A stretch of 64,000 nucleotides of DNA from Chryseobacterium sp. VAUSW3 (lineage in GTDB: Bacteria > Bacteroidota > Bacteroidia > Flavobacteriales > Weeksellaceae). The notes under the pieces were generated by a model, which saw nothing but the letters and a program-made list of their open reading frames with translations, made no database searches and was not told where the DNA came from. Location: the NCBI RefSeq assembly GCF_002205795.1, contig NZ_NIUY01000004.1, forward strand, positions 1-64,000, in the 5' to 3' direction. This document shows, in pieces, positions 1-64,000 of the stretch (its first letter is position 1; every line of letters begins with the position of its first letter). Position numbers and translations under genes: made by a program.

Positions 1-14
1 AGTAGGTCGCCGCC
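1..14 (+). rRNA. rrf: 5S ribosomal RNA, 3' end only
   Basis: The first 14 bases (AGTAGGTCGCCGCC) match the conserved 3' end of Bacteroidota 5S rRNA, and a hairpin with a T-tract follows within ten bases. The rest of the gene and presumably the 16S-23S operon lie outside the window to the left. The call rests on a very short stretch read from memory of the family, so a covariance search with flanking sequence is needed for full certainty. Confidence 0.72.
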
Positions 15-23
15 TGTTTTTTT

Positions 24-57
24 AATCCTCATGCATGTATTTGATTGAGGATTTTTT
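24..57 (+). terminator. Terminator of the rRNA operon
   Basis: AATCCTCA (24-31) pairs perfectly with TGAGGATT (46-53) around a 14-base loop and is followed by a T-run. It sits directly after the 5S end on the same strand, as expected for the end of an rRNA operon. Confidence 0.75.
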
Positions 58-67
58 GTGTTTATAC

Positions 68-109
68 AACTTACTAAAGGAAAATGCAGTTAAACTTACT
101 TAAAGGAAA
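68..109. repeat. Imperfect tandem direct repeat
   Basis: AACTTACTAAAGGAAA (68-83) is repeated as AACTTACTTAAAGGAAA (93-109), differing by one inserted T, with a period of 25 bases. It lies in the gene-free stretch between the rRNA terminator and the DUF2059 remnant. No function is apparent. Confidence 0.5.
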
Positions 110-147
110 TTTTAAATCAAAAAAAAGTATCGTGTAATTTTTATTAC

Positions 148-178
148 AAAAAAACTTCCAACAATAAATTCGTGGAAG
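148..178 (-). terminator. Terminator downstream of the DUF2059 remnant
   Basis: CTTCCA (155-160) and TGGAAG (173-178) form a hairpin. On the minus strand the stem is followed by a run of seven T (148-154 on the plus strand is all A). This would end minus-strand transcription coming from the DUF2059 remnant and possibly from hutH. Confidence 0.55.
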
Positions 179-214
179 CTTTTTATTATAATCTGATCTT
201 TAATAGTAAGTTAA

Positions 215-681
215 CTATTTAGAAGGCATCGGAGGAGGAGGCGATGGATATACCTTTTTGGTAGCAAACGAGATTTCTTTTTCAAGTTTTTGAGTTAGTT
301 CAACTGCCCACATTTTACCGATTTCCATGCTTTCTTGTAGAATTAATGGGGTTTTTATCAACCATTTTCTCACCTGTTGTACTACGATAAAATGTTATGA
401 GACTTTCTATTTCCTGCTCAGTAAAATGTTTGGTATAGACGGGCATCAATTTTTCTATAAGTTCATTATAATTGACATATTTTGATGCTTTATCCCAATA
501 TTTAGTTGGAAAATCGGCCTAGTTCTTTTTATATTGTTCTATCATATATTCATATGATGTTTTCATCGGTTATGTGCTGCCCATCGAATCTAACAGTTCG
601 GATACCTTCGTGTTTTTACTAGATGAGCATTTACCATAAAACTAAACAGCAGAAAACGGCTACTATTATATTTTTTCTCAT
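215..681 (-). pseudogene. Decayed DUF2059-family secreted protein
   Basis: Reading the minus strand from an ATG at 681 gives a signal-peptide-like start (MRKNIIVAVFCCLVLW) that runs at once into a stop. The frame must then change several times to recover recognisable protein. The second half reads LMPVYTKHFTEQEIESLITF, then a short stretch ending in GEKMV, then after another shift QESMEIGKMW, and ends in a proline-rich tail with a stop at 215-217. That order of motifs (LMPVYxKHFTxxEI, FYxSxxGxKM, QESMxIGxxW) is typical of DUF2059 proteins, usually small periplasmic proteins of unknown role. Multiple stops and shifts make this a genuine pseudogene rather than one sequencing error. It sits beside an rRNA operon, a common place for gene decay. 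Confidence 0.7.
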
Positions 682-687
682 ATTTTA

Positions 688-2175
688 TTAATTTACGTCA
701 AATTTTCTCTCACGAATTAATTGCACTATGGCCCACATATCTTTACCAATTAATCTGTCATCTTCTAATTTTTCAACTTTTGTACGAATGAGATTATAAG
801 CATTTTCAACATAATTCGAGCATTTTGCTGGTCTTCGGAACTCTAATCCTTGAGCGCCAAACATAAGTTCTACCGCTAAAATATTTTCTAAATTCCCCAA
901 AACCTGATTGAATTTTCTTCCGGAAATACTTCCCATCGAAACATGATCTTCCTGTCCTAAACTTGTTGGGATTGAATCTGCGGAAGCAGGAAAACACAGT
1001 GTTTTGTTTTCGGTTACCAAGGCAGCCGATGTATATTGAGGTATCATAAATCCGGAATTTAATCCTGAACTTTCAACCAGTAATTTTGGCAGACCATATT
1101 TCCCTTCCAATAAAAGATAACTTCTTCTGTCCGATATATTGCCAAGTTCTGCAGCTGCTAAAGTAGCATAGTCTAAAGGTAATGCCAACAGCTGTCCGTG
1201 GAAATTTCCGCCAGAAATGGATTCTTCTTCACTTAAAACAATCGGGTTATCGGTTACCGAATTAAGTTCTGTTTCGGCTAAGTTTTTAAGATGCTCATAG
1301 GCATTTCTGCTCGCCCCGTGAACCTGTGGAACACAGCGCATTGAATACGGATCCTGCACGCGGTCACAAAACTCGTGTTCCTTTAGGTTTTCGGATCCTT
1401 CCAGAAACGTCAACATTCTGCCAGCTACTTTTCTACTGCCATCAAATGGACGGATATCGTGAAGTTCTTTTTTGAATGGACTGGAAGAGCCGCGGTATGC
1501 CTCCAAAGAGAGGGCAGCAGTTAAGTCGGCAAGATTTAAAAGATATTCAAACTTGTGAAGACCTAAAATGGCATGAGCTAGAATAAACTGAGTACCGTTA
1601 ATTAGTCCCAAACCTTCTTTCGGGCCTAAAATCAGTGGTTCTAATCCATGTTTGTTCAGTACTTTGGCTGTTTCTACTATGGAATCATTTTCCCATACTT
1701 TTCCAAGACCTAAAAGCGGCAGAACCAAATGTGCCAGAGGGGCCAAATCTCCGGATGCACCTACAGATCCCTGTTCCGGAACGGCAGGGATGATGTCTTT
1801 TTCCAGCATCAGAATCATTCTTTCAATAACTTCCAGCGAAACTCCCGAAAATCCTTTCGACAGTGCGTGGATTTTGGCAATCATCATCATTTTGGACAAC
1901 TCTTTGGCAATTGGTTTACCAACACCCACTGCGTGAGAAATAATGAGATTGTACTGAAGTTGCGCCGTTTCTTCTTCTGAAATTTTCACATCGCAAAGTG
2001 GTCCGAAACCAGTATTTATTCCATAAACCGTACGGTCTGATTCAACAATTTGGTGAACGTTTTTCTGAGATCTTAAAATTTTGTCTTTTGATTCCTTATT
2101 AAGTTTTGCATTATTGGGATTTGCTAAGATTTCCATTACATCGGAAATGGTAAAGTGGTCAACGCCGTAAATCAT
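688..2175 (-). CDS. hutH: Histidine ammonia-lyase
   Basis: This enzyme deaminates L-histidine to trans-urocanate, the first step of histidine degradation, in the cytoplasm. The 495-residue length is normal for the family. The catalytic MIO cofactor would form from the Ala-Ser-Gly triad at residues 140-142 within GSVGASGDLAPLAH. The substrate-binding YGINTGFG motif is at 51-58, and the C-terminal half contains the family signature around SLGQEDHVSMG. The ATG at 2175 is the natural start. No other hut genes (hutU, hutI, hutG) lie nearby, so the rest of the pathway must be elsewhere. A related aromatic amino acid lyase is possible, but the overall match is to HutH. Confidence 0.93.
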   Translation of the reverse strand: MIYGVDHFTISDVMEILANPNNAKLNKESKDKILRSQKNVHQIVESDRTVYGINTGFGPLCDVKISEEETAQLQYNLIISHAVGVGKPIAKELSKMMMIAKIHALSKGFSGVSLEVIERMILMLEKDIIPAVPEQGSVGASGDLAPLAHLVLPLLGLGKVWENDSIVETAKVLNKHGLEPLILGPKEGLGLINGTQFILAHAILGLHKFEYLLNLADLTAALSLEAYRGSSSPFKKELHDIRPFDGSRKVAGRMLTFLEGSENLKEHEFCDRVQDPYSMRCVPQVHGASRNAYEHLKNLAETELNSVTDNPIVLSEEESISGGNFHGQLLALPLDYATLAAAELGNISDRRSYLLLEGKYGLPKLLVESSGLNSGFMIPQYTSAALVTENKTLCFPASADSIPTSLGQEDHVSMGSISGRKFNQVLGNLENILAVELMFGAQGLEFRRPAKCSNYVENAYNLIRTKVEKLEDDRLIGKDMWAIVQLIRERKFDVN

Positions 2176-2324
2176 CGGTAAATTTTTCTTTAAAAATACA
2201 GTTTTTTACGGGATTGTGGAAATATGCGTCGAGGACTGAACAGAGCGCTTTTTTATAAAGAAAAGACCTACAGAAAAGGGGAAATGGAAGAGCGAAAAAA
2301 CCGCCCGAATAAAAATCAATTCCC

Positions 2325-2332
2325 TATTTTTG
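2325..2332 (+). promoter_or_regulatory. -7 promoter element directly before uvrC
   Basis: TATTTTTG matches the Bacteroidota -7 consensus TAnnTTTG and ends four bases before the uvrC ATG. Transcription would start at or within a base or two of the start codon, giving a leaderless mRNA. I see no TTTG at the usual -33 spacing, which lowers confidence. Confidence 0.4.
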
Positions 2333-2336
2333 TTAC

Positions 2337-4130
2337 ATGAATCCTGACCTTGAACTTCAGCTGAAAACTTTACCTTCCGAACCCGGAGTTTACCGTTACT
2401 ACGATAAACACGGACAGTTGCTCTATGTCGGAAAAGCAAAACACCTGAAGAAACGGGTGCTTTCTTACTTCAATAAAAATCTTTCAGGATACAGAACCAG
2501 AATCATGGTTGGTAAGATTCACCGGCTAGAAACCACCATCGTTCCGAGTGAATATGATGCGCTGCTCCTAGAAAACAATCTTATCAAAGAACACCAGCCG
2601 TTTTACAACGTGATGCTGAAAGATGATAAGTCTTATCCCTGGATCTGCATCAAGAACGAAAATTTTCCGCGTATTTTTTTAACCCGAACCATGATTAAAG
2701 ACGGTTCAGAATATTTCGGACCTTATGCGAAAGTTCGTCCTGCAAAAGTTTTACTCGATACCATTAAACATATTTACAAAATCCGCACCTGTAATCTGAA
2801 TCTAGCCCCGGCAAAAATTGCAGAAGGAAAATATAAGGTTTGCCTGGAATATCACATCAAGAACTGCGAAGGTCCTTGTGAAATGCTCGAAACAAAAGAA
2901 AATTACGATCAGAAAATTGATGCAATACGGGGAATTATCAAGGGAGATTTCCGTCAGGCGAAAGAGTATCTGGTAAAGCAAATGACAAAGTATGCTGAGA
3001 ATCTTGAATTCGAAAATGCCCATATCATCAAGGAAAAAATTGATCTTCTCGAAAATTATCAGCATAAACATACCGTAGTTAACCCCAATATTGATGATGT
3101 CGATGTTTTCGGGATGACGAGTGATGAAACTGCGGCTTATGTGAATTACTTTAAAATTCAGAACGGAAATATCATCCAGAGTTTTACGACGGAGATTAAA
3201 AAAATTCTCGAAGAAAGCGATGAAGATATTCTTGAAGAAGCCATGATCGAAATCCGGCAGAAATTCAACTCAGATTCCAAGGAAATTTTGATCCCGTTCC
3301 ATCTTACGCTGCAGATTCCGAATGTAAAACTCATTGTTCCAAAAGTGGGCGACAAAAAGAGAATTGTGGAACTTTCAGAAAAAAATGCCAAAGAATACCG
3401 CATCGAAAAATTAAAACAGGTACAGATTGTAGATCCCGAAAGACATACCAACCGAATCATGGCAGAAATGCAGAAACTGCTGCGGATGCCTACTGAACCA
3501 CGACATATTGAAGGTTTTGATAACTCGAATATCCAGGGAAGCAATCCGGTTTCGGCGTGCGTTGTATTTAAAAACGGAAAACCGAGTAAAGCAGATTATC
3601 GGATTTTTCACCCTAAAACCGTAGTGGGTCCTGATGATTTTAAAACCATGGAAGAAGTGATCTACCGCCGGTATAAACGACTTTTGGATGAAAATGAACC
3701 GTTACCTCAGTTGATTTTGATCGATGGAGGAAAAGGCCAGCTTTCGTCTGCCGTGAAAAGCCTGAAACTTCTTGGCCTGTATGGAAAAATTACCATCATC
3801 GGCATTGCGAAACGGCTGGAAGAAATTTATTTTCCGGAAGATTCCATTCCTCTTTACCTGGACAAAAAATCGGAAACGCTTAAGATTTTACAGCGTGTCC
3901 GGGACGAATCTCACCGTTTTGGGGTAAAACATCATCGCACAAGACGGAAAAATTCAACCATCAAATCTGAGCTTGAAGAAATTCCGGGAATTGGGGAAAA
4001 AGCCATCGAACTTCTGCTTTCAAAACTGAAATCAGTAAAAAGAGTAAAAGAATCTTCCAGGGAAACTTTGGAGGAAATTTTGGGTAAAAGCCGTGGCAGA
4101 TTGGTTTGGGAGTATTTTAATACGCCATAA
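2337..4130 (+). CDS. uvrC: Excinuclease ABC subunit C
   Basis: UvrC makes the dual incisions 3' and 5' of a lesion in nucleotide excision repair, after UvrA-UvrB recognition. The 597 residues show the expected order: an N-terminal GIY-YIG nuclease (GVYRYYDKHG...LLYVGKAK, about residues 17-38), a UVR helix pair for UvrB contact (about 205-240), the RNase H-like endonuclease domain (IEGFDNSNIQG around 396-406, LILIDGGKGQL around 460), and a C-terminal helix-hairpin-helix region (LEEIPGIGEKA, about 545-590). No residues look missing. The 3' end overlaps the convergent downstream gene by 14 bases. The -7 box just before the ATG suggests a leaderless transcript. Confidence 0.96.
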   Translation: MNPDLELQLKTLPSEPGVYRYYDKHGQLLYVGKAKHLKKRVLSYFNKNLSGYRTRIMVGKIHRLETTIVPSEYDALLLENNLIKEHQPFYNVMLKDDKSYPWICIKNENFPRIFLTRTMIKDGSEYFGPYAKVRPAKVLLDTIKHIYKIRTCNLNLAPAKIAEGKYKVCLEYHIKNCEGPCEMLETKENYDQKIDAIRGIIKGDFRQAKEYLVKQMTKYAENLEFENAHIIKEKIDLLENYQHKHTVVNPNIDDVDVFGMTSDETAAYVNYFKIQNGNIIQSFTTEIKKILEESDEDILEEAMIEIRQKFNSDSKEILIPFHLTLQIPNVKLIVPKVGDKKRIVELSEKNAKEYRIEKLKQVQIVDPERHTNRIMAEMQKLLRMPTEPRHIEGFDNSNIQGSNPVSACVVFKNGKPSKADYRIFHPKTVVGPDDFKTMEEVIYRRYKRLLDENEPLPQLILIDGGKGQLSSAVKSLKLLGLYGKITIIGIAKRLEEIYFPEDSIPLYLDKKSETLKILQRVRDESHRFGVKHHRTRRKNSTIKSELEEIPGIGEKAIELLLSKLKSVKRVKESSRETLEEILGKSRGRLVWEYFNTP

Positions 4131-4905
4131 TAACAGTCTCTTCAAAAATTTCTTTCCTGTAACTTCCGTCAGCATTGGGCAATTCAATCACGATATTTCC
4201 GTGTTCGAGGTATCCTAAAGTTTGGGTTCCGTCCTGAAGCTGAACTCTGTACACCTCTTTTTTAGTAGATTCTTTAAAAATGGCGTATGGAGTCGAATTA
4301 TTAGGGTTGGCTAAAATAAACTGACTGTCGGAAATAAAAATCCGGTTCAGCATCATTTTTCCGTTGCTGAAGATTTCTGCTTTATTTTCAGTTTTTATCG
4401 TGTTGTTTTGGGTTTGGGTTGCTGTTGATTTCACAGGGTCGGCTTCGGCTGCTACGGTATGTTTTGGATTTTCGGTAATAACAGCCAATTTTACAGGATT
4501 TGAAGCGGGTAAATTTTTTAATGCCATATTTAAAGCATCTTTAAATCCGGGCTCGTATTCTTTAATGTTCGATTTTCCCTCAAATGAAGCCAAAGTTTTT
4601 CCGCTGCAATCTTTAAAGTTTACCTGAACTTTGTTTTTAAGGAAAGTGCTGGTATCCTCAATTTCTGCTTTCAGCACACCACATGGATTCTTTTTAGCAG
4701 CATCAGGCCAGGATTCACTGCTTTCACTGACGATCTCGTATTTTCCGGCCTTCAGTTTTGAGTTTAAAATCCCATTCAAACCGTATTTGCCGGATTCGAA
4801 ATTCCCCGTTTTGGCCGCTATAGAAACATATTCGTAATTGGAAATATTCTGACTGTAAGCCGCAGCAAATAGAATGAAAAATGATAAGTGCAGGATTTTT
4901 TTCAT
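4117..4905 (-). CDS. Secreted protein of unknown function
   Basis: The 262-residue product begins with a clear Sec signal peptide (MKKILHLSFFILFAAAYSQ), predicting export to the periplasm or beyond. There is no T9SS sorting domain, lipobox or membrane segment after the signal. The middle (about residues 150-175) is rich in Thr, Ala and Lys and looks like a linker. The region before it resembles a small beta-rich domain with two Cys (at CGVLK and DCSGK), possibly a disulphide. I do not recognise a family. It is the last of four same-strand genes, 33 bases after the T9SS cargo gene, so it may be part of that operon. Its end overlaps uvrC tail-to-tail. Confidence 0.75.
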   Translation of the reverse strand: MKKILHLSFFILFAAAYSQNISNYEYVSIAAKTGNFESGKYGLNGILNSKLKAGKYEIVSESSESWPDAAKKNPCGVLKAEIEDTSTFLKNKVQVNFKDCSGKTLASFEGKSNIKEYEPGFKDALNMALKNLPASNPVKLAVITENPKHTVAAEADPVKSTATQTQNNTIKTENKAEIFSNGKMMLNRIFISDSQFILANPNNSTPYAIFKESTKKEVYRVQLQDGTQTLGYLEHGNIVIELPNADGSYRKEIFEETVIMAY

Positions 4906-4938
4906 GATAATTTATGTTTGACTTAAACTGACGAATGT

Positions 4939-7776
4939 TTATTTTTTAATAAATTTTTGAGAAAATCGGCTTCCGTTCTTAGTTGTGATTTCGATAATGT
5001 AATTTCCTGTGAGCAATCGCGAAATATCGATGGATTGATGCTGACCGGCGTATTTTCCACTCAGGATTTGTTTTCCCGTTGTGTCAAATATTTTGTATGT
5101 CTCGATTTGCGGGGTTTGGTTTTCTTTGATATTAATAAATGATGTTGCTGGATTTGGGTATAAGATTAATTTGATCTTTTCGCCTCCCGTCGCTGCATTT
5201 CCTGTACTGAGATAAACTGGTAATTCGGTTTTCACAATATAAAGTTCTGTGCCTGAACTTTTGGTTTTTGCCACAAAATAAATATAGTCATCATAAGAAT
5301 GTAATTTTAAAATTTGATCATCAAAAGCGATCTGTTCGTCATTTAAAACGTTGATCGGCAGAGAAATTATGCTTTCAGCGGTTCCGTTTGTCCGCCAAAG
5401 CTGTGTGTTGTTTTCCCGGAGAAAATATAGATAATTTTTCGCACATGTTAAATTCGAAATCGAAGCGTTAGCATTATAGTTGATGATTTCTTTAGCCGAA
5501 GAGGTCGCGGTATTAATGCTCCAAAGCACGCGCAGCTTATCGTCATATGTTCCGTTTCCGACATAAATCTGATTTCCACATTTTTTAAAGGAAGTCTGGG
5601 TCCCAAAAAAGTTAGCACTGAGCAGATTGGTGGGCTCCGACTGCAGATCATTAAATCTGAAAACACTTCCATAACCGAGCTGAGACAAAATATATAATTT
5701 CCCATCATCGATTAACGTATTGTCGGCAACATTCCAGTCGCCGTATCCCCAGTCATTTGTGGGGAAAGGAATTTCTTTTATCTGCTCGGTATCTCCATTA
5801 AAGGCCCAGAGTTTCGTGTTTTTAGCCACTAATAGATGATTGTCAAAGACTTGTAAAAGTCGTGGAACATTGCTGTAGTAATCATTATCCGGAATGTCGA
5901 AAGCGATTTTTGTTCCGGTCGCGGTGCCGTCGGTTTTCCAGATCTGTGTTTGGTAATCTGCCGTATACACCGTGAAATATACATTGCCTTTGTACGAAAT
6001 ACTTTTGGCGTTTTGAACTGTGGAACCAGTCGGGATTTCTTTGATGAGTTCTACGGTATTACTCTCTACATTGTTTTTCCAGACGCGAATGTTTCTTTCC
6101 GGATTGGAGCTGTAGGTCGTCACGATGAGCGCTTCATCATTGAGATTTCCAAAAGAAGCAGAACTATCAAAAGTTTGAGGAAGCGATAAAAACTGCGTCT
6201 GCGTTTCCTCACCGTTTGTTTTTGCCAAAGCGCTCGTATATTCCGAAGGTTTTACGTAATAATATGTGCCTACTTTAAAAAGATCGCCCGTTGGCACGCT
6301 GTTCCAGCTCGGACTTTGCTTAATGACTTTTGGGATGTCACCTTTAGTGGTAATGCTGTAAAACTGGTTTCCAAACTCACCATCATTAGCGGTGAAAATG
6401 AGAGAGTTTTGTGCCGTGGTCTGCAGGTTCGACGGGAAACTTCCTATTTCATGCTGACTGTCTTTAAAAAGTAAAATTTCTGCAGTAGCCGGATCGAACT
6501 GAGATAACTCCAGACCAAATTTTTTGGTGTACAGATTAAAGATCAGTTTGTTGTCCTTTTCAACCGCATCGTGCAGTCGTGTTTCGTTGAGGGCGGTTAC
6601 ATTTAGATTTTCATCAAGCAGATAAAATAAGTTATGGGAGGCATTTTCAAGGAGCAGAAGTTTATTTTCCGGAAAATATTTCAGAAAATTCGGGCGAGAA
6701 TAATCCGGGATTATGATATTTGTCGAAACCGTTCCCGCCATGGTACCGTCTGTTTTCCACAGCCTGTTCCGTTCGTTTATATTCGCGAAAAAGTAAACCG
6801 AATCTCCCAAAATCTGCAAACCTGTCCCTTCATTAACCGAGCTTGCAAAATGCATGGTAGCGTTTAAAGCCTTCGTGTTTTCGGCAGTTCCATCGGTGGC
6901 AAAAAGATTATTACCGTCAGTTGAGGTGTTACCAAAGAAAATAAGCTTATTGTTCAGAACCTTGCCGGAATTCACTCCATTGGTCTTAAAAATAAACTTT
7001 GCTTTTTTTGTGGCATTATCCAGGGCCCACAAACCATTTCTAGTTCCACTTGAGTCCTGGCCGTAGAAAAACAGTTGACCATTTAAAATATAACAGTCCA
7101 GATCTACATGTACGGTCAGCTGGTCATTGGTATCTAAAGATTTTATTTTAAAGGTGCCCGAAGTACCGCCGTCGGTCATCCAAAGTTCATTTTTATACGA
7201 TGCATCTTTTGCGGCAAACACAAAATAAGACTGGTAAGGAAACGGTTTTTTCTCTAGTTCACCTGCCGTCGGCATAAGTAGTTGAGTTCCTGCCGTTGAA
7301 CCATCAGAAATATAAACTGTTTTATTTCCGGTAATGATGATTTTTTCCGTATTTGAAGTCATTTGCATGACATAATTATCGGGAAATCCGAAAACCTTCC
7401 GGGTACCGTCCGTAGTTCCATTAGTTTCCCAAAGTTCATATTTGGAGTTTATTTCTGCGAGGAAGTAGGTTTTTCCTTTAAATAAAAGAAATTGGGGATC
7501 GCGCCCGAAAGGTGAGCTCGCATAAGGCACAAGCTCTTTCAGAAGCGTTGTTTTTTTTGTGGTGAAATTGTAAGACCAAAGTTCGTAATTCATATTCCAA
7601 TACCCTGGCGACATATCGTTTTTGGCACCGGCGAAAAGAATTTGATCGTTATATTTAAATAAATTCCGGGCATCTAAGCCACTTTGGTAATTGATTTCGT
7701 ACAATTCAGCATCGAGCTGTTGAGAAAAACCGAGTGTATAAAATACAGAAAGGACGAGGATGTAGATTTTTTTCAT
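4939..7776 (-). CDS. ELWxTDGT-repeat surface protein with T9SS sorting domain
   Basis: This 945-residue protein has a signal peptide (MKKIYILVLSVFYTLGFSQQ) and many copies of a repeat built on ELW-x-T-x-G-T-x-x-G-T (for example ELWETNGTTDGT, ELWMTDGGTSGT, RLWKTDGTMAGT, QIWKTDGTATGT). The repeats alternate with short beta-strand blades, suggesting a beta-propeller. The C-terminal 75 residues are a type A T9SS sorting domain: LYPNPATSFINIK, then IFDTTGKQI, LLTGNYIIEI and a final KFIKK. Export through the T9SS and attachment or release at the cell surface is therefore expected. It lies 12 bases downstream of a PorV-family gene, which suggests the two act together. The ligand is unknown. Confidence 0.9.
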   Translation of the reverse strand: MKKIYILVLSVFYTLGFSQQLDAELYEINYQSGLDARNLFKYNDQILFAGAKNDMSPGYWNMNYELWSYNFTTKKTTLLKELVPYASSPFGRDPQFLLFKGKTYFLAEINSKYELWETNGTTDGTRKVFGFPDNYVMQMTSNTEKIIITGNKTVYISDGSTAGTQLLMPTAGELEKKPFPYQSYFVFAAKDASYKNELWMTDGGTSGTFKIKSLDTNDQLTVHVDLDCYILNGQLFFYGQDSSGTRNGLWALDNATKKAKFIFKTNGVNSGKVLNNKLIFFGNTSTDGNNLFATDGTAENTKALNATMHFASSVNEGTGLQILGDSVYFFANINERNRLWKTDGTMAGTVSTNIIIPDYSRPNFLKYFPENKLLLLENASHNLFYLLDENLNVTALNETRLHDAVEKDNKLIFNLYTKKFGLELSQFDPATAEILLFKDSQHEIGSFPSNLQTTAQNSLIFTANDGEFGNQFYSITTKGDIPKVIKQSPSWNSVPTGDLFKVGTYYYVKPSEYTSALAKTNGEETQTQFLSLPQTFDSSASFGNLNDEALIVTTYSSNPERNIRVWKNNVESNTVELIKEIPTGSTVQNAKSISYKGNVYFTVYTADYQTQIWKTDGTATGTKIAFDIPDNDYYSNVPRLLQVFDNHLLVAKNTKLWAFNGDTEQIKEIPFPTNDWGYGDWNVADNTLIDDGKLYILSQLGYGSVFRFNDLQSEPTNLLSANFFGTQTSFKKCGNQIYVGNGTYDDKLRVLWSINTATSSAKEIINYNANASISNLTCAKNYLYFLRENNTQLWRTNGTAESIISLPINVLNDEQIAFDDQILKLHSYDDYIYFVAKTKSSGTELYIVKTELPVYLSTGNAATGGEKIKLILYPNPATSFINIKENQTPQIETYKIFDTTGKQILSGKYAGQHQSIDISRLLTGNYIIEITTKNGSRFSQKFIKK

Positions 7777-7788
7777 AGGAAAGTGGAA

Positions 7789-8868
7789 TTAGTTTCGGAA
7801 ATCTCCCATATCGAGTTTTAAGGAGAAAAAGTTGGAGTAAAAATTAGAGCCGCCAATCCCGGAATTGGTAATGGCGTAATCAAGGGTGAGTCCCTGATAT
7901 TTAATCCCGATTCCTGCGCTTGGCTGAAAAGAAACTTTTCGCTTCAGATTTTCAATATCAGTTACAGTCTGAAATCTGTTGACGCCCACGCGTACAAAAA
8001 TCATATCCTGAAATTTCAGTTCCGCGCCCGCATAAGGTGTGATGCTCGCAAAATCTGTGGAAATTACCGCTGCTGTTTTAGTAAAATCGATATTTAAACC
8101 TGCTTCGGGCTGCAGTTCCAGATCACGGTTGATCTCAAAATTCTTGCTGATTCCCAAATTCAGTTTCGGCATCGTGATTTCCATTTTATCTTTCGGTGCA
8201 GGATTGAATTCCTCGCCATTAACCACTGCCGAAAGTTCATCCTGGTTCACCGTCCAAAAATTAACTGTAGTAGTAGCATCCCGCAGCATGGCGCCGTAAT
8301 TTATGCCATTGTCAGCGTTATAAAGTACGCCCAGATCGAAACCGAACCCATAACCGCTTGCAAATTTCCCCACATTTCGGTAAACCATTTTTGCATTTAC
8401 ACCAACTGAAAGCCGGTGACTGCCAGGTCGGAATGCATAGGAAAGGAGTGCCGCGTAATCAGACTGTGAGAAACTGCTGATCTTATCGTAATCAATATTT
8501 CCTTCTGAATCGATCATTTGAGTGGTGTTCAGAATATTATCAACTCCAAGGCGAACAACTGAAATGGCGAAAACACCACCGTTATTATCCAAAGGCTTCG
8601 CAAAAGCAATATAATCGTATTTTGCAATCGACTCGAAATATTCGGCGTGCATAGCAGCACCCTGCCAGTCACGGTCAATATCAATTAAACCTGCCGGGTT
8701 CCACATAGGCGAATACACATCGTTCTGGTTCGAAATTACCGCACCGCCCATCGCAAGTCCGCGGGCTCCGGCACCAATATTAAGAAATTCGTTGGAGTAT
8801 TTCCTGATGATCTGCGCATCAGAAAAAATTCCTGAAAAAATAAAGAGTCCAAAGAATATTTTTTTCAT
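7789..8868 (-). CDS. PorV/PorQ-family outer-membrane barrel
   Basis: The 359-residue product has a signal peptide and then the hallmark start of the PorV/PorQ (UPF0164) family, FLNIGAGARGLAMGGA, followed by NQNDVYSPMWNPAGL. The rest is alternating amphipathic strands of a FadL-like beta-barrel, ending in an outer-membrane-type terminus (FSLKLDMGDF). Canonical PorV is the outer-membrane shuttle that takes T9SS substrates from the translocon to the surface. I choose the ATG at 8868; a TTG three bases upstream would add one residue. The ATG shares its A with the TGA stop of the EamA gene (TGATG), so translation is probably coupled. Being next to a T9SS cargo gene, it may be a cargo-dedicated PorV paralogue; whether it is the main PorV cannot be told from this window. 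Confidence 0.85.
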   Translation of the reverse strand: MKKIFFGLFIFSGIFSDAQIIRKYSNEFLNIGAGARGLAMGGAVISNQNDVYSPMWNPAGLIDIDRDWQGAAMHAEYFESIAKYDYIAFAKPLDNNGGVFAISVVRLGVDNILNTTQMIDSEGNIDYDKISSFSQSDYAALLSYAFRPGSHRLSVGVNAKMVYRNVGKFASGYGFGFDLGVLYNADNGINYGAMLRDATTTVNFWTVNQDELSAVVNGEEFNPAPKDKMEITMPKLNLGISKNFEINRDLELQPEAGLNIDFTKTAAVISTDFASITPYAGAELKFQDMIFVRVGVNRFQTVTDIENLKRKVSFQPSAGIGIKYQGLTLDYAITNSGIGGSNFYSNFFSLKLDMGDFRN

Positions 8869-9767
8869 CAAATTTCAACTTTTTGTGTGTTTGCTGTTTT
8901 TCTGGCTTTAATTACTCCATTGGCAATAATGGCTAAAATCATAATAAATGATGCGATATAAAATACCGGACTCATCTGCTCTGAATCACCAAAGATAAAA
9001 AAAGCAAGAATAATCCCATAAACAGGTTCTAAATTAACAGTGAGTATTAAAGTGAACGGAGAGATGTATTTCATCAGTTTTATCGATTCCAACATCGGGA
9101 AAGCGGTGAAAACACTTGCCAATAGTATGATTAACGATAAATCGCGGTAACTTATTTCATTAAGCTGTGTAATTTGTCCCGTAACGAGATAAAAGAAACT
9201 TAAAATAAGGAATCCTGCAAAAATTTCGTAGAAGATGATATTTCCTGAACTCGTTTTTCCATAGATTTTACCATTGAAAACTGAAAAGATTGTTCCAAAG
9301 AGGGCAGTGAGGATACCAAAGAAAATCCCTTCTTTGTAATGGAATTCGGTTTTGAAAATCATTCCCATACAGATTACGATCACAATTCCCATGATGACTT
9401 CGGAAATATCGATTTTCCGTTTGAAAATAATGGGTTCTAAAACCGCCGCAAAAAGAGTAGATAGCGAAAGGCAGCTCAGCGCAATTGAAACATTAGAAAC
9501 TTTTATCGAATGAAAGAAAAAAAGCCAGTGAAAAGCCATGAATCCACCAATAATTGAAAGCTGTATCAAAAGTGTCCGGGAGATTTTTAAACTGTCACGC
9601 TTGAAGAAACGGATGAAGACAAAAAGAAAAAACGCAGCAAAAAGCATTCGGTAAAAAACCAGGATCTGTGCATTTACATGAATGAGCTTTCCCAAAATTG
9701 CAGTGAAACCCCATAAAAAAACGATAAGATGCAACCTGAAAAGCGCGGAATTTTTTAACACTGCCAT
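8868..9767 (-). CDS. EamA-family drug/metabolite transporter
   Basis: The 299-residue protein is almost entirely hydrophobic with about ten transmembrane helices in two five-helix EamA halves, the second starting near residue 150 (EGIFFGILTALFGTIFSVFNGK). Members export or import metabolites or amino acids; no substrate can be assigned from sequence. It is the first gene of the minus-strand cluster that continues into the PorV-like gene by a TGATG overlap. The ATG at 9767 gives a normal start, and a -7 box lies 18 bases upstream. A second EamA protein encoded at 60279-61199 is only distantly similar. Confidence 0.88.
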   Translation of the reverse strand: MAVLKNSALFRLHLIVFLWGFTAILGKLIHVNAQILVFYRMLFAAFFLFVFIRFFKRDSLKISRTLLIQLSIIGGFMAFHWLFFFHSIKVSNVSIALSCLSLSTLFAAVLEPIIFKRKIDISEVIMGIVIVICMGMIFKTEFHYKEGIFFGILTALFGTIFSVFNGKIYGKTSSGNIIFYEIFAGFLILSFFYLVTGQITQLNEISYRDLSLIILLASVFTAFPMLESIKLMKYISPFTLILTVNLEPVYGIILAFFIFGDSEQMSPVFYIASFIMILAIIANGVIKARKTANTQKVEI

Positions 9768-9784
9768 TATTTTTTCAATTCATG

Positions 9785-9792
9785 CAAATCTA
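9785..9792 (-). promoter_or_regulatory. -7 promoter element for the EamA-PorV-T9SS cluster
   Basis: CAAATCTA on the plus strand reads TAGATTTG on the minus strand and matches TAnnTTTG. It lies 18 bases before the EamA ATG. No convincing -33 TTTG is seen at the usual distance. Confidence 0.4.
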
Positions 9793-9850
9793 CAAATCTC
9801 TTTTAAAATTTTAGTTAAAATATTGAATTTGATAGCAATAAATTAAGGAG

Positions 9851-9883
9851 CAAAAACCCCAAAAGTCTGTTGAACTTTTGGGG
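9851..9883 (-). terminator. Orphan hairpin terminator on the minus strand
   Basis: CCCCAAAAGT (9857-9866) pairs perfectly with ACTTTTGGGG (9874-9883) around a seven-base loop. On the minus strand it is followed by TTTTTG. No annotated minus-strand gene lies upstream of it, since the gene to the right is on the plus strand, so it may end an unannotated small RNA or insulate the EamA promoter. Confidence 0.6.
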
Positions 9884-10120
9884 CCTTCAAATAATAAACT
9901 ATTAAAAAAATAAATTAGGAACTGAATTCAAAAAATTCATGAAACTATTTAGGTTTTGTAAATCTGTAACGGGAAATCTGCGAAAATATTTTCCAAACAA
10001 AGGTTATTAAATGTTAAAATATGATAATTAATTTTCTGTGATTCAAATATTTACTGCAAAGCATTATCAATAAAGGAATTACAATTAAAAATCTTATCTT
10101 TAGAAAAATTTTTTTCACGG
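9884..10120. other. Gene-free stretch before the carboxylase gene
   Basis: This AT-rich stretch has no open frame of note on either strand; the longest minus-strand start I tested stops after eight residues. Near its right end TTATCTTTA (about 10096-10104) is a near match to the -7 consensus and could serve the downstream carboxylase gene. The left part could be transcribed on the minus strand into the orphan terminator. Confidence 0.5.
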
Positions 10121-11749
10121 ATGGATATCGAATTTAATAAAAGAGAAGATCAAAATAAATTAAAACTTGCAGAAATCAACAGGTTATTTGCAGAGATAAA
10201 AAAAGGCGGGGGCGAAAAACGTTTGCAAAAGCAGCGCGACGAAGGAAAATTAACTGCCCGTGAAAGAATTGAATATCTTCTTGATAAAAATTCAGAATCC
10301 ATAGAAATCGGTGGATTTGCCGGTTATGGTATGTACGAAGAAGAGGGCGGCTGCCCAAGCGCAGGTGTTGTTGTCGTGATGGGGTATGTATCAGGAAAAC
10401 AGTGTATTATCGTGGCAAACGATGCTTCGGTAAAAGCGGGTGCCTGGTTTCCGATCACTGCGAAAAAGAATCTTCGGGCCCAGGAAATTTCAATGGAAAA
10501 TAAATTACCCATAATTTATCTTGTAGATTCCGCAGGTGTTTATCTGCCGATGCAGGACGAAATTTTTCCAGATAAAGAACATTTCGGAAGAATTTTCCGT
10601 AATAATGCGAAAATGAGTTCCATGGGGATCGTACAGATTTCGGCTGTCATGGGAAGCTGTGTTGCCGGCGGTGCCTATCTCCCGATTATGAGCGATGAAG
10701 CCATGATTGTAGATAAAACAGGCTCTATATTTTTGGCAGGAAGTTATCTTGTAAAAGCCGCCATCGGTGAAAACATCGACAATGAAACTTTGGGAGGTGC
10801 AACCACGCACTGCGAGATCTCCGGAGTTACCGATTATAAAGCCAAAGACGATCAAGACGCACTGGACCGCATTAAGAATATCATGAAAACCATAGGCAGC
10901 TATGAGAAAGCAGGCTTCGACCGCATTGAAAGTTTCCCCCCGAAAGAAGATATCAGCAATATTTTCGGACATATGCCGGCGTCCAGAGCCGATCAGTACG
11001 ATACTTACAATATTATTAAATGCCTTGTCGATAATTCCGAATATGAGGAATACAAACCGGATTATGGCAAAACCATTATCTGCGCCACAGCAAGAATCGA
11101 TGGCTGGAGCGTTGGGATTGTCGCCAATCAAAGAAAACTGGTGAAAAGCGGAAAAGGTGAAATGCAGTTTGGTGGCGTGATTTATTCAGACTCTGCTGAC
11201 AAAGCGACAAGATTTATTGCCAACTGCAACCAAAGAAAAATTCCGTTAATTTTCCTTCAGGATGTTACCGGATTTATGGTAGGATCCAAATCAGAACACG
11301 GCGGAATCATTAAAGACGGAGCGAAAATGGTGAATGCCGTAGCCAACTCTGTGGTACCGAAATTCACTGTAATTACCGGCAATTCCTACGGAGCAGGAAA
11401 TTATGCGATGTGCGGAAAAGCCTACGATCCAAGACTGATTGTTGCATGGCCATGGAGCGAACTTGCGGTGATGGGTGGAAGCCAGGCTGCAAAAGTTTTG
11501 GACCAAATTCAGGAATCTACTTTAAAGAAACAGGGAAAGGAGATCAGCGAAGAAGAACATAAGGAAATCCTCGATACAATTTCGAAAAGATATCAGAAAC
11601 AGACCGAACCTACGTACGCCGCTGCAAGACTTTGGACCGACGCTATTATTAATCCGGTCGACACGCGCACCTGGATCTCCATGGGGATTGAAGCTGCCAA
11701 CCATGCGCCGATTACGGAGAAATTCAATTTAGGCGTTATTCAGGTTTAA
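10121..11749 (+). CDS. Acyl-CoA carboxylase, carboxyltransferase beta subunit (methylcrotonyl-CoA type)
   Basis: The 542-residue protein has the two crotonase-fold halves of biotin-dependent carboxyltransferases. The N half includes KLTARERIEYLLD (about residues 43-55) and the C half VTGFMVGSKSEHGGI, followed by GNSYGAGNYAMCGKAYDP and WPWSELAVMGGSQAA. The GNYxMCGxAYxP and VMGGxQAA signatures fit methylcrotonyl-CoA carboxylase beta better than the propionyl-CoA enzyme. It would transfer carboxyl from biotin to methylcrotonyl-CoA in leucine breakdown, partnering a biotinylated alpha subunit. No alpha subunit or biotin carrier lies in the window. Substrate assignment within the family is an inference. 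Confidence 0.9.
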   Translation: MDIEFNKREDQNKLKLAEINRLFAEIKKGGGEKRLQKQRDEGKLTARERIEYLLDKNSESIEIGGFAGYGMYEEEGGCPSAGVVVVMGYVSGKQCIIVANDASVKAGAWFPITAKKNLRAQEISMENKLPIIYLVDSAGVYLPMQDEIFPDKEHFGRIFRNNAKMSSMGIVQISAVMGSCVAGGAYLPIMSDEAMIVDKTGSIFLAGSYLVKAAIGENIDNETLGGATTHCEISGVTDYKAKDDQDALDRIKNIMKTIGSYEKAGFDRIESFPPKEDISNIFGHMPASRADQYDTYNIIKCLVDNSEYEEYKPDYGKTIICATARIDGWSVGIVANQRKLVKSGKGEMQFGGVIYSDSADKATRFIANCNQRKIPLIFLQDVTGFMVGSKSEHGGIIKDGAKMVNAVANSVVPKFTVITGNSYGAGNYAMCGKAYDPRLIVAWPWSELAVMGGSQAAKVLDQIQESTLKKQGKEISEEEHKEILDTISKRYQKQTEPTYAAARLWTDAIINPVDTRTWISMGIEAANHAPITEKFNLGVIQV

Positions 11750-11771
11750 AAAATAAAATATCTCAAACAAC

Positions 11772-12377
11772 ATGAAAAAAATTCTACTCTTACTCAATTT
11801 TTTGAGTTTCACTTATGGTTTTGCGCAGTGTTATATTGAAGGTAATTCTTCAATAACTGTGGGGGAAACGGAAACTTATACGCTAAAAAATAATGCGGGA
11901 CAATGTACTGACTGCCATCACTGGAGCACTTTTGCACGGAATGTTACCCTTCAGGGTGATGTAAAACAGAGCATTATTAAAGTAAACGCTCATGGGGCAG
12001 GACAGTTTATTCTGTCTATGGATATGCTTAGTTCACGCGGAAAGGTGCAGTGCAGCAAAGTGATCGATGTGGTTCCCAAGCCTTCAGCTGAAATTTATAA
12101 TTCCCCTGCGTGCGATATTGGAACGGAAGGTTTTAAGGAAGTGAAAATAAGCGACGGAACTGTCTCTTTTGTTCCCTCAAAAGCAGAAACTCATTTGAAG
12201 TATGAATGGACAGCGGAATATGACAATGGCGAAAAGAAAATATCTGCCGAGAGCGCTGCGCAGTTTGCTTATTCGAAAGAGAAGGGCATCAGATCAGTAA
12301 GCCTTAAAGTTTATACCTCGAAATGTATGCGTACTTTCACCAAGACTTACGATGCAAATTACTGGCGGTTTTATTAA
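11772..12377 (+). CDS. Secreted protein of unknown function, Cys-containing
   Basis: A signal peptide (MKKILLLLNFLSFTYGFAQ) precedes about 180 residues predicted to be mostly beta strand. The order is an Ig/PKD-like segment (ITVGETETYTL..., GAGQFILSMD...) and a second similar segment (HLKYEWTAEYDNG...SVSLKVYTSKC). Six or so Cys suggest disulphides in the periplasm or at the surface. There is no T9SS sorting domain; the protein ends in ANYWRFY. It lies 22 bases after the carboxylase gene but need not be functionally linked. A good terminator follows. I do not recognise a named family. Confidence 0.75.
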   Translation: MKKILLLLNFLSFTYGFAQCYIEGNSSITVGETETYTLKNNAGQCTDCHHWSTFARNVTLQGDVKQSIIKVNAHGAGQFILSMDMLSSRGKVQCSKVIDVVPKPSAEIYNSPACDIGTEGFKEVKISDGTVSFVPSKAETHLKYEWTAEYDNGEKKISAESAAQFAYSKEKGIRSVSLKVYTSKCMRTFTKTYDANYWRFY

Positions 12378-12397
12378 AATTCAGTATTCAAAAAAAA

Positions 12398-12426
12398 GAT
12401 TCAGGAATATTTCTGAATCTTTTTTT
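12398..12426 (+). terminator. Rho-independent terminator
   Basis: GATTCAG (12398-12404) pairs with CTGAATC (12413-12419), followed by seven T. The A-run on the left extends the stem. It ends the transcript of the preceding secreted-protein gene. Confidence 0.8.
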
Positions 12427-12478
12427 ATAGTCATTAAGTATACTTACACCTTAGTTTGACATTCCTTTGACATTCCTC

Positions 12479-13306
12479 TTAACCAATCCGCACGCTGGTC
12501 ATGCTCAGGCTTCCGCCGATAAGTTCGTCGTTGAACAGCGAGAGGTTTTCGGATTTTTCTTTCAAACCTAAAGAATAAATAAGCGGCAGGTAATGATCCG
12601 GACTTGGTACCGCGGTTTGCAGTGCAATTCCTTGTTTTTGATAATCAATAAGATTCTGAAAATTACCGTCAAGAAGCCAGTTGTTGGTTTTTTCTCTTGC
12701 CTCAACAGCCCAATCCCAGCCTGCGCCAACGGTATTAATGTTTTTCCAGTCGATCATTCTTAAGTTATGCACGATATTTCCGCTTCCGATGATCAGAATT
12801 CCTTTTTCTCTTAATTTCTGTAGTTTTTTTGCCAAATCAAAATGATATTGTGGTGGTTTGGTGTAATCAATACTCAACTGGATTACAGGGATTTCTGCGT
12901 TGGGGTATAAATGTTTAATAACGCTCCACGCACCATGGTCGAGGCCCCAGCTGTGGTCTTCTTCCACGATTTCGGGAAGCAGGAGTTCTGCGGTTTCCTT
13001 AGCCAGTTCAGGATTTCCCGGAGCAGGATACTGCACCTCGAAAAGTTCTTTCGGGAAACCATAGAAATCGTGAATGGTTTGCGGGTTTTGCATTGCGGTA
13101 ACAAAAGTCCCGTTGGTAAACCAGTGCGCTGAAATACACAGAATGGCATTTGGTTTTGGGATTTCGCGTGAAATATTCCGGAAACCCTGCACAAACTTGT
13201 TTTCTTCAATCGCATTCATGGGCGAGCCATGCCCGAGAAACAGAACCGGCATTTTTTCAGTGCTATTAAACTGCTGAGAAATATTTTCTAAATCGTTAAG
13301 GTTCAT
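12479..13306 (-). CDS. ygiD: YgiD-type 4,5-DOPA extradiol dioxygenase
   Basis: The 275-residue protein belongs to the LigB-like class III extradiol ring-cleavage dioxygenases. Probable metal ligands are His26 in FLGHGSPM, His61 in CISAHW and the His in GSGNIVHNLR; the conserved DHSWGLDHGAWS and HDFYGFP motifs are also present. E. coli YgiD cleaves L-DOPA in vitro; the physiological substrate in this organism is unknown. The ATG at 13306 is suitable. The gene is monocistronic, with the YceI gene upstream ending in its own terminator. Confidence 0.9.
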   Translation of the reverse strand: MNLNDLENISQQFNSTEKMPVLFLGHGSPMNAIEENKFVQGFRNISREIPKPNAILCISAHWFTNGTFVTAMQNPQTIHDFYGFPKELFEVQYPAPGNPELAKETAELLLPEIVEEDHSWGLDHGAWSVIKHLYPNAEIPVIQLSIDYTKPPQYHFDLAKKLQKLREKGILIIGSGNIVHNLRMIDWKNINTVGAGWDWAVEAREKTNNWLLDGNFQNLIDYQKQGIALQTAVPSPDHYLPLIYSLGLKEKSENLSLFNDELIGGSLSMTSVRIG

Positions 13307-13327
13307 CCTGATAATTATTTAAAAATG

Positions 13328-13362
13328 AAAAGAGTTCACCGAAGCATAAAACTTTGGTGAAC
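13328..13362 (-). terminator. Terminator of the YceI gene
   Basis: GTTCACCGAAG (13334-13344) pairs with CTTTGGTGAAC (13352-13362), with one G-T pair. On the minus strand the stem is followed by TCTTTTCATTTTT. It separates the YceI gene from ygiD. Confidence 0.6.
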
Positions 13363-13390
13363 CCTAAAAAAAATAAACTATGAATTACTT

Positions 13391-13900
13391 TTATGCTTTT
13401 ACGAACTGCAGTTCACCTGCAATTTTCACTTCGTCAGAAACCATTACACCTCCTGCTTCCAGCGCTGCGTTCCAGTTAAGACCAAAGTCGCTTCTATTAA
13501 TTTTTCCTTCGAAAGAGAAACCAGCTTTGGTCTGCCCCCACGGATCTACGTTAATTCCACCAAAATCAACATCCAGTTTCACCGGTTTTGTAACACCGTT
13601 AATCGTAAGATTTCCGGTAACCTCATCATTTAAAGAATCGGTTTCAAAGGTAATTTGGGGATGAGCCTCCGCATTGAAAAATTCTGCTGATTTCAGGTGA
13701 TTGTCTCGGTCGGTATTGTTAGTACTGATGGATGAAGTATCAATACTTGCGCTTGCTTTTACATTTTTGAAGTTTTCGTCTTCACTTTCCAGATCTACGT
13801 TAAAGTTTTTAAATTCACCTTTTACGTTAGAAATCATCATGTGTCTTACTTTGAAAGTAATTTCACTGTGCGACGGGTCTAAATTCCATTTTGTTGACAT
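13391..13900 (-). CDS. YceI-family lipid-binding-like protein
   Basis: The 169-residue protein covers one full YceI domain: WNLDPSHSEITFKVRHMMI at the start, DNHLKSAEFFNAEAHPQITF in the middle and GNLTINGVTKPV later. YceI folds are lipocalin-like barrels that bind isoprenoid or amide lipids. There is no signal peptide, so unlike the E. coli namesake it is predicted to be cytoplasmic; this form is common in flavobacteria. The ATG at 13900 is preceded by a matching -7 element about 40 bases upstream. The exact ligand is unknown. Confidence 0.9.
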   Translation of the reverse strand: MSTKWNLDPSHSEITFKVRHMMISNVKGEFKNFNVDLESEDENFKNVKASASIDTSSISTNNTDRDNHLKSAEFFNAEAHPQITFETDSLNDEVTGNLTINGVTKPVKLDVDFGGINVDPWGQTKAGFSFEGKINRSDFGLNWNAALEAGGVMVSDEVKIAGELQFVKA

Positions 13901-13939
13901 AATATTTTATTTTTTGGTTGTTATTTAATTTTGATACTG

Positions 13940-13947
13940 CAAAGATA
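13940..13947 (-). promoter_or_regulatory. -7 promoter element for the YceI gene
   Basis: The minus strand reads TATCTTTG, an exact match to TAnnTTTG, 39 bases before the ATG. No TTTG at the correct upstream distance is evident. Confidence 0.45.
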
Positions 13948-14092
13948 CCTTCAGCACCAATCTCCTACATTGATGTAAGATAAGAAAGATCACTGATCTT
14001 ATGAGGCGGTTATTTACACTATAAAATTATCCAATAAAACATATTTGTAAGAAAATTTAATATTATTTAACGCAGTAAGGTTTTCTTTTCAG

Positions 14093-14100
14093 TATTTTTG
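14093..14100 (+). promoter_or_regulatory. -7 promoter element for the PAP2 gene
   Basis: TATTTTTG matches TAnnTTTG and ends 14 bases before the ATG. The -33 box is not obvious. Confidence 0.42.
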
Positions 14101-14114
14101 AGTAAACTTTACAT

Positions 14115-14810
14115 ATGAACCGCTGGCTTTCGTTTGTTCTTTTCTTTAACGTTTTTATCCTGAATTATGCTCAGCAAAAAGACAGCTTAGGGATAGAAAA
14201 CCGTCCTTTGAGTTTTAATTTGAAAAAAACCATTGTTCCGGTTGCGCTGATGACCTCCGGAATTATTTTCGATGGAAACGGCAGGGAATCCCTGAAAAAT
14301 GAGGTGGTAGAAGAACGTAACGAGCATCTTTTCGGATTTACCAATCATCTTGATGATTATGCCCAGTTTGCGCCTTTTTTTGCAGTATACGGATTTGAAT
14401 GGGCAGGCATGAAACCCCTAACCGACTGGAAAAACCGTACGGCGATTTTAATGAAATCCCAGTTCGTAAACCTCGGTTTGGTTTATGTCCTAAAAACCAC
14501 CCTGAAAAGAACGCGCCCGGACGGCACTGCATTTTCCTTTCCGTCGGGTCATACCGCAAACGCATTTGCGGGCGCTACCATGCTTGCCATTGAGTATGGT
14601 GAAAATCATCAGTGGGTTCCTTACGTTTCTTATGCATTCGCCAGCGGAATCGGTGTGATGCGCATGGCAAACAACAAACATTACATTTCCGATGTGCTGT
14701 TCGGTGCAGGTTTGGGAATCTTATCGGTAAAAGCCGCATACTGGACCCATCAGTACCGATGGAACAGGCAAAAAAGTGAAAGCGATCCTTTTGCCGGAAT
14801 CATTTACTAG
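14115..14810 (+). CDS. PAP2-family phosphatase
   Basis: The 231-residue protein has a signal peptide (MNRWLSFVLFFNVFILNYAQ) and the three PAP2/acid-phosphatase motifs: KTTLKRTRP, FPSGHTANAF and RMANNKHYISD (R-x5-H-x3-D). The two active-site His are therefore present. Such enzymes dephosphorylate lipid phosphates or undecaprenyl pyrophosphate on the outer face of the inner membrane or in the periplasm; the substrate here is not predictable. Flanking hydrophobic stretches (LVYVLKTTL, DVLFGAGLGILSV) are shorter than classical helices, consistent with a periplasmic form. Confidence 0.88.
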   Translation: MNRWLSFVLFFNVFILNYAQQKDSLGIENRPLSFNLKKTIVPVALMTSGIIFDGNGRESLKNEVVEERNEHLFGFTNHLDDYAQFAPFFAVYGFEWAGMKPLTDWKNRTAILMKSQFVNLGLVYVLKTTLKRTRPDGTAFSFPSGHTANAFAGATMLAIEYGENHQWVPYVSYAFASGIGVMRMANNKHYISDVLFGAGLGILSVKAAYWTHQYRWNRQKSESDPFAGIIY

Positions 14811-14877
14811 CGCACAAATTAACATTCCTTAACAGATTCGTTTTTATTTCTTATTTTTAGCACATTAAATTTAAGAA

Positions 14878-17019
14878 ATGAAATTTTCAAAATTACCTTT
14901 ATTAGTGCTTGGTTTCGGGAGCTTAGTGTTTGCCCAGAACCAAAAATATACCATGGCTGAAGCAGTGAACGGACTGCGCAGCAATCTGGCAATTAAAAGT
15001 ATTCCGCAGTTTTCGTGGAGTGATGATGCGAAATCTTATATCCAGGGAACCAAAAATGCTTATCTGATTACTGAAGTACAGAGCATGAAAGCCGATACGT
15101 TAGTTTCATTATATCAGCTCAATAAAAATCTTGCTGCAGATAAAAAACTCAAATCTTTTCCGCAGGTAAAGTTTACAGGAAAAGATAAAGGATATTTTAC
15201 CAGAGAAGGGAGGTATTTCCGGCTTGAAAAAACCGGTTCGGACTGGAAAATCACAGAATGGACTGCACTGAATGAAGGCGCAGAAAATGTAAAGGTTCTC
15301 GGCGATAACAAAACCATCGTTTATACCGTAAAGAACAATCTTTTCGTTAACAGAAACGGCAAAACTGTAGCCATTACTGATGATGAAAATGCAGCCATTG
15401 TAAACGGACAGGCCGTACACCGAAGCGAATTTGGTATTGATGGCGGAATTTTCGCTGCCCCGAATAATAATAAAATTGCATTTTACAGAATGGATGAAAG
15501 TATGGTGACCGATTACCCGATCATCGACTGGGCTTCGACCCCTGCAAAAAATGTCAACATTAAATATCCAATGGCAGGAAACACCTCGCATCAGGTGACT
15601 TTGGGCGTGTATGACATTAATTCCCAGAAAAAAACCTTCCTAAATATTGAAGGAGATAAAGAGCAGTATCTTACCGCAGTGACCTGGAGTCCCGATTCAA
15701 AGTATATTTTTGTAGGCGTGTTAAACCGCGATCAGAATCATCTGAAAATGAACCAGTACGATGCGGTTTCTGGCAATTTTGTGAAAACGTTATTCGAAGA
15801 AACTTCGGATAAATATGTAGAGCCTCAGCATCCTTTATTATTTTTCCCGAACTCCAACACCGATTTCATCTGGCAAAGTCAGCGCACGGGTTACAACCAT
15901 CTTTTTCATTACAGTCTTGAAAAAGGTCTGATCGCTCAGATCACCAAAGGCGACTGGCTGGTGACGGATATCTTAGGCTTTAATGAAAAAAAGAAGGAAA
16001 TTTATTACGCTTCCACCCAGGAATCTCCGATGGAAAGACATCTTTACAGAATTAACTGGAATAATTTCAAAACCCAGAAATTATCTGCTGCTCCCGGCAT
16101 GCATACGGGGATTTTAAGCAAAGACGGAACACAGCTTTACGATATTTACAGCAATGCAACTACGCCGCGCTCTATAAATCTTTTGAACACAGCGACTTTA
16201 AAATCGAAAAACATTCTGACTTCAGAAAATCCTTTGAAAAATTATAAAAGGCCTGAAATTAAAAATGTAACGCTAAAGGCTGATGACGGAACGCCTCTTT
16301 TCGGAAAAATTATTCTTCCGACAGATTTTGATGCCACTAAGAAATACCCGACAATTGTTTACCTGTATAACGGGCCGCACCTTCAGCTTGTAACGAACAG
16401 TTTTCCTGCTTCCGGTAATCTTTGGTACGAATATATGGCGCAAAACGGCTATATCGTTTTCACGATGGACGGCAGAGGATCATCTAACCGAGGTCTGAAA
16501 TTCGAACAGGCAGTTTTCAGAAATTTGGGCGAAACTGAAATGAATGACCAGCTTAAAGGCGTAGATTACCTGAAATCGCTTCCTTATGTTGATGGCGACA
16601 GATTGGGAATTCACGGCTGGAGTTTCGGCGGTTTTATGACGACAAGTTTCATGCTTAAACATCCGGAAGTTTTCAAAGTTGGCGTAGCTGGCGGGCCGGT
16701 AATCGATTGGAGCATGTATGAAATTATGTATACCGAAAGATATATGGATACGCCACAAACCAACGCGGAAGGATATAAAAATTCTAATCTCCTGGATAAA
16801 GTGCAGAATCTGAAAGGTAAACTCCTGATGATTCACGGCGCGCAGGATGATGTTGTTGTTTTGCAGCATTCGATGAAGTTTCTCAAAGCTGCAGTTGACA
16901 ACGGTGTTCAGCTTGATTACTTTGTTTATCCGGGCCATGCGCATAATGTGATGGGCAAAGACAGGGTTCACCTGATGCAGAAAGTAACCGATTACTTTGA
17001 TGAGTATCTGAAAAAATAA
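14878..17019 (+). CDS. S9-family dipeptidyl peptidase (DPP IV type)
   Basis: The 713-residue secreted protein has a signal peptide ending near FAQNQ, a DPP IV N-terminal beta-propeller (about residues 60-430) and a C-terminal alpha/beta-hydrolase domain. The nucleophile Ser582 lies in GWSFGGF, the acid is in the HGAQDDVV loop (Asp657/658) and His689 is in GHAHN. An arm with tandem Glu, which binds the substrate amino terminus in DPP IV, is not confidently placed. The enzyme should release N-terminal dipeptides (often Xaa-Pro) in the periplasm, feeding peptide use. It forms its own unit, ending in a strong terminator. Confidence 0.92.
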   Translation: MKFSKLPLLVLGFGSLVFAQNQKYTMAEAVNGLRSNLAIKSIPQFSWSDDAKSYIQGTKNAYLITEVQSMKADTLVSLYQLNKNLAADKKLKSFPQVKFTGKDKGYFTREGRYFRLEKTGSDWKITEWTALNEGAENVKVLGDNKTIVYTVKNNLFVNRNGKTVAITDDENAAIVNGQAVHRSEFGIDGGIFAAPNNNKIAFYRMDESMVTDYPIIDWASTPAKNVNIKYPMAGNTSHQVTLGVYDINSQKKTFLNIEGDKEQYLTAVTWSPDSKYIFVGVLNRDQNHLKMNQYDAVSGNFVKTLFEETSDKYVEPQHPLLFFPNSNTDFIWQSQRTGYNHLFHYSLEKGLIAQITKGDWLVTDILGFNEKKKEIYYASTQESPMERHLYRINWNNFKTQKLSAAPGMHTGILSKDGTQLYDIYSNATTPRSINLLNTATLKSKNILTSENPLKNYKRPEIKNVTLKADDGTPLFGKIILPTDFDATKKYPTIVYLYNGPHLQLVTNSFPASGNLWYEYMAQNGYIVFTMDGRGSSNRGLKFEQAVFRNLGETEMNDQLKGVDYLKSLPYVDGDRLGIHGWSFGGFMTTSFMLKHPEVFKVGVAGGPVIDWSMYEIMYTERYMDTPQTNAEGYKNSNLLDKVQNLKGKLLMIHGAQDDVVVLQHSMKFLKAAVDNGVQLDYFVYPGHAHNVMGKDRVHLMQKVTDYFDEYLKK

Positions 17020-17023
17020 AAAG

Positions 17024-17056
17024 AAATCCGGAAATAATTTTTCCGGATTTTTTATT
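17024..17056 (+). terminator. Rho-independent terminator of the S9 peptidase gene
   Basis: AAATCCGGAA (17024-17033) pairs with TTCCGGATTT (17041-17050), and T continues to 17053. This is a strong stem placed five bases after the stop codon. Confidence 0.85.
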
Positions 17057-17095
17057 TTAAGATTCGATTGTGTATTTTAGTAAAAAATTAAAGCC

Positions 17096-17557
17096 ATGCA
17101 AATTCCGGCAGCCTCAATTGAAGAATATCTTGTAAATGTACCAGATGAAAGAAAAGAAGCATTTACAACGTTGTATAAAACTATTTCCGAACATCTTCCC
17201 AAAGGTTTTCAGGAAAGTTTAACTTACGGAATGATCGGGTGGAGCGTCCCTTTGGAAACGTATCCGGACGGTTATCACTGCACACCAAACACGCCGCTTC
17301 CTTTCATCAATTTGGCATCGCAGAAAAATTTTATTGCCTTATATCACATGGGAATTTATGCAAATCCAGAACTTTTAGATTGGTTTGTGAATGAATTTCC
17401 GAAACATTCCAAACGGAAACTGGATATGGGAAAATCGTGCATCCGCTTCAAAAATCCTGAAGATATTCCTTTTGAATTAATTGCAGAACTGTTGCAAAAA
17501 ATGTCACCACAAGAGTGGATTTCGCTTTACGAAAAACTTTATAAAAAGAAGAAATAA
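17096..17557 (+). CDS. DUF1801-family protein
   Basis: The 153-residue protein matches the DUF1801 (YdhG-like) fold: an N-terminal helix pair (IEEYLVNVPDERKEAFTTLYKTI), the strand motif SLTYGMIGWSVP, then NLASQKNFIALYHMGIY and a C-terminal KSCIRFKNPEDIPFELIAELL. The fold is shared with iron-binding frataxin-like proteins, but the role is unknown and no signal peptide is present, so it should be cytoplasmic. It ends just before the convergent tsaC gene with no gap. Confidence 0.85.
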   Translation: MQIPAASIEEYLVNVPDERKEAFTTLYKTISEHLPKGFQESLTYGMIGWSVPLETYPDGYHCTPNTPLPFINLASQKNFIALYHMGIYANPELLDWFVNEFPKHSKRKLDMGKSCIRFKNPEDIPFELIAELLQKMSPQEWISLYEKLYKKKK

Positions 17558-18106
17558 TTATTCGCGGAGGACTTTCACACGGCCATCCTTCCACATTCTT
17601 ATGACCGAAGATCCTGAATATTGTGAGATTTTGTCGTGGTTTTCTTCAGCTACTGCATCGACAGAACTGATGATTTCCTTGGAAATATCTGAGAACTGCA
17701 TGGGTGATTTGTCGCCGCTAAAGTTGGCTGAGGTTGAAACCAGTGGTTTATTCAGTTTTCCGATGAGTTTTTTGAGATAATCGTCTTTTACCAGACGGAT
17801 TCCGATGCTGCCGTCTTCCGCAAGGATTTCCTTTGGCAAACCTTTAGGATTGTCATAAATCAAAGTCACGGGTTTTTCGGACAGATCCATGATTTCCCAG
17901 GCCAGTGCCGGAACTTCCACCAAATCCTGCAGTCTTTTCTCCGATTCCACCAGGATAATCATCGATTTTGATTTTTCCCGTTTTTTGATTTCAAAGATTT
18001 TATTGATTGCTTCAGGATTCGTCGCGTCGCAGCCAATTCCCCAAATGGTATCGGTGGGATAAAGGATGGTTCCGCCGGATTTCAGGGTGTCGATGAGGTT
18101 TTGCAT
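17558..18106 (-). CDS. tsaC: L-threonylcarbamoyladenylate synthase
   Basis: This YrdC/Sua5-fold enzyme makes threonylcarbamoyl-AMP from threonine, bicarbonate and ATP for the t6A37 modification of ANN-decoding tRNAs. Signatures are TILYPTDTIWGIGCDATN near the start, KREKSKSMIILV, and KPLVSTSANFSGD. I place the start at the ATG at 18106, giving 182 residues beginning MQNLIDTLKSGG. The upstream extension to 18154 begins with TTG, adds 16 unconserved residues and is unlikely. There is no Sua5 C-terminal domain. The gene is separated by 65 bases from the end of sbcC. Confidence 0.92.
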   Translation of the reverse strand: MQNLIDTLKSGGTILYPTDTIWGIGCDATNPEAINKIFEIKKREKSKSMIILVESEKRLQDLVEVPALAWEIMDLSEKPVTLIYDNPKGLPKEILAEDGSIGIRLVKDDYLKKLIGKLNKPLVSTSANFSGDKSPMQFSDISKEIISSVDAVAEENHDKISQYSGSSVIRMWKDGRVKVLRE

Positions 18107-18171
18107 AAGAAATATTTGTGGGCGTAAATTTAAAATATTGTTTTCAGATTTCAATTAAACGGTGCGAAGGT

Positions 18172-21100
18172 TTACATCACCTCAATCAAACTGCCTCTTT
18201 CCTCGTCTTTACGGATGTTCAAGGAGACCGGGATTTTCTCTTTCAGTTCTTCCACATGCGAAATAATTCCGACAATTCTGTTTTCCTTTTGCAGACTGGT
18301 TAAGGTTTCGAAAACCACATTTACAGACTCCAGATCCTGGGTTCCGAAACCCTCATCGATGAAAAAGAAATTCTTATCTGCTCTCGCATTGGTCTGAACG
18401 CTTTCTGCAAGTGCCAAAGCAAGGCTGAGTGATACCTGAAATGCCTGTCCGCCGGATAAAGTTTTTACACTTCGGGAGCGGCCTTCGTTGAGATAATCGA
18501 TGATTTCAAAATCGTTGTTTTCATTCAGCTGAAGACTCAGCTGGTTGCGCGTCATGCGGTGAAAACGGATGTTCGCCTGGTCGCAGAGCTGACGGAGATA
18601 AATGGAAGATACATACTGCACAAAACCCGCACCTTTAAAAAGATTCGTCATAATTTTTAGGTTTTCAGCGCGCTTCTGAAGTTTCGAAAATTCTTTCAGT
18701 AAATTCTCTTTTTTACTGAACTCCATGACTAACCTGTCAATCTCTGAACTGATTTTTATAACCGCATTGTTGGCGTTTGTTTTTTCGCTTTCAAGGGTTT
18801 TGAACTGCGTTTCGGCTTCTGTGAAACGGTTTTCATCAAAATTAAATCCTTCGAGTTTGGTTTCGAGCTCAGAGATTCCGTTTTTTAGCGTTTCGAACTC
18901 AATCCTGAATTTTTGGATTTGATTTTTTGCTGCTGCTACATCAATTTTTTGCGCTAAAACAGGTTCAATTTCATGAAGATACGCAAATTTGTTTTCGGTT
19001 AAAGCCTTGTTAATCTGGTTGTTGTTTTTTGAAATCTCTTCATTTAAAGATAAACTCCTTTTTTCGAGTTCTTTTTTAGTCGTTTCTTCAGCAGAAAGTT
19101 TTACCGCAAGTTCCTGTTCCTGTTTCTTTAAATTTTGGTAATTCTGCTCAGTTTCGAGATTAGTTTTTGATAAATCGGAATGTAATTTTCCGACTTCGCT
19201 CACACTTTTTTCACGGTAATCATTCCAGCGTAAAACCTTCAGATTCGCTTCATTGGTCGTGATTTTGGTTTCAACTTCGTGTTCTTTCAGTTTAAAATCC
19301 TGAAGTGCTTCATTGAATTTGTCCAACTGTTTCTGAGATTTTTCAAGGTTTTCCTGTTCTGCTGAAATCTGTTTCTGAAGGTCGTCGATCTGTTTTTCGA
19401 TTGCAAAAGATTCAGATTTTTTACTCAAGAATTCTGTTTCATTTTGAGGATTAAATTCTTTCCAGATGAATAGATTTTGATGGTTTTCAATCTGTATTTT
19501 TATATCTTTTGAATTTTCCTCCTCAGTATTTAGCTGAGATTGCTGTAATTTCTTTCTTTCCAGAATTTTTTCGACTACTGAAATTTGAGACTGAATCTCT
19601 TTTTGCTGGAAATCAATTTGCGCCAAATGCTCATTTAATAAATTCATTTCAGCGGTAACATCATCAATTTCCACAATATGCGGATGCTGCAGTGAGCCGC
19701 AAAGCGGACAGGATTTTCCGTCATGAAGTTCGTCCACAAAATGGGCCAACTGCTGCTGAACTTCGAGCTGGCTTTTCTTTGCTAAACTTTTGGTTTTATC
19801 ACTTTCAAGCCGATCCATTTTCAACCGAAACTCTTGAGGAAAGTTTTCCGGATCGATGTTGAAAGGCTGTAATTCTTCTTCAATTTTCAGAAGTCCGGCC
19901 TTAATTTCAGTGATTTTACTGGTTTGTTTCTGAAAAGAATCGCTTAAGTTTCTTTGTTCAGAAAACCAGTTCCCAACGTTCAGCAGCAAGTTGGTGTCGA
20001 GTTTTTTGGGTCTCAGATTTTCCAGCTGAGCATGTAATCCGGAGATTTTTTCTTTGATTGTTTTTTGAAAATTTTCGACTTCCTTTACTTTCGCAAAGCC
20101 GTTTTCTGTGCGCTCTTTTAGAGATTTAATGTCAGTTGAATACGTGAGCATCTGAAAAATCAGATTCAAGTCATTTTCCTGAATTTTGGAATCACTTAAT
20201 GTTTCATATTTCGGCAAAACAGTTTCAAATTCCTTCTTATTTTGATCAACTTTTGATAAGGTTTCTTTTAAAAGTTCTGCATTTGAAGTCTGCTCTTTTT
20301 GAAGATGGTGTAATTCCGTTTGAAGTTTTTCTTTCTCTGAAATTAATGGGTTAAACGCGCAAGAAATTTTATCATACAAATCCGTTTTTGCTTCCAGTGC
20401 ATCAATTTTTTCTTTTTCGATAAGAAGTTTTGCGAAGTTTTCTTTCTTCGAATTGAGCAGTTGGAAATCGGTTTTCAGATTTTTTAGTTGCCGGAAATGA
20501 TCTTCTGCTTTTTTAAATTCAATATTAATGTTTTCGAATTTCTGCTTTTCTGTTTGAAGTAATTCTCTTTGTATTGAGATGTTTTCTTCATTAATATCTT
20601 CAAAACCTTTTAGCTGACCTTCCAATTGATTGAGCGCTGCAGTGTTTTTATTGTTTAAAATTGAGGCATTATTCTGCAGATCATATTGCTGAAGACTGAA
20701 AATTTCCTTCATCATATTCGTGCGTTCTGTTGCACCCAATTCGAGAAACTCTTTAAACTGTCCCTGAGGAATAATGATGGTGCGTTTAAAGTTCGCATAA
20801 CTCAGTCCAATAATTTTTTCGCAATCCGAATGCTCCAAAGGAATCCAGTTTTCGTTGTGTTTTTCGTAAAACGTTGCTTGGACGGGTTTTACATCGTCAA
20901 ATTTTTTAGAATTCCGTCTGAATTCCCTTTGAACGCGGAAATTTTTATTTTCGTGATTGATGAAATCGAACTGAATAAAGGACTTATTCGCTTTCAGATT
21001 CATCATATTGTACGCCCTTTTATCCTGCTTATTGAGGCGTTCGGTTTCGCCGTACAATGCAAAAGAGATGGCTTCTAAAATGGAAGATTTCCCGGAACCG

Positions 21101-21210
21101 ACAGCCCCGAAAATACCGAAAAGTCCGGCTTCCGTAAGATGGGAAAAATCAATGGACTGCCGCTCCTGATAAGAGTACAAACCTTCAAGGGTGAGCTGAA
21201 CTGGAATCAT
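18172..21210 (-). CDS. sbcC: SbcC/Rad50-like nuclease ATPase subunit
   Basis: The 1012-residue SMC-like ATPase pairs with SbcD to trim blocked or hairpin DNA ends. The order is classical: Walker A GAVGSGKSS near residues 35-43, two long coiled-coil arms rich in Glu, Lys and Gln, a zinc hook with Cys501 and Cys504 (CPLC) at the exact midpoint, the ABC signature LSGGQAFQVSLSLALA and Walker B FFFIDEGFGTQD near the C terminus. The ATG at 21210 follows sbcD by three bases, so the two are co-transcribed with sbcD first. All key residues are present. Confidence 0.95.
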   Translation of the reverse strand: MIPVQLTLEGLYSYQERQSIDFSHLTEAGLFGIFGAVGSGKSSILEAISFALYGETERLNKQDKRAYNMMNLKANKSFIQFDFINHENKNFRVQREFRRNSKKFDDVKPVQATFYEKHNENWIPLEHSDCEKIIGLSYANFKRTIIIPQGQFKEFLELGATERTNMMKEIFSLQQYDLQNNASILNNKNTAALNQLEGQLKGFEDINEENISIQRELLQTEKQKFENINIEFKKAEDHFRQLKNLKTDFQLLNSKKENFAKLLIEKEKIDALEAKTDLYDKISCAFNPLISEKEKLQTELHHLQKEQTSNAELLKETLSKVDQNKKEFETVLPKYETLSDSKIQENDLNLIFQMLTYSTDIKSLKERTENGFAKVKEVENFQKTIKEKISGLHAQLENLRPKKLDTNLLLNVGNWFSEQRNLSDSFQKQTSKITEIKAGLLKIEEELQPFNIDPENFPQEFRLKMDRLESDKTKSLAKKSQLEVQQQLAHFVDELHDGKSCPLCGSLQHPHIVEIDDVTAEMNLLNEHLAQIDFQQKEIQSQISVVEKILERKKLQQSQLNTEEENSKDIKIQIENHQNLFIWKEFNPQNETEFLSKKSESFAIEKQIDDLQKQISAEQENLEKSQKQLDKFNEALQDFKLKEHEVETKITTNEANLKVLRWNDYREKSVSEVGKLHSDLSKTNLETEQNYQNLKKQEQELAVKLSAEETTKKELEKRSLSLNEEISKNNNQINKALTENKFAYLHEIEPVLAQKIDVAAAKNQIQKFRIEFETLKNGISELETKLEGFNFDENRFTEAETQFKTLESEKTNANNAVIKISSEIDRLVMEFSKKENLLKEFSKLQKRAENLKIMTNLFKGAGFVQYVSSIYLRQLCDQANIRFHRMTRNQLSLQLNENNDFEIIDYLNEGRSRSVKTLSGGQAFQVSLSLALALAESVQTNARADKNFFFIDEGFGTQDLESVNVVFETLTSLQKENRIVGIISHVEELKEKIPVSLNIRKDEERGSLIEVM

Positions 21211-21213
21211 AAT

Positions 21214-22419
21214 TTAAAGGTTTTTAATTTCGTTAAACAGCTCGATGAGATCATCGTTCGGTGCCTGGCCGTTGTTTTTAGTTTTGAAATAATCTTTAAA
21301 AAGCGCCTGGATATCCTGATTTAAATTGATGGTTCTCAACTGACTTTCACTGAATTCTTCATTTTTCATTTTAGGAATTAAATGGACAATTCCGGGGTGA
21401 GCCTGATAAATTTTTTTGCGGTCCTCCGCTTTCAAAAAAGTTTCGCTTTCCAGAGTGAGTTCCACCAAAGTATTTTGATTTTCTTTGAGCCATTCAACAG
21501 CGTGTTCTATATTGTTGAAGGTTTTTCTTACCAAAGATTTCCCTTGTTGTAAGGCAATTTTTTCAAAAGAAACATGCTGATTCGGCTGTGCCTCGATAAT
21601 AGAAACAAATTTGGTCTGTCCGGCTTCACTGAAACTGTAGCAAAGTGGGGAAGAGGAGTACACAACGGGTTTTTCAGCCGTCCCGATATTTCTGAAACCA
21701 TGCAGATGTCCCAAAGCCGTGTACTGAATCTGAGGTGGAATGCTATCTGAAAAAATAAGATCAGCATTCCCGATTTTAATAGGTTTTTCACCTTCAGGTT
21801 CGTCCAGAAGCGGTGTTCCTTTTCTGTTCATGTAAAGATGCGCCGTCATAAGGTTTACACCTGCTTTATCACAGAATTCATCAGCCAAACGCTGCCAGTT
21901 TTCTGCCAATACCTGATTAAGATCTTCTTCTTTATTTTCACCGAAATATTCTTTCAGGCGGATTTCGTTTGCATAAGGAGTATGAAGAATCCTTACCGGA
22001 AATTCCTGATTTTTGAGCTTTATTTCTATAAAACCCGGAACCGAACACGTAATTTTAAACCCATCGAGTTCAAAAGGATTTACCGCTGCTTTGGGATGAC
22101 CTATTAAGACAATGCCACATTCTCGGGCCAGCGGATCGGGTGCATCAATCAGGTTTGGCGAATCGTGATTGCCGGAAATTGCGATGACCGGGCGTTTCCC
22201 GTTCAGCGATAGACGTTTCAAAGTTTTGTAAAAAAGTTCGGTGGCTTCAACACTTGGATTGAAATTATCGAAAAGATCGCCGGCAACCAGAACAAGATCA
22301 ACATTTTGTGCGTCGGCAATTTCTACGATTTCATTCATGACCAGAATCTGTTCTTCGAGTCTCGAAAAACGGTCCAGCCGTTTACCCAAATGCCAGTCGG
22401 CTGTATGCAGAATTTTCAT
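21214..22419 (-). CDS. sbcD: SbcD/Mre11-like exonuclease subunit
   Basis: The 401-residue calcineurin-like phosphoesterase is the nuclease partner of SbcC. The metal-binding phosphoesterase motifs are in order: HTADWHLGK (residues 5-13), AGDLFDN, SGNHDSP and, further on, TAHLY and LGHLHG. A C-terminal capping domain follows. The reaction is Mn-dependent 3'-5' exonuclease and endonuclease cleavage of double-strand ends. It is the first gene of the sbcDC operon, three bases ahead of sbcC. Confidence 0.95.
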   Translation of the reverse strand: MKILHTADWHLGKRLDRFSRLEEQILVMNEIVEIADAQNVDLVLVAGDLFDNFNPSVEATELFYKTLKRLSLNGKRPVIAISGNHDSPNLIDAPDPLARECGIVLIGHPKAAVNPFELDGFKITCSVPGFIEIKLKNQEFPVRILHTPYANEIRLKEYFGENKEEDLNQVLAENWQRLADEFCDKAGVNLMTAHLYMNRKGTPLLDEPEGEKPIKIGNADLIFSDSIPPQIQYTALGHLHGFRNIGTAEKPVVYSSSPLCYSFSEAGQTKFVSIIEAQPNQHVSFEKIALQQGKSLVRKTFNNIEHAVEWLKENQNTLVELTLESETFLKAEDRKKIYQAHPGIVHLIPKMKNEEFSESQLRTINLNQDIQALFKDYFKTKNNGQAPNDDLIELFNEIKNL

Positions 22420-22546
22420 GTTCAGAAAAAATTAATGATGAAATGTAATCTGTAGCGATTTCCCGTCTCAAATGTAAGGACAAAAAATAGTGATTTTTTA
22501 CTTTTTACCGCATATATAAATTGTAATGTTTACTTTTACGGGCATT

Positions 22547-22789
22547 ATGGAACATAAAGATCCTTTACACGGAAAACGTTTAGATGCAATTTTAGAAGAA
22601 TTGGTCGAATATTACGGAGGTTTTGAAGAGTTAGGAAAACAAATTAATATCAAATGTTTTACCGATAATCCGAGTATCAATTCCTCGCTAAAATTCCTTA
22701 GAAAAACTGATTGGGCCAGATCGAAAGTGGAAAGTCTTTATCTCTATGTCCTACGACAGAAAAAGAAGCAGGCGAAAAGGAAACCATAA
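22547..22789 (+). CDS. VF530-family DNA-binding-like protein
   Basis: The 80-residue basic protein matches the VF530 (DUF2132) family: KDPLHGKRLDAILEELVEYY at the start, INIKCFTDNPSINSSLKFLRKT in the middle and the DWARSKVESLYLYVLR tail. Members are small helical, DNA-binding-like proteins of unknown role. I choose the ATG at 22547 since the family begins just before the KDPLHG motif; an ATG 21 bases upstream would add MFTFTGI, which is not conserved. The gene ends one base from the convergent YchJ gene. Confidence 0.85.
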   Translation: MEHKDPLHGKRLDAILEELVEYYGGFEELGKQINIKCFTDNPSINSSLKFLRKTDWARSKVESLYLYVLRQKKKQAKRKP

Positions 22790-22790
22790 A

Positions 22791-23165
22791 TTAATCTATA
22801 AATTTTCCAGAAACATAATACCATCTTCCGTTCACATTTTCAAAAAGCGAATGTTCATGATGAATTTGCGGTTTCCCATTTTCATCATTATAGTAAGCTT
22901 TGAATTCTACTTGGTTTAAAGTTGATTTCAAGGTTTCCAATTTCGTCCATTCATTGCTTTCTCCCCATTCCTGCAAATCCTTTTTGTTATGGAATTTTCT
23001 TTTTGTAGGGAGTGTTGTTTCCATTAAATATTCACCATTCGGAATTGCAAAAGCCGAAAATCTCGAACGCATCAAAGCTTCCGCAGTGGGAGCTTGCTGT
23101 TCTCCCGAGTGAAAGGGTTTACAGCAATTTTCGTAAAGTTTTCCGGAGCAACAGGGGCAGTTCAT
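22791..23165 (-). CDS. YchJ-family SEC-C metal-binding protein
   Basis: The 124-residue protein opens with a SEC-C zinc motif (CPCCSGKLYENCCKPFHSG) and continues with the YchJ central domain (PTAEALMRSRFSAFAIPNGEYLM, then FKAYYNDENG and FENVNGRWYYVSG). E. coli YchJ has a second SEC-C motif at the C terminus; it is absent here, as in many shorter homologues. The role is unknown. It is cytoplasmic, convergent with the VF530 gene. Confidence 0.87.
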   Translation of the reverse strand: MNCPCCSGKLYENCCKPFHSGEQQAPTAEALMRSRFSAFAIPNGEYLMETTLPTKRKFHNKKDLQEWGESNEWTKLETLKSTLNQVEFKAYYNDENGKPQIHHEHSLFENVNGRWYYVSGKFID

Positions 23166-23228
23166 GTTTTGTAATTTTTTAAAAATAAGTTTCGGCTAAA
23201 ACTAATGCTCATTTTAAAAAATAAACGC

Positions 23229-23379
23229 GCTAAAGCCCGTTCCAATTGAATTTTGCAAATCATATAATCGAAAAAAAAATGATTACAATTTCAACCGAAC
23301 CTTCAGTTTCTAATTGAAAAAGTTTAAATAGCGGTGGACTTTAGCCGACCTTAATTTGCGGATTAATTTGGCTTTAGCC
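23229..23379. repeat. Dispersed GGCTTTAGCC-type intergenic repeats
   Basis: The 229-base gap between the YchJ and DinB genes holds GCTAAAGCC (23229-23237), GGACTTTAGCC (23336-23346, in the opposite orientation) and GGCTTTAGCC (23370-23379, itself inside a TTTGGCTTTAGCCAAA palindrome). A related copy occurs at about 37286-37295. Such elements recur between genes in Chryseobacterium genomes and look like a degraded miniature element. Confidence 0.5.
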
Positions 23380-23394
23380 AAACTTATAAAAATA

Positions 23395-23898
23395 TTAAAA
23401 TTTTGATAAATACCTTTCCTCAATAATATTCAAATGGTGAATCGTATGACCTACTATTAATTTCCCTATCGTTTCTACCGAAATTTCATTTCCGTTCGCG
23501 ATTCCTGTTTCCGAAAGCTGAATTACATTTAAATTTTCAAAAAAAAGACTTGAAGATTTTCTCACGGTTTCAAATTCATCGATAAGACTTTGCAACGATC
23601 TCTCAGTAGAAAAATAATGTTTTGCGTAGGTTTCTTCATCCCAACCCGCAAGTTCGGTTCGGTCTTTTCTGGCAAAACGAAGTGCGCGGTAAGCGAAAAT
23701 TCTTTCCGCATCAATTAAATGTTGCAAAAGTTCTTTCAGCGTCCATTTTCCTTCTGTGTATGCAAAATTTGATTGATCTTCAGCTAAAAATGAATAAAGT
23801 GAAACGGTTTTTTCACCGGTTTTTTTCATTTCTTCCAGCCAATTTTCAGTTGGAATAAGGTCTAAATATCGTTGAATGTATTTTTGAAATTCTGTCAT
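23395..23898 (-). CDS. DinB-superfamily protein
   Basis: The protein is a four-helix DinB-like fold with the expected metal-binding His pattern: LLQHLIDAERIFAYRALRF in the N half and GHTIHHLNIIEERYL at the C terminus. Superfamily members include damage-inducible proteins and thiol S-transferases; no substrate can be assigned. I use the ATG at 23898 (167 residues, MTEFQKYI); the longer frame starts with a TTG inside the downstream inverted repeat and is unlikely. No partner gene is evident. Confidence 0.85.
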   Translation of the reverse strand: MTEFQKYIQRYLDLIPTENWLEEMKKTGEKTVSLYSFLAEDQSNFAYTEGKWTLKELLQHLIDAERIFAYRALRFARKDRTELAGWDEETYAKHYFSTERSLQSLIDEFETVRKSSSLFFENLNVIQLSETGIANGNEISVETIGKLIVGHTIHHLNIIEERYLSKF

Positions 23899-23914
23899 TA
23901 GTGAATGATAAAAA

Positions 23915-24052
23915 AACCACAAAAGTCACAAAATCTTAATTACATGAAAGCCGTTTTATTTAACTTTTTAAAGTAAAAATAAGTTCAACTTTCTGCGCTT
24001 TAAAAAGAATTAATTCATCTTTTCAAAAAACAACTTTAGTGACTTTGTGGTT
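23915..24052. repeat. MITE-like element with inverted ends
   Basis: AACCACAAAAGTCAC (23915-23929) and GTGACTTTGTGGTT (24039-24052) are inverted copies differing by one base, spanning 138 bases. The inside is AT-rich with no frame. The same end sequence is a recurrent intergenic motif in flavobacteria. It fills the gap between the CGS-like gene and the DinB gene. Confidence 0.5.
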
Positions 24053-24066
24053 AAAAAATATTAATG

Positions 24067-25206
24067 TTAAGAAAAAGCTTTTTCCAAATCGGCAATTAAA
24101 TCGGCTTCATCTTCAATACCTACACTTAGTCTTACCAAATCGTCGGTAATGCCTAATTCTGCACGTTTTTCTGCCGGAATCGATGCGTGAGTCATCAACG
24201 CAGGATGATTTGCCAAAGATTCTACACCGCCTAGAGATTCTGCCAACGTGAACACTTTTACTTTTTCTAAAAACTTGATGGCATCTTCTTTTTTTCCAGA
24301 TTTAAAGGTGAACGAAACCATTCCACCGAAATCCTTCATCTGTTTTTTTGCCAAATCGTGTTGAGGATGAGATTCCAAACCTGGATAAATCACTTTGTCC
24401 ACGGCAGGATGAGATTCCAGATATTTTGCTACAGCCAGTCCGTTTTCCGAATGTCTCTGTACTCGTAATGCCAGGGTTTTAATTCCACGAAGAACCAAGT
24501 AAGAATCGTGTGGACCTAGAATTCCACCACTTGCAAATTGTATAAAATGTAATTTTTCGCCAAGTTCAGCAGTTTTAGCAATCAGTGCTCCTGCAATCAC
24601 ATCGGAGTGTCCGCCAAGATATTTTGTCGCGGAATGCATCACGATATCAGCACCTAAATCAATTGGTCGTTGCAAATATGGCGTCGCAAACGTATTATCC
24701 ACCGCAACCAAAATATCTTTTCCTTTTGCTAAATCGGTTACTGCTTTGATGTCAACCAATTTCATCAATGGATTTGTTGGAGTTTCAATCCAGATTAATT
24801 TCGTTTGATCGCTAATTAAATCTGAAATTTTCGAAACATCGTCAAAATTCACGAAGGTAAATTTCAGTTGATATTTTTCGAAAAGGCGGGTGAACATTCG
24901 GTAAGTTCCGCCGTAAAGATCGTCAACCGCAATTACTTCATCGCCCGGATTTAATAATTTAAGAACACAATCGATTGCCGCCAAACCGGAACCGAAAGCT
25001 AAACCTCGCGCGCCGTTTTCAATGCTAGCCAAACTATCTTCCAATGCTTGTCTGGTAGGATTTGCCGCTCTGGAATATTCGTAACCGGAATGAATTCCCG
25101 GAGATTTCTGCGCAAAAGTTGAGGTTAAAAAAACGGGTACATTCACCGATCCTGTTGCGGATTCATGGTGTTGACCACCGTGGATTACTTTGGTATTGAA
25201 ATTCAT
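24067..25206 (-). CDS. Cystathionine gamma-synthase/lyase-type PLP enzyme
   Basis: The 379-residue protein belongs to the Cys/Met metabolism PLP family. Lys195 in HSATKYLGGHSD would carry the cofactor, and SGLAAIDCVL, DDLYGGTYRMF, ETPTNPLMKL and SLGGVESLANHPALMTH are all in place. Family members form cystathionine from O-acyl-homoserine and cysteine (synthase) or cleave cystathionine (lyase); sequence alone, by eye, does not separate the two, though the length and N terminus fit synthase-type annotation. The gene stands alone; upstream is a repeat-bearing gap and I see no SAM riboswitch. Confidence 0.9.
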   Translation of the reverse strand: MNFNTKVIHGGQHHESATGSVNVPVFLTSTFAQKSPGIHSGYEYSRAANPTRQALEDSLASIENGARGLAFGSGLAAIDCVLKLLNPGDEVIAVDDLYGGTYRMFTRLFEKYQLKFTFVNFDDVSKISDLISDQTKLIWIETPTNPLMKLVDIKAVTDLAKGKDILVAVDNTFATPYLQRPIDLGADIVMHSATKYLGGHSDVIAGALIAKTAELGEKLHFIQFASGGILGPHDSYLVLRGIKTLALRVQRHSENGLAVAKYLESHPAVDKVIYPGLESHPQHDLAKKQMKDFGGMVSFTFKSGKKEDAIKFLEKVKVFTLAESLGGVESLANHPALMTHASIPAEKRAELGITDDLVRLSVGIEDEADLIADLEKAFS

Positions 25207-25229
25207 GATTTTTTATTGCTTTAGGCTTT

Positions 25230-25315
25230 AAGCTTTAAGCAATAGGCTTTTACTGCTTTAAAACTTAAATATGATTAAAAAAAATATAAGCTGCATGCAA
25301 AAAAGCTTAAAGCTT
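25230..25315. repeat. Inverted AAGCTTTAAGC repeats
   Basis: AAGCTTTAAGC (25230-25240) and GCTTAAAGCTT (25305-25315) are exact inverted copies. Further near-copies (GCTTATTGCTTA near 25326-25337, ATTGCTTTAGGC near 25215-25226) surround them. They fill the 132-base gap between gldC and the CGS-like gene. Confidence 0.5.
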
Positions 25316-25338
25316 ATCGCATACCGCTTATTGCTTAT

Positions 25339-25665
25339 TTACATTCTTATTGCCGATTTGGCTGCGAATTCTTCGGCCATTTCCTCCATCCATTTTGCAA
25401 CATCTTCTTCGCCGGTCGCACGTTCATAAGTATTAGCCAATGACACGAGGATTTGGTGAAGGAACATTTTCATTTGGTCTACAGGCATATCTTTCGTCCA
25501 AAGATCAATTCTCAGGGCTTCCATCGCTTTATCATCCCATACGGAGATCATAGTGGCTTTGGTTTCCTGGGCTTCGATTCCGCCATCCTGTGCGTTCCAT
25601 GTCATGGTTTCGGGAATGTGGTTTTCGTCGAGTTCTACGTCTATGGTAATCTGGGTTTTTCTCAT
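25339..25665 (-). CDS. gldC: Gliding motility protein GldC
   Basis: The 108-residue protein matches GldC along its length: ITIDVELDENHIPETMTWNA, then MISVWDDKAMEALRIDLWTKDMPVDQMK and LANTYERATGEE. It has no signal peptide, so it is cytoplasmic. In Flavobacterium johnsoniae, gldC is co-located with gldB and loss of it reduces gliding; the molecular role is not established. It lies 39 bases after gldB on the same strand. Confidence 0.92.
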   Translation of the reverse strand: MRKTQITIDVELDENHIPETMTWNAQDGGIEAQETKATMISVWDDKAMEALRIDLWTKDMPVDQMKMFLHQILVSLANTYERATGEEDVAKWMEEMAEEFAAKSAIRM

Positions 25666-25704
25666 GATTTATTGGGTTACGGAGTCGCGGTGAAGCGAAC
25701 TCTT

Positions 25705-26682
25705 TTAATATTTAGGTTTATAATTGCTTTGGTTGAAAATATCCTGAGCGTTCATTTTCAGGAAATCGGTAAGTTTGGTTTCAGGATTTTGCTGAAAGAA
25801 TTTTCTGGTGATTTGCCATCCGGTGAAAATTCCGACTCTTGGGGAAGATTCGTTATCGATTTCAGTATAGAATTTTGAAAACGGCCCCGGATTGATGAAG
25901 CGCTCTTTTAGCCGGAGATCGTCACTGAAAATCAGGTTGTTTTCCACGAAATAATTCCAGATATTCACTTCGTTTTGTTTGGCCCATTCGTACTGTTTCT
26001 GGGAATAATGCATTTTCAGATAATCGGGGAAATCCGGTAAAAAAGCATCCTGAAGCGTCATGATTTTACCGTTATAAATGAGTTCATCAATAAATTTCTG
26101 GTGATTAAGATTCGGCTGCACAAAATAATTTGCAAAAACTTCAGAAACTTTAGGAACGATATTCTGCGGATTCATCGAAGTCTGGAAATACTGCTCCAAA
26201 CCTTTATAATTGGGATTGTTTTCGCCCATAAATCCGGTAATGTCGATGAAAAGCATATTCACGTCATCTCTGTAAAAAATTGGTTCCATAATTCCGCTCA
26301 AAACAGAGGAAAAAAGATAGACTTGGGGTGTTTTAAATTCTGGGAAATAGTATTTGATGTGAGAAAACAAATCCGTTAAATCGCTGTTGAGTTTTGCGAT
26401 GTCGATCTTAGAAATAGCTTCTTTATAAATCTTAACTTCAGCCGTATCGGCGCGTCTTGTGCTGTAATCTTCATCTGAAACACTGCCCTGAAACCAGGGA
26501 TATTTCTGTTTGAATTCTTCAAGAGGTACATTTGTGTCGTAAAATTCCTTTGAAATATCGGTCACTTCCACGTTTTGGGCAGGATTTTTAATTTCTATTT
26601 TCCATGGAATTTGGTTTTCCTTCTTGCAATTTTGTAAGAGAAGAAGGGAAACAACAAAGAATAAAAAAAATATTTTTTTCAT
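25705..26682 (-). CDS. gldB: Gliding motility lipoprotein GldB
   Basis: The protein has a lipoprotein signal peptide (MKKIFFLFFVVSLLLLQNC) with an acylation Cys and matches GldB, for example in VPLEEFKQKYPWFQGSVSDE, PEFKTPQVYLFSS and VGIFTGWQITRKFF. GldB is required for gliding in F. johnsoniae and is tied to the T9SS machinery. I prefer the ATG at 26682 (325 residues); the ATG at 26694 adds MLVQ and lies inside a dispersed repeat. gldC follows. nadE lies on the other side, separated by a GNAT gene. Confidence 0.92.
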   Translation of the reverse strand: MKKIFFLFFVVSLLLLQNCKKENQIPWKIEIKNPAQNVEVTDISKEFYDTNVPLEEFKQKYPWFQGSVSDEDYSTRRADTAEVKIYKEAISKIDIAKLNSDLTDLFSHIKYYFPEFKTPQVYLFSSVLSGIMEPIFYRDDVNMLFIDITGFMGENNPNYKGLEQYFQTSMNPQNIVPKVSEVFANYFVQPNLNHQKFIDELIYNGKIMTLQDAFLPDFPDYLKMHYSQKQYEWAKQNEVNIWNYFVENNLIFSDDLRLKERFINPGPFSKFYTEIDNESSPRVGIFTGWQITRKFFQQNPETKLTDFLKMNAQDIFNQSNYKPKY

Positions 26683-26689
26683 TTGAACC

Positions 26690-26763
26690 AACATATCGCG
26701 GCTTCGCCGCTTCCTTTTTTTTGGATTAAAATATCTACTAACATTTCGCGGCTTCGCCGCTCC
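26690..26763. repeat. Twin REP-like hairpins (CGCGGCTTCGCCGC)
   Basis: CGCGGCTTCGCCGC occurs at 26697-26710 and again at 26747-26760, each preceded by AACATWT and followed by a C- and T-rich end, with a period of 50 bases. Each forms a GCGGC/GCCGC hairpin with a three-base loop. The first is followed by eight T, so it could terminate plus-strand transcription. They lie between the divergent gldB and GNAT genes. Confidence 0.65.
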
Positions 26764-26825
26764 TTGTAGAAAAATTTATTTCTATTTTTACAGCAGATTT
26801 TGAGGTACAAAAATAAGGAAAAATA

Positions 26826-27368
26826 ATGGTAAAAATCTTCGTCGAAACAGAAAGGCTTATTTTGAGGGAATTGGTTCCCGAAGATGCTGAAAGAATGTTT
26901 TTGCTCGACAGTAATCCCGAAGTGATGAGGTTTCTCGGAAGAAATACTGTAACTAAAGTTGAAGAATCCAGCGAAATTATTGAAAAAATTAGAAAACAGT
27001 ACCGCGAAAACGGAATCGGAAGATGGGCGGTTGTAGAAAAATCATCAAATCTCTTAATTGGTTGGAGCGGCTTGAAATTTTTGACCGAAGAAATCAACGG
27101 CTTCAAAAATGTGTATGAATTAGGCTATCGTTTTCTTCCCGAATCTTGGGGAAAAGGTTACGCTTCAGAATCGGCGAGAGCTTCTTTGAATTACGGTTTC
27201 AATATTTTAGATGTCGAGGTAATTTATGCTTCTGCAACGATTGATAATGATGGTTCCAATCACGTTCTTCGAAAAATGGGTTTTACAGAGAAAGGAACTT
27301 TCATTGATCCTTTAGATCATGAAGAATGCTTTTGGTATGAGTTAAGAAAAGAAGATTTTCAACGGTAA
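26826..27368 (+). CDS. GNAT-family N-acetyltransferase
   Basis: The 180-residue protein is a RimJ/RimL-like GNAT: FVETERLILRELVPEDAERMF at the start, IGRWAVVEKSSNLLIGWSGL in the middle, the acetyl-CoA-binding YRFLPESWGKGYASESARA (pyrophosphate loop) and the HVLRKMGFTEKG motif. It should acetylate an amine using acetyl-CoA; the substrate (ribosomal protein, amino acid or antibiotic) cannot be told. The gene is divergent from gldB and 41 bases before nadE. Confidence 0.88.
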   Translation: MVKIFVETERLILRELVPEDAERMFLLDSNPEVMRFLGRNTVTKVEESSEIIEKIRKQYRENGIGRWAVVEKSSNLLIGWSGLKFLTEEINGFKNVYELGYRFLPESWGKGYASESARASLNYGFNILDVEVIYASATIDNDGSNHVLRKMGFTEKGTFIDPLDHEECFWYELRKEDFQR

Positions 27369-27409
27369 TTTGAACTGTTTTTGAACTTTGAACAATTTAA
27401 ACAATTCTT

Positions 27410-28198
27410 ATGCAAACAGAAAAAATAATAGATAAAATCGTTTCGTGGCTAAAAGATTACGCCACGAAAGCAGGCGTGAAAGGTTACGTCATCGGAGTTT
27501 CGGGTGGAGTAGATTCTGGAGTGGTCTCTACACTTTGCGCAATGACGGGACTCAATTTGCTGATGCTCGAAATGCCGATTCGCCAGAATGAAGATCAGGT
27601 GAATCGAGCTTGGGAACACATGAACGACATCACCAAAAGATTTCCAAACGCAAAAGCGATGAGCGTGAATTTGACTCCCGCTTTTGAGGAATTATACAAA
27701 ACTTTCGATGTAAAAGATGACGAATTTCCTTCCGAAAAACTCGCATTTGCCAATACAAGAAGTCGTTTGCGAATGTTGACGCTTTATTATTACGGACAAA
27801 TCAATTCACTTTTAGTTTGCGGAACCGGTAATAAAGTTGAGGATTTTGGGATTGGTTTTTACACCAAATATGGCGACGGTGGAGTAGATGTTTCGCCGAT
27901 TGCCGATCTTTATAAAACCGAGGTTTACGCACTGGCGAAATCGCTGAATCTGGTAGAATCCATTCAGAACGCAATTCCAACCGACGGACTTTGGGATGTG
28001 GAAAGAACTGATGAGCAGCAGATTGGCGCAACTTATCCGGAGTTGGAAAAAATTCAGAAAGAATGGGGAACAAAAACAGAAGCGGATTACTCGGGAAGAG
28101 ATTTGGAAGTGTATAAAATTTTCAGCAGAATGAATAAAGCTGCACAGCACAAAATGCAGCCAATCCCGGTTTGCGATATTCCAGAAGAATGGAGATAA
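27410..28198 (+). CDS. nadE: NAD+ synthase, ammonia-dependent
   Basis: The 262-residue protein catalyses the final step of NAD synthesis, amidating deamido-NAD with ATP. The PP-loop SGGVDSG is at residues 31-37, and ANTRSRLRMLTLYYYGQ, GTGNKVEDFGIGFYTKYGDGGVDVSPIADLYKTEVY and PTDGLW are diagnostic. No glutaminase domain is present, so it uses free ammonia or a separate donor. It lies two genes from gldB. Confidence 0.95.
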   Translation: MQTEKIIDKIVSWLKDYATKAGVKGYVIGVSGGVDSGVVSTLCAMTGLNLLMLEMPIRQNEDQVNRAWEHMNDITKRFPNAKAMSVNLTPAFEELYKTFDVKDDEFPSEKLAFANTRSRLRMLTLYYYGQINSLLVCGTGNKVEDFGIGFYTKYGDGGVDVSPIADLYKTEVYALAKSLNLVESIQNAIPTDGLWDVERTDEQQIGATYPELEKIQKEWGTKTEADYSGRDLEVYKIFSRMNKAAQHKMQPIPVCDIPEEWR

Positions 28199-28201
28199 AA
28201 A

Positions 28202-28216
28202 AGCCAGGTAAAAAGT
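28202..28216. repeat. Direct repeat, left copy flanking the barnase gene
   Basis: AGCCAGGTAAAAAGT is found here and identically at 28833-28847. The two copies bracket the barnase-like gene. Nearby 28222-28232 holds a variant (GAGCCAAGGGA), which suggests a low-complexity intergenic repeat family rather than a transposon footprint. Confidence 0.5.
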
Positions 28217-28296
28217 AAAAAGAGCCAAGGGAAAAAGAATCAAGAGAAATGATTCAAGTTTAAAGAAGAATATTGAACTTAATCTAAAATTAAAAT

Positions 28297-28824
28297 ATGA
28301 ACAGACAGAACTTTAAGCTTGTCTTATTTTTTATCATCGGAATGCTGAGCGCGTTTTTGGTAATGTATCTTTTCGAGAATTATAAAATCGAAAAAAAACC
28401 ACAGCCTGAAAACCAGGAAAACGTTGTTGTGAAACAGCAAACCAGAAACGAAAGTTTTAATGATAATCAGGAAAGAAATTCTTCAACTCAATCTGGAGAC
28501 ATTGATAATCTTACCGAAGAAAACCTCGTCATTGATTATGTGAAAGCCAACAGAAAACTCCCGGATTATTACATAACCAAAGGTGAAGCCCGAAGCCAGG
28601 GCTGGGTAGCATCAAAGGGAAATTTATGCGATGTTTTGCCTGGTCGTGCGATTGGTGGCGATAAATTCAGCAACCGTGAAAAGACTTTACCGACAGGAGC
28701 GCAATATTTTGAGGCCGATGTAAATTACAACTGCGGACGCAGAAATGCCGACCGAATTGTCTTCACCAAAAACGGTGATGTCTGGTTGACTCACGATCAT
28801 TACAAAAGCTTCCAAAAACAATAG
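28297..28824 (+). CDS. Barnase-like ribonuclease with N-terminal membrane anchor
   Basis: Residues 72-175 align with Bacillus amyloliquefaciens barnase almost end to end (KLPDYYITKGEAR, GWVASKGNL, GRAIGGDKFSNRE, EADVNYNCGRRNADRIV, THDHYKSF). All catalytic positions are kept: Lys87, Glu139 (general base), Arg149 and Arg153, and His168 (general acid). It should cleave RNA after guanine. Before the domain lies one hydrophobic segment (residues 8-26) without a clear cleavage site, then a polar linker, so the enzyme is anchored on or released beyond the inner membrane. A barstar-like gene follows 71 bases later. No T9SS domain is present. The assignment to barnase is secure; the cellular target is inference. 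Confidence 0.93.
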   Translation: MNRQNFKLVLFFIIGMLSAFLVMYLFENYKIEKKPQPENQENVVVKQQTRNESFNDNQERNSSTQSGDIDNLTEENLVIDYVKANRKLPDYYITKGEARSQGWVASKGNLCDVLPGRAIGGDKFSNREKTLPTGAQYFEADVNYNCGRRNADRIVFTKNGDVWLTHDHYKSFQKQ

Positions 28825-28832
28825 TAGTGAAG

Positions 28833-28847
28833 AGCCAGGTAAAAAGT
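28833..28847. repeat. Direct repeat, right copy flanking the barnase gene
   Basis: This is an exact copy of AGCCAGGTAAAAAGT at 28202-28216. It lies between the barnase-like and barstar-like genes. Confidence 0.5.
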
Positions 28848-28895
28848 TTAGTATAAATCAATAACCAATAACTAACAACTGACAAACCAACAACT

Positions 28896-29195
28896 ATGAA
28901 CACTGTATTTATCGATTTTACAGACATCGGCGATTACGATGATTTTTATGCGCAACTGAAAGAAAAACTGACGCTTCCGGAGTTTTTCGGAGATAATTTA
29001 GACGCGCTTTACGATTCGCTGACCGGCTTTGTGGAGCTTCCGCTTCATATCGAATTTGTAAATATGAGTGTTGACCAGCTCGAAATTTTCGAAGATTTGC
29101 TTGTAACGCTTGAAGATGCAGAAGATGAGTTTGATGATTTTACATTCGCGTATTATCTGGAGCAGTACGAAGATGAAGAAGATGCTGAAGAGTAA
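28896..29195 (+). CDS. Barstar-like ribonuclease inhibitor
   Basis: The 99-residue acidic cytoplasmic protein matches barstar. LPEFFGDNLDALYDSLTGFVELPL corresponds to the barnase-binding helix; the key acidic residues Asp36 and Asp40 line up with barstar Asp35 and Asp39, and the LTGxVExP turn is conserved. It should bind and block the active site of the barnase-like enzyme encoded just upstream, protecting the producing cell. The C-terminal tail is an unusually acidic run of Asp and Glu not found in classical barstar. A terminator follows directly, so the two genes form one unit. Confidence 0.92.
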   Translation: MNTVFIDFTDIGDYDDFYAQLKEKLTLPEFFGDNLDALYDSLTGFVELPLHIEFVNMSVDQLEIFEDLLVTLEDAEDEFDDFTFAYYLEQYEDEEDAEE

Positions 29196-29217
29196 CTTCA
29201 AAAATGCTAAAAAAATA

Positions 29218-29242
29218 AAAACCACCGAATTTCGGTGGTTTT
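29218..29242. terminator. Bidirectional terminator after the barstar gene
   Basis: AAAACCACCGAA (29218-29229) and TTCGGTGGTTTT (29231-29242) are exact inverted copies, giving a stem with A-run on one side and T-run on the other. It sits between convergent genes (barstar and the lipoprotein) and can serve both. Confidence 0.8.
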
Positions 29243-29275
29243 ATAATTTGATATGAATTACTGATGAAGAAATAA

Positions 29276-30496
29276 TTATTTTAAAGCTGATAAAAGATCA
29301 ACTCCATTCACTGTTGCCCAGTTTCCGGAAGTGAGATTAACTTTTTTTACTGTCGCATCGCTGGTGAAAGTTTTTGCTCCGTTTGGCGTGTAAGCATAAC
29401 CCCAAATGTTCTGATTATCTGAACCGGTGTGGTTTACAGGAGAAACACTTATTTTGTTTTTGTTAACCTGCTCAGTTTCTGTAGCGGCATCCTGAATCAG
29501 AACCGCATATGCTTTCTTACCGTCTGTATCTTTGTAGCCGTCGATAAATACATTGCTGAAGATTCCGTTGCCGTGTTTCTTGAACTGAATTGCCGAAACT
29601 TCAATGGATCCTGCAGTTTCAGGTTTTGTTCCTGCAGCTCTAATTAACGTGAGTCCGTTTACTTTTGGCGCGGTATTGTCTGCGTTTCCAGACGCTTCAA
29701 TTTCCATCCCGAAATTTCCGATGCTTGTCTGGTAAGCGAACCAGTTGCTGTTGTTCTGTCCGCTCCATGCATCCTGCCAGTCGAAAGAATCATCGTAATT
29801 GCCATACGCCACAAGATTTTTTCCGCTCACGGTTCCGCCGAAGAATTCGTAACCGTCATCGGTTCCCATGTAGGCAACCAGATTTTCAAGAACTGTTCCC
29901 GCTCCAACGGAATAGAAAGTCATGGAATTGGTTTCAGAAGTTCCGTCGCCGATTTTTTTGCCGCCGTATTCTACTCTCACATATTTTAAACTTCCGGAGT
30001 TATCGTTGGGATTGTCGCCACCATAATATACATTGTTTCCGTCCTCAGAAAGTGCTTTTGATGCGCCGTTAATAGCTTTGATCGGGGCATTTCCATAGAT
30101 GGTAACGCCGCCCCAGTCGCCCGGTTTCTTGTTGTCGGATGTAAATACGATGGGTTCTGAAGCGGTTCCTTCAGCATAGATTTTGCCTCCCTGTAGAACA
30201 ACAAGACTGCTTCCTACAGAAGTTTTTGCGGTAAAAGTTGCGCCGGGTTCAATGGTTAGGGAAACTCCTTCAGGGACTTTTACAATACCTTCAAGAGCAT
30301 ATGTTCCTTTTTTTACCACGGTATTCTGTTTCAGGGTTCCTGTTAAAGTTCCTGTTCCGCTGAGCACCGCTCCGGTAGTTGTTCCGGTTCCGGTTCCACC
30401 ACCGTTGATATCGGCCTCTTCTCTGATTTCTACTGTACAAGATGTTACTGCAAATACGGCTGCAAGCGACAGTAGATTTAAAATGTTCTTTTTCAT
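29276..30496 (-). CDS. Lipoprotein with beta-helix-like repeats, partner of the TonB receptor
   Basis: The 406-residue protein has a lipoprotein signal (LLSLAAVFAVTSC, acylation Cys20), a Gly-Thr-rich linker and then a long series of beta-strand repeats (for example VSLTIEPGATFTAKTS, GTASEPIVFTSDN, DWGGVTIYGNAPI, GSLKYVRVEYGG) that look like a right-handed parallel beta-helix. It is probably on the outer membrane. It lies 31 bases after the TonB receptor gene on the same strand and likely forms a receptor-lipoprotein uptake pair, by analogy with other Bacteroidota surface systems. I do not recognise a named family or a ligand. Confidence 0.8.
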   Translation of the reverse strand: MKKNILNLLSLAAVFAVTSCTVEIREEADINGGGTGTGTTTGAVLSGTGTLTGTLKQNTVVKKGTYALEGIVKVPEGVSLTIEPGATFTAKTSVGSSLVVLQGGKIYAEGTASEPIVFTSDNKKPGDWGGVTIYGNAPIKAINGASKALSEDGNNVYYGGDNPNDNSGSLKYVRVEYGGKKIGDGTSETNSMTFYSVGAGTVLENLVAYMGTDDGYEFFGGTVSGKNLVAYGNYDDSFDWQDAWSGQNNSNWFAYQTSIGNFGMEIEASGNADNTAPKVNGLTLIRAAGTKPETAGSIEVSAIQFKKHGNGIFSNVFIDGYKDTDGKKAYAVLIQDAATETEQVNKNKISVSPVNHTGSDNQNIWGYAYTPNGAKTFTSDATVKKVNLTSGNWATVNGVDLLSALK

Positions 30497-30527
30497 ATTA
30501 CTTTTAAGTTTTATATTAATGATTATT

Positions 30528-33134
30528 TTAGAAGGTATATCCTGCGGTGAAGTTGAAAGTTGTTCCGCGTTTAAAATCGGTATGAGTAACGGTTCTTACA
30601 TCCAAAGGAATGTATCCGTCTTCTCCGAGTTCGAGTTTGTAGGTGCTGTTGAGTAAATTCAGTACTCCAAATTTCAGATTCCAGTTTTTGGTAATCTGGG
30701 TGTTGTACACAAAATCCAGTTGGTGAAATGGTCTTTCGTAAATGTGATCCAAGCCCGAAGTTCCTACTGTAAATATTTTTGACCCGGAGACATTGTAAAC
30801 CAGCGACATTGTTTGTGGCAGGTTTTGCCCGTTTTTATATTCATATTTCAAATCCGCATTCACGGCCCAAGGTGCGGCACCCTGAAGTTTTCTATCCTTT
30901 AAAGATTCCGAAAAGTTGACGGGCTTTTCCTGCTCGAGCTGTTCTGCGCTTCGGTCAACTTTGGAGTACATGAAGGTGGCATTTGCGCCTAAACTCCATT
31001 TGTTCAGAGATTCTGAAATTCTGGACAGATTCATGATACCTTCCACTTCTGCGCCTGCTAAAACTGCGTTTTCAGCATTGAAAAATGTAATCGCCACACC
31101 GTTGGAATTTCCGGATGCGGTGTAACCTCGTTCGATGGCATTGTCGATTTTTTTAGCAAAAAGATTCACCGAAAAAAGTTCCTTATTGGTTGGGAAGATC
31201 TCATACTTCAAATCAAGATTATAGTTTTCGCTGTTCTTAAGATCTTTGTTACCAATGATGTTTTCGTTATCCGGATTAATGTAGGTAATCGGCATATACT
31301 CAATAAGAATTGGTCTTGTAATGGTTTTACTGGCTGCAAAACGAATGTTGGATTTACTATTGAGCGACTTTTTAACCGAGAACGACGGTAAAATAAAGTA
31401 CTGGTTTCTGCTCAGATTATTGAACTCCGAATCTCCCTGTTCTTTATATCGGGTAATGTTGATGTTATTTTCAACACGCCCTCCTACTAAAATATCCCAG
31501 GTATCGTTTGGTTTATAATTTAAGTTCAGATATCCGGCGTTTACAAATTGATAAAGATTAGAGCGGTAATCATTTTCATTGGTTTCTTCCTTGAAATGGA
31601 ACGCACCGTTCATGATATAATTATTGTAAGTCTGCTGTGGATTATCAATGTCAACTACTACAGTTCTTAGGTCTACATTATCGATATTCGATGCAATAAA
31701 GCGGTATGAGTTGCTGCGGTGATCGAAGAATCCGTTATATCCGACAGCCAATTGCCACGGATAATTTTTCTTTTCCCCTTTATCACCAAGAAAAACCGAG
31801 TATTCTGCAAATCCCGAAAGATAATTGTTCCCATTCACATCAAGATACTGTCGGATGAGGTTGTTCCCACCAAAAGTCATTTCCACTTCGTTGGGTCTTC
31901 CGGTGATGAATCCTTCAGAAATCTTGCGGTCCGGCTGCTGAAAATTGTTTTTCACCCAACTTCCGCCTGCTTTGAAAAGATGGCGGTCGCCAATTTTCTG
32001 GCTTGCGAGCAACTGAACATCCAGGAATTTAGATAAATCCATTTGGTCTACACGGAAAAAACGTCTTCCTGCATCCTGTTCCTTTTGGTCTTTATAACCC
32101 AGGAAATCGGTAATTACGTTGGCAGAATTCTGTAAAAATATAGTATTCAATGCAACATTTAAACCCCGGTTTTTGTAGCTGAGGCCTACAAGTGCTGAAG
32201 ATTCCAGCTCATACGAATATTCTTTCCGGTTCAGGTCGTTATTCATTTTACCTTCGGTCTGCAGAGAGATGAACTGGTTTTTCTCTCCCTCGGTATATTC
32301 ATACTTACTGCCCTGGTTCAGGGAGAGCAGAAGTCCCATTTCACCATTTTCACCAGATTTAAATTTCTGCGCAGTGGTAAATCCGATGCTTGTATTTGGT
32401 AAAGCTTTTATGTTATCTGCGTTCCAGCCGTCTTTAAATGAATTTACCGATTCCTGTTGGGTGAAATTGTAATTGGTCGGAACATAACCCTTCACCTCAT
32501 TCGGAAGCTGTCGGTCTCTGGAATTTAATCCGAAATAACCGTTCATCGTGTTGGCATTAGGATTAATCTTGAAGTTTTTGAATGTGGTTTGTGTATTGTA
32601 CCCGAACCCGAATTCTATTTTAGAGAACGCTTTGTCGATCGTTAGAGTTTCAATATCGAAAGTTGCGCCCGCAAAATCTGCATATAAGTTGGAATTGAAT
32701 GTTTTGTAGATATTCAGTTTTCCAACTACATCCGTCGGAAATTGTTTCAGTGCAATAATTTTCTGAAACGGGTTGTTTGATGGTGATCCCAGGCCGTTAA
32801 TCAATAAAGTGTTATAGCGTTCCTCCAGACCTCTTACAAACAGGCCGCGACCTTCAACGGTTGTGATTCCGGTAACTTTTACCAAACCCTGTTGTACATT
32901 CGAAATTCCTTTTCTCGAAATTTCTTCTGCACCCATAGACTGTTTCTGGATAATCGCTTTCTTCTGGTCGCCCAAAATCGCGGTCTCCGAAATTTTATTG
33001 CTGGATGCCTTTATAACGACGCCTTCAACATTTTGTTCCTTTTGTAACGTATCCTTCTTTACTTCCTGTGCGTAAAACAGCGTGGCTGAAGAGGTTAGGA
33101 ACAAAACCGCAATATTCAGTTTTCTCATTTTCAT
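30528..33134 (-). CDS. TonB-dependent outer-membrane receptor
   Basis: The 868-residue protein has a signal peptide (LNIAVLFLTSSATLFYAQ), a plug domain (VRGLEERYNTLLINGLGSPSNNP) and a long beta-barrel ending in a hydrophobic strand (GTTFNFTAGYTF). It has no carboxypeptidase-like N-terminal domain. Two ATG codons at 33134 and 33128 are both possible starts; the second gives MRKLN. It imports an unidentified ligand using TonB energy. The gene is divergent from a PhoB/PhoR-like two-component system, which suggests shared control, possibly by phosphate, though this is inference only. Confidence 0.9.
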   Translation of the reverse strand: MKMRKLNIAVLFLTSSATLFYAQEVKKDTLQKEQNVEGVVIKASSNKISETAILGDQKKAIIQKQSMGAEEISRKGISNVQQGLVKVTGITTVEGRGLFVRGLEERYNTLLINGLGSPSNNPFQKIIALKQFPTDVVGKLNIYKTFNSNLYADFAGATFDIETLTIDKAFSKIEFGFGYNTQTTFKNFKINPNANTMNGYFGLNSRDRQLPNEVKGYVPTNYNFTQQESVNSFKDGWNADNIKALPNTSIGFTTAQKFKSGENGEMGLLLSLNQGSKYEYTEGEKNQFISLQTEGKMNNDLNRKEYSYELESSALVGLSYKNRGLNVALNTIFLQNSANVITDFLGYKDQKEQDAGRRFFRVDQMDLSKFLDVQLLASQKIGDRHLFKAGGSWVKNNFQQPDRKISEGFITGRPNEVEMTFGGNNLIRQYLDVNGNNYLSGFAEYSVFLGDKGEKKNYPWQLAVGYNGFFDHRSNSYRFIASNIDNVDLRTVVVDIDNPQQTYNNYIMNGAFHFKEETNENDYRSNLYQFVNAGYLNLNYKPNDTWDILVGGRVENNINITRYKEQGDSEFNNLSRNQYFILPSFSVKKSLNSKSNIRFAASKTITRPILIEYMPITYINPDNENIIGNKDLKNSENYNLDLKYEIFPTNKELFSVNLFAKKIDNAIERGYTASGNSNGVAITFFNAENAVLAGAEVEGIMNLSRISESLNKWSLGANATFMYSKVDRSAEQLEQEKPVNFSESLKDRKLQGAAPWAVNADLKYEYKNGQNLPQTMSLVYNVSGSKIFTVGTSGLDHIYERPFHQLDFVYNTQITKNWNLKFGVLNLLNSTYKLELGEDGYIPLDVRTVTHTDFKRGTTFNFTAGYTF

Positions 33135-33294
33135 TTTTTAATTAGATTTTCTCTCGCTGCAAAGGAATAAAGAACTCACCCTTTTGGTGTTGCTAAAGTC
33201 TTAAGTTTGTTTTAAGAAATTCTGAACATACTACCGCAAATATTAACTTATTGTGAATATTACCGTTAAGTGAACACCTGTTTTCAAAATTGAT

Positions 33295-33302
33295 TAACTT
33301 TG
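33295..33302 (+). promoter_or_regulatory. -7 promoter element for the two-component operon
   Basis: TAACTTTG matches TAnnTTTG and lies 18 bases before the response regulator ATG. No clear -33 TTTG is visible. Confidence 0.42.
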
Positions 33303-33320
33303 AAAGGTTAAATAGTAAAG

Positions 33321-33998
33321 ATGAATCAGAAAAAAATTCTTTTGATTGATGATGAACAGGATATTTTAGAAATTTTATCCTACAATCTCGAAAAAGAAGG
33401 CTACGAAGTTTATACCGCCAGCAATGGCAATGAAGGGATTGAAAAAGCCAAACAGATTATCCCGGATCTTATTCTACTGGATGTGATGATGCCCGAAAAA
33501 GACGGTATCGAGACCTGCCAGGATTTACGAAAGATTAAAGAACTCCAGAAAACCCTTATCGTGTTTCTGTCGGCAAGAAGTGAAGAATTTTCGCAGCTCG
33601 CAGGTTTTCAGGCAGGTGCCAACGATTATATCGTGAAGATCATCAAGCCGAAAATCCTTATTTCTAAGGTAAATGCCTTACTGCAGCTAACCTCGCAGGT
33701 TTCGGATACTACAAAGAATATTACGGTGGGAGATTTAATGATTGATAAAGACAACTTCCGGGTTTCTAAAGGCGGACAGCAGTTTCTGCTCCCGAAAAAA
33801 GAATTCGATCTGCTTTACCTGCTGGCTTCCAACACCAACAAAGTTTTCAAACGCGAAGAAATCCTCGAAAAAGTCTGGGGAAACGATGTCATTGTGGGCG
33901 AAAGAACCATCGACGTACATATCCGAAGACTGCGCGAAAAACTCGGCATCGGTACGATTCAGACATTGAAAGGTATCGGTTACAAATTAGTTGTGTAA
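33321..33998 (+). CDS. PhoB-like response regulator
   Basis: The 225-residue protein has a receiver domain (residues 1-125; acidic pocket Asp10 and Asp11, phosphoacceptor Asp54 in LILLDVMMPE) and an OmpR/PhoB-type winged helix (about 135-222, ending RRLREKLGIGTIQTLKGIGYKL). In the receiver the conserved Lys106 is followed by Ile rather than the usual Pro (DYIVKIIKPK), and Ser84 replaces the common Thr. It should bind DNA when phosphorylated by the histidine kinase encoded nine bases downstream. The overall match is to Bacteroidota PhoB-type regulators; a phosphate role is plausible but unproven. Confidence 0.9.
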   Translation: MNQKKILLIDDEQDILEILSYNLEKEGYEVYTASNGNEGIEKAKQIIPDLILLDVMMPEKDGIETCQDLRKIKELQKTLIVFLSARSEEFSQLAGFQAGANDYIVKIIKPKILISKVNALLQLTSQVSDTTKNITVGDLMIDKDNFRVSKGGQQFLLPKKEFDLLYLLASNTNKVFKREEILEKVWGNDVIVGERTIDVHIRRLREKLGIGTIQTLKGIGYKLVV

Positions 33999-34007
33999 AT
34001 TTGTAAC

Positions 34008-35042
34008 ATGAGGTTTCACCGGCTTACTTTGGTCGCTTCTGTATTTTTAACCGTGGCGATGTCTCTGGTAGCGCTGCTCTTCGAATATTCTAATAGTGTA
34101 GCTTTTCAGAACCAGAATAATTTTTACCTTACGCTATTTGCCTGTGTGGTGCTTATTTTTGTGCTGAATTATGTGATTCTGGATTACCTCTTTAATGTTT
34201 ACGGCAAACGGCAGGTAAAAGAAATTTCGACCATACTTCCCGAAGGAATTAATCCCGATACCGCCAATGAGATGAATCTGCGCGAACTCGGTGAACGGGT
34301 TTCCGAATTCAGCCAGAAAAATGCCACCGAAATGGGAACCATGAAAGAGATGGAAACCTACCGGAAAGAATATATCGGGAATGTATCCCACGAGCTCAAA
34401 ACACCGCTTTTTTCCATTCAGGGTTATGTGGAAACACTTATGGATGGCGGCGTAGAAAATCTGGCCATCCGGGACAAATATCTGGAAAGAATCGATAAAT
34501 CTGTCGAGAGACTCCTTAATATTGTAAAGGATCTGGACATGATCAACCAATACGAATCCGGCGAAATCAAGCTCAATATTTCCAGTTTCGATATTAACAG
34601 TGTTATACGCGAAATCATCGATCTTCTTGACCTGGAAGCGGTACGAAAAGACGCCAGAGTACAGCTGCAGACCGTGTCGCCACAGATTTTTGTGAATGCC
34701 GACAAGCAGAAAATTTCTCAGGTTCTTATCAATTTAATTTCAAATGCCATTCATTACGCCAACCGCGACAAGGCGCAGATTACCATTAAAACCACCATTC
34801 TTAAAAACAAAGTCCTGGTAACAGTAGAGGACAACGGAATGGGAATTAAGCCCGAAGTTTTGCCACGTATTTTCGAAAGATTTTACCGTGTAGAAACCAG
34901 TAGAAACCGCAACGACGGAGGTTCGGGGCTGGGCCTTGCGATCGTAAAGCATATACTGGATGCACATGGCGAAAATATCTCCGTAGAAAGTGTATATTTG
35001 GAAGGTACACGGTTTACTTTTTTACTGGAAAAAAGCAATTAG
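34008..35042 (+). CDS. PhoR-like sensor histidine kinase with minimal sensor
   Basis: The 344-residue protein has two membrane helices (about residues 8-26 and 41-62) with only about 15 residues between them, so there is no extracellular sensor domain. A short linker leads to the DHp domain with His128 in GNVSHELKTPLFSIQGYVE, and an HATPase domain with LINLISNAIHYA, VEDNGMGI and GGSGLGLAIVKHILD. It should autophosphorylate His128 and pass the phosphate to Asp54 of the upstream response regulator. The lack of a sensor implies that it reads a membrane partner, as PhoR does with the Pst system. Confidence 0.9.
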   Translation: MRFHRLTLVASVFLTVAMSLVALLFEYSNSVAFQNQNNFYLTLFACVVLIFVLNYVILDYLFNVYGKRQVKEISTILPEGINPDTANEMNLRELGERVSEFSQKNATEMGTMKEMETYRKEYIGNVSHELKTPLFSIQGYVETLMDGGVENLAIRDKYLERIDKSVERLLNIVKDLDMINQYESGEIKLNISSFDINSVIREIIDLLDLEAVRKDARVQLQTVSPQIFVNADKQKISQVLINLISNAIHYANRDKAQITIKTTILKNKVLVTVEDNGMGIKPEVLPRIFERFYRVETSRNRNDGGSGLGLAIVKHILDAHGENISVESVYLEGTRFTFLLEKSN

Positions 35043-35094
35043 AAAACGCAAAATGTAAGCAAAACTTTTTTAATAAAAACGCTGCGATTTCTTT

Positions 35095-35123
35095 TTTGTC
35101 AAAATGCAATTGTTTTATATTTG
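35095..35123 (+). promoter_or_regulatory. Bacteroidota promoter before the pRiA4b ORF-3-like gene
   Basis: TTTG at 35095-35098 and TATATTTG at 35116-35123 are separated by 17 bases, matching both -33 and -7 consensus elements. The ATG is 44 bases downstream. This is one of the best promoter matches in the window. Confidence 0.65.
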
Positions 35124-35167
35124 TACCCGTAAATTAATTCTAAAATCTATCTAAATTTAAACTAAAA

Positions 35168-35746
35168 ATGGTTTATAAAATCCGTATTATTTTAGATACC
35201 AAAGATGATATCTTCCGCGATGTTGAGATCAAGGATAAACAGAATCTCTGGAATCTGCATTTGGGAATCAAGAGCGCATTTACCCTCATGGGAGAGGATT
35301 TGTCGCTTTTCAATATTCTTGATGAAGAGGGAATGGTGGTTAAAGCGGTGCCGCTGGAAGACATGAGTGACGACGGTGACGGCGAAATAATGTCGGATGT
35401 ATATATCAGCGAAGCCTTCGAAAAAGTAGGAGACAAAGTACATTTCCAGTACGGTTTTATGGATCTTTGGGAGTTCTTCTGCGAGCTGATCGAAATTATC
35501 GACGAGAAGCCTGCCGTAAATTATCCCATCACTGTTTTCCGTTTCGGAAACATGCCGCTGAAAGCACCAAGCAAATCTGGAAAGAAAGCACAGAAAAATT
35601 CAGCAATACCTCTTGTAGATGATTTCGAAAACTTTGGCGACGATTTTAATACCGGTGACTTTGCCGACGAAGACGAAGATTTCGATGATGAAGAAGATGA
35701 CTTCGATGATGATTTCTTTGAAGAAGATGATACTGATGAAGTTTAA
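35168..35746 (+). CDS. Plasmid pRiA4b ORF-3-like protein with acidic tail
   Basis: The 192-residue protein matches the pRiA4b ORF-3 / IS1096 TnpR-like family (YKIRIILDTKDDIFRDVEIKD, then LWNLHLGIKSAF and FQYGFMDLWEFFCELIEI). Its last 45 residues are nearly all Asp and Glu. The family is widespread in chromosomes of Bacteroidota and its role is unknown; the name does not imply that this is a mobile element, and no transposase or inverted ends are present here. It is monocistronic, with its own promoter and terminator. Confidence 0.85.
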   Translation: MVYKIRIILDTKDDIFRDVEIKDKQNLWNLHLGIKSAFTLMGEDLSLFNILDEEGMVVKAVPLEDMSDDGDGEIMSDVYISEAFEKVGDKVHFQYGFMDLWEFFCELIEIIDEKPAVNYPITVFRFGNMPLKAPSKSGKKAQKNSAIPLVDDFENFGDDFNTGDFADEDEDFDDEEDDFDDDFFEEDDTDEV

Positions 35747-35752
35747 AAATAC

Positions 35753-35777
35753 AACCCCGGAATTCCCGGGGTTTTTT
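35753..35777 (+). terminator. Rho-independent terminator
   Basis: AACCCCGG (35753-35760) pairs with CCGGGGTT (35766-35773) around AATTC, followed by T to 35777. It ends the acidic-tail protein gene. Confidence 0.88.
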
Positions 35778-35844
35778 AATGACTTTTAACATTCAGTTCC
35801 TTCAAAAGATTACTTCCGCAACCCGAATTTAATAAAAAAACCAG

Positions 35845-35852
35845 TATATTTG
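35845..35852 (+). promoter_or_regulatory. -7 promoter element for the GH13 gene
   Basis: TATATTTG is an exact match to TAnnTTTG, 16 bases before the ATG. A -33 TTTG is not seen at the usual distance. Confidence 0.5.
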
Positions 35853-35868
35853 CTAGCAAATCATCAGC

Positions 35869-37221
35869 ATGAAAAAACTCATACTTTTAGCAATCATAGG
35901 ACTGGGAATCGCATCCTGTACCACACAAAAATCTACAACAATGAACGAGTTGCCCAGCGAATGGAAACACACCACAAATATTTACGAAGTTAATATAAGA
36001 CAATATACCGAAGAGGGCACCTTCCGCGCATTCGAAAAAGAAATGCCGCGACTGAAAGAAATGGGAGTAAAAACGCTTTGGTTTATGCCTATCACTCCAA
36101 TTGCTCAGAAAAATAAAAAAGGACCTTTAGGAAGCCAGTATGCAGCACAGGATTATACGGCGATCAATCCGGAATTCGGCACGATGGAGGATTTCAAGCA
36201 CATGGTAAACGAAGCGCACAAAATGGGTTTCAAAGTCATCATCGACTGGGTAGCCAACCACACCGGCTGGGATCATGTATGGACCAAAACAAACCCTGAG
36301 TTTTATTTAAAAGATCCAAAAACAAACGATTTCCAGCTTGCTTCCGGAATGGATGATATCATCGAACTCGATTACAGCAATCCGCAGATGAGATTGGCCA
36401 TGATCGAAGCCATGAAATTTTGGGTGCGTGAAACCAATATCGACGGGTTCCGTTGCGATTTGGCAGCCTGGGTAGAAGTGGATTTCTGGCAGCAGGCAAG
36501 ACCTGAGGTTGAGAAAGTGAAACCGTTATTCTGGTTAGGCGAATTCGATGAACTCGATAATCCAGATTACGGTAAAGTGTTTGATGCAAGTTACATCTGG
36601 AACTGGATGCACAAAACCAAAGATTATAACGAAGACAAGGCTTCTTTCGGCGATTTAAAAAATCTACTCGGAAGATATACCGCAATTGGCGACAATTCCA
36701 TGCGCGCCTGGTTTACTTCCAACCACGACGAAAACACCTGGAACGGAACCGAGTATGAAAAATATGGTCTACTTGCAAAACCTCTAGCGGTATTTTCAGT
36801 TACATGGAACGGTGTTCCCTTGATCTACAACGGTCAGGAACTTCCTTTAAAAAGCAAGAGACTGGAGTTTTTTACCAAAGATCCAATTCCATGGAACGGA
36901 ACGTATGAACTTCACGATTTTTATAAAACATTGTTGAATCTAAAGTCGAGCAATCCTGCTTTACGCGGTGGCGATCCGGAAGCAAAAACTATTGCCCTGC
37001 GCACTTCTGCAGATGATAAAGTAATGGCTTACCTCAGAAAAAACGGAAAAGATGAGGTTTTAACCGTGCTGAACATGTCTAAAGAAGCAGTAACATTCCA
37101 GATTACCGATGACAAAGTGGCGGGCGTTTACAAAGATATTTTCGAAAAGAAAACAAGAGATTTTTCACAGGACAAAGGTTTTGTGCTGAACGCTGGCGGT
37201 TACGCCGTATTCGAAAAATAA
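35869..37221 (+). CDS. GH13 alpha-amylase-family lipoprotein
   Basis: The 450-residue protein has a lipobox (LGIASC, Cys17) and a compact GH13 barrel. Catalytic residues are the nucleophile Asp197 (GFRCDLA), the acid/base Glu225 (LGEFDE) and the third Asp287 (TSNHDEN); the first conserved region is VIIDWVANHTGWDH. A short C-terminal beta domain ends in GGYAVFEK. It should hydrolyse alpha-1,4 glucans or oligosaccharides at the periplasm or outer membrane. No sus-type genes surround it, so its glucan source is not shown. The family is secure; exact linkage specificity is not. Confidence 0.9.
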   Translation: MKKLILLAIIGLGIASCTTQKSTTMNELPSEWKHTTNIYEVNIRQYTEEGTFRAFEKEMPRLKEMGVKTLWFMPITPIAQKNKKGPLGSQYAAQDYTAINPEFGTMEDFKHMVNEAHKMGFKVIIDWVANHTGWDHVWTKTNPEFYLKDPKTNDFQLASGMDDIIELDYSNPQMRLAMIEAMKFWVRETNIDGFRCDLAAWVEVDFWQQARPEVEKVKPLFWLGEFDELDNPDYGKVFDASYIWNWMHKTKDYNEDKASFGDLKNLLGRYTAIGDNSMRAWFTSNHDENTWNGTEYEKYGLLAKPLAVFSVTWNGVPLIYNGQELPLKSKRLEFFTKDPIPWNGTYELHDFYKTLLNLKSSNPALRGGDPEAKTIALRTSADDKVMAYLRKNGKDEVLTVLNMSKEAVTFQITDDKVAGVYKDIFEKKTRDFSQDKGFVLNAGGYAVFEK

Positions 37222-37250
37222 TCATCAGTTCATAGTAATGATGAATGAAA

Positions 37251-37272
37251 ACGGGCGTTAGCCCGTTTTTTT
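37251..37272 (+). terminator. Rho-independent terminator of the GH13 gene
   Basis: ACGGGC (37251-37256) pairs with GCCCGT (37261-37266) around GTTA, followed by further T to 37272. Confidence 0.85.
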
Positions 37273-37311
37273 AAATTCAGTGGTAAGGCTTTAGCTAAAA
37301 TTAAGATAATC

Positions 37312-37752
37312 ATGAATAAATCCGAGATCCTTCAAATCATCCGCGGGAAATTATCAGAGAAAACTGATTATTTAGAACATCTGATTTCCGAAACCCGCGC
37401 CGCCAACAACGAAACCAAAAGTTCTATGGGCGATAAGTATGAAACCTCACGCGAGATGGTGCAGCAGGAAATTAATAACCTTCAGGTTCAGCTTAATGAA
37501 AATTTAAAAGCACTGAATTCTTTAAAATTAATCAACACCAACCAACATTCGGTTATTGGTTTGGGTTCGCTGCTTGAAACTGAAAAAGGCTTTTTTTATA
37601 TTGCGGTTTCTTTGGGAGAAATCAGGTTTCACGAAAAGAAGCTTTTTGTAATTTCTACCGAAAGCCCTCTGGCTAAAGCAATGCAGGGAAAAAGCAAAGG
37701 AGACGAATTTATTCTGAATAATTTAAAGCAAAGCATCATCAATCTTTGGTGA
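37312..37752 (+). CDS. GreA/GreB-like C-terminal domain protein with coiled coil
   Basis: The 146-residue protein begins with a helical, charged region (residues 1-75, probably a coiled-coil pair) and ends with a domain resembling the GreA/GreB FKBP-like C terminus: [20 protein letters not shown], then [21 protein letters not shown]. Gre factors enter the RNA polymerase secondary channel through an acidic coiled-coil tip to stimulate transcript cleavage. Here the tip acidic pair is not evident, so function is uncertain and it may be a polymerase-binding regulator. It has no signal peptide and lies 50 bases before thyA. Confidence 0.72.
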
Positions 37753-37761
37753 AAATTTGCG

Positions 37762-37769
37762 TATTTTTG
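37762..37769 (+). promoter_or_regulatory. -7 promoter element for thyA
   Basis: TATTTTTG matches TAnnTTTG and lies 34 bases before the thyA ATG. A TTTG at 37745-37748 is only 13 bases upstream, shorter than usual spacing. Confidence 0.42.
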
Positions 37770-37802
37770 AAACATACATATTGCTTAAATTTTCTCCTAA
37801 AA

Positions 37803-38597
37803 ATGCAAAACTATCACGATCTTCTCCAGCATATTCTAGATAACGGAACCGATAAAACCGACAGAACCGGCACCGGCACCCGAAGTGTTTTCGGATATCA
37901 GCTGCGGTACAACTTATCTGAAGGTTTTCCGCTCGTGACCACCAAAAAAGTCCATTTAAAATCAATAATTTACGAGCTGCTGTGGTTTCTGAATGGCGAT
38001 ACCAATATTAAATATCTTACCGATAACGGTGTATCGATCTGGAACGAATGGGCCGATGAAAACGGTGATCTTGGACCTGTGTATGGAGCACAGTGGAGGA
38101 GCTGGGCCGGCGCAGACGGAAAAATTGTCGATCAGATTTCGGAGGTCATCGATCAGATTAAAAAAAATCCGGATTCCAGAAGACTAATTGTATCTGCCTG
38201 GAATGTGGCTGAAATTCCCAATATGGCGTTAGCGCCTTGTCATGCGATGTTTCAGTTTTATGTTGCCGATGGAAAACTGTCGCTTCAGCTGTACCAGAGA
38301 AGTGCCGACGTCTTCCTGGGAGTTCCGTTTAATATTGCAAGTTATGCATTGCTCTTGATGATGGTTGCGCAGGTTTGTGATTTAGAAGTGGGCGATTATG
38401 TACATACTTTCGGCGATGTACATATTTACAACAATCATTTCGAGCAGGTGAAAAAACAGCTTTCAAGAACTCCAAAAGCTTTACCAACAATGAAACTTAA
38501 TCCGGAGATCAAAGATATTTTTGATTTCGGTTTTGAAGACTTCACACTTGAAAATTACGAACCGTATCCCGGAATTAAGGCGCCGGTTGCGGTTTAA
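37803..38597 (+). CDS. thyA: Thymidylate synthase
   Basis: The 264-residue enzyme converts dUMP to dTMP using methylene-tetrahydrofolate. The length is the same as E. coli ThyA and the nucleophile Cys146 in [12 protein letters not shown] has the same number. RTGTGT (21-26), [31 protein letters not shown] and HIYNNH are all present. The ATG at 37803 is the start (MQNYHDLL); a longer frame from 37746 adds 19 unconserved residues and would begin upstream of the probable promoter. A terminator follows. Confidence 0.97.
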
Positions 38598-38613
38598 GAA
38601 TTATTCAAAGTTT

Positions 38614-38643
38614 AAAGTGGAGCAGCAGGCTTCACTTTTTTTG
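38614..38643 (+). terminator. Rho-independent terminator of thyA
   Basis: AAAGTGGAGC (38614-38623) pairs with GCTTCACTTT (38629-38638) around AGCAG, with one G-T pair, followed by a T-run. Confidence 0.82.
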
Positions 38644-38711
38644 TAACTTTCATTCAGAAAATGTGACCTATCATTTTTAAATTTTACACCGAAAAAATCT
38701 TTCAAAATATT

Positions 38712-41222
38712 ATGAAGAAAATATTTATCGCAGCTTTGTTTCTTGGTACGTTATTCAGTTCCAACGCCATTTTTGCACAAACCGAAACTTCGGGCAGAAC
38801 CGAATATCGACAAACCCACACTAAGTCTACAGAACTTAAGCATACCAAACTCAAAGTAAATTTCGATTATGCCAAAGAGCAGATGAATGGGGAAGAATGG
38901 TTAACTGCCAGTCCGCATTTCTATCCTTCGGATTCCCTGATTCTGGATGCAAAAGCGATGCTTATCCACGAGGTTGCTTTGGATAAAAACGGAGCCAAAA
39001 CTCCATTGAAGTACGCGTACAAAGACGATATGCTAAGAATCACTTTAGATAAAACCTATACCCGAAACCAGGATTATACGGTTTACATTAAATATACAGC
39101 ACGTCCCAACGAAGTGAAAGACAAAGGTAGCGCAGCAATTACAGACGCGAAAGGTCTTTATTTTGTTAACGCACAGGGAAAAGACGCTGATAAACCTACC
39201 CAAATCTGGACGCAGGGCGAAACAGAGGCTAGCTCCGCATGGTTCCCCACCATCGACAAACCCAACCAGAAAACCACTCAGGAAATTTATATGACCGTGC
39301 CCGATAAATATGTCACTTTATCCAACGGATTAATGAAATCGTCGGTTAAGGAAGGCAACGGACTGCGTACCGATCACTGGGTGATGGATAAGAAACACGC
39401 ACCCTATTTGTTCTTCATGGGAGTGGGAGATTATGCCGTGGTGAAAGATAAATGGAGAAATATTCCGGTAGATTATTATGTTGAAAAAGAATATGAAGCG
39501 TACGCGAAACAGATTTTCGGAAACACGCCGGAAATGTTGGAATTCTTTTCTAAAAAACTGAATTACGATTATCCGTGGTCCAAATATGCGCAGATTACCG
39601 CCAGAGACTATGTTTCCGGTGCGATGGAAAATACCACTGCAGTTCTTCACCAGGAATCTGCCCAGCAAAAACCTGGCGACCTGATCGACGAAAACCGCTG
39701 GGAAGATGTAATCTCGCACGAACTGTTTCACCACTGGTTTGGCGATCTGGTAACCACCGAAAGCTGGAGCAACCTTACCGTAAACGAATCTTTCGCCAAC
39801 TATTCCGAATATCTTTGGAACGAATATAAATATGGAAAAGATTTCGCAGATTATACGTTGATGAAGGCTGCTGAAGGTTATTTCCGCGATCCTTCCAATG
39901 TTACCAAAGATTTGGTAAGGTTTAATTACCATCACAAAGAAGATATGTTCGATGCGGTTTCATACAATAAAGGCGGCTCTATTCTTCACATGTTGAGAAA
40001 TTATCTTGGTGACGAAGCGTTTTGGGCCGGAATGCACGATTATCTGAAAACCAATGAATACGGCACTGGCGAAGCGCATCAGTTCCGTCTGTCGCTCGAA
40101 AAAGTTTCGGGTAAAGACCTGAACTGGTTCTTCAATCAGTGGTACTTCAACAGCGGACACCCGAAAGTTTCTTACACCACAACCTTTGAACCGGTGAAAA
40201 AAGAAGTGAAAATTACAGTGAGTCAGGACCAGTTGGGCGGTAATTTCCAGTTTCCGTTGGCACTTGATATCTACGAAAACGGAAAACCTGCCAGAAAAAA
40301 TGTTTGGGTTTCTGCGAAAGATAAAAATGTTTTCACCTTCCCGGTTTCCAAAAACCCCGATTTCATCAATCTGAATGCTGATGGCGTACTACTGGGAGAA
40401 TTTACTGGCGAGAAAACATCGGAGCAGTATTTTGCACAGTATTCGAATTCCAAGGAATTTTTGAGCCGTTACAAAGCGGTAGAGCATGCTGCAGAGAATA
40501 AAGGCGCCAATCCTGCGGCACTGAAAATTTTGGTGGCAGCTTTGAAAGATTCCAATTTCAGAATCAGAATGAAAGCGTTGAGTGGATTAGATTTATCAAA
40601 ACCTGATCAGGCAAAAGCAGCGTTGGCAACAGTGGAAAAAATGGCTTCCGAAGATCCGAAAACTTTGGTTCAGGCAGCAGCGATCTCAGCACTGGCAAAA
40701 ACAAAAGACAAAAAATATCTCCCAGTTTTTGAAAAGGGCATGAATGCAGTTTCCAATGCGGTAAAGGGCAGTTCACTTTCCGGGATTGCAGCGGTTGATC
40801 CTTCAAAAGTCGCGACTTTGGCCAGCAGCATTGATCTTGATGGAGCAAGTGAAGATTTAATTGCAGAACTTTTACCCATTATTGTGAAAAACAAAATTGA
40901 AAAGCAAATGCCTGCGATTGCTTCTACGGCAGCTTTTTATCCGTTTTTGAAATTTCAGAATCCTGAATTGGGAGCCGCTGCCGAAGATGGCTATAACTGG
41001 ATCATGAGTTCCGATAACCTGAAAGCGACTGAAAATGTTACCAAAATATTAACTCAGGTAAAAGGCCAGCTCGGTAATAATCCGCAGGCAAAAATGATGA
41101 TTGTTCAGATTCTGAAAGAAGGTCTGGCTAAAAAAATGGCTGTGTTGAAGGCAAATCCTGCCAGCCCGACCATCAATCAGCAGATCGATTTGATTAATAA
41201 AACGATTGAAGCTTACAAATAA
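38712..41222 (+). CDS. M1-family aminopeptidase, secreted
   Basis: The 836-residue protein has a signal peptide (IFIAALFLGTLFSSNAIFAQ), an N-terminal beta domain, the exopeptidase motif SGAMEN, the zinc site HELFHH (His336, Glu337, His340) with the third ligand Glu359 in NESFANY, and a C-terminal HEAT-like helical domain of about 270 residues. It should cleave N-terminal residues from peptides in the periplasm, complementing the S9 peptidase encoded at 15-17 kb. Length and order are normal for gluzincin M1 enzymes of Bacteroidota. It forms its own unit. Confidence 0.93.
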   Translation: MKKIFIAALFLGTLFSSNAIFAQTETSGRTEYRQTHTKSTELKHTKLKVNFDYAKEQMNGEEWLTASPHFYPSDSLILDAKAMLIHEVALDKNGAKTPLKYAYKDDMLRITLDKTYTRNQDYTVYIKYTARPNEVKDKGSAAITDAKGLYFVNAQGKDADKPTQIWTQGETEASSAWFPTIDKPNQKTTQEIYMTVPDKYVTLSNGLMKSSVKEGNGLRTDHWVMDKKHAPYLFFMGVGDYAVVKDKWRNIPVDYYVEKEYEAYAKQIFGNTPEMLEFFSKKLNYDYPWSKYAQITARDYVSGAMENTTAVLHQESAQQKPGDLIDENRWEDVISHELFHHWFGDLVTTESWSNLTVNESFANYSEYLWNEYKYGKDFADYTLMKAAEGYFRDPSNVTKDLVRFNYHHKEDMFDAVSYNKGGSILHMLRNYLGDEAFWAGMHDYLKTNEYGTGEAHQFRLSLEKVSGKDLNWFFNQWYFNSGHPKVSYTTTFEPVKKEVKITVSQDQLGGNFQFPLALDIYENGKPARKNVWVSAKDKNVFTFPVSKNPDFINLNADGVLLGEFTGEKTSEQYFAQYSNSKEFLSRYKAVEHAAENKGANPAALKILVAALKDSNFRIRMKALSGLDLSKPDQAKAALATVEKMASEDPKTLVQAAAISALAKTKDKKYLPVFEKGMNAVSNAVKGSSLSGIAAVDPSKVATLASSIDLDGASEDLIAELLPIIVKNKIEKQMPAIASTAAFYPFLKFQNPELGAAAEDGYNWIMSSDNLKATENVTKILTQVKGQLGNNPQAKMMIVQILKEGLAKKMAVLKANPASPTINQQIDLINKTIEAYK

Positions 41223-41246
41223 ACTTATTTATAGTGTTAAAATTTT

Positions 41247-41274
41247 TGCCGGAGCAGCAGTTCCGGCATTTTTT
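41247..41274 (+). terminator. Rho-independent terminator of the M1 aminopeptidase gene
   Basis: TGCCGGA (41247-41253) pairs with TCCGGCA (41262-41268), followed by TTTTTT. Confidence 0.85.
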
Positions 41275-41323
41275 ATTTTCTGATGGAAGATAATTTTCGG
41301 AGATTTGTATAAAATTAAGCAGT

Positions 41324-42649
41324 ATGATTTATGGTATTGAAGCGGCAAGCTTCCACGTTCCTTCCCTTTATTTAGAAATTAAAGATTTAGCAGAAAAAAG
41401 AAACATTGAGCCCGCGAAACTCGAGAAAGGTTTGGGCTTACACAAAATGGCTTTTCCGGATGTGCATGAAGATGCAGCAACTTTTGCTGCGGAAGCTTTA
41501 CTGAAACTGATTAAAGATTACAACCTCAATCCAAAAGAAATTTCCCGCATTTATCTCGGTACCGAAAGTGCCCTGGATGCAGCAAAACCTACCGCAACCT
41601 ATGCGATGCAAATGGTGGAAGCAGTTCTGGAAAAGGACTTCGGAGCAAGATGTTTCAAAAACTGTGATGTGGTTGATATGACGTTCGCTTGTGTAGGCGC
41701 TGTGGACGCTTTGCAGAACTGCCTGGATTTCTGCCGTGCAAATCCTGGTAAAAAAGCTGTGGTAATCGCATCAGATTATGCAAAATATGAGCTGGAAAGC
41801 TCGGGCGAATATACCCAGGGTGGAGGCGCGGTTGCAGTTCTTTTGTCCAATAATCCTCGACTTTTGGAAATTGAAAATGTGTACGGTGTAGCCACAGAAA
41901 GTGTTTTCGATTTCTTTAAACCAAGAAGGGCAGCGTTGAAATCTGATCTGAAATCTGCCGCAACATCCATGCCCGATAAAATTGAAATTTTTACTGACGA
42001 ACCGGTTTTTGATGGGCAATATTCCAACCAGTGTTATCAGGACAGAATTCGCGAAGCTTACGAACATTACAAAGAGCAAACAGGACTCGAAAAACCTTAT
42101 GAAAACTGGCGTTACCTAATTTTCCATTTACCCTATGCGTTTCACGGGAAAAGAGTTTTTACCGAACTTTTCAGCCTCGAGAACAATCTTCCGTACGGAA
42201 CTCCCGACGAGCAGAAAGCTGTTGCGAAATCCGAAGAATATTTAAGCTTCATCAAACGAAAAATAGAGCCTTCGCAGCGTGCATCATCCGAAGTGGGCAA
42301 TATGTATACTGCCTCTGTTTTCATGGCGTTGCTTTCGGCGATGCAGGTGAGTTATGATAATCATGAAGATTTGGAGGGTCAGAAAATCGGTTTTTTAGCG
42401 TACGGAAGTGGTTCGAAAGCGAAGGTTTTTGCAGGTAAAGTGGGGCAGTCCTGGAGAAATGTAGTTGAAAAATGGAATATTTTTGAAAACTTAAAAAACA
42501 GAACTTCCATCAATTTTGAAACCTACGAAAAACTTCACCGAAAACAACTTGAATCCTCGGTGAATCTACATTATCAAGGTTTTGGATTGAGTCGGATTGA
42601 AACGGAAAATCCAGTGTCGGTCGGAGCACGATATTACGATTACCGATAA
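41324..42649 (+). CDS. mvaS: Hydroxymethylglutaryl-CoA synthase
   Basis: The 441-residue enzyme condenses acetyl-CoA with acetoacetyl-CoA to HMG-CoA, the entry step of the mevalonate isoprenoid pathway. The nucleophile is Cys123 in DMTFACVGAVDAL; GTESALDAAKPTATY (80-94) and IFHLPYAFHGKR (catalytic His region) are also present, with GFLAYGSGSKAKVF near the end. Flavobacteria use the mevalonate route, which fits. It stands alone here; the remaining mva genes are not in the window. Confidence 0.94.
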   Translation: MIYGIEAASFHVPSLYLEIKDLAEKRNIEPAKLEKGLGLHKMAFPDVHEDAATFAAEALLKLIKDYNLNPKEISRIYLGTESALDAAKPTATYAMQMVEAVLEKDFGARCFKNCDVVDMTFACVGAVDALQNCLDFCRANPGKKAVVIASDYAKYELESSGEYTQGGGAVAVLLSNNPRLLEIENVYGVATESVFDFFKPRRAALKSDLKSAATSMPDKIEIFTDEPVFDGQYSNQCYQDRIREAYEHYKEQTGLEKPYENWRYLIFHLPYAFHGKRVFTELFSLENNLPYGTPDEQKAVAKSEEYLSFIKRKIEPSQRASSEVGNMYTASVFMALLSAMQVSYDNHEDLEGQKIGFLAYGSGSKAKVFAGKVGQSWRNVVEKWNIFENLKNRTSINFETYEKLHRKQLESSVNLHYQGFGLSRIETENPVSVGARYYDYR

Positions 42650-42661
42650 AATTTTATAAAA

Positions 42662-42688
42662 AAAGCTGTTCCAAAAGGAGCAGCTTTT
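42662..42688. terminator. Terminator between mvaS and the DUF2200 gene
   Basis: AAAGCTGTTCC (42662-42672) pairs with GGAGCAGCTTT (42677-42687) around AAAA, with one G-T pair, and A/T runs on both sides. It lies between convergent genes and could end both transcripts. Confidence 0.72.
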
Positions 42689-42702
42689 AAATTTATAAAT
42701 AC

Positions 42703-43068
42703 TTATTCTTTACGGAGAATTTTCTCCATTTTCCTGCCTTTTGCAAGTTCATCAACCAGTTTATCAAGATATCTTGCCTGACGTGTAACAGGATTTTCGA
42801 GGTCTTCGATTCTGTAACCGCAAATCATACCCGTTATCAGATGGGCGTTGGGATTTAGTTTTGCAAGGTTGAAAAACTCTTGGAAAGTCGCTTTTTCTTC
42901 AATAAGTTCCTGAATTTTTTCTTCGTTGTATCCCGTCAGCCATTCGATAACCTGATGAAGTTCGGCTTTTGTTCGGTTCTTATTTTCCACTTTCGTTACA
43001 TAATGGGGGTACACCGATGCGAAGATCATATTCGCGATTTTTGCGTTGTGCTCTGGCGTGGTTTTCAT
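42703..43068 (-). CDS. DUF2200-family protein
   Basis: The 121-residue protein matches DUF2200 along its whole length (IANMIFASVYPHYVTKVENKN, ELHQVIEWLTGYNEE, NAHLITGMICGYRIEDLENP, TRQARYLDKLVDELAKG). It is a small helical cytoplasmic protein of unknown role. It stands alone, 23 bases after the upstream lipoprotein gene on the same strand, so the two may share a transcript. Confidence 0.88.
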   Translation of the reverse strand: MKTTPEHNAKIANMIFASVYPHYVTKVENKNRTKAELHQVIEWLTGYNEEKIQELIEEKATFQEFFNLAKLNPNAHLITGMICGYRIEDLENPVTRQARYLDKLVDELAKGRKMEKILRKE

Positions 43069-43091
43069 TTGTGGATGATTTTAAAATGAAA

Positions 43092-43922
43092 TTAAAGATT
43101 TTCTATTTCAGGTGTACTTTCGTGTGAATCTGATACATTCTGAGGAGTGCGTTTGGTAGTAATGCGTAAACTTTTCTGTTGATTCAGCTTCCATAACCAG
43201 TAAATTCCACCTAACGGAATTCCGAAAGTCCACACCGAACCCAGATAACCCATAAGTGAAAATCCAACGCCGAACAAGATTTGAAAATTTAGAAGCTTAT
43301 AGGAAAGTCCGTCAACAGCAGCATAAGAAATAGCCGGTACATTCAAAACGATAACAGCAAGATATTTTATCCATTTTCTCTTTAAATTGCTTTTCTTTAT
43401 TTTTCTGATGACATAAATATTGAATAATAAAACAGTTAATGGCAGAATTCCGAAAAGCCAGAACAGCAACATATTGGGTTTCTCTGCTTTTACATCAAGG
43501 GTATGAATGTTAATAATTTTATTGGAGGTGTCATCGAATAAAATCTGAAAGACGCCAATATTTTTTCCATTTGAAAATTCAATGTGAGCCAGTGTGGTAT
43601 TGGGTGGTGTATTTTCGGCGGCTACGGTAGAGCGTTTCTTTTCGGCATTCATGAACGTATATTCAAAATTTCCATCTCCAAAATTGCTGCCTATCACTGC
43701 CCTGAATTGATCTAAACCAGATTTCAGTGAATCCCGGTTTGTCTTTTTTGCCGTCTCGTGATCCGTTGCCATCAGATTGATACACTCGTCGTAATTCTTA
43801 TCCATTAGGGCTTCAACAAAATTTTCAGTTTTGTCTTTGTAAGTGAAAGTGTTTTTAATGAAATCACAACCTGTAAATAGAGCGAAGCTTACAAGCAGGG
43901 CAAAAGTGGAAAATTTCGTCAT
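43092..43922 (-). CDS. Lipoprotein with a DUF3887-like region and membrane helices
   Basis: The 276-residue protein starts with a lipoprotein signal (FALLVSFALFTGC, Cys19), then a domain of about 110 residues (FVEALMDKNYDECINLMATD at its start, HIEFSNGKNIGVFQILFDD at its end) that resembles small export-linked DUF3887/DUF4878-type folds. Three hydrophobic segments follow (about 150-167, 184-202, 215-245), so the C half is in the inner membrane. I do not recognise a specific family. A lipid anchor combined with later transmembrane helices is uncommon. Confidence 0.65.
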   Translation of the reverse strand: MTKFSTFALLVSFALFTGCDFIKNTFTYKDKTENFVEALMDKNYDECINLMATDHETAKKTNRDSLKSGLDQFRAVIGSNFGDGNFEYTFMNAEKKRSTVAAENTPPNTTLAHIEFSNGKNIGVFQILFDDTSNKIINIHTLDVKAEKPNMLLFWLFGILPLTVLLFNIYVIRKIKKSNLKRKWIKYLAVIVLNVPAISYAAVDGLSYKLLNFQILFGVGFSLMGYLGSVWTFGIPLGGIYWLWKLNQQKSLRITTKRTPQNVSDSHESTPEIENL

Positions 43923-44032
43923 AAATTGTGCTGTAAGGAATTGGGTTTGTAGGTTTGCTTACAGCATCTCAAATATGCACATATTTTTCAAATCTTCAAA
44001 ATTTATATTCGGAGACGGTTGAATTTTCAAAT

Positions 44033-45262
44033 TTATAAAGAAAACTCCTTTGGTTCCTCAAATTTTTCACCAGAAATTTTTGTCGCAAACATAGCTGCGA
44101 CGGTGTCTCCGGTTGAATTTAGCACAGTTGCTAAGGGATCTACCAATGTTCCGATAATCATTACCGCGGGAATCGCCTCAACCGGAAGCTGGTATACCGA
44201 AATCATGAGCATTTCGCCAATATAACCTCCGTTCGGGATTCCGCCGGCTACAATACTTACAAAAATCGTGATTCCAATTGCGAGAAGCAGATTCATCGGA
44301 TCGAAGAAATTTTCGCCGATAATTAAAAACGCTACATAAATTTTAATGATCGACGACATGGAGGAACCGTTTTTGTGCAGCGTACTTCCGATGGGAATCA
44401 CAATATTGGCAACTGCATCCGGCACACCGATTTTTGCGGCGGCCTGTAAATTGGCAGGCATTGTGGCGAAACTGCTGCAGGTTGAAATGGCCGTTAAACT
44501 CGGATAAATATTGTTTTTCCAGAATTTCTGAACGCCATCTTTCCCTTTCGCCATGAAAGCGTAAACTGTAAAAAACAGGAGAAAGTAAACCGTTCCGGCA
44601 ATGTAATAAAGTCCGAGCGGCTTCGCATAAAATCCGAAAAGCTGAGGCCCGACGGTCGCAACCTGATATGCGAAATACGCACCCAAACCAATTGGAGCGG
44701 CTTTCATGACGATGAGTAGCAGCTCTTTCATTACCTCGTAGCCTGAAGCAAGAAATTGCCGGAACGGTGCCCCAGAACCACCTGTTTTTCTCACCGCAGT
44801 TCCCGTAAGAAAAGCAAATATTAACAAAGCCAGCATGTTTTTTCGGGAAAAAAGTTCGGTGAATTCACCCACGGTAAAAAAGCTTACAATCCGGTCGCCC
44901 CACGAAGTTTCGGCTCCGGTATCGATTGTTTCACCAGAAGTGGAAGGTAAAGCTTCTGTCGGAAAAAAATAAACTGCCGCAATGGTAAACAGAGCAGCAA
45001 TAATGATGAAAAGCAGAAATGTAAAAATCATAGAAAAAATTATTTTCCCGAATTTCGACTGTTGCTCTAACGATGCGATAGAATTGGAAACTGCAAAAAA
45101 TACCAGCGGTACCACGCTCACAAAAAGTAAATTCAGGAAAATATCACCCAGAGGTTTCAGGTAAATGACCGCAGCCGGAAAAAAAATGCCGATAAAACTG
45201 CCTGCAGTAATTCCTGTCAGAAGCAGAATAATTCCCGAGTAGTTCTTTAGAACGTCTTTCAT
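44033..45262 (-). CDS. DAACS-family dicarboxylate/amino acid:cation symporter
   Basis: The 409-residue protein has about eight membrane helices plus two re-entrant hairpins. Signatures are the Ser-rich first hairpin near STCSSFATMPANLQ, the PIGSTLHKNGSSM stretch (helix 7 region) and LVDPLATVLNSTGD near the second hairpin. It should take up dicarboxylates or glutamate/aspartate with sodium or protons. A -7 box lies 15 bases before the ATG. Substrate is not predictable by eye. Confidence 0.9.
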   Translation of the reverse strand: MKDVLKNYSGIILLLTGITAGSFIGIFFPAAVIYLKPLGDIFLNLLFVSVVPLVFFAVSNSIASLEQQSKFGKIIFSMIFTFLLFIIIAALFTIAAVYFFPTEALPSTSGETIDTGAETSWGDRIVSFFTVGEFTELFSRKNMLALLIFAFLTGTAVRKTGGSGAPFRQFLASGYEVMKELLLIVMKAAPIGLGAYFAYQVATVGPQLFGFYAKPLGLYYIAGTVYFLLFFTVYAFMAKGKDGVQKFWKNNIYPSLTAISTCSSFATMPANLQAAAKIGVPDAVANIVIPIGSTLHKNGSSMSSIIKIYVAFLIIGENFFDPMNLLLAIGITIFVSIVAGGIPNGGYIGEMLMISVYQLPVEAIPAVMIIGTLVDPLATVLNSTGDTVAAMFATKISGEKFEEPKEFSL

Positions 45263-45277
45263 GTTTTAAAATTTAAT

Positions 45278-45285
45278 CAAAGATA
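45278..45285 (-). promoter_or_regulatory. -7 promoter element for the symporter gene
   Basis: The minus strand reads TATCTTTG, matching TAnnTTTG, 15 bases before the ATG at 45262. Confidence 0.42.
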
Positions 45286-45310
45286 TTGGTAAATTTCTTT
45301 TCTCGGGAAA

Positions 45311-45955
45311 TTAAACAGTCCATTCATCATTAATGAGGGCTATAAGGTAATATTTGCCCTGAAGTTCCTCAAAAACAAAACGCAGAGAATTCCAGTCCAT
45401 GCCGCTGTATTTCTCAGATCCGGGAATGTAATTTTCAGTGAAATCAGCGTTAGGATAAATCTTTAACAAGTTATTGAGTATATTTCCTTTTCCCTTAAAT
45501 TCATTCAAATAAAATTGAGCTTGCGTGAAATCTCTTTTAAAAACCCACTGTTGTAAATAATTTTGCAGCGAAACCACAAGCAGATCGCCTGTTCCGTCTT
45601 TTTCTCCCCAGGTAAATTTCGTAGGCATTGAAATATATCTGTTGAAATCTTCCCGGGAAAAATGTTTGTCTTTTTCAGGCTGCACATACGCGTACATCGA
45701 AAAACGTATGCCTTTATGTGGATGTATGAACTGCGAAAAACGTGTGTAATCGTTTGATTTTAAAGAAGATATAATTTCGGCGTTGATGTTTTTCAAGATA
45801 TTTTCTTTCGTCTGTTTTATGGGTTCTCGAACGGATTTTAAAGAACCAGTTACCGGAACATCTGCCGAATTATTCTGTGCAGGTTGTGAGTTTGGTTTTT
45901 CTTTGGTACAGCTGGCAAATAATGTGATCAGCATGGTGTAAATAAGTTTTTTCAT
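45311..45955 (-). CDS. Lipoprotein coupled to a TonB receptor
   Basis: The 214-residue protein begins with a lipoprotein signal (IYTMLITLFASC, Cys16) and a Gln/Asn/Pro-rich linker. The body (residues 55-214) holds FSQFIHPHKGIRFSMYAYV and GMDWNSLRFVFEELQGKYYLIAL and resembles generic small flavobacterial lipoproteins; I cannot name a family. Its ATG overlaps the TGA of the upstream TonB receptor gene by four bases (ATGA), so the two are translationally coupled and likely work together at the cell envelope. Confidence 0.8.
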   Translation of the reverse strand: MKKLIYTMLITLFASCTKEKPNSQPAQNNSADVPVTGSLKSVREPIKQTKENILKNINAEIISSLKSNDYTRFSQFIHPHKGIRFSMYAYVQPEKDKHFSREDFNRYISMPTKFTWGEKDGTGDLLVVSLQNYLQQWVFKRDFTQAQFYLNEFKGKGNILNNLLKIYPNADFTENYIPGSEKYSGMDWNSLRFVFEELQGKYYLIALINDEWTV

Positions 45956-48027
45956 AGCGGTGAGTTTAGCGTTAAATTTATGCCAAGCAGATAATTTCTG
46001 CCCGCCGCAGGGTTATAAAACCGGTTGCCAAAAGCGTTCGTGTCATAGCCCAAACTGTACGGCGTGTTATAAATATTCTGAATGCTCATGCATAAACTTC
46101 CATTGAAAGTTCTTGATTTCAAAAGATAGCTGGCAGAAATATTGCCTATAAAAGAGGGTTCTGCAAAGACAGAATTGGCATCGTTCAGTGGAATTTTCGA
46201 GGTGTAAAAATGTGCGATATCTATTTTTAAACCGTGCAACAGTTCAATATTCATCAGATTTTGCAAAGAGGTGGAGGGAACGCCGGTGAGTTGATTACCT
46301 GAAAAATCAGCGCTGTTTTTGATGTAATTTTTAAAGCTGAAATCATAAAGATTACCTGCGAGATAGAACTTTATGCTGTTCAGTAATTTGTTGTTGATGT
46401 GAATTTTTCGGCTTTCTGCAACAAATTCAATTCCTTTTTGAACCGTTTCTCCGGCATTCACAAAATATTCCTGACCGTTGTCGTTTTCCCTCCTTACAAT
46501 CGCGTCTTTAAGCCTGAAATCGAAAAAACTCAGTTCAGTAAACAGTAAATTTCCCCACTGTTTTCTGATGCCGATTTCTTTATTCCACCCAAATTCCGGA
46601 TTCAGACTGCGGTTGATTTCCTGCGCTGAAGAGCGGAGTTCTTCGGTTGTGGGAGCAGAATTTCCCTTGCCAATTTTTCCGCGGGCAGAAAAACTATTTC
46701 CCAACAGATATGAAATCCCTAAATTCGGCAGAAATTCATTTTTAAATTTTCTGTTGCCTGATGTTTGTTCCGGAAAAATGCTTTCCCAACGGTACTTCAT
46801 TAAGTTTAGGCTTCCGGCAAGGTCGATCGTCAGTTTTTCTCCGAAGACAGCTTTTTGGGAAAGGAAAACAAAACCGCTGTTGGCAGATATATTATCAAAA
46901 TTCTGCGGATTCGTCGGAACTCCAAGCCTGTTATCGAAATTTCTGATGATTGCTTTTGCGGCCGCACCTTCGAAACCCAGACGTGTTTCATAAACGGAAT
47001 TCAGCGATTTTTCAGCGAAATTTAAATGGGTACGAACGGTAAAATTGTTTTCAAATCTTTTTTCGAAATTGGTGATAAAAGGGTTCCGGAAATCATTATA
47101 ATTTCCGTGTACCACAATAAAATGACTGAAATTTTCAGTAAAATTGATAAGATTAGACAGTCCGGCGAAAATCATTTTGTTATAAATACCGGCCTGCTGT
47201 TCCGCGGCTCCCGGAAGTGTGGCAGTTTTTGGCCTGGCCTGCCTGGGATTTTCCTGCATTTGGGCAAGTGTTAATCCACCGGGAGTTTCGTAATGAAGCT
47301 TGGAGAGCAGGAGCAGCACGTGGAACTGGTTGTTTTGGCCATAGCGATACCGGTCGTTCAGAAACATGAATTTTCTTTGCAATGCAGCGTGGTCACGGTA
47401 AGAATCTGTGGTTTCGTAACTGGTATAGACTTGCAGAAAATGATTTTTAAACTGCTCAGCGAATCGAATTTTTCCTTTATAATGACTGAAGCTTCCGGCT
47501 GAAATGCCAAAACTTTTTTCTTCTGAATTTTTTGTCTGAAGCAAAGCTGTTCCGCCTGTTACCGCTCCGAAATCTCCACTTTCAGGACCTTTGTAAATTT
47601 CAATTGATTGAAGGATTTCCGGATCCAGAATATTCAGATACGTATTTCCCGCAGCGTCTGTGAGGGAGAAATCATCAAGATAAATTTTCACATTTCTTAC
47701 CCCGAACGGAGACCTCAGCGTGCTTCCCCGAATCGAAAAACGGTAGCTGCCGGGGGATCGTTCTTCCATTTTACTTCCCGGCAAGAGATTTAATGATTCC
47801 AAAAGGCGGCCGGGTGCGTTCTGTAAAAGAAAATTTGGATTCGCTACAGATACCGATTTGGTAGCCGTGATGAGTTTCGCCGGTTTACGGTAGACATCAA
47901 GCTGAACTTCAGAAATAAGCATTGCAGAATCCTGCACCTGTGAGAAAACAGGTACATAAAAAATCAGGAAAAATAATGGCAAGCCTTTGAAAAACAATGA
48001 GATGATTTTTGAGCTAAAATAAAACAT
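45952..48027 (-). CDS. TonB-dependent outer-membrane receptor, small type
   Basis: The 691-residue protein has a signal peptide (SLFFKGLPLFFLIFYVPVFS), a plug with FSIRGSTLRSPFGVRNVKIY and EIYKGPESGDFGAVTGGTAL, and a barrel ending in YLLGINLTLNSPL. The size and missing N-terminal extension fit a siderophore- or metal-type receptor rather than a SusC-type one; ligand is unknown. It is the first gene of a two-gene unit with the lipoprotein gene (ATGA overlap). No Fur-like box was recognised upstream. It is divergent from the DnaJ-like gene with a 75-base gap. Confidence 0.9.
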   Translation of the reverse strand: MFYFSSKIISLFFKGLPLFFLIFYVPVFSQVQDSAMLISEVQLDVYRKPAKLITATKSVSVANPNFLLQNAPGRLLESLNLLPGSKMEERSPGSYRFSIRGSTLRSPFGVRNVKIYLDDFSLTDAAGNTYLNILDPEILQSIEIYKGPESGDFGAVTGGTALLQTKNSEEKSFGISAGSFSHYKGKIRFAEQFKNHFLQVYTSYETTDSYRDHAALQRKFMFLNDRYRYGQNNQFHVLLLLSKLHYETPGGLTLAQMQENPRQARPKTATLPGAAEQQAGIYNKMIFAGLSNLINFTENFSHFIVVHGNYNDFRNPFITNFEKRFENNFTVRTHLNFAEKSLNSVYETRLGFEGAAAKAIIRNFDNRLGVPTNPQNFDNISANSGFVFLSQKAVFGEKLTIDLAGSLNLMKYRWESIFPEQTSGNRKFKNEFLPNLGISYLLGNSFSARGKIGKGNSAPTTEELRSSAQEINRSLNPEFGWNKEIGIRKQWGNLLFTELSFFDFRLKDAIVRRENDNGQEYFVNAGETVQKGIEFVAESRKIHINNKLLNSIKFYLAGNLYDFSFKNYIKNSADFSGNQLTGVPSTSLQNLMNIELLHGLKIDIAHFYTSKIPLNDANSVFAEPSFIGNISASYLLKSRTFNGSLCMSIQNIYNTPYSLGYDTNAFGNRFYNPAAGRNYLLGINLTLNSPL

Positions 48028-48077
48028 TCACTTTAAAGTTTAACAGTTCTTTAAATTAAGATTGCAGCAAAATTTCC

Positions 48078-48085
48078 TAAATTTG
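48078..48085 (+). promoter_or_regulatory. -7 promoter element for the DnaJ-like gene
   Basis: TAAATTTG matches TAnnTTTG and lies 18 bases before the ATG. The -33 box is not clear. Confidence 0.42.
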
Positions 48086-48102
48086 AATAAATCAATGATA
48101 CT

Positions 48103-49023
48103 ATGGCTTATATAGATTATTATAAGATTTTGGGAATCGATAAAAACGCGTCGGCCGAAGATATTAAAAAAGCTTACCGCAAACTTGCCAGAAAATACCA
48201 CCCCGACGTGAATCCCGGCGATAAGGAAGCTGAAAGGAAATTCAAGGAAATCAATGAAGCCAATGAAGTACTGAGCCACCCGGAAAACCGCGAAAAATAT
48301 GACAAATACGGTGAACACTGGAAATATGGCGAAGAATATGAAAAGGCCAGACAGCAACAACAGCATTCGAAACAGAGTGCGAGTTATGGTGGATTTTCAG
48401 GTGCAGATTTCGGCGAAGGTGAGGATTTTTCAGATTTTTTCCAAAGCATGTTTGGTGGAGGCGCAGGTAGCGGTTTTGGCAGAAGTGCGCGGGGAAGTAC
48501 ATCCGGAAAATTTCGCGGTCAGGACATTTCTGCAGAACTGAATCTTCATCTCCGCGACGCGGCTACCACTCATCAGCAAACTTTTGAGATTAATGGTAAG
48601 AAAGTACGGATTACGATTCCGGCCGGAATTGCCGACGGACAGAAAATTAAACTGAAAGGCCACGGAAGCCCCGGTTATAACGGCGGCCCGAACGGAGACC
48701 TGTATATTACCTTCAATATTGCAGAAGACCCTCATTTTAAAAGAAATGGCGACCAACTGAGTGCGGAGGTGATTGTTGATCTTTATACGGCTGTTTTGGG
48801 TGGCGAAGTGATCGTGAAAACTTTGGATGGCAGTGTAAACCTTAAAGTAAAACCCGGAACACAGAACGGTACAAAAGCGCGATTGAAAGGAAAAGGTTTT
48901 CCGGTGTATAAAAAAGAAGGAGAGTATGGAGATCTGGTGGTTACTTACCACGTAAAAATTCCTACAAATCTATCAGAGAAAGAAAAAGATTTATTCCAAC
49001 AACTAAAAGATTTACAGCGATGA
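48103..49023 (+). CDS. CbpA-type DnaJ co-chaperone
   Basis: The 306-residue protein has a J domain (residues 3-70) with the HPD tripeptide at 33-35, a Gly/Ser-rich linker (105-150) and the DnaJ C-terminal substrate-binding domains ([14 protein letters not shown]...[17 protein letters not shown]...[15 protein letters not shown]). There is no zinc-finger domain, which makes it CbpA-like rather than DnaJ proper. It would stimulate DnaK and present clients. Its stop overlaps the start of the cbpM-like gene by four bases (ATGA). Confidence 0.92.
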
Positions 49024-49307
49024 GCGAGAGAATATCACGGGAAGAACTCGTAAAGATTTATAATATAGAAATTACTTTTTTTGATTCTCTTGAAGAAGCG
49101 GGGCTGCTAAAGACCGTGACCGAAAATGAAGTAAAATATCTGCTTTATGATGAACTTGAATTGTTCGAAAGGTTTGCGAACTGGCATTATGATCTTGATG
49201 TAAATCTCCCCGGTGTGGAAGTGATCCACCATCTCCTTCAGAAAATGGAAAAGCTTACGGCAGAAAACAGAAGACTGCTGCAGCATATGGGGAGTGATTC
49301 TTATTAG
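49020..49307 (+). CDS. cbpM: Chaperone modulator CbpM-like
   Basis: The 95-residue protein matches CbpM/MerR-like modulators ([55 protein letters not shown]). In E. coli, CbpM binds the J domain of CbpA and inhibits it. Its ATG overlaps the upstream gene by four bases, so the co-chaperone and its inhibitor are made together, as in E. coli. No promoter of its own is visible. Confidence 0.88.
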
Positions 49308-49389
49308 ATTCAGTTAAAAATCTATTCATTGAAGGTTTTTTTTGGAATTGACAACCTTATTGGGGTTTTGTTTTAAATTTACAAAAGAT

Positions 49390-49423
49390 TTTGGCTTTTA
49401 GTTGAAATTAATTTTTAAATTTG
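49390..49423 (+). promoter_or_regulatory. Bacteroidota promoter for the GEVED protein gene
   Basis: TTTG at 49390-49393 and TAAATTTG at 49416-49423 are 22 bases apart, within the range reported for this promoter class. The ATG is 24 bases after the -7 element. Confidence 0.58.
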
Positions 49424-49446
49424 GTGTCCATTAACAATTAAATATT

Positions 49447-51801
49447 ATGAAGAAATTTTTACTTTCATGCTTTTTGGCATTGGGATTTGGTGCAAATGCA
49501 CAGTACGCCTATGTAGGCAATTTTGAAGATCCGGGTTACAATACGACCATTTACAAACAGTTTGGTGGCGGAAGCCGAACCACTGCAGCTGCATGTAACG
49601 GAACAAACGGGGGGCAACTCGCGATCAGCTCATCGGCAACACAAACAGGTTATATGATCGATCTGAGCGAAATAGGACAAACCGGAAATGGACAAAAAAT
49701 TGACGTAAGCGTAGGTTATAAAAAGGCATCAACGGTTACGGGTACCTTAAGCTTAGCCTATTTTGTTCTGAACACGGCGACAAATCAGTGGTCGGTAAAT
49801 ACTTTCGGAACTCCGGTTACTTTAACTTCTGCCGCAACCACAACTTGCGCTACTTTAAGCGGTACAATCCCTGCCGGTATCATTCAGCCGGGGCAGGTTT
49901 ACGGAGTAGGTGCTTGGTTTGTAAGAAGCGGATCTACTTCCGGAAATATTTATGTAGACGATATTACAGTTAATCAGGAAGTTGTTACTACTGTTCCTGC
50001 ATGTACTACAATCAATTATCCTGCAAACGGATCTACCATATCAGCAGGAAATCTATCTTTGGCATGGGATGCAGTACCAACCGCAGTAAGTTATGATGTG
50101 ACGGTAGGAACGACTCCGGGAGGATCAGATCTTGTAAATGTTACAGTTGGAGGTACTACAACCAACCTTACTTTGGCAACCAACACTACGTATTATGCAA
50201 AAGTTACTCCTAAGAACCTGAACGGAAGCGCTGCGGGATGTACTGAAATATCGTTTACAACAAATAATGATATCGGTTATTGCGGTCCAATTACTGCATC
50301 AGCAGTTACGTATCCTATTTCTTCTGTTTCTCTTAACGGTGTAACCAATACGTCATCGGCTGCCACAGGAGCACCTGCACACGAAGATTTTACAGCGATT
50401 GTTCTACCTGTATATGCTGGTATTCCTAACCAACTTACAGTAGCAGCGACAGGTCTGGGAACAAACAGGTTTGGGATGACCGTGTTTATCGACTGGAATA
50501 ACGACGGAGATTTTAATGATGGCGGTGAACAGTACTTTACCACACCACCATTGGTTGGAGGAACAGGTGCAACAGTAAATTTGGCAGGAAATATTGCAGT
50601 ACCGAATGGGGTAAGTTTGGGTAATAAGAGAATGCGAATCAAATACAATTTCAACAGTTCTACAACTGCACTGATCGACGCTTTACTAAACCCATGTGCT
50701 AATTTAGGAAATGGGCAGGTTGAAGATTACACGCTATCATTACTGAATCCGCCATCAGCTCCAATTTGTGCAAGTGTTAGTCTGCCAGTTTCCGGATCAA
50801 CAGATTTCCCGGCAAACGGAACTATTACGTGGAATACTGTTCAGTACGCAGCGGGATATAAAGTATATATTGGTACGACCCCTGGAGGAACCGACATTGC
50901 AAACGGAATTGTCGTTACTGGTACCACATACAAACCAGCATTACAGGCTAACACCATGTATTACTTAAAGGTAGTACCGTATAACACTGTTGGCGACGCT
51001 GCAGGATGTACAGAGATCAGTTTCACCACTACCACAGTTCAGTATTGCGGACCACTAACATATTCTACAGTGGAGCCTACAACGAACGTAACTTTTGCAG
51101 GGATTAACAATACAACTTCTGCAACGGTAGGCGGAAGCCCTGCCCACGAATTCTTCCTGGATAAAATAGGGACGGTGTTGACAAATACGACTTATCCTAT
51201 TTCAATGAATGCGAATACAGACGGGACTACATTCAGACATTTCTTTGCTGTATTTATCGACTGGAATCAGGACGGCGATTTTGATGATGCTGGTGAAAAA
51301 TATTTTACAACTCCTGAAACCTTTAAATTTGTATTGGGCTCGGATGGAGTAAATGGAACTCCGGCAGTAGGATCTATCGTAGTTCCTGAAGATGCAAAAT
51401 TAGGACAGACAAGAATGAGGGTTAAATCTGCTTATTACGGTAGTACGGGCCCAAATACAGAACCTAACCTGAGTAATTTTGCCAATGCATGTGTTACCAC
51501 GGGCTCCAGCTTTGGACAGGTTGAAGATTATACGATTCAGGTGAATTCAGCGACTCAGGGAACATCTAATGTTGATAAAGCCAAGGTTTCTGTATATCCT
51601 AATCCATTCCATGATGTTTTAAATATTTCTGATGTCAAGGGAGTGAAATCTGTTTCAGTTAGCGATGTTGCCGGAAGACAGGTGAAAACAATGAAGGCGG
51701 CGGCTCATCTTAACCTTTCAGATCTGAAAACCGGTCTTTATATCGTGACATTACACATGGAAGATGGTTCAGTAAAATCAATCAAAGCCATTAAAAAGTA
51801 A
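49447..51801 (+). CDS. FnIII/GEVED-repeat surface protein with T9SS sorting domain
   Basis: The 784-residue protein has a signal peptide (FLLSCFLALGFGANAQ), an N-terminal beta domain of about 160 residues, then an internal duplication: FnIII (about 183-275) plus GEVED (275-435), and again FnIII (437-530) plus GEVED (531-700). Each GEVED unit shows FIDWNxDGDFxDxGExYFTT and GQVEDYT. A type A T9SS sorting domain closes it (about 708-784; VYPNPFHDVLNI, DVAGRQV, LKTGLYIVTL). It should be exported by the T9SS and displayed or released at the surface; an adhesion or matrix role is inferred from repeats only. Own promoter and strong terminator. Confidence 0.9.
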   Translation: MKKFLLSCFLALGFGANAQYAYVGNFEDPGYNTTIYKQFGGGSRTTAAACNGTNGGQLAISSSATQTGYMIDLSEIGQTGNGQKIDVSVGYKKASTVTGTLSLAYFVLNTATNQWSVNTFGTPVTLTSAATTTCATLSGTIPAGIIQPGQVYGVGAWFVRSGSTSGNIYVDDITVNQEVVTTVPACTTINYPANGSTISAGNLSLAWDAVPTAVSYDVTVGTTPGGSDLVNVTVGGTTTNLTLATNTTYYAKVTPKNLNGSAAGCTEISFTTNNDIGYCGPITASAVTYPISSVSLNGVTNTSSAATGAPAHEDFTAIVLPVYAGIPNQLTVAATGLGTNRFGMTVFIDWNNDGDFNDGGEQYFTTPPLVGGTGATVNLAGNIAVPNGVSLGNKRMRIKYNFNSSTTALIDALLNPCANLGNGQVEDYTLSLLNPPSAPICASVSLPVSGSTDFPANGTITWNTVQYAAGYKVYIGTTPGGTDIANGIVVTGTTYKPALQANTMYYLKVVPYNTVGDAAGCTEISFTTTTVQYCGPLTYSTVEPTTNVTFAGINNTTSATVGGSPAHEFFLDKIGTVLTNTTYPISMNANTDGTTFRHFFAVFIDWNQDGDFDDAGEKYFTTPETFKFVLGSDGVNGTPAVGSIVVPEDAKLGQTRMRVKSAYYGSTGPNTEPNLSNFANACVTTGSSFGQVEDYTIQVNSATQGTSNVDKAKVSVYPNPFHDVLNISDVKGVKSVSVSDVAGRQVKTMKAAAHLNLSDLKTGLYIVTLHMEDGSVKSIKAIKK

Positions 51802-51831
51802 TATTTAAATGTTTATTTACTAAATAAATAG

Positions 51832-51862
51832 ATCCGCCTCATTAATGAGGCGGATTTTTTTT
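51832..51862 (+). terminator. Strong terminator of the GEVED gene
   Basis: Bases 51832-51855 form a perfect palindrome (arms ATCCGCCTCAT and ATGAGGCGGAT), followed by further T to 51862. Confidence 0.9.
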
Positions 51863-51975
51863 GTTTAATCTAAATGGTGAAATCGTTTCAAAGTGCTTAT
51901 TATATTAGTTTTTAAAGGTTTTCAAAAATACATCAAGAAAGAATTTTTAAAAAATTTTAAATTTTTTACTACTTT

Positions 51976-51989
51976 GTATTGCATAATAC
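51976..51989. promoter_or_regulatory. Palindrome placed as a PadR operator
   Basis: GTATTGCATAATAC is a perfect 14-base inverted repeat (GTATT-GCAT-AATAC). It is centred about 24 bases before the -7 element of the PadR gene, so a protein bound here would cover the -33 region. Autoregulation by the PadR protein is a natural guess. Confidence 0.45.
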
Positions 51990-52002
51990 TAAATTAATTA
52001 TA

Positions 52003-52010
52003 TATCTTTG
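52003..52010 (+). promoter_or_regulatory. -7 promoter element for the PadR-PspC operon
   Basis: TATCTTTG matches TAnnTTTG and lies 66 bases before the PadR ATG. ATTG at 51978-51981 is a weak -33 candidate with 21-base spacing, and it overlaps the palindrome. Confidence 0.5.
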
Positions 52011-52075
52011 CATTGTAAGATTGATAGGATGAAAAATCCTTTCCGAATTTGAACCAATTAATAACCTAAAATAAT

Positions 52076-52447
52076 ATGAACACAGAAAACACCAAAGCGC
52101 AAATGCGAAAAGGAATTCTGGAATTCTGTATTTTGAGTTTGATCGACAGAAAAGAAATGTACGTTTCCGATTTGATTGATGAACTTAAAAAAGGAAAACT
52201 GGATGTGGTGGAAGGGACGCTCTACCCGCTACTCACAAGACTCAAAAACGGCGAATTTCTCGCTTACCGATGGGAAGAATCTACCGGCGGGCCGCCAAGA
52301 AAATACTACCAGATAACTGAAAAAGGTAAGTTATTCCTTGCCGAACTGCTGAATACCTGGAAAGAACTAACCGACTCTGTAAACCAAATTACTAAAAACA
52401 ATAACCCTACGGACGCACCTGAAAGCTCGTTCCTCCCAAATTCTTAA
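52076..52447 (+). CDS. PadR-family transcriptional regulator
   Basis: The 123-residue protein matches PadR: KGILEFCILSLIDRKEMYVSDLIDEL (helix-turn-helix start), VVEGTLYPLLTRLKNGEFL, and the winged-helix SxGGPPRKYYxxTEKGK motif, with a short C-terminal helix. It binds DNA as a dimer and usually represses. It ends five bases before the PspC gene, so it probably controls its own operon. A palindrome overlaps the promoter. Confidence 0.92.
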   Translation: MNTENTKAQMRKGILEFCILSLIDRKEMYVSDLIDELKKGKLDVVEGTLYPLLTRLKNGEFLAYRWEESTGGPPRKYYQITEKGKLFLAELLNTWKELTDSVNQITKNNNPTDAPESSFLPNS

Positions 52448-52451
52448 AACT

Positions 52452-54155
52452 ATGAACAAGACACTCTCAATAGGACTTGCAGGTTTCTCCTTCACCATCG
52501 AGGAACACGCATATATTAAACTCAGCGATTATCTTGCGGCGCTCAGAAGCTCTTTGGATGCAAACGAAGCTGATGAGGTAATGCACGACATCGAAATCCG
52601 GATGGTTGAAATCTTTAAGGACACTTTAGGAAAACGTGAAGTCATCAACGATACCGATGTGGAGAAAGTAATTTCACAAATCGGTAAGCCGGAGCAGATC
52701 GAAGAACAGGAAGAGGCTTACTTTTCTGACAAATCTTCAAGAAGAGACCACAAAACTACAGGAACGTTCACCGGCCAGAAACAGCTCTTCCGCGATCCTG
52801 AAAAACAGAAAATCGCAGGCGTGTGCGCAGGTTTAGCACATTACGTTGGGATGGATGTAAGCGCCATGCGCGCCATTTGGTTAGGAATCGCAATCCTTGG
52901 AGTTTTCACGGCAGCAATTTCAACTTCACTGATTATTTTGATTTATGTAATTCTGTGGATCGTTTTGCCAAAAGCAGAAACCGCAACAGATTTCCTGAAA
53001 ATGAAGGGAAAGCCCATGAACTTCGACAATCTGAAAAACGAATCCAACAAACTGGTTCAGTTTGCCAATGAATCTACACAGAGAGTCGGAGAGATTTATC
53101 AAGAAAACAAACCTTACATCAACAATGCGGGAAGCGGAATCTGGAATGTAATCCGTTACATTCTAGGCGGAATCTTCGGATTGATGGCATTAGGTTGCAT
53201 CATTGGAGCATTCTTTATCTTCGGACTTTTCGGAAGTATGGAGCTCTCACCGATGCGTGAATTCAACTTCCTTTTCGAAGATGGCGGAATGAGCAATGTG
53301 CTGTATGCCATGATGCTGATCGGGACACTTATCCCGGCAATTCTCTTCAGTTTACTTTCCATTAAACTCATTTCTCCTAAAACACAGCTCAGAAATGTAG
53401 GATATGTACTCGGTGCGTTATTGCTGATTCTTATCGCTTTCGGAACTTATTTCGGAATTAACATGGCTAAAAAGGACATGATTTACAAAGGTCATAAAGA
53501 AGATACCGAGAATGTGGCCATCAACACCACTTCCGACAGTCTGTATATTGACGTGAAGCAAATCACGATTCCGCAGAACTTCACCGCTTACGATGACGAT
53601 ATTTTTTCAGACAAGCAGATGGTTTACGAAGAAGATTATCCTTATGTTGATGTAACAAGAAGCGCAACTGCTACGGCGCCATATTTAATCATAAAAAAAG
53701 AAGGGAAGGGCTATAATATTCCGATCCAGCTGAATGTAGCGGTAGAAATTCAGGATAACAAAATCTTGCTGCCGAATTTTGTAAAATACCCTTACCAGGA
53801 CCGCTTCCGCGATTACAATGTAAACTATGAACTGGTAGTTCCGATGAGCACCAAGGTTTTCAAAGTGAAAGAAAATGCACTGAATCTGGATGGTGATCTG
53901 GATGGCGACGGAGTGGAAGACGATGACGACGATGCGCATGGCGTAGTAATCGAGAAAAATAAGATCAAAATAAACGGATCTACCATTCAGTACAGTTCCT
54001 CAGATAAAGACAGCGTCATTATCAATGGGACCAAAATGCCGAAAGCAGAGGCCGATAAAATCATCGATTCCATGAAAACAAATATGGGCAAAATGGAAAA
54101 TGTTGACATCTCCATTAAAGACGGAAAGAAAGAAATATCCATTAAAACCAAATAA
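52452..54155 (+). CDS. PspC-domain membrane protein with Asp-rich loop
   Basis: The 567-residue protein begins with a soluble helical region (1-95; VMHDIEIRMVEIFKDTLGKREVI), followed by a PspC domain (about 113-180; LFRDPEKQKIAGVCAGLAHYVGMD and membrane helix LIILIYVILWIVLP). Further hydrophobic helices lie near 235-258, 278-302 and 315-335. The C-terminal half is soluble, with an Asp-rich loop near 475-492 (LDGDLDGDGVEDDDDD) that looks like a calcium-binding repeat. PspC proteins sense or stabilise the inner membrane under stress. The gene is co-transcribed with the upstream PadR gene. The 346 bases after it hold a weak hairpin (54172-54210), a 20-residue frame and a terminator. Confidence 0.87.
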   Translation: MNKTLSIGLAGFSFTIEEHAYIKLSDYLAALRSSLDANEADEVMHDIEIRMVEIFKDTLGKREVINDTDVEKVISQIGKPEQIEEQEEAYFSDKSSRRDHKTTGTFTGQKQLFRDPEKQKIAGVCAGLAHYVGMDVSAMRAIWLGIAILGVFTAAISTSLIILIYVILWIVLPKAETATDFLKMKGKPMNFDNLKNESNKLVQFANESTQRVGEIYQENKPYINNAGSGIWNVIRYILGGIFGLMALGCIIGAFFIFGLFGSMELSPMREFNFLFEDGGMSNVLYAMMLIGTLIPAILFSLLSIKLISPKTQLRNVGYVLGALLLILIAFGTYFGINMAKKDMIYKGHKEDTENVAINTTSDSLYIDVKQITIPQNFTAYDDDIFSDKQMVYEEDYPYVDVTRSATATAPYLIIKKEGKGYNIPIQLNVAVEIQDNKILLPNFVKYPYQDRFRDYNVNYELVVPMSTKVFKVKENALNLDGDLDGDGVEDDDDDAHGVVIEKNKIKINGSTIQYSSSDKDSVIINGTKMPKAEADKIIDSMKTNMGKMENVDISIKDGKKEISIKTK

Positions 54156-54274
54156 TGAGAGTGGATGAGCAAAGGCGGAGGATCTGCTCCACAGAAAAAT
54201 CCGCTTTTCGCTTGTTCATTTCAGGTTTAACCAAAATTTAACATCCGGATTGGTATTTTCATTAAAAAAAATAC

Positions 54275-54282
54275 TAATTTCG
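54275..54282 (+). promoter_or_regulatory. Weak -7-like element before the short frame
   Basis: TAATTTCG is one base off TAnnTTTG and lies 47 bases before the short ATG at 54330. No -33 TTTG is present at the expected distance. Confidence 0.25.
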
Positions 54283-54329
54283 TAACGCGAATTTAATCAA
54301 GTTAGTAATCACACTCAAAAACCTCAATC

Positions 54330-54392
54330 ATGGTACAGTTCGTTTTAGAAATCGCAATGAGAATCATTGATTTCGTTAGCAGTTTATTTTAG
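54330..54392 (+). CDS. Possible 20-residue amphipathic peptide
   Basis: An ATG at 54330 opens MVQFVLEIAMRIIDFVSSLF, then TAG. Polar residues fall at positions 3, 7, 11, 14 and 18 (plus 17), the exact spacing of one face of an alpha-helix, and all others are hydrophobic. The frame lies in a 346-base gap and is followed within 28 bases by a strong terminator. Such a peptide would lie along or insert in a membrane, as small membrane peptides and type I toxins do. Short frames occur by chance, so the call rests on the periodicity and the terminator; no ribosome-binding clue is available in this phylum. Confidence 0.4.
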   Translation: MVQFVLEIAMRIIDFVSSLF

Positions 54393-54409
54393 TAAGAATT
54401 TTAATTCAA

Positions 54410-54417
54410 TATATTTG
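54410..54417 (+). promoter_or_regulatory. -7-like element before the acyltransferase gene
   Basis: TATATTTG matches TAnnTTTG exactly. It lies just before the terminator hairpin and 84 bases upstream of the acyltransferase ATG; if real, the transcript would begin inside the hairpin's first arm, disabling it. Confidence 0.35.
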
Positions 54418-54419
54418 TA

Positions 54420-54454
54420 AAGTATAACCAATACCTTTGGTTATACTTTTTTGT
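54420..54454 (+). terminator. Rho-independent terminator after the short frame
   Basis: AAGTATAACCAA (54420-54431) pairs with TTGGTTATACTT (54437-54448) and is followed by TTTTG. It is a strong 12-base-pair stem with no large gene upstream for more than 260 bases. Confidence 0.75.
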
Positions 54455-54501
54455 TTAATAAGAAACAGTAAAATTAAATTCCTTTCCCGGAATCAATTGA
54501 T

Positions 54502-55068
54502 ATGAAAAAACTCATCGGAAAACTCATCCTGAAACTTATCGGCTGGAAAATTGTTCTCGAAGGCGATGTAAATAATCTTAACCGTTGTATTCTTGTCGTT
54601 GCACCACATACTTCCAATCAGGAATATCTTCTTGGCAATCTTGCCTATTGGGCACTCGATAAACCGTTGAAAATCATTATCAAAGATCAGCACACAAAAG
54701 CCTGGTACGGCGGAGTGGTAAAAGCGCTGGGCGGAATTGGGATCGACCGTTCCCAGAAAAACGACCTCGTGAAATTTGTGGTTGATCAGTTCAAAAAAGA
54801 AGATTTCAGTCTGGTGATTACCCCGGAAGGAACAAGAAGCTGGGTGCCGAAATGGCGCAAAGGCTTTTATCACATGGCGATGGCGGCAAAAGTTCCGATT
54901 ATTGTGGCAGCAGGCGATTTCAGAACGAAACAGATTCATTTGGGCTATGAAATTTCGGTGAAAGATCTCGAAACCCGCTCTTTCGAAGATATTATGCAGG
55001 AAATGGAAGATTATTACAAAAAAATTACACCCAAATATCCTGAAAAATGGAATCCAAAAATTTATTAA
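54502..55068 (+). CDS. PlsC-like 1-acylglycerol-phosphate acyltransferase
   Basis: The 188-residue protein belongs to the PlsC-like acyltransferases: VVAPHTSNQEYLLGN holds motif I, TPEGTRS holds motif III and VPIIVAAGDF motif IV. It would transfer an acyl chain to a lysophospholipid or related alcohol at the membrane. Motif I is normally H-x4-D; here the sixth residue is Glu (HTSNQE), which is unusual. The length fits small flavobacterial forms. It overlaps the next gene only if the upstream ATG of that gene is used. Confidence 0.85.
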   Translation: MKKLIGKLILKLIGWKIVLEGDVNNLNRCILVVAPHTSNQEYLLGNLAYWALDKPLKIIIKDQHTKAWYGGVVKALGGIGIDRSQKNDLVKFVVDQFKKEDFSLVITPEGTRSWVPKWRKGFYHMAMAAKVPIIVAAGDFRTKQIHLGYEISVKDLETRSFEDIMQEMEDYYKKITPKYPEKWNPKIY

Positions 55069-55079
55069 ATAGCAAAATA

Positions 55080-55508
55080 ATGACCGAAGATAAAAAGAAC
55101 GGAATTCTGCACAGGCTCAACAATTGGGGCGGCGATAATTTAGGTAAAACACTGGGAATTATTTTCACTGATGTAACCGATGATACCCTTACTGCCACTA
55201 TGCCCGTAACGCCAAGAGTTCATCAGCCTTTCGGCATTCTTCACGGCGGTGCAAACTGTGTTCTGGCCGAAACGCTTGGCTCCTGTCTTTCTGTTTTGCA
55301 CGTAGATACGGAGAAAGTGGTGCCTGTGGGAACCAATATCAATTCCAATCATTTACGCAGCAAAAAAGACGGAATGGTCACCGGAACTGCGAGATTTATC
55401 CGCAAAGGAAACACCATGCATGTCTCCGAAATCGATATCCGCGACGAACATGGTAACCTGATCAATCACACTACCATGACCAATAATATCATTCCACGTC
55501 CCAGATAA
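55080..55508 (+). CDS. Hotdog-fold thioesterase, MenI/PaaI type
   Basis: The 142-residue protein has the hotdog signature HQPFGILHGGANCVLAETLGS, with a catalytic Glu in LAETLGS, and later NINSNHLRSKKDGMVTGTA. It matches the DHNA-CoA hydrolase (MenI/YdiI) subgroup. The ATG at 55080 leaves 11 bases from the acyltransferase stop; the ATG at 55047 would overlap that gene by 22 bases and add MESKNLLNSKI. The next gene is isochorismate-synthase-like two bases downstream, which supports a role in menaquinone synthesis (hydrolysis of 1,4-dihydroxy-2-naphthoyl-CoA). Confidence 0.85.
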   Translation: MTEDKKNGILHRLNNWGGDNLGKTLGIIFTDVTDDTLTATMPVTPRVHQPFGILHGGANCVLAETLGSCLSVLHVDTEKVVPVGTNINSNHLRSKKDGMVTGTARFIRKGNTMHVSEIDIRDEHGNLINHTTMTNNIIPRPR

Positions 55509-55510
55509 AA

Positions 55511-56482
55511 ATGATTTTCTTTAGATTTCCTTTTTCCGAAATTATTTACACTATCGGCGAAACTTCGGCTTCTGAGGCAGTGTCTTTTCTGTCATTCGAT
55601 CAGTCAGAAAAATTAGATTTTAAAGGAAATATCAAAGCAATATCAGTAAATTATTTTTTAAATCATGAAGTCTTTAATGATGAATTGAAAATGGAACTCC
55701 TTGATTTTAAAGAGGAAACATCGGAAGAGTATCAGAAGACGTTATTGAATGTAATGGACTTCATTAAAGAAAATCAACTTTCCAAACTGGTAATTTCCAG
55801 AAGAAAACTGGTAGAATTCAACGGTTCAAAACTCAGTCTTTCCCAAACATTTCTTAATCTTTGCGAAGCCTACAAAAACGCTTTTGTGTATTTTTTTATT
55901 AAAGACGGAAAATGCTGGCTGGGCGCTTTTTCAGAATTATTAGGAAAATTTGATAAAAGAACGTCGGAGTTTCAAACCATGAGTCTTGCCGGAACGATAC
56001 CTGTGGACGAAAAGTGGACAGATAAGGAAATTGAAGAACAAAAACCGGTAACAGTTTTTATCTCTAATACGCTGAAAAATTATGCTTCTGAAGTTCATAA
56101 AAGCGACACTTACGACCATATTTCCGGAAACATCAAACATCTGCGTACAGATTTCAACGCGAAAATAGAAGAGGAAAATCTCGAAAAGATTATTTCAGAA
56201 CTTCATCCTACGCCTGCGGTATGTGGAATTCCAAAGGAAATGTGCAGAAATACAATCGAAAATTTTGAACCGCATCCAAGAAATTTCTATGCCGGTTATA
56301 TTAAAGTCGAAACCGAAGAAAATGTTCAGTATTTTGTAAATCTTCGCTGCGCCGAATTCTTTAGGAATGCAGCTTTAGTTTATGTTGGTGGTGGAATTAC
56401 ATCTGAGAGTTCACCCGAAAAAGAATGGCGCGAAACCGAACTGAAGTCGGAGGCCATCCTGAAAAATCTCAGTTTTAAATAA
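55511..56482 (+). CDS. menF: Chorismate-binding enzyme, probable isochorismate synthase
   Basis: The 323-residue protein covers the catalytic core of chorismate-utilising enzymes: KLVISRRKLVEFNG, WLGAFSELLGKF, MSLAGTIPVDEKW, LHPTPAVCGIPKEM, RNFYAGYIKVE and LVYVGGGITSESSPEKEW. It should turn chorismate into isochorismate as the first step to menaquinone. It is shorter than E. coli MenF (missing part of the N-terminal region), as in other Bacteroidota. One detail differs: the Gly usually found after FYAGYxG is Lys-Val here. It starts two bases after the MenI-like gene. Confidence 0.87.
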   Translation: MIFFRFPFSEIIYTIGETSASEAVSFLSFDQSEKLDFKGNIKAISVNYFLNHEVFNDELKMELLDFKEETSEEYQKTLLNVMDFIKENQLSKLVISRRKLVEFNGSKLSLSQTFLNLCEAYKNAFVYFFIKDGKCWLGAFSELLGKFDKRTSEFQTMSLAGTIPVDEKWTDKEIEEQKPVTVFISNTLKNYASEVHKSDTYDHISGNIKHLRTDFNAKIEEENLEKIISELHPTPAVCGIPKEMCRNTIENFEPHPRNFYAGYIKVETEENVQYFVNLRCAEFFRNAALVYVGGGITSESSPEKEWRETELKSEAILKNLSFK

Positions 56483-56491
56483 ATCTTTAAT

Positions 56492-56869
56492 ATGAAAATT
56501 CACCATATCGCCATCATCTGTTCCGATTATCAGGTCTCGAAAGAATTTTATACCGAAATTTTAGGGCTTCAGATTTTACGCGAAGTTTACCGTGCAGAGC
56601 GGGATTCCTACAAACTCGATCTGGGAATTGGTGAGCATTATGTGATTGAACTTTTTTCATTTCCCAATCCACAGCCAAGACCTTCACGCCCCGAAAGCTG
56701 CGGGTTGCGTCATTTAGCTTTTTCTGTGAAGAATGTGGAGGAAAAGCGCGATGAACTCATGAAAAAAGGTTTGGTATGTGAGGAAATCCGCGTGGATGAA
56801 TTTACAGACCGGAAATTTTTTTTCACCCAGGATCCCGATGCTTTGCCGCTGGAATTTTACGAAGCTTAA
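56492..56869 (+). CDS. VOC-family glyoxalase-I-like protein, YaeR type
   Basis: The 125-residue protein matches YaeR/SMU1112c along its length: HHIAIICSDYQVSKEFYTEILG, DLGIGEHYVIELFSFPNPQPRPSRPESCGLRHLAFSV, and DPDALPLEFYEA at the end. Two vicinal-oxygen-chelate motifs and metal-binding His and Glu are in place. It is a cytoplasmic metalloprotein of unknown substrate. It starts nine bases after menF and is followed three bases later by the DUF1543 gene, so it is probably part of the same operon. Confidence 0.9.
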   Translation: MKIHHIAIICSDYQVSKEFYTEILGLQILREVYRAERDSYKLDLGIGEHYVIELFSFPNPQPRPSRPESCGLRHLAFSVKNVEEKRDELMKKGLVCEEIRVDEFTDRKFFFTQDPDALPLEFYEA

Positions 56870-56872
56870 AAG

Positions 56873-57421
56873 ATGAAATTGTTTTATATCCTTCTCGGCG
56901 CTTCAGTCCATGGCAGAACGATTGAGCAGCATGATGTGTTTTTTGGCATCGCTAAAAAGCTTAAAGATTTAGCGCCTGCTATTAAAGAGTTCTGGCCGGA
57001 AGCGGGCAGCGATCTTCATCTTGATGCTTATCAGGAAGTGAAATTTGTCGATGGCTACGAAATTAAAATTGTGGAAAAAGGCAGTGAGAAATCGGAAAAT
57101 CATTTATTTTTCATCAATCTTGGCGGCTATAAAGCCGGTTTTTTCGAGGAATTTCATGAACAGCATTTGATGGTGGGCAAAAAAATGTCGGAGGTCATCA
57201 AAAGATCAAAGCAGACCGAATTTTATAAAACGATGGGATTCCCAGGTGCGGTAAGCCATGTTGACGATAAACACGGCGTTGATGTTGATGATATTTTCAA
57301 AGTAAATGATCTTCTGCCTCAGGAAATGAGGGAAAAATATTCATTGGTTCTGGAAAAGTCTGGTGAAATTGAGCAGAAGAATTTCATCAAACTCAAATAT
57401 CTTAAAATCGATAAAATTTAG
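56873..57421 (+). CDS. DUF1543-family protein
   Basis: The 182-residue protein matches DUF1543 (LFYILLGASVHGRTIEQHDVFFGI, ELxPxIKEFWPEAGSDLHLDA-like region, then FFINLGGYKAGFFEEFHEQH). It has two similar halves, the second starting near VGKKMSEVIKR. The function is unknown. It closes the run of genes from the acyltransferase, ending seven bases from the convergent EEP gene. Confidence 0.85.
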   Translation: MKLFYILLGASVHGRTIEQHDVFFGIAKKLKDLAPAIKEFWPEAGSDLHLDAYQEVKFVDGYEIKIVEKGSEKSENHLFFINLGGYKAGFFEEFHEQHLMVGKKMSEVIKRSKQTEFYKTMGFPGAVSHVDDKHGVDVDDIFKVNDLLPQEMREKYSLVLEKSGEIEQKNFIKLKYLKIDKI

Positions 57422-57428
57422 AATAAGC

Positions 57429-58514
57429 TTATTCTTTTGCGATCTCTTCGCGGTTATCTGATTCTTCTTTTATGCCTTCCTCAATCAGTTCTTCCACAAC
57501 TATTTCATCTGCAGGTTTCAGGGTTTTTACTTCCTCTTCCTGTTTGGTGTCGTAAAGATTAATGTGAAATTGGCAGAGAATAGGGAAGTGGTCGGAACCG
57601 ATGTGTTCCAAAGTTTCGAGTTTCTCGACAAAAATTTCTGGTGAGTGGAAAAGCAAATCCAGCGGAACCCGGAAAAACCAGTATTTCGCATGGAATGTTG
57701 CTAAAATCCCTCTTCCTACACGCGCATCAATCAGTTCACTGGTTTTACGGAAAAGAATGGAAGTTACCGACCACGCTACCGTGTTGAAATCGCCGATTAC
57801 CAAAGACGGAATCTGGTTTTCTTTAATTTTTTTAGCCACACACAGCAAATCACCGTCGCGCTCTTTCGAAGTGGTTTCTTCCGTAGGACTTGGCGGCGGT
57901 GGATGTACGGCAAAAACCACAAAATCATGTCCGTCAGCGGTCTGAAACCGTGCTTCGATGCTTGGAACATCATCTGCTACAAAAAAATGTACAGTAGATT
58001 CTACAAACGGAATTTTAGAATAAAGATGCATTCCATAGGTGTTTTCCAGGGTTACCTTTTCTGTGTAAGGATAGTTTTTTTCAAGTTTGCGGTTGGCCTG
58101 TTCCCAATCAGCGTTGCTTTCCATCGTGATGAAAATGTCGGGACTGTATTTCGCTATAAGTTGATGCAGTTTTTGGAAATTTTTATTGAACTGATAAACA
58201 TTCACCGAAATGACTTTAACCGTCGCCGAAGCAGTAGAATCCTTTTTTACTTCTTTCTTTTTGTAAAATTTGGTGTAGCGGATTAAAATATAAAGGTGAT
58301 AGAGAATCAAGATAAACTGCGCGGCATTTAAGAGCCACATCCAAAAGTTTTTTTCAGCAAAAATAATTGACGATGAAAATGAGATTCCCTGCAGTACAAG
58401 AATCTGAATCTTCATGAATTCCGGGACACGGAAAACCCAGTGCTGGCTCCTGAAAAACGGAAGAATGCTCAGAATAATAAGCAATACCGACAAAATAGCG
58501 AGAAATATTTCCAT
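57429..58514 (-). CDS. Membrane-anchored EEP-family hydrolase
   Basis: The 361-residue protein has two or three N-terminal membrane helices (about residues 3-20, 37-52 and 58-78) and then an endonuclease/exonuclease/phosphatase domain: VISVNVYQFN (start), ITMESNADW (Glu), VFAVHPPPP, LVIGDFNTVAWS (Asp-x-Asn) and EHIGSDHFPI at the end. The catalytic residues are complete. The active site faces the periplasm or the cytosol depending on topology. The substrate (DNA, RNA, sphingolipid or phosphoinositide-like) is not predictable. The last 45 residues are acidic and look disordered. Confidence 0.88.
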   Translation of the reverse strand: MEIFLAILSVLLIILSILPFFRSQHWVFRVPEFMKIQILVLQGISFSSSIIFAEKNFWMWLLNAAQFILILYHLYILIRYTKFYKKKEVKKDSTASATVKVISVNVYQFNKNFQKLHQLIAKYSPDIFITMESNADWEQANRKLEKNYPYTEKVTLENTYGMHLYSKIPFVESTVHFFVADDVPSIEARFQTADGHDFVVFAVHPPPPSPTEETTSKERDGDLLCVAKKIKENQIPSLVIGDFNTVAWSVTSILFRKTSELIDARVGRGILATFHAKYWFFRVPLDLLFHSPEIFVEKLETLEHIGSDHFPILCQFHINLYDTKQEEEVKTLKPADEIVVEELIEEGIKEESDNREEIAKE

Positions 58515-58610
58515 AGTTTATTTCATACAAAGTAAAACTAAAAAGTATTATTCTGCATACTTTTCAATTAAATAATTAAGCCATTTTTATGCCCTAAGAA
58601 TTGCTTTTCG

Positions 58611-58618
58611 TAATTTTG
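58611..58618 (+). promoter_or_regulatory. -7 promoter element for purK
   Basis: TAATTTTG matches TAnnTTTG, 55 bases before the purK ATG. No -33 TTTG is seen at the usual distance. Confidence 0.42.
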
Positions 58619-58673
58619 TGAACTCCCCACCTCACGGGAAGGAATATAAATCAATAAAGAAAAAAGTGAAAAT

Positions 58674-59786
58674 ATGAAAATCGGAATTCTCGGTGGCGGA
58701 CAGTTGGGCCGGATGCTTATTCAGGAAGCATTAAAATATGATGACGAATGGTTTACCCTCGATCCTGCCAAAGATGCGCCCTGCCATGCAATATCTAACT
58801 TTACCGAGGGAAATTTCGATGATTTCGATACGGTGTTCAATTTCGGGAAAGGGAAGGATGTAGTGTCCATCGAGATCGAGCATGTGAATGTTGATGCGCT
58901 TTACGAACTCCGCGAATGTGGTATTAAGGTAATTCCAAGTCCCGAAATCATTCAGATTATCCAGCAAAAAATTCTCCAGAAAGAATTTTATCTAAAACAC
59001 GATATTCCAAGTCCGGAATTTCAGATTATCCAGAATACATCCGAAGCGAATTTTCCGCTGCCTTTCGTGCAGAAAATGAATGCCGGTGGTTACGACGGTA
59101 AAGGCGTACAGGTCATCAGAACCGATGAAGATCTGAAAAAATTGTGGAACGTGCCTTCGGTTTTGGAAAGTCTGGTTGATATCGAAAAAGAACTTTCTGT
59201 AATTGTTGCCATCAACGAAAACGGTGAAACCAAAACTTTTCCGGTCACTGAAATGGTGGCGGATCCCAAACTTAATCTTCTGGATTTTAATATCTGTCCG
59301 GCGCATATTTCAGAACATGTAGAGCAACAAATTCAGCAAATCGTGAAGAAATTCATCAAGGCGGCTAATTCTCCGGGACTTTTTGCCATTGAACTTTTCC
59401 TCGATAAGAAAGATGAGGTTTGGGTAAATGAAACCGCGCCGAGACTGCACAATTCGGGCCATCAGACGCAGGAAGGAAACTCAAATTCACAGTTCGAACA
59501 GCTTTACCGCGTTTTAAAAAATCTTCCGCTCGCGGATACCGATGCTTTCGGATTTTCAGGAATGCTGAATCTGGTAGGTGAAGAAAATTTCTCGGGAAAA
59601 GTAAAGTATGAAGGATTGGATGAAGTACTGAAATTACCCAAAACCTACGTTCATCTTTACGGAAAAACAGCAACCAAACCCGGAAGGAAAATGGGTCACA
59701 TTAATATTCTGGCAAACTCACGAAAAGAACTTTTAGAAAAACTCATTCACGTAAAATCACTTGTGAAGGTCGTTTCCGGGCATTAA
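58674..59786 (+). CDS. purK: N5-carboxyaminoimidazole ribonucleotide synthase
   Basis: PurK converts AIR, bicarbonate and ATP to N5-CAIR in purine synthesis. The 370-residue protein starts with the nucleotide-fold motif GILGGGQLGRML (residues 3-14) and an ATP-grasp domain with FVQKMNAGGYDGKGV, VLESLVDIEKELSVIV and VNETAPRLHNSGHQT, then a C-terminal domain with HLYGKTATKPGRKMGHINI. The next step needs PurE, encoded 1.5 kb downstream at 61294, with two unrelated genes in between. Confidence 0.95.
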   Translation: MKIGILGGGQLGRMLIQEALKYDDEWFTLDPAKDAPCHAISNFTEGNFDDFDTVFNFGKGKDVVSIEIEHVNVDALYELRECGIKVIPSPEIIQIIQQKILQKEFYLKHDIPSPEFQIIQNTSEANFPLPFVQKMNAGGYDGKGVQVIRTDEDLKKLWNVPSVLESLVDIEKELSVIVAINENGETKTFPVTEMVADPKLNLLDFNICPAHISEHVEQQIQQIVKKFIKAANSPGLFAIELFLDKKDEVWVNETAPRLHNSGHQTQEGNSNSQFEQLYRVLKNLPLADTDAFGFSGMLNLVGEENFSGKVKYEGLDEVLKLPKTYVHLYGKTATKPGRKMGHINILANSRKELLEKLIHVKSLVKVVSGH

Positions 59787-59811
59787 GCGTTTCGTTTAAA
59801 ATTGTATTTTT

Positions 59812-59855
59812 TAATTAAATATTTTGTAATAACTTTAATACAAAATATTTGATTA
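59812..59855. repeat. Inverted repeat overlapping the CBS gene start
   Basis: TAATTAAATATTTTGTA (59812-59828) and TACAAAATATTTGATTA (59839-59855) pair over 17 bases with a single G-T pair and a ten-base loop; the last base is the A of the ATG. It could be an operator or, in RNA, a hairpin that hides the start codon. Confidence 0.55.
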
Positions 59856-60282
59856 TGAGTAATATAGCAACAGTTTTGGCCCGCAAGGGGAATTCGTTCG
59901 TCAGCGTGAATCCGGAACAGACCGTTCTGGAAGCGTTACAGCTCATGGCTGACAGAAATGTTGGTGCAGTGGTGGTAAACGATGCCGACACTTATCATGG
60001 TATTTTTACCGAAAGAGATTATTCCCGCAATGTTATTCTTAAAAACCGGCATTCTTCAGAAACAAAGGTGAAGGAAGTAATGTCGGTAAATCTTCCTGAA
60101 ATTAAACCGCTCGACACCCTGAATCACTGTATGCAACTGATGGCCGATCACAATGTGCGCTATCTGCCGGTGATGGAAGAGGGTAAAATGAACGGTATTA
60201 TTTCGATACCGATGTCATCCGCGAAAAAGTAATTGATCAGAAAGAAGTCATTAAACAGCTGAAAGAATATATCCAGGGTTAA
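59855..60282 (+). pseudogene. CBS-domain protein with a single frameshift
   Basis: The frame from the ATG at 59855 encodes a paired CBS domain (TVLEALQLMADRNVGAVVV, HGIFTERDYSRNVILK, KVKEVMSVNLPEI, LNHCMQLMADHNVRYLPVM) and then stops early at 60232 after ISIPMSSAKK. In another frame from 60211 the conserved ending resumes: DVIREKVIDQKEVIKQLKEY, then IQG and TAA at 60280-60282. The family reads IISIGDVxREKV here, so about one base was lost near 60207-60210 (ATACCGATG). The rest is intact, so it is either a sequencing error or a very recent mutation. Paired CBS domains bind adenosine nucleotides; a target is unknown. The restored stop overlaps the convergent EamA gene by four bases. Confidence 0.85.
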
Positions 60283-61199
60283 TCAATGCTTTGTTTTCTC
60301 CTCCGGAACATTCCCTTCTGGTAATTGGTGATAAAAACGCCGCAGATAATAAGCGCAGTGGCGGTAATAAATGCTGCCGAAATTTCTTCATCCAGAATCA
60401 GCCATCCCAAAAATATTGCAATCACTGTATTTACATAAGAAAGCAGGGAAACCTGGGTTGGCGAAATCTTCTTTAAAGCAAAGTGAAACGCAAAATAAGC
60501 CGCTACAGAGCCAAAAACCGCAAGATAAACGGTTGCTGCGATGCTTTTGAACGACCAGGAATTCACCTCAATTTTATCAGACAGCATAAAAGCCAATGCA
60601 ATCTGCGCTATTCCCGCAAAAGCAAACTGATAAAAGAGGTTCAACGAAATATTCTGATGCTGAAGTTTCATTTTTTTGGTTAGAATTGATCCCAAAGCCC
60701 AACCGCAGATGGCAATAAAAATAAAGATGACGCCCATGCGGTAATCCGGATTCAGTAAATCCTGAATACCATCTTTAAAAATCAGAAGAATCCCGCTGAA
60801 GCCCATTAATATTCCCAGTAAAGAACGGTATGTAAATTTCTGAAGACCAAAAAATATGCTTCCCAGAAATACAAGAAGCGGAGAAGTGGCGCTGATTAAA
60901 GAAGCCAAACTGCTCGAAAGATGCTCTTCTGCAACGGTCGTCATTCCGTTGGCTACAATCAGCATCAGTACGGAAAAAATGATTTGAATTCTTAGATTTT
61001 TCCACCCGATCCATCGAAGTTGTTTTGAAAACAGCAGAATGATAAATAATAATCCGGCCGCGATGACCTGTCGGATTCCCGCAACAAACCAGGGCGGAAT
61101 AGTTTCCACCGCAATACGGATGCCGAGAAAAGTGGTTCCCCAAACGATGGCAACGGTTAAAATAGCAATAATGAGTTTGGGGTCTTTGGGAAATTTCAC
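60279..61199 (-). CDS. EamA-family transporter
   Basis: The 306-residue protein has about ten membrane helices in two EamA halves (WGTTFLGIRIAVETIPPW in the first, FAGIAQIALAFMLSD and SLLSYVNTVIAIFLGWLILDEE in the second). The RhaT/YdcZ-like family moves small metabolites; substrate unknown. The only upstream start in frame is GTG at 61199, five bases after a -7 element, giving a leaderless message. The C-terminal tail is basic (RRRKQS). Confidence 0.88.
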   Translation of the reverse strand: MKFPKDPKLIIAILTVAIVWGTTFLGIRIAVETIPPWFVAGIRQVIAAGLLFIILLFSKQLRWIGWKNLRIQIIFSVLMLIVANGMTTVAEEHLSSSLASLISATSPLLVFLGSIFFGLQKFTYRSLLGILMGFSGILLIFKDGIQDLLNPDYRMGVIFIFIAICGWALGSILTKKMKLQHQNISLNLFYQFAFAGIAQIALAFMLSDKIEVNSWSFKSIAATVYLAVFGSVAAYFAFHFALKKISPTQVSLLSYVNTVIAIFLGWLILDEEISAAFITATALIICGVFITNYQKGMFRRRKQSID

Positions 61200-61203
61200 A
61201 GTG

Positions 61204-61211
61204 CAAAAGTA
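61204..61211 (-). promoter_or_regulatory. -7 promoter element directly before the EamA GTG start
   Basis: The minus strand reads TACTTTTG, matching TAnnTTTG, and ends four bases before the GTG start, the same spacing as at uvrC. Confidence 0.45.
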
Positions 61212-61293
61212 CGCTTTTTTGCTGCTTTTACGGGTCGGAGGAAGAATTGTTATTATAAAATTCTTATCTTTAAAACTTCAAAAAAAGTAAAAA

Positions 61294-61794
61294 ATGATCG
61301 GAATTATCATGGGCAGCCAAAGCGATTTGCCCGTTATGCAACAGGCAGCGGATTTTCTAAAATCACTCGAAATTCCCTATGAATTAACGATAGTTTCAGC
61401 ACACAGAACTCCGGAAAGGATGTTTGATTACGCAAAAACGGCAAAATCCCGTGGCCTGAAAGTCATCGTCGCCGGAGCTGGTGGCGCAGCCCATTTACCG
61501 GGAATGGTGGCTAGTTGTACCACTTTACCTGTGATTGGCGTTCCTATTTTATCTTCCAATTCAATAGACGGTTGGGATTCTGTACTTTCTATTTTGCAGA
61601 TGCCGTCGGGAATTCCTGTAGCTACCGTAGCACTGAATGGCGCGACCAATGCCGGCATTTTAGCCGCTAAAATCATCGGAACTTCAGATGAGAATGTTTC
61701 TGGAAAATTAGAGCATTATCAGAATTCTTTGAAAGATAAAGTATTGGGAACGGTAGAAGATATACGGCAGATTCATCCGAACAACTTCGATTAA
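61294..61794 (+). CDS. purE: N5-CAIR mutase
   Basis: PurE rearranges N5-CAIR to CAIR in purine synthesis, acting directly after PurK. The 166-residue protein has the class I motifs GIIMGSQSDLPVMQQA (3-18), VSAHRTPERMFDYA, VIVAGAGGAAHLPGMVAS and GVPILSSNSIDGWDSVLSILQMPSGIPVATVA. The ATG at 61294 is natural. Nearby TATCTTTA (61265-61272) is a near-consensus -7 box. It ends in a hairpin at 61800. Confidence 0.96.
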   Translation: MIGIIMGSQSDLPVMQQAADFLKSLEIPYELTIVSAHRTPERMFDYAKTAKSRGLKVIVAGAGGAAHLPGMVASCTTLPVIGVPILSSNSIDGWDSVLSILQMPSGIPVATVALNGATNAGILAAKIIGTSDENVSGKLEHYQNSLKDKVLGTVEDIRQIHPNNFD

Positions 61795-61799
61795 AATAA

Positions 61800-61830
61800 A
61801 ACGAACGCACTTCTATGAGGTGCGTTCGTT
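61800..61830. terminator. Hairpin between purE and the lectin gene
   Basis: AACGAACGCAC (61800-61810) pairs with GTGCGTTCGTT (61820-61830), a perfect 11-base stem. The T-run after it is weak on the plus strand, so it is a likely but not ideal terminator for convergent purE and lectin-gene transcripts. Confidence 0.65.
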
Positions 61831-61848
61831 ACTGTCAGCAGGTTTTTT

Positions 61849-63231
61849 CTATTTATTATAGCTCGGGAGTGAAGGGTTAGTAATAAAATTACATTTTCTA
61901 ACCGCAATAACTGAGGTTGCTGAATTGTTTGAATTGTCAGTGTCGGTAACTTCCGAGGTGTCGACAATAGTTACACTTTTAAAACTCTCATTGTTTTTAA
62001 GTGCTTTCGGATAATATTCTCCCGTGATGGTCACAATTCCTGACCGGTTTGCCGGCAAGCCAACTTTGCCGCTTACTCTATTGGTTGGGAATGATGTGGT
62101 GGGTAGATTACTCGCGGAAAATCCAGTGGTTGATAATGATGTAATCTTAAACTGCGAAGTATTGAGCAGTGTTCCTGCGGAATTCTGTATTTCATTGCTG
62201 AAATTAATATTGCTGAGTGCAATGGGTGTATCATTTGTCACTTCAATATTTAGAGTAACCCGTGTTTTCTTGTCATTACATAAGATCGCCATATCAGAAC
62301 GGCTGTCCACGCGGATATTTCCAGGAGTTGTAAGCAAAATATTGCGGATTTCGTGAAAGTTGTAACCACCGCCGGTGGAACCTGCGAAACCCACCTTTAA
62401 AGTCGGCGGAATAGGATATGTTGCGCTGTTGATTGTATGCGTAATAATTTCGGTGAAAGTTGTTTCCCCTTGTTTTCTCCACTTCACGTTTACCTGATAA
62501 TCGGCGCCAACTCTTTTAACTTCCAGCTGGAATCTGCGGTAGAATTGATTGTCGGTAGGGCGGGTGGGTGTAATAGTGTTATAATCGATTTCGTTTCGGT
62601 TTCTGATTTGAGCCAGTGTTCCTGTTCGGTCTCCGAGCGCTGTATGAGCAAAATAAGGGTTAGACAGGTTATAAGTCGCAGAGGTAGGACCTCTTAAAAC
62701 GACTGAGTTGGGAACTTCAACATTCGTTCCGCCATTTCTGTTTTCATTTGCGCGTGCAAAGTTTCCATATTCATCAAAACCAACGCCGATATAACCGCCA
62801 CTCAAGCCTGTTGTTCCTGCAGGATTGTTGTAGGTAGCATAACCCAGTGAACCGCCGAATCCGCCTAGTTTAAACTCAGCTTCGGTTACATTTCCATTGA
62901 AAAGGAATACGGAAAATCCGTCAGCTCCGTTGTATCCGTCGTTGCTGGACCGCCATGCTTTGTACTCAAAATCCGCAAGGACCCCCAAATCAGTAGGAAA
63001 AGATTGCAGGATATACATATAACCTTTTTGATATGTAGCAGCATTTGTAAGCCGTAACCAGCCTTCACCGTTTGGATCTACGCCGGAAGCTGCCGTAAGC
63101 GTGGCATTGTCGCCCAATTTCAGCCCGCTGGAATCATTGGTTCTGAAGTTGTTGGTAATAGTAAACTGTGCGTTGTTCAGACTACAGCCAAGCAGAATGC
63201 CTGTCAGTAACAGTAATTTATTTTTTTTCAT
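61849..63231 (-). CDS. Secreted protein with L-type-lectin-like domain
   Basis: The 460-residue protein has a signal peptide (LLLLTGILLGCSLNNAQ) and a legume-lectin-like beta-sandwich (about 20-290): ADGFSVFLFNGN, GGFGGSLGYA, GGYIGVGFDEYGNFA and FHEIRNILLTT are typical. A second region (about 300-440) resembles an Ig-like repeat domain (VTLNIEVTNDTPIALSNI). It lacks a T9SS sorting domain and ends in TNPSLPSYNK. The ATG at 63231 is the start; the GTG three bases upstream is less likely. It is the second gene after the surface-protein gene, eight bases apart, and probably binds carbohydrate outside the cell. Confidence 0.85.
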   Translation of the reverse strand: MKKNKLLLLTGILLGCSLNNAQFTITNNFRTNDSSGLKLGDNATLTAASGVDPNGEGWLRLTNAATYQKGYMYILQSFPTDLGVLADFEYKAWRSSNDGYNGADGFSVFLFNGNVTEAEFKLGGFGGSLGYATYNNPAGTTGLSGGYIGVGFDEYGNFARANENRNGGTNVEVPNSVVLRGPTSATYNLSNPYFAHTALGDRTGTLAQIRNRNEIDYNTITPTRPTDNQFYRRFQLEVKRVGADYQVNVKWRKQGETTFTEIITHTINSATYPIPPTLKVGFAGSTGGGYNFHEIRNILLTTPGNIRVDSRSDMAILCNDKKTRVTLNIEVTNDTPIALSNINFSNEIQNSAGTLLNTSQFKITSLSTTGFSASNLPTTSFPTNRVSGKVGLPANRSGIVTITGEYYPKALKNNESFKSVTIVDTSEVTDTDNSNNSATSVIAVRKCNFITNPSLPSYNK

Positions 63232-63239
63232 CACTTGTC

Positions 63240-63866
63240 TTATCTTACAACAAATACGATATTCATGAAACTCGCGTCGCTGGCATTGCCATATACCTCA
63301 TAACTCATCAGTCCATTGGCATCGATGGTTACATTTCTTAGCAACGCAGTGTCATAATATGTAATATAATACTCCAGTTTATCTTTTGCAAGAGTGGGAA
63401 TTGATCCTGCAGAACCTGTGCTTTTTACCGGTGGATTGGTAAACTGACTGGTATAAACTGCATGGAGATCCATTGTTTTTACACCCAAGGTAGTGGTGTT
63501 GACAAGGACTGAAGGCATGTAGAAAAATTTTGGAGTCACAGCTTCCTTAATCACAGCCTCCCATTTCCCAGTACCATTATCATAATAGTAAAATCCCGGA
63601 GCTTTGATGTTTGAAGTCTTGGTACTCGCTGATCCCGGAACTGCCGTAGCATAAATCAGTGTTGAGTGTTGGCTGCTGCCATATAAGGCATCTTTTGCTT
63701 TCAGTTCATCACCAGACATTCTAGTGATAAGTACACCTTCGGGAACAGTGTTTACAGTGGATTTTCTAACGTCAAATGTTGTAGAGGGTGCACTAGTATT
63801 GATACCAACCTGAGCGGTTGCCATAACGGATGCAGTACATCCAAGCAGGAAGTAAATTTTCTTCAT
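63240..63866 (-). CDS. Secreted surface protein of unknown function
   Basis: The 208-residue protein has a signal peptide (YFLLGCTASVMATAQ) and the start VGINTSAPSTTFDVR, common in flavobacterial tail-fibre-like surface proteins, then GVLITRMSGDEL and GFYYYDNGTGKWEAV. The C half is beta-rich and ends in MNIVFVVR. It has no T9SS domain. It precedes the lectin gene by eight bases, so the two are probably made together. A -7 box with a -33 TTTTG lies just upstream. I do not recognise a named family. Confidence 0.78.
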   Translation of the reverse strand: MKKIYFLLGCTASVMATAQVGINTSAPSTTFDVRKSTVNTVPEGVLITRMSGDELKAKDALYGSSQHSTLIYATAVPGSASTKTSNIKAPGFYYYDNGTGKWEAVIKEAVTPKFFYMPSVLVNTTTLGVKTMDLHAVYTSQFTNPPVKSTGSAGSIPTLAKDKLEYYITYYDTALLRNVTIDANGLMSYEVYGNASDASFMNIVFVVR

Positions 63867-63894
63867 TTATCTGTTTTTTGTTTTTAAAGGAGTG

Positions 63895-63923
63895 CAAATA
63901 TAATTAAAAACCCTGGTACAAAA
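63895..63923 (-). promoter_or_regulatory. Bacteroidota promoter for the surface-protein/lectin operon
   Basis: On the minus strand TTTTG (63923-63919) is followed after 16 bases by TATATTTG (63902-63895), matching the -33 and -7 consensus. The ATG is at 63866. Nothing further is seen in the last 77 bases of the window. Confidence 0.6.
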
Positions 63924-64000
63924 GAGAATAAACGTTAAATTTCGTTAATTTACTATTTTACACACAATATTTAGAAATCATCAGTGATATGATGTTAAGC

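What the first reader, a model, noticed from the sequence alone, without database searches (positions are those of the whole stretch)
28297..29195. Membrane-anchored barnase-type RNase with its own barstar
The sequence shows a full barnase domain with every catalytic position kept (Lys87, Glu139, Arg149, Arg153, His168), preceded by one hydrophobic segment and a 45-residue polar linker, and followed directly by a barstar-like gene with the two key Asp (36, 40) and an added acidic tail. Barnase/barstar is an established toxin-inhibitor pair. The inference is that this is an exported or surface-held RNase used against neighbours or for nucleic acid use, with barstar guarding the cytoplasm. How an RNase crosses the envelope here, and why the anchor is retained, is not known.
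Basis: partly seen in the sequence, partly recalled or inferred. Interest (0 to 1): 0.72.

Follow-up and report, generated by a model that had tools for sequence, protein, structure and literature searches.

The report
Membrane-tethered barnase with cytoplasmic barstar
This bacterium carries an ordinary RNA-cutting enzyme (barnase) fixed to its membrane, with its matching inhibitor gene (barstar) next to it; the pair is an old, stable gene pair of one bacterial family rather than a newly acquired weapon, and what it does for the cell is untested.

Summary
ORF 28297-28824 encodes an N-terminal transmembrane helix, a disordered linker and a complete barnase domain (1bne E=2.6e-33; model-to-crystal rmsd 1.4 A). 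ORF 28896-29195 encodes a barstar. One correction: the catalytic lysine is K95 (barnase K27). K87 aligns with barnase K19 and is not conserved.

The pair is a core element of one family. Barnase is found in 112 of 149 family genomes, including all 21 of the window's genus; 111 of the 112 also have barstar, and 105 have it adjacent downstream. It sits in a conserved nadE/gldB/gldC neighbourhood, with no phage hits. Anchor, RNase domain and barstar are under purifying selection; the linker drifts. Two cysteines, in 82 of 83 homologs, sit exactly where a disulfide was engineered into Bacillus barnase (A43C/S80C), which fits an extracytoplasmic RNase domain.

Best reading: an RNase tethered to the periplasmic face of the inner membrane, with barstar guarding the cytoplasm. 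The role is inferred (a resident envelope RNase); use against neighbours is not supported. Simple barnase-barstar pairs are already described (Zhang et al. 2012). New here: the constrained tether, native cysteine pair and family-wide synteny. New variant of a known kind.

The parts
28297..28824 (+). Membrane-anchored barnase-type RNase, 175 aa
28318..28374 (+). Single transmembrane segment, residues about 8-26, read as an uncleaved N-in signal anchor
   Evidence: Hydropathy maximum above 1.9 in all 83 homologs; N-flank net charge above C-flank in 67 of 83, below in 2; dN/dS 0.03-0.33 where dS is finite; AF2 helix 3-32
28393..28494 (+). Disordered polar linker, residues 33-66
   Evidence: pLDDT below 50; linker dN/dS 0.36-2.1 where dS is finite; rich in S, N, E, K, T
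28504..28821 (+). Barnase catalytic domain (residues 70-175); K95, R127, E139, R149, R153, H168
   Evidence: PF00545; phmmer alignment; conservation; Foldseek
28627..28629 (+). Cys111 codon, equivalent to barnase position 43
   Evidence: same site as the engineered A43C in 1BNE
28732..28734 (+). Cys146 codon, equivalent to barnase position 80
   Evidence: same site as the engineered S80C in 1BNE
28896..29195 (+). Barstar-family inhibitor, 99 aa, no signal peptide (cytoplasmic)
   Evidence: PF01337 67 bits; PDB hits; model and fold search
27410..28198 (+). nadE (NAD+ synthase), conserved upstream neighbour; possibly same transcript
29218..29242 (.). Terminator-like symmetrical hairpin after barstar, shared with the convergent downstream gene
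   Evidence: reported on the minus strand; the inverted repeat reads much the same on the plus strand

Best explanation
The first gene makes a guanyl-type RNase of the barnase family held by one uncleaved N-terminal helix in the inner membrane (N-terminus inside), so that the RNase domain hangs in the periplasm on a flexible leash of about 40 residues and is locked by a Cys111-Cys146 disulfide. The second gene makes cytoplasmic barstar, which plugs the active site of any chain that folds before it is translocated. Shown: both families, an intact active site, an intact inhibitor contact face, the retained and constrained anchor, the invariant cysteine pair, co-occurrence of the two genes, and family-wide synteny. 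Inferred: topology, disulfide formation, RNase activity, inhibition, and the role, which I take to be a resident housekeeping RNase that degrades RNA reaching the periplasm (salvage, or clearance of entering RNA), not a weapon.
For: Families and fold. K95, E139, R149, R153 and H168 kept in 83 of 83 distinct homologs. Hydrophobic N-terminal segment in every homolog examined, including distant genera. Positive-inside bias: N flank mean net +2.0, C flank +0.5; 67 of 83 N greater than C, 2 of 83 the reverse; few have an AxA-like motif at the end of the helix (11 of 83). dN/dS where dS is finite: anchor 0.03-0.33, RNase domain 0.04-0.09, barstar about 0.05, linker 0.36-2.1. Cys pair in 82 of 83, and the one exception lacks both; the pair coincides with 1BNE 'A43C/S80C disulfide mutant'. 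Barnase in 112 of 149 family genomes, 21 of 21 of the genus; 111 of those 112 also have barstar; same-strand adjacency in 105. Conserved order gldC, gldB, nadE, barnase, barstar.
Against: No direct evidence for RNase activity, localisation or role. The own genome gives no hit to DsbB, and only sub-threshold hits to VKOR (in an ATP-synthase cluster) and to a DsbA-like family, so what would form the disulfide is unknown. The positive-charge count alone does not separate the two flanks (2.3 against 2.8); only the net charge does. In one genome (L129) barnase stands beside a barstar remnant, in three genomes the two genes are unlinked (L120-L122), and one genus carries a second, lipoprotein barnase without its own barstar (L047-L049, L054); barstar adjacency is therefore not absolute.
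Confidence: 0.6

Rival explanations
1. Antibacterial toxin: the RNase is shed or presented on the cell surface and kills neighbours, and barstar is the immunity protein.
For: Barnase domains with barstar immunity are a known polymorphic-toxin module, and the toxin-then-immunity gene order fits (PMC3482391). Some relatives carry a lipoprotein version (L047).
Against: No delivery or repeat domain, fixed chromosomal position beside nadE, strong purifying selection with no diversification, found in most of the family, absent from phages and Bacteroidota plasmids. An inner-membrane anchor gives no route into a neighbour.
Confidence: 0.13
2. Self-directed toxin-antitoxin or anti-phage system: barstar is titrated or degraded on infection or stress and barnase then cuts the cell's own RNA.
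For: A tight RNase plus labile-inhibitor pair could work this way; adjacent genes on one strand.
Against: The RNase carries an export anchor and a conserved Cys pair, both pointless for a cytoplasmic effector. No PADLOC model matches the RNase domain and no PHROG matches the RNase; the barstar matches one PHROG of unknown function at E=7e-11. Stable, non-mobile, family-core distribution.
Confidence: 0.1
3. The helix is an ordinary signal peptide removed by signal peptidase, and the RNase is released as a soluble periplasmic or extracellular enzyme as in Bacillus.
For: Bacillus barnase and binase are secreted this way (established knowledge); 11 of 83 homologs show an AxA-like motif near the end of the helix.
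Against: No conserved cleavage motif, and the segment is constrained (dN/dS down to 0.03) whereas the linker just after it drifts. The model gives a continuous helix 3-32.
Confidence: 0.12

Closest known systems
Barnase/barstar of Bacillus amyloliquefaciens (PF00545/PF01337; PDB 1BRS, 1BNE)
   Same: Same folds, complete catalytic set, same inhibitor contact residues (D35, D39 and T42 equivalents; E76 is Asp, Y29/W38/W44 are Phe/Tyr/Phe), cytoplasmic inhibitor of an exported RNase.
   Different: Bacillus barnase is a soluble secreted protein with a cleaved signal and no cysteines (established knowledge). Here it has a retained anchor, a linker, and a native cysteine pair at the site engineered in 1BNE; the genes are adjacent in a nadE/gld neighbourhood.
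Simple barnase-barstar gene pairs described with polymorphic toxins (Zhang et al. 2012, PMC3482391)
   Same: Toxin-then-inhibitor gene order, single domain, no polymorphism; Bacteroidetes are named in the Tox-Barnase and Imm-Barstar rows.
   Different: That paper does not mention a membrane-anchored form in the text searched; here it is family-core and syntenic.
Archaemetzincin (peptidase M54, PF07998)
   Same: Relatives carry an M54 lipoprotein with the HExxHxxGxxHC...C...CxxC motif between barnase and barstar.
   Different: Absent from the window's genome, so not part of this locus; patchy in relatives.
YhcO-type orphan barstars (PDB 2CX6, 5F4C)
   Same: Same fold as the window barstar.
   Different: The E. 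coli control genome has a barstar but no barnase hit, whereas the window barstar is paired.

Membership tests
Barnase (PF00545, N1/T1-type guanyl RNase) | Profile score above the curated cut-off | tested here: met
   53.3 bits against 24
Barnase (PF00545, N1/T1-type guanyl RNase) | Catalytic Glu73, Arg83, Arg87, His102 and Lys27 | tested here: met
   E139, R149, R153, H168 and K95 aligned and kept in 83 of 83
Barnase (PF00545, N1/T1-type guanyl RNase) | Barnase fold | tested here: met
   Model against 1bne_A: TMt 0.90, rmsd 1.4 A
Barnase (PF00545, N1/T1-type guanyl RNase) | Guanyl-preferring RNase activity | not testable with these tools
   Needs an enzyme assay
Barstar (PF01337) | Profile score above cut-off and barstar fold | tested here: met
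   67.2 bits against 23.4; Foldseek 2za4_D, 5f4c_A
Barstar (PF01337) | Asp35 and Asp39 on the inhibitory helix | tested here: met
   D36 and D40 align; D40 invariant, D36 at least 90% in 26 sequences
Barstar (PF01337) | Binds and inhibits the paired RNase | not testable with these tools
Polymorphic toxin system | Secretion or delivery N-terminal domains and variable C-terminal toxin | tested here: not met
   Only an anchor and a linker; domain conserved across the family
Known anti-phage defence system (PADLOC) | Match to a defence model | tested here: not met
   Only a 12.7-bit match over the anchor and linker

The most novel reading that the evidence does not exclude
A family-wide inner-membrane-tethered periplasmic RNase, natively disulfide-locked, is a constitutive envelope enzyme of Weeksellaceae (for example to destroy RNA entering or leaking through the envelope), and in many relatives the co-inserted M54 lipoprotein protease trims its leash to release it.
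Probability: 0.12. Interest if true: 0.6.

Novelty: new variant of a known kind. Interest (0 to 1): 0.33.

Why it matters
Barnase is one of the best-studied proteins, yet its natural role outside Bacillus is little examined. A conserved tethered form in a Gram-negative family makes a clear test possible: does a resident periplasmic RNase have a housekeeping role? It also suggests that nature uses a disulfide at the position protein engineers chose for barnase (A43C/S80C).

Tried and rejected
PF00545 as a genome-survey query missed genomes, including the window's own, and gave false 'orphan barstars'; replaced by re-scanning loci and alignment A2. VKOR hit in the own genome lies in an ATP-synthase-like cluster and was rejected as spurious. 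The Rfam scan and tRNA scan of the window were empty. The idea that the pair is mobile was tested with the plasmid and phage collections and not supported. The repeat AGAGCCAGGTAAAAAG after nadE and after barnase has only three copies in the genome and led nowhere. Paper searches for Chryseobacterium or Gram-negative periplasmic barnase found nothing on point.

Full report
What is there. The window is from a Kaistella/Chryseobacterium-like flavobacterium (nearest loci L004-L006; own genome 2.63 Mb in 10 contigs). ORF 28297-28824 (+) is a 175-aa protein: a short basic N-terminus, one hydrophobic segment (about residues 8-26), a polar linker, and a barnase domain (PF00545, 53 bits; 1bne E=2.6e-33). 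ORF 28896-29195 (+) is a 99-aa barstar (PF01337, 67 bits; 1b3s E=4.9e-11). AlphaFold models give a helix 3-32, disorder at 33-66 and a confident domain that superposes on barnase at 1.4 A, and a barstar fold.

Active site. In the phmmer alignment window residue n corresponds to barnase n-68 up to the short gap after residue 132, and n-66 beyond it. K95, R127, E139, R149, R153 and H168 therefore correspond to barnase K27, R59, E73, R83, R87 and H102. In 83 distinct homologs K95, E139, R149, R153 and H168 never change; R127 is R in 82 and K in 1. (In the divergent genus g17, read later, a few copies have Arg at the K95 position.) The barstar keeps D36 and D40 (barstar D35, D39), T43 (T42) and an acidic D74 where barstar has E76 (read). 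Whether it binds was not testable.

Anchor and topology. Every homolog examined has a hydrophobic N-terminal segment. Net charge is higher on the N flank in 67 of 83 and lower in 2, although counts of positive residues alone do not separate the flanks. Few sequences have an AxA-like motif near the end of the helix (11 of 83). Codon comparison with eight close relatives gives dN/dS of 0.03-0.33 for the anchor, 0.04-0.09 for the domain and about 0.05 for barstar, but 0.36 to above 1 for the linker, in comparisons where dS is not saturated. The anchor is thus selected, not a decaying signal peptide, and the linker behaves as a passive leash.

Cysteines. C111 and C146 are present together in 82 of 83 homologs, and the one exception (a Tissierellia lipoprotein version, L046) has neither. 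They align with positions 43 and 80 of barnase. The best sequence match in the PDB is 1BNE, whose title is 'Barnase A43C/S80C disulfide mutant'. A conserved pair at a site already shown to accept a disulfide is good evidence for an oxidising, extracytoplasmic location. Against this, DsbB was not found in the genome, and VKOR and a DsbA-like family gave only sub-threshold hits, so how the bond would form is open.

Distribution. The first survey with PF00545 was insensitive and missed the window's own genome. With alignment A2, barnase is in 112 of 149 genomes of the family and 21 of 21 of the genus. Barstar is in 117. Both occur in 111; barnase alone in one (G097, where the barstar appears to be only a remnant); barstar alone in six, four of them weak or different barstars. 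In 105 of the 112, barnase lies directly upstream of barstar on the same strand within about 1.1 kb; in three an efflux operon of 5-7 kb separates them; in three they are unlinked (L120-L122). Outside the family the gene is rare: 3 of the Bacteroidota genomes sampled outside it. No phage record matches and the only plasmid-collection hits are in Proteus, Acetoanaerobium and Aerococcus.

Neighbourhood. gldC and gldB (reverse), then often a GNAT gene, then nadE, barnase, barstar are in the same order in most loci. Such a fixed chromosomal position with strong purifying selection does not look like a competition weapon or a mobile toxin-antitoxin unit.

A third gene in relatives. In 27 of the 112 genomes a lipoprotein of the archaemetzincin family (M54, PF07998) lies between barnase and barstar, sometimes with a GIY-YIG gene. 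On a barnase+barstar tree the state needs 16 changes, at least 8 of them forced by well-supported branches, and one locus (L078) holds only the last 17 codons of the M54 gene. An old insertion with repeated loss is the simplest account. The window's genome has no M54 hit at all, so the protease is not needed for the pair.

Mechanism. Shown by sequence: an intact RNase, an intact inhibitor, a retained anchor, a cysteine pair, linkage and constraint. Inferred: the RNase is inserted in the inner membrane by the Sec/SRP route, works in the periplasm on a leash, and barstar guards the cytoplasm against chains that fold before export. The physiological substrate is unknown; I favour a resident RNA-degrading role.

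Compared with what is known. It is a member of the barnase and barstar families. Simple barnase-barstar pairs were described as widespread and without polymorphism (PMC3482391). The additions here are the constrained tether, the native cysteine pair and the family-wide synteny. I rate it a new variant of a known kind, of modest interest.

Noticed in passing
L007:6515-7135, L026:6461-7078 and other relatives (27 of 112 barnase-bearing family genomes): A lipoprotein of the archaemetzincin (M54) family lies between barnase and barstar in many relatives; patchy, with a decayed copy in L078.
   Followed up: partly
L047:1321-1797, L048:1336-1797, L049:1321-1797, L054:1321-1797: One genus carries a second barnase with a lipobox (FTGC) instead of a plain anchor and no barstar beside it; a single barstar elsewhere presumably serves both.
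   Followed up: partly
L129:837-1361: Intact barnase beside what looks like a barstar reduced to a C-terminal remnant (draft genome, could be an assembly error).
   Followed up: partly
L095, L096, L097: A TolC/HlyD/ABC-2 efflux operon of 5-7 kb sits between barnase and barstar in three related genomes.
   Followed up: no
28200-28215 and 28831-28846: A 16-nt direct repeat (AGAGCCAGGTAAAAAG) follows the stop codons of nadE and of barnase; only three copies in the whole genome.
   Followed up: partly
L041: A contig titled Streptomyces sp. ISL-12 carries a Chryseobacterium-type gldB-nadE-barnase-barstar block like that of L039 (Chryseobacterium sp. ISL-6): probably contamination of the record.
   Followed up: no
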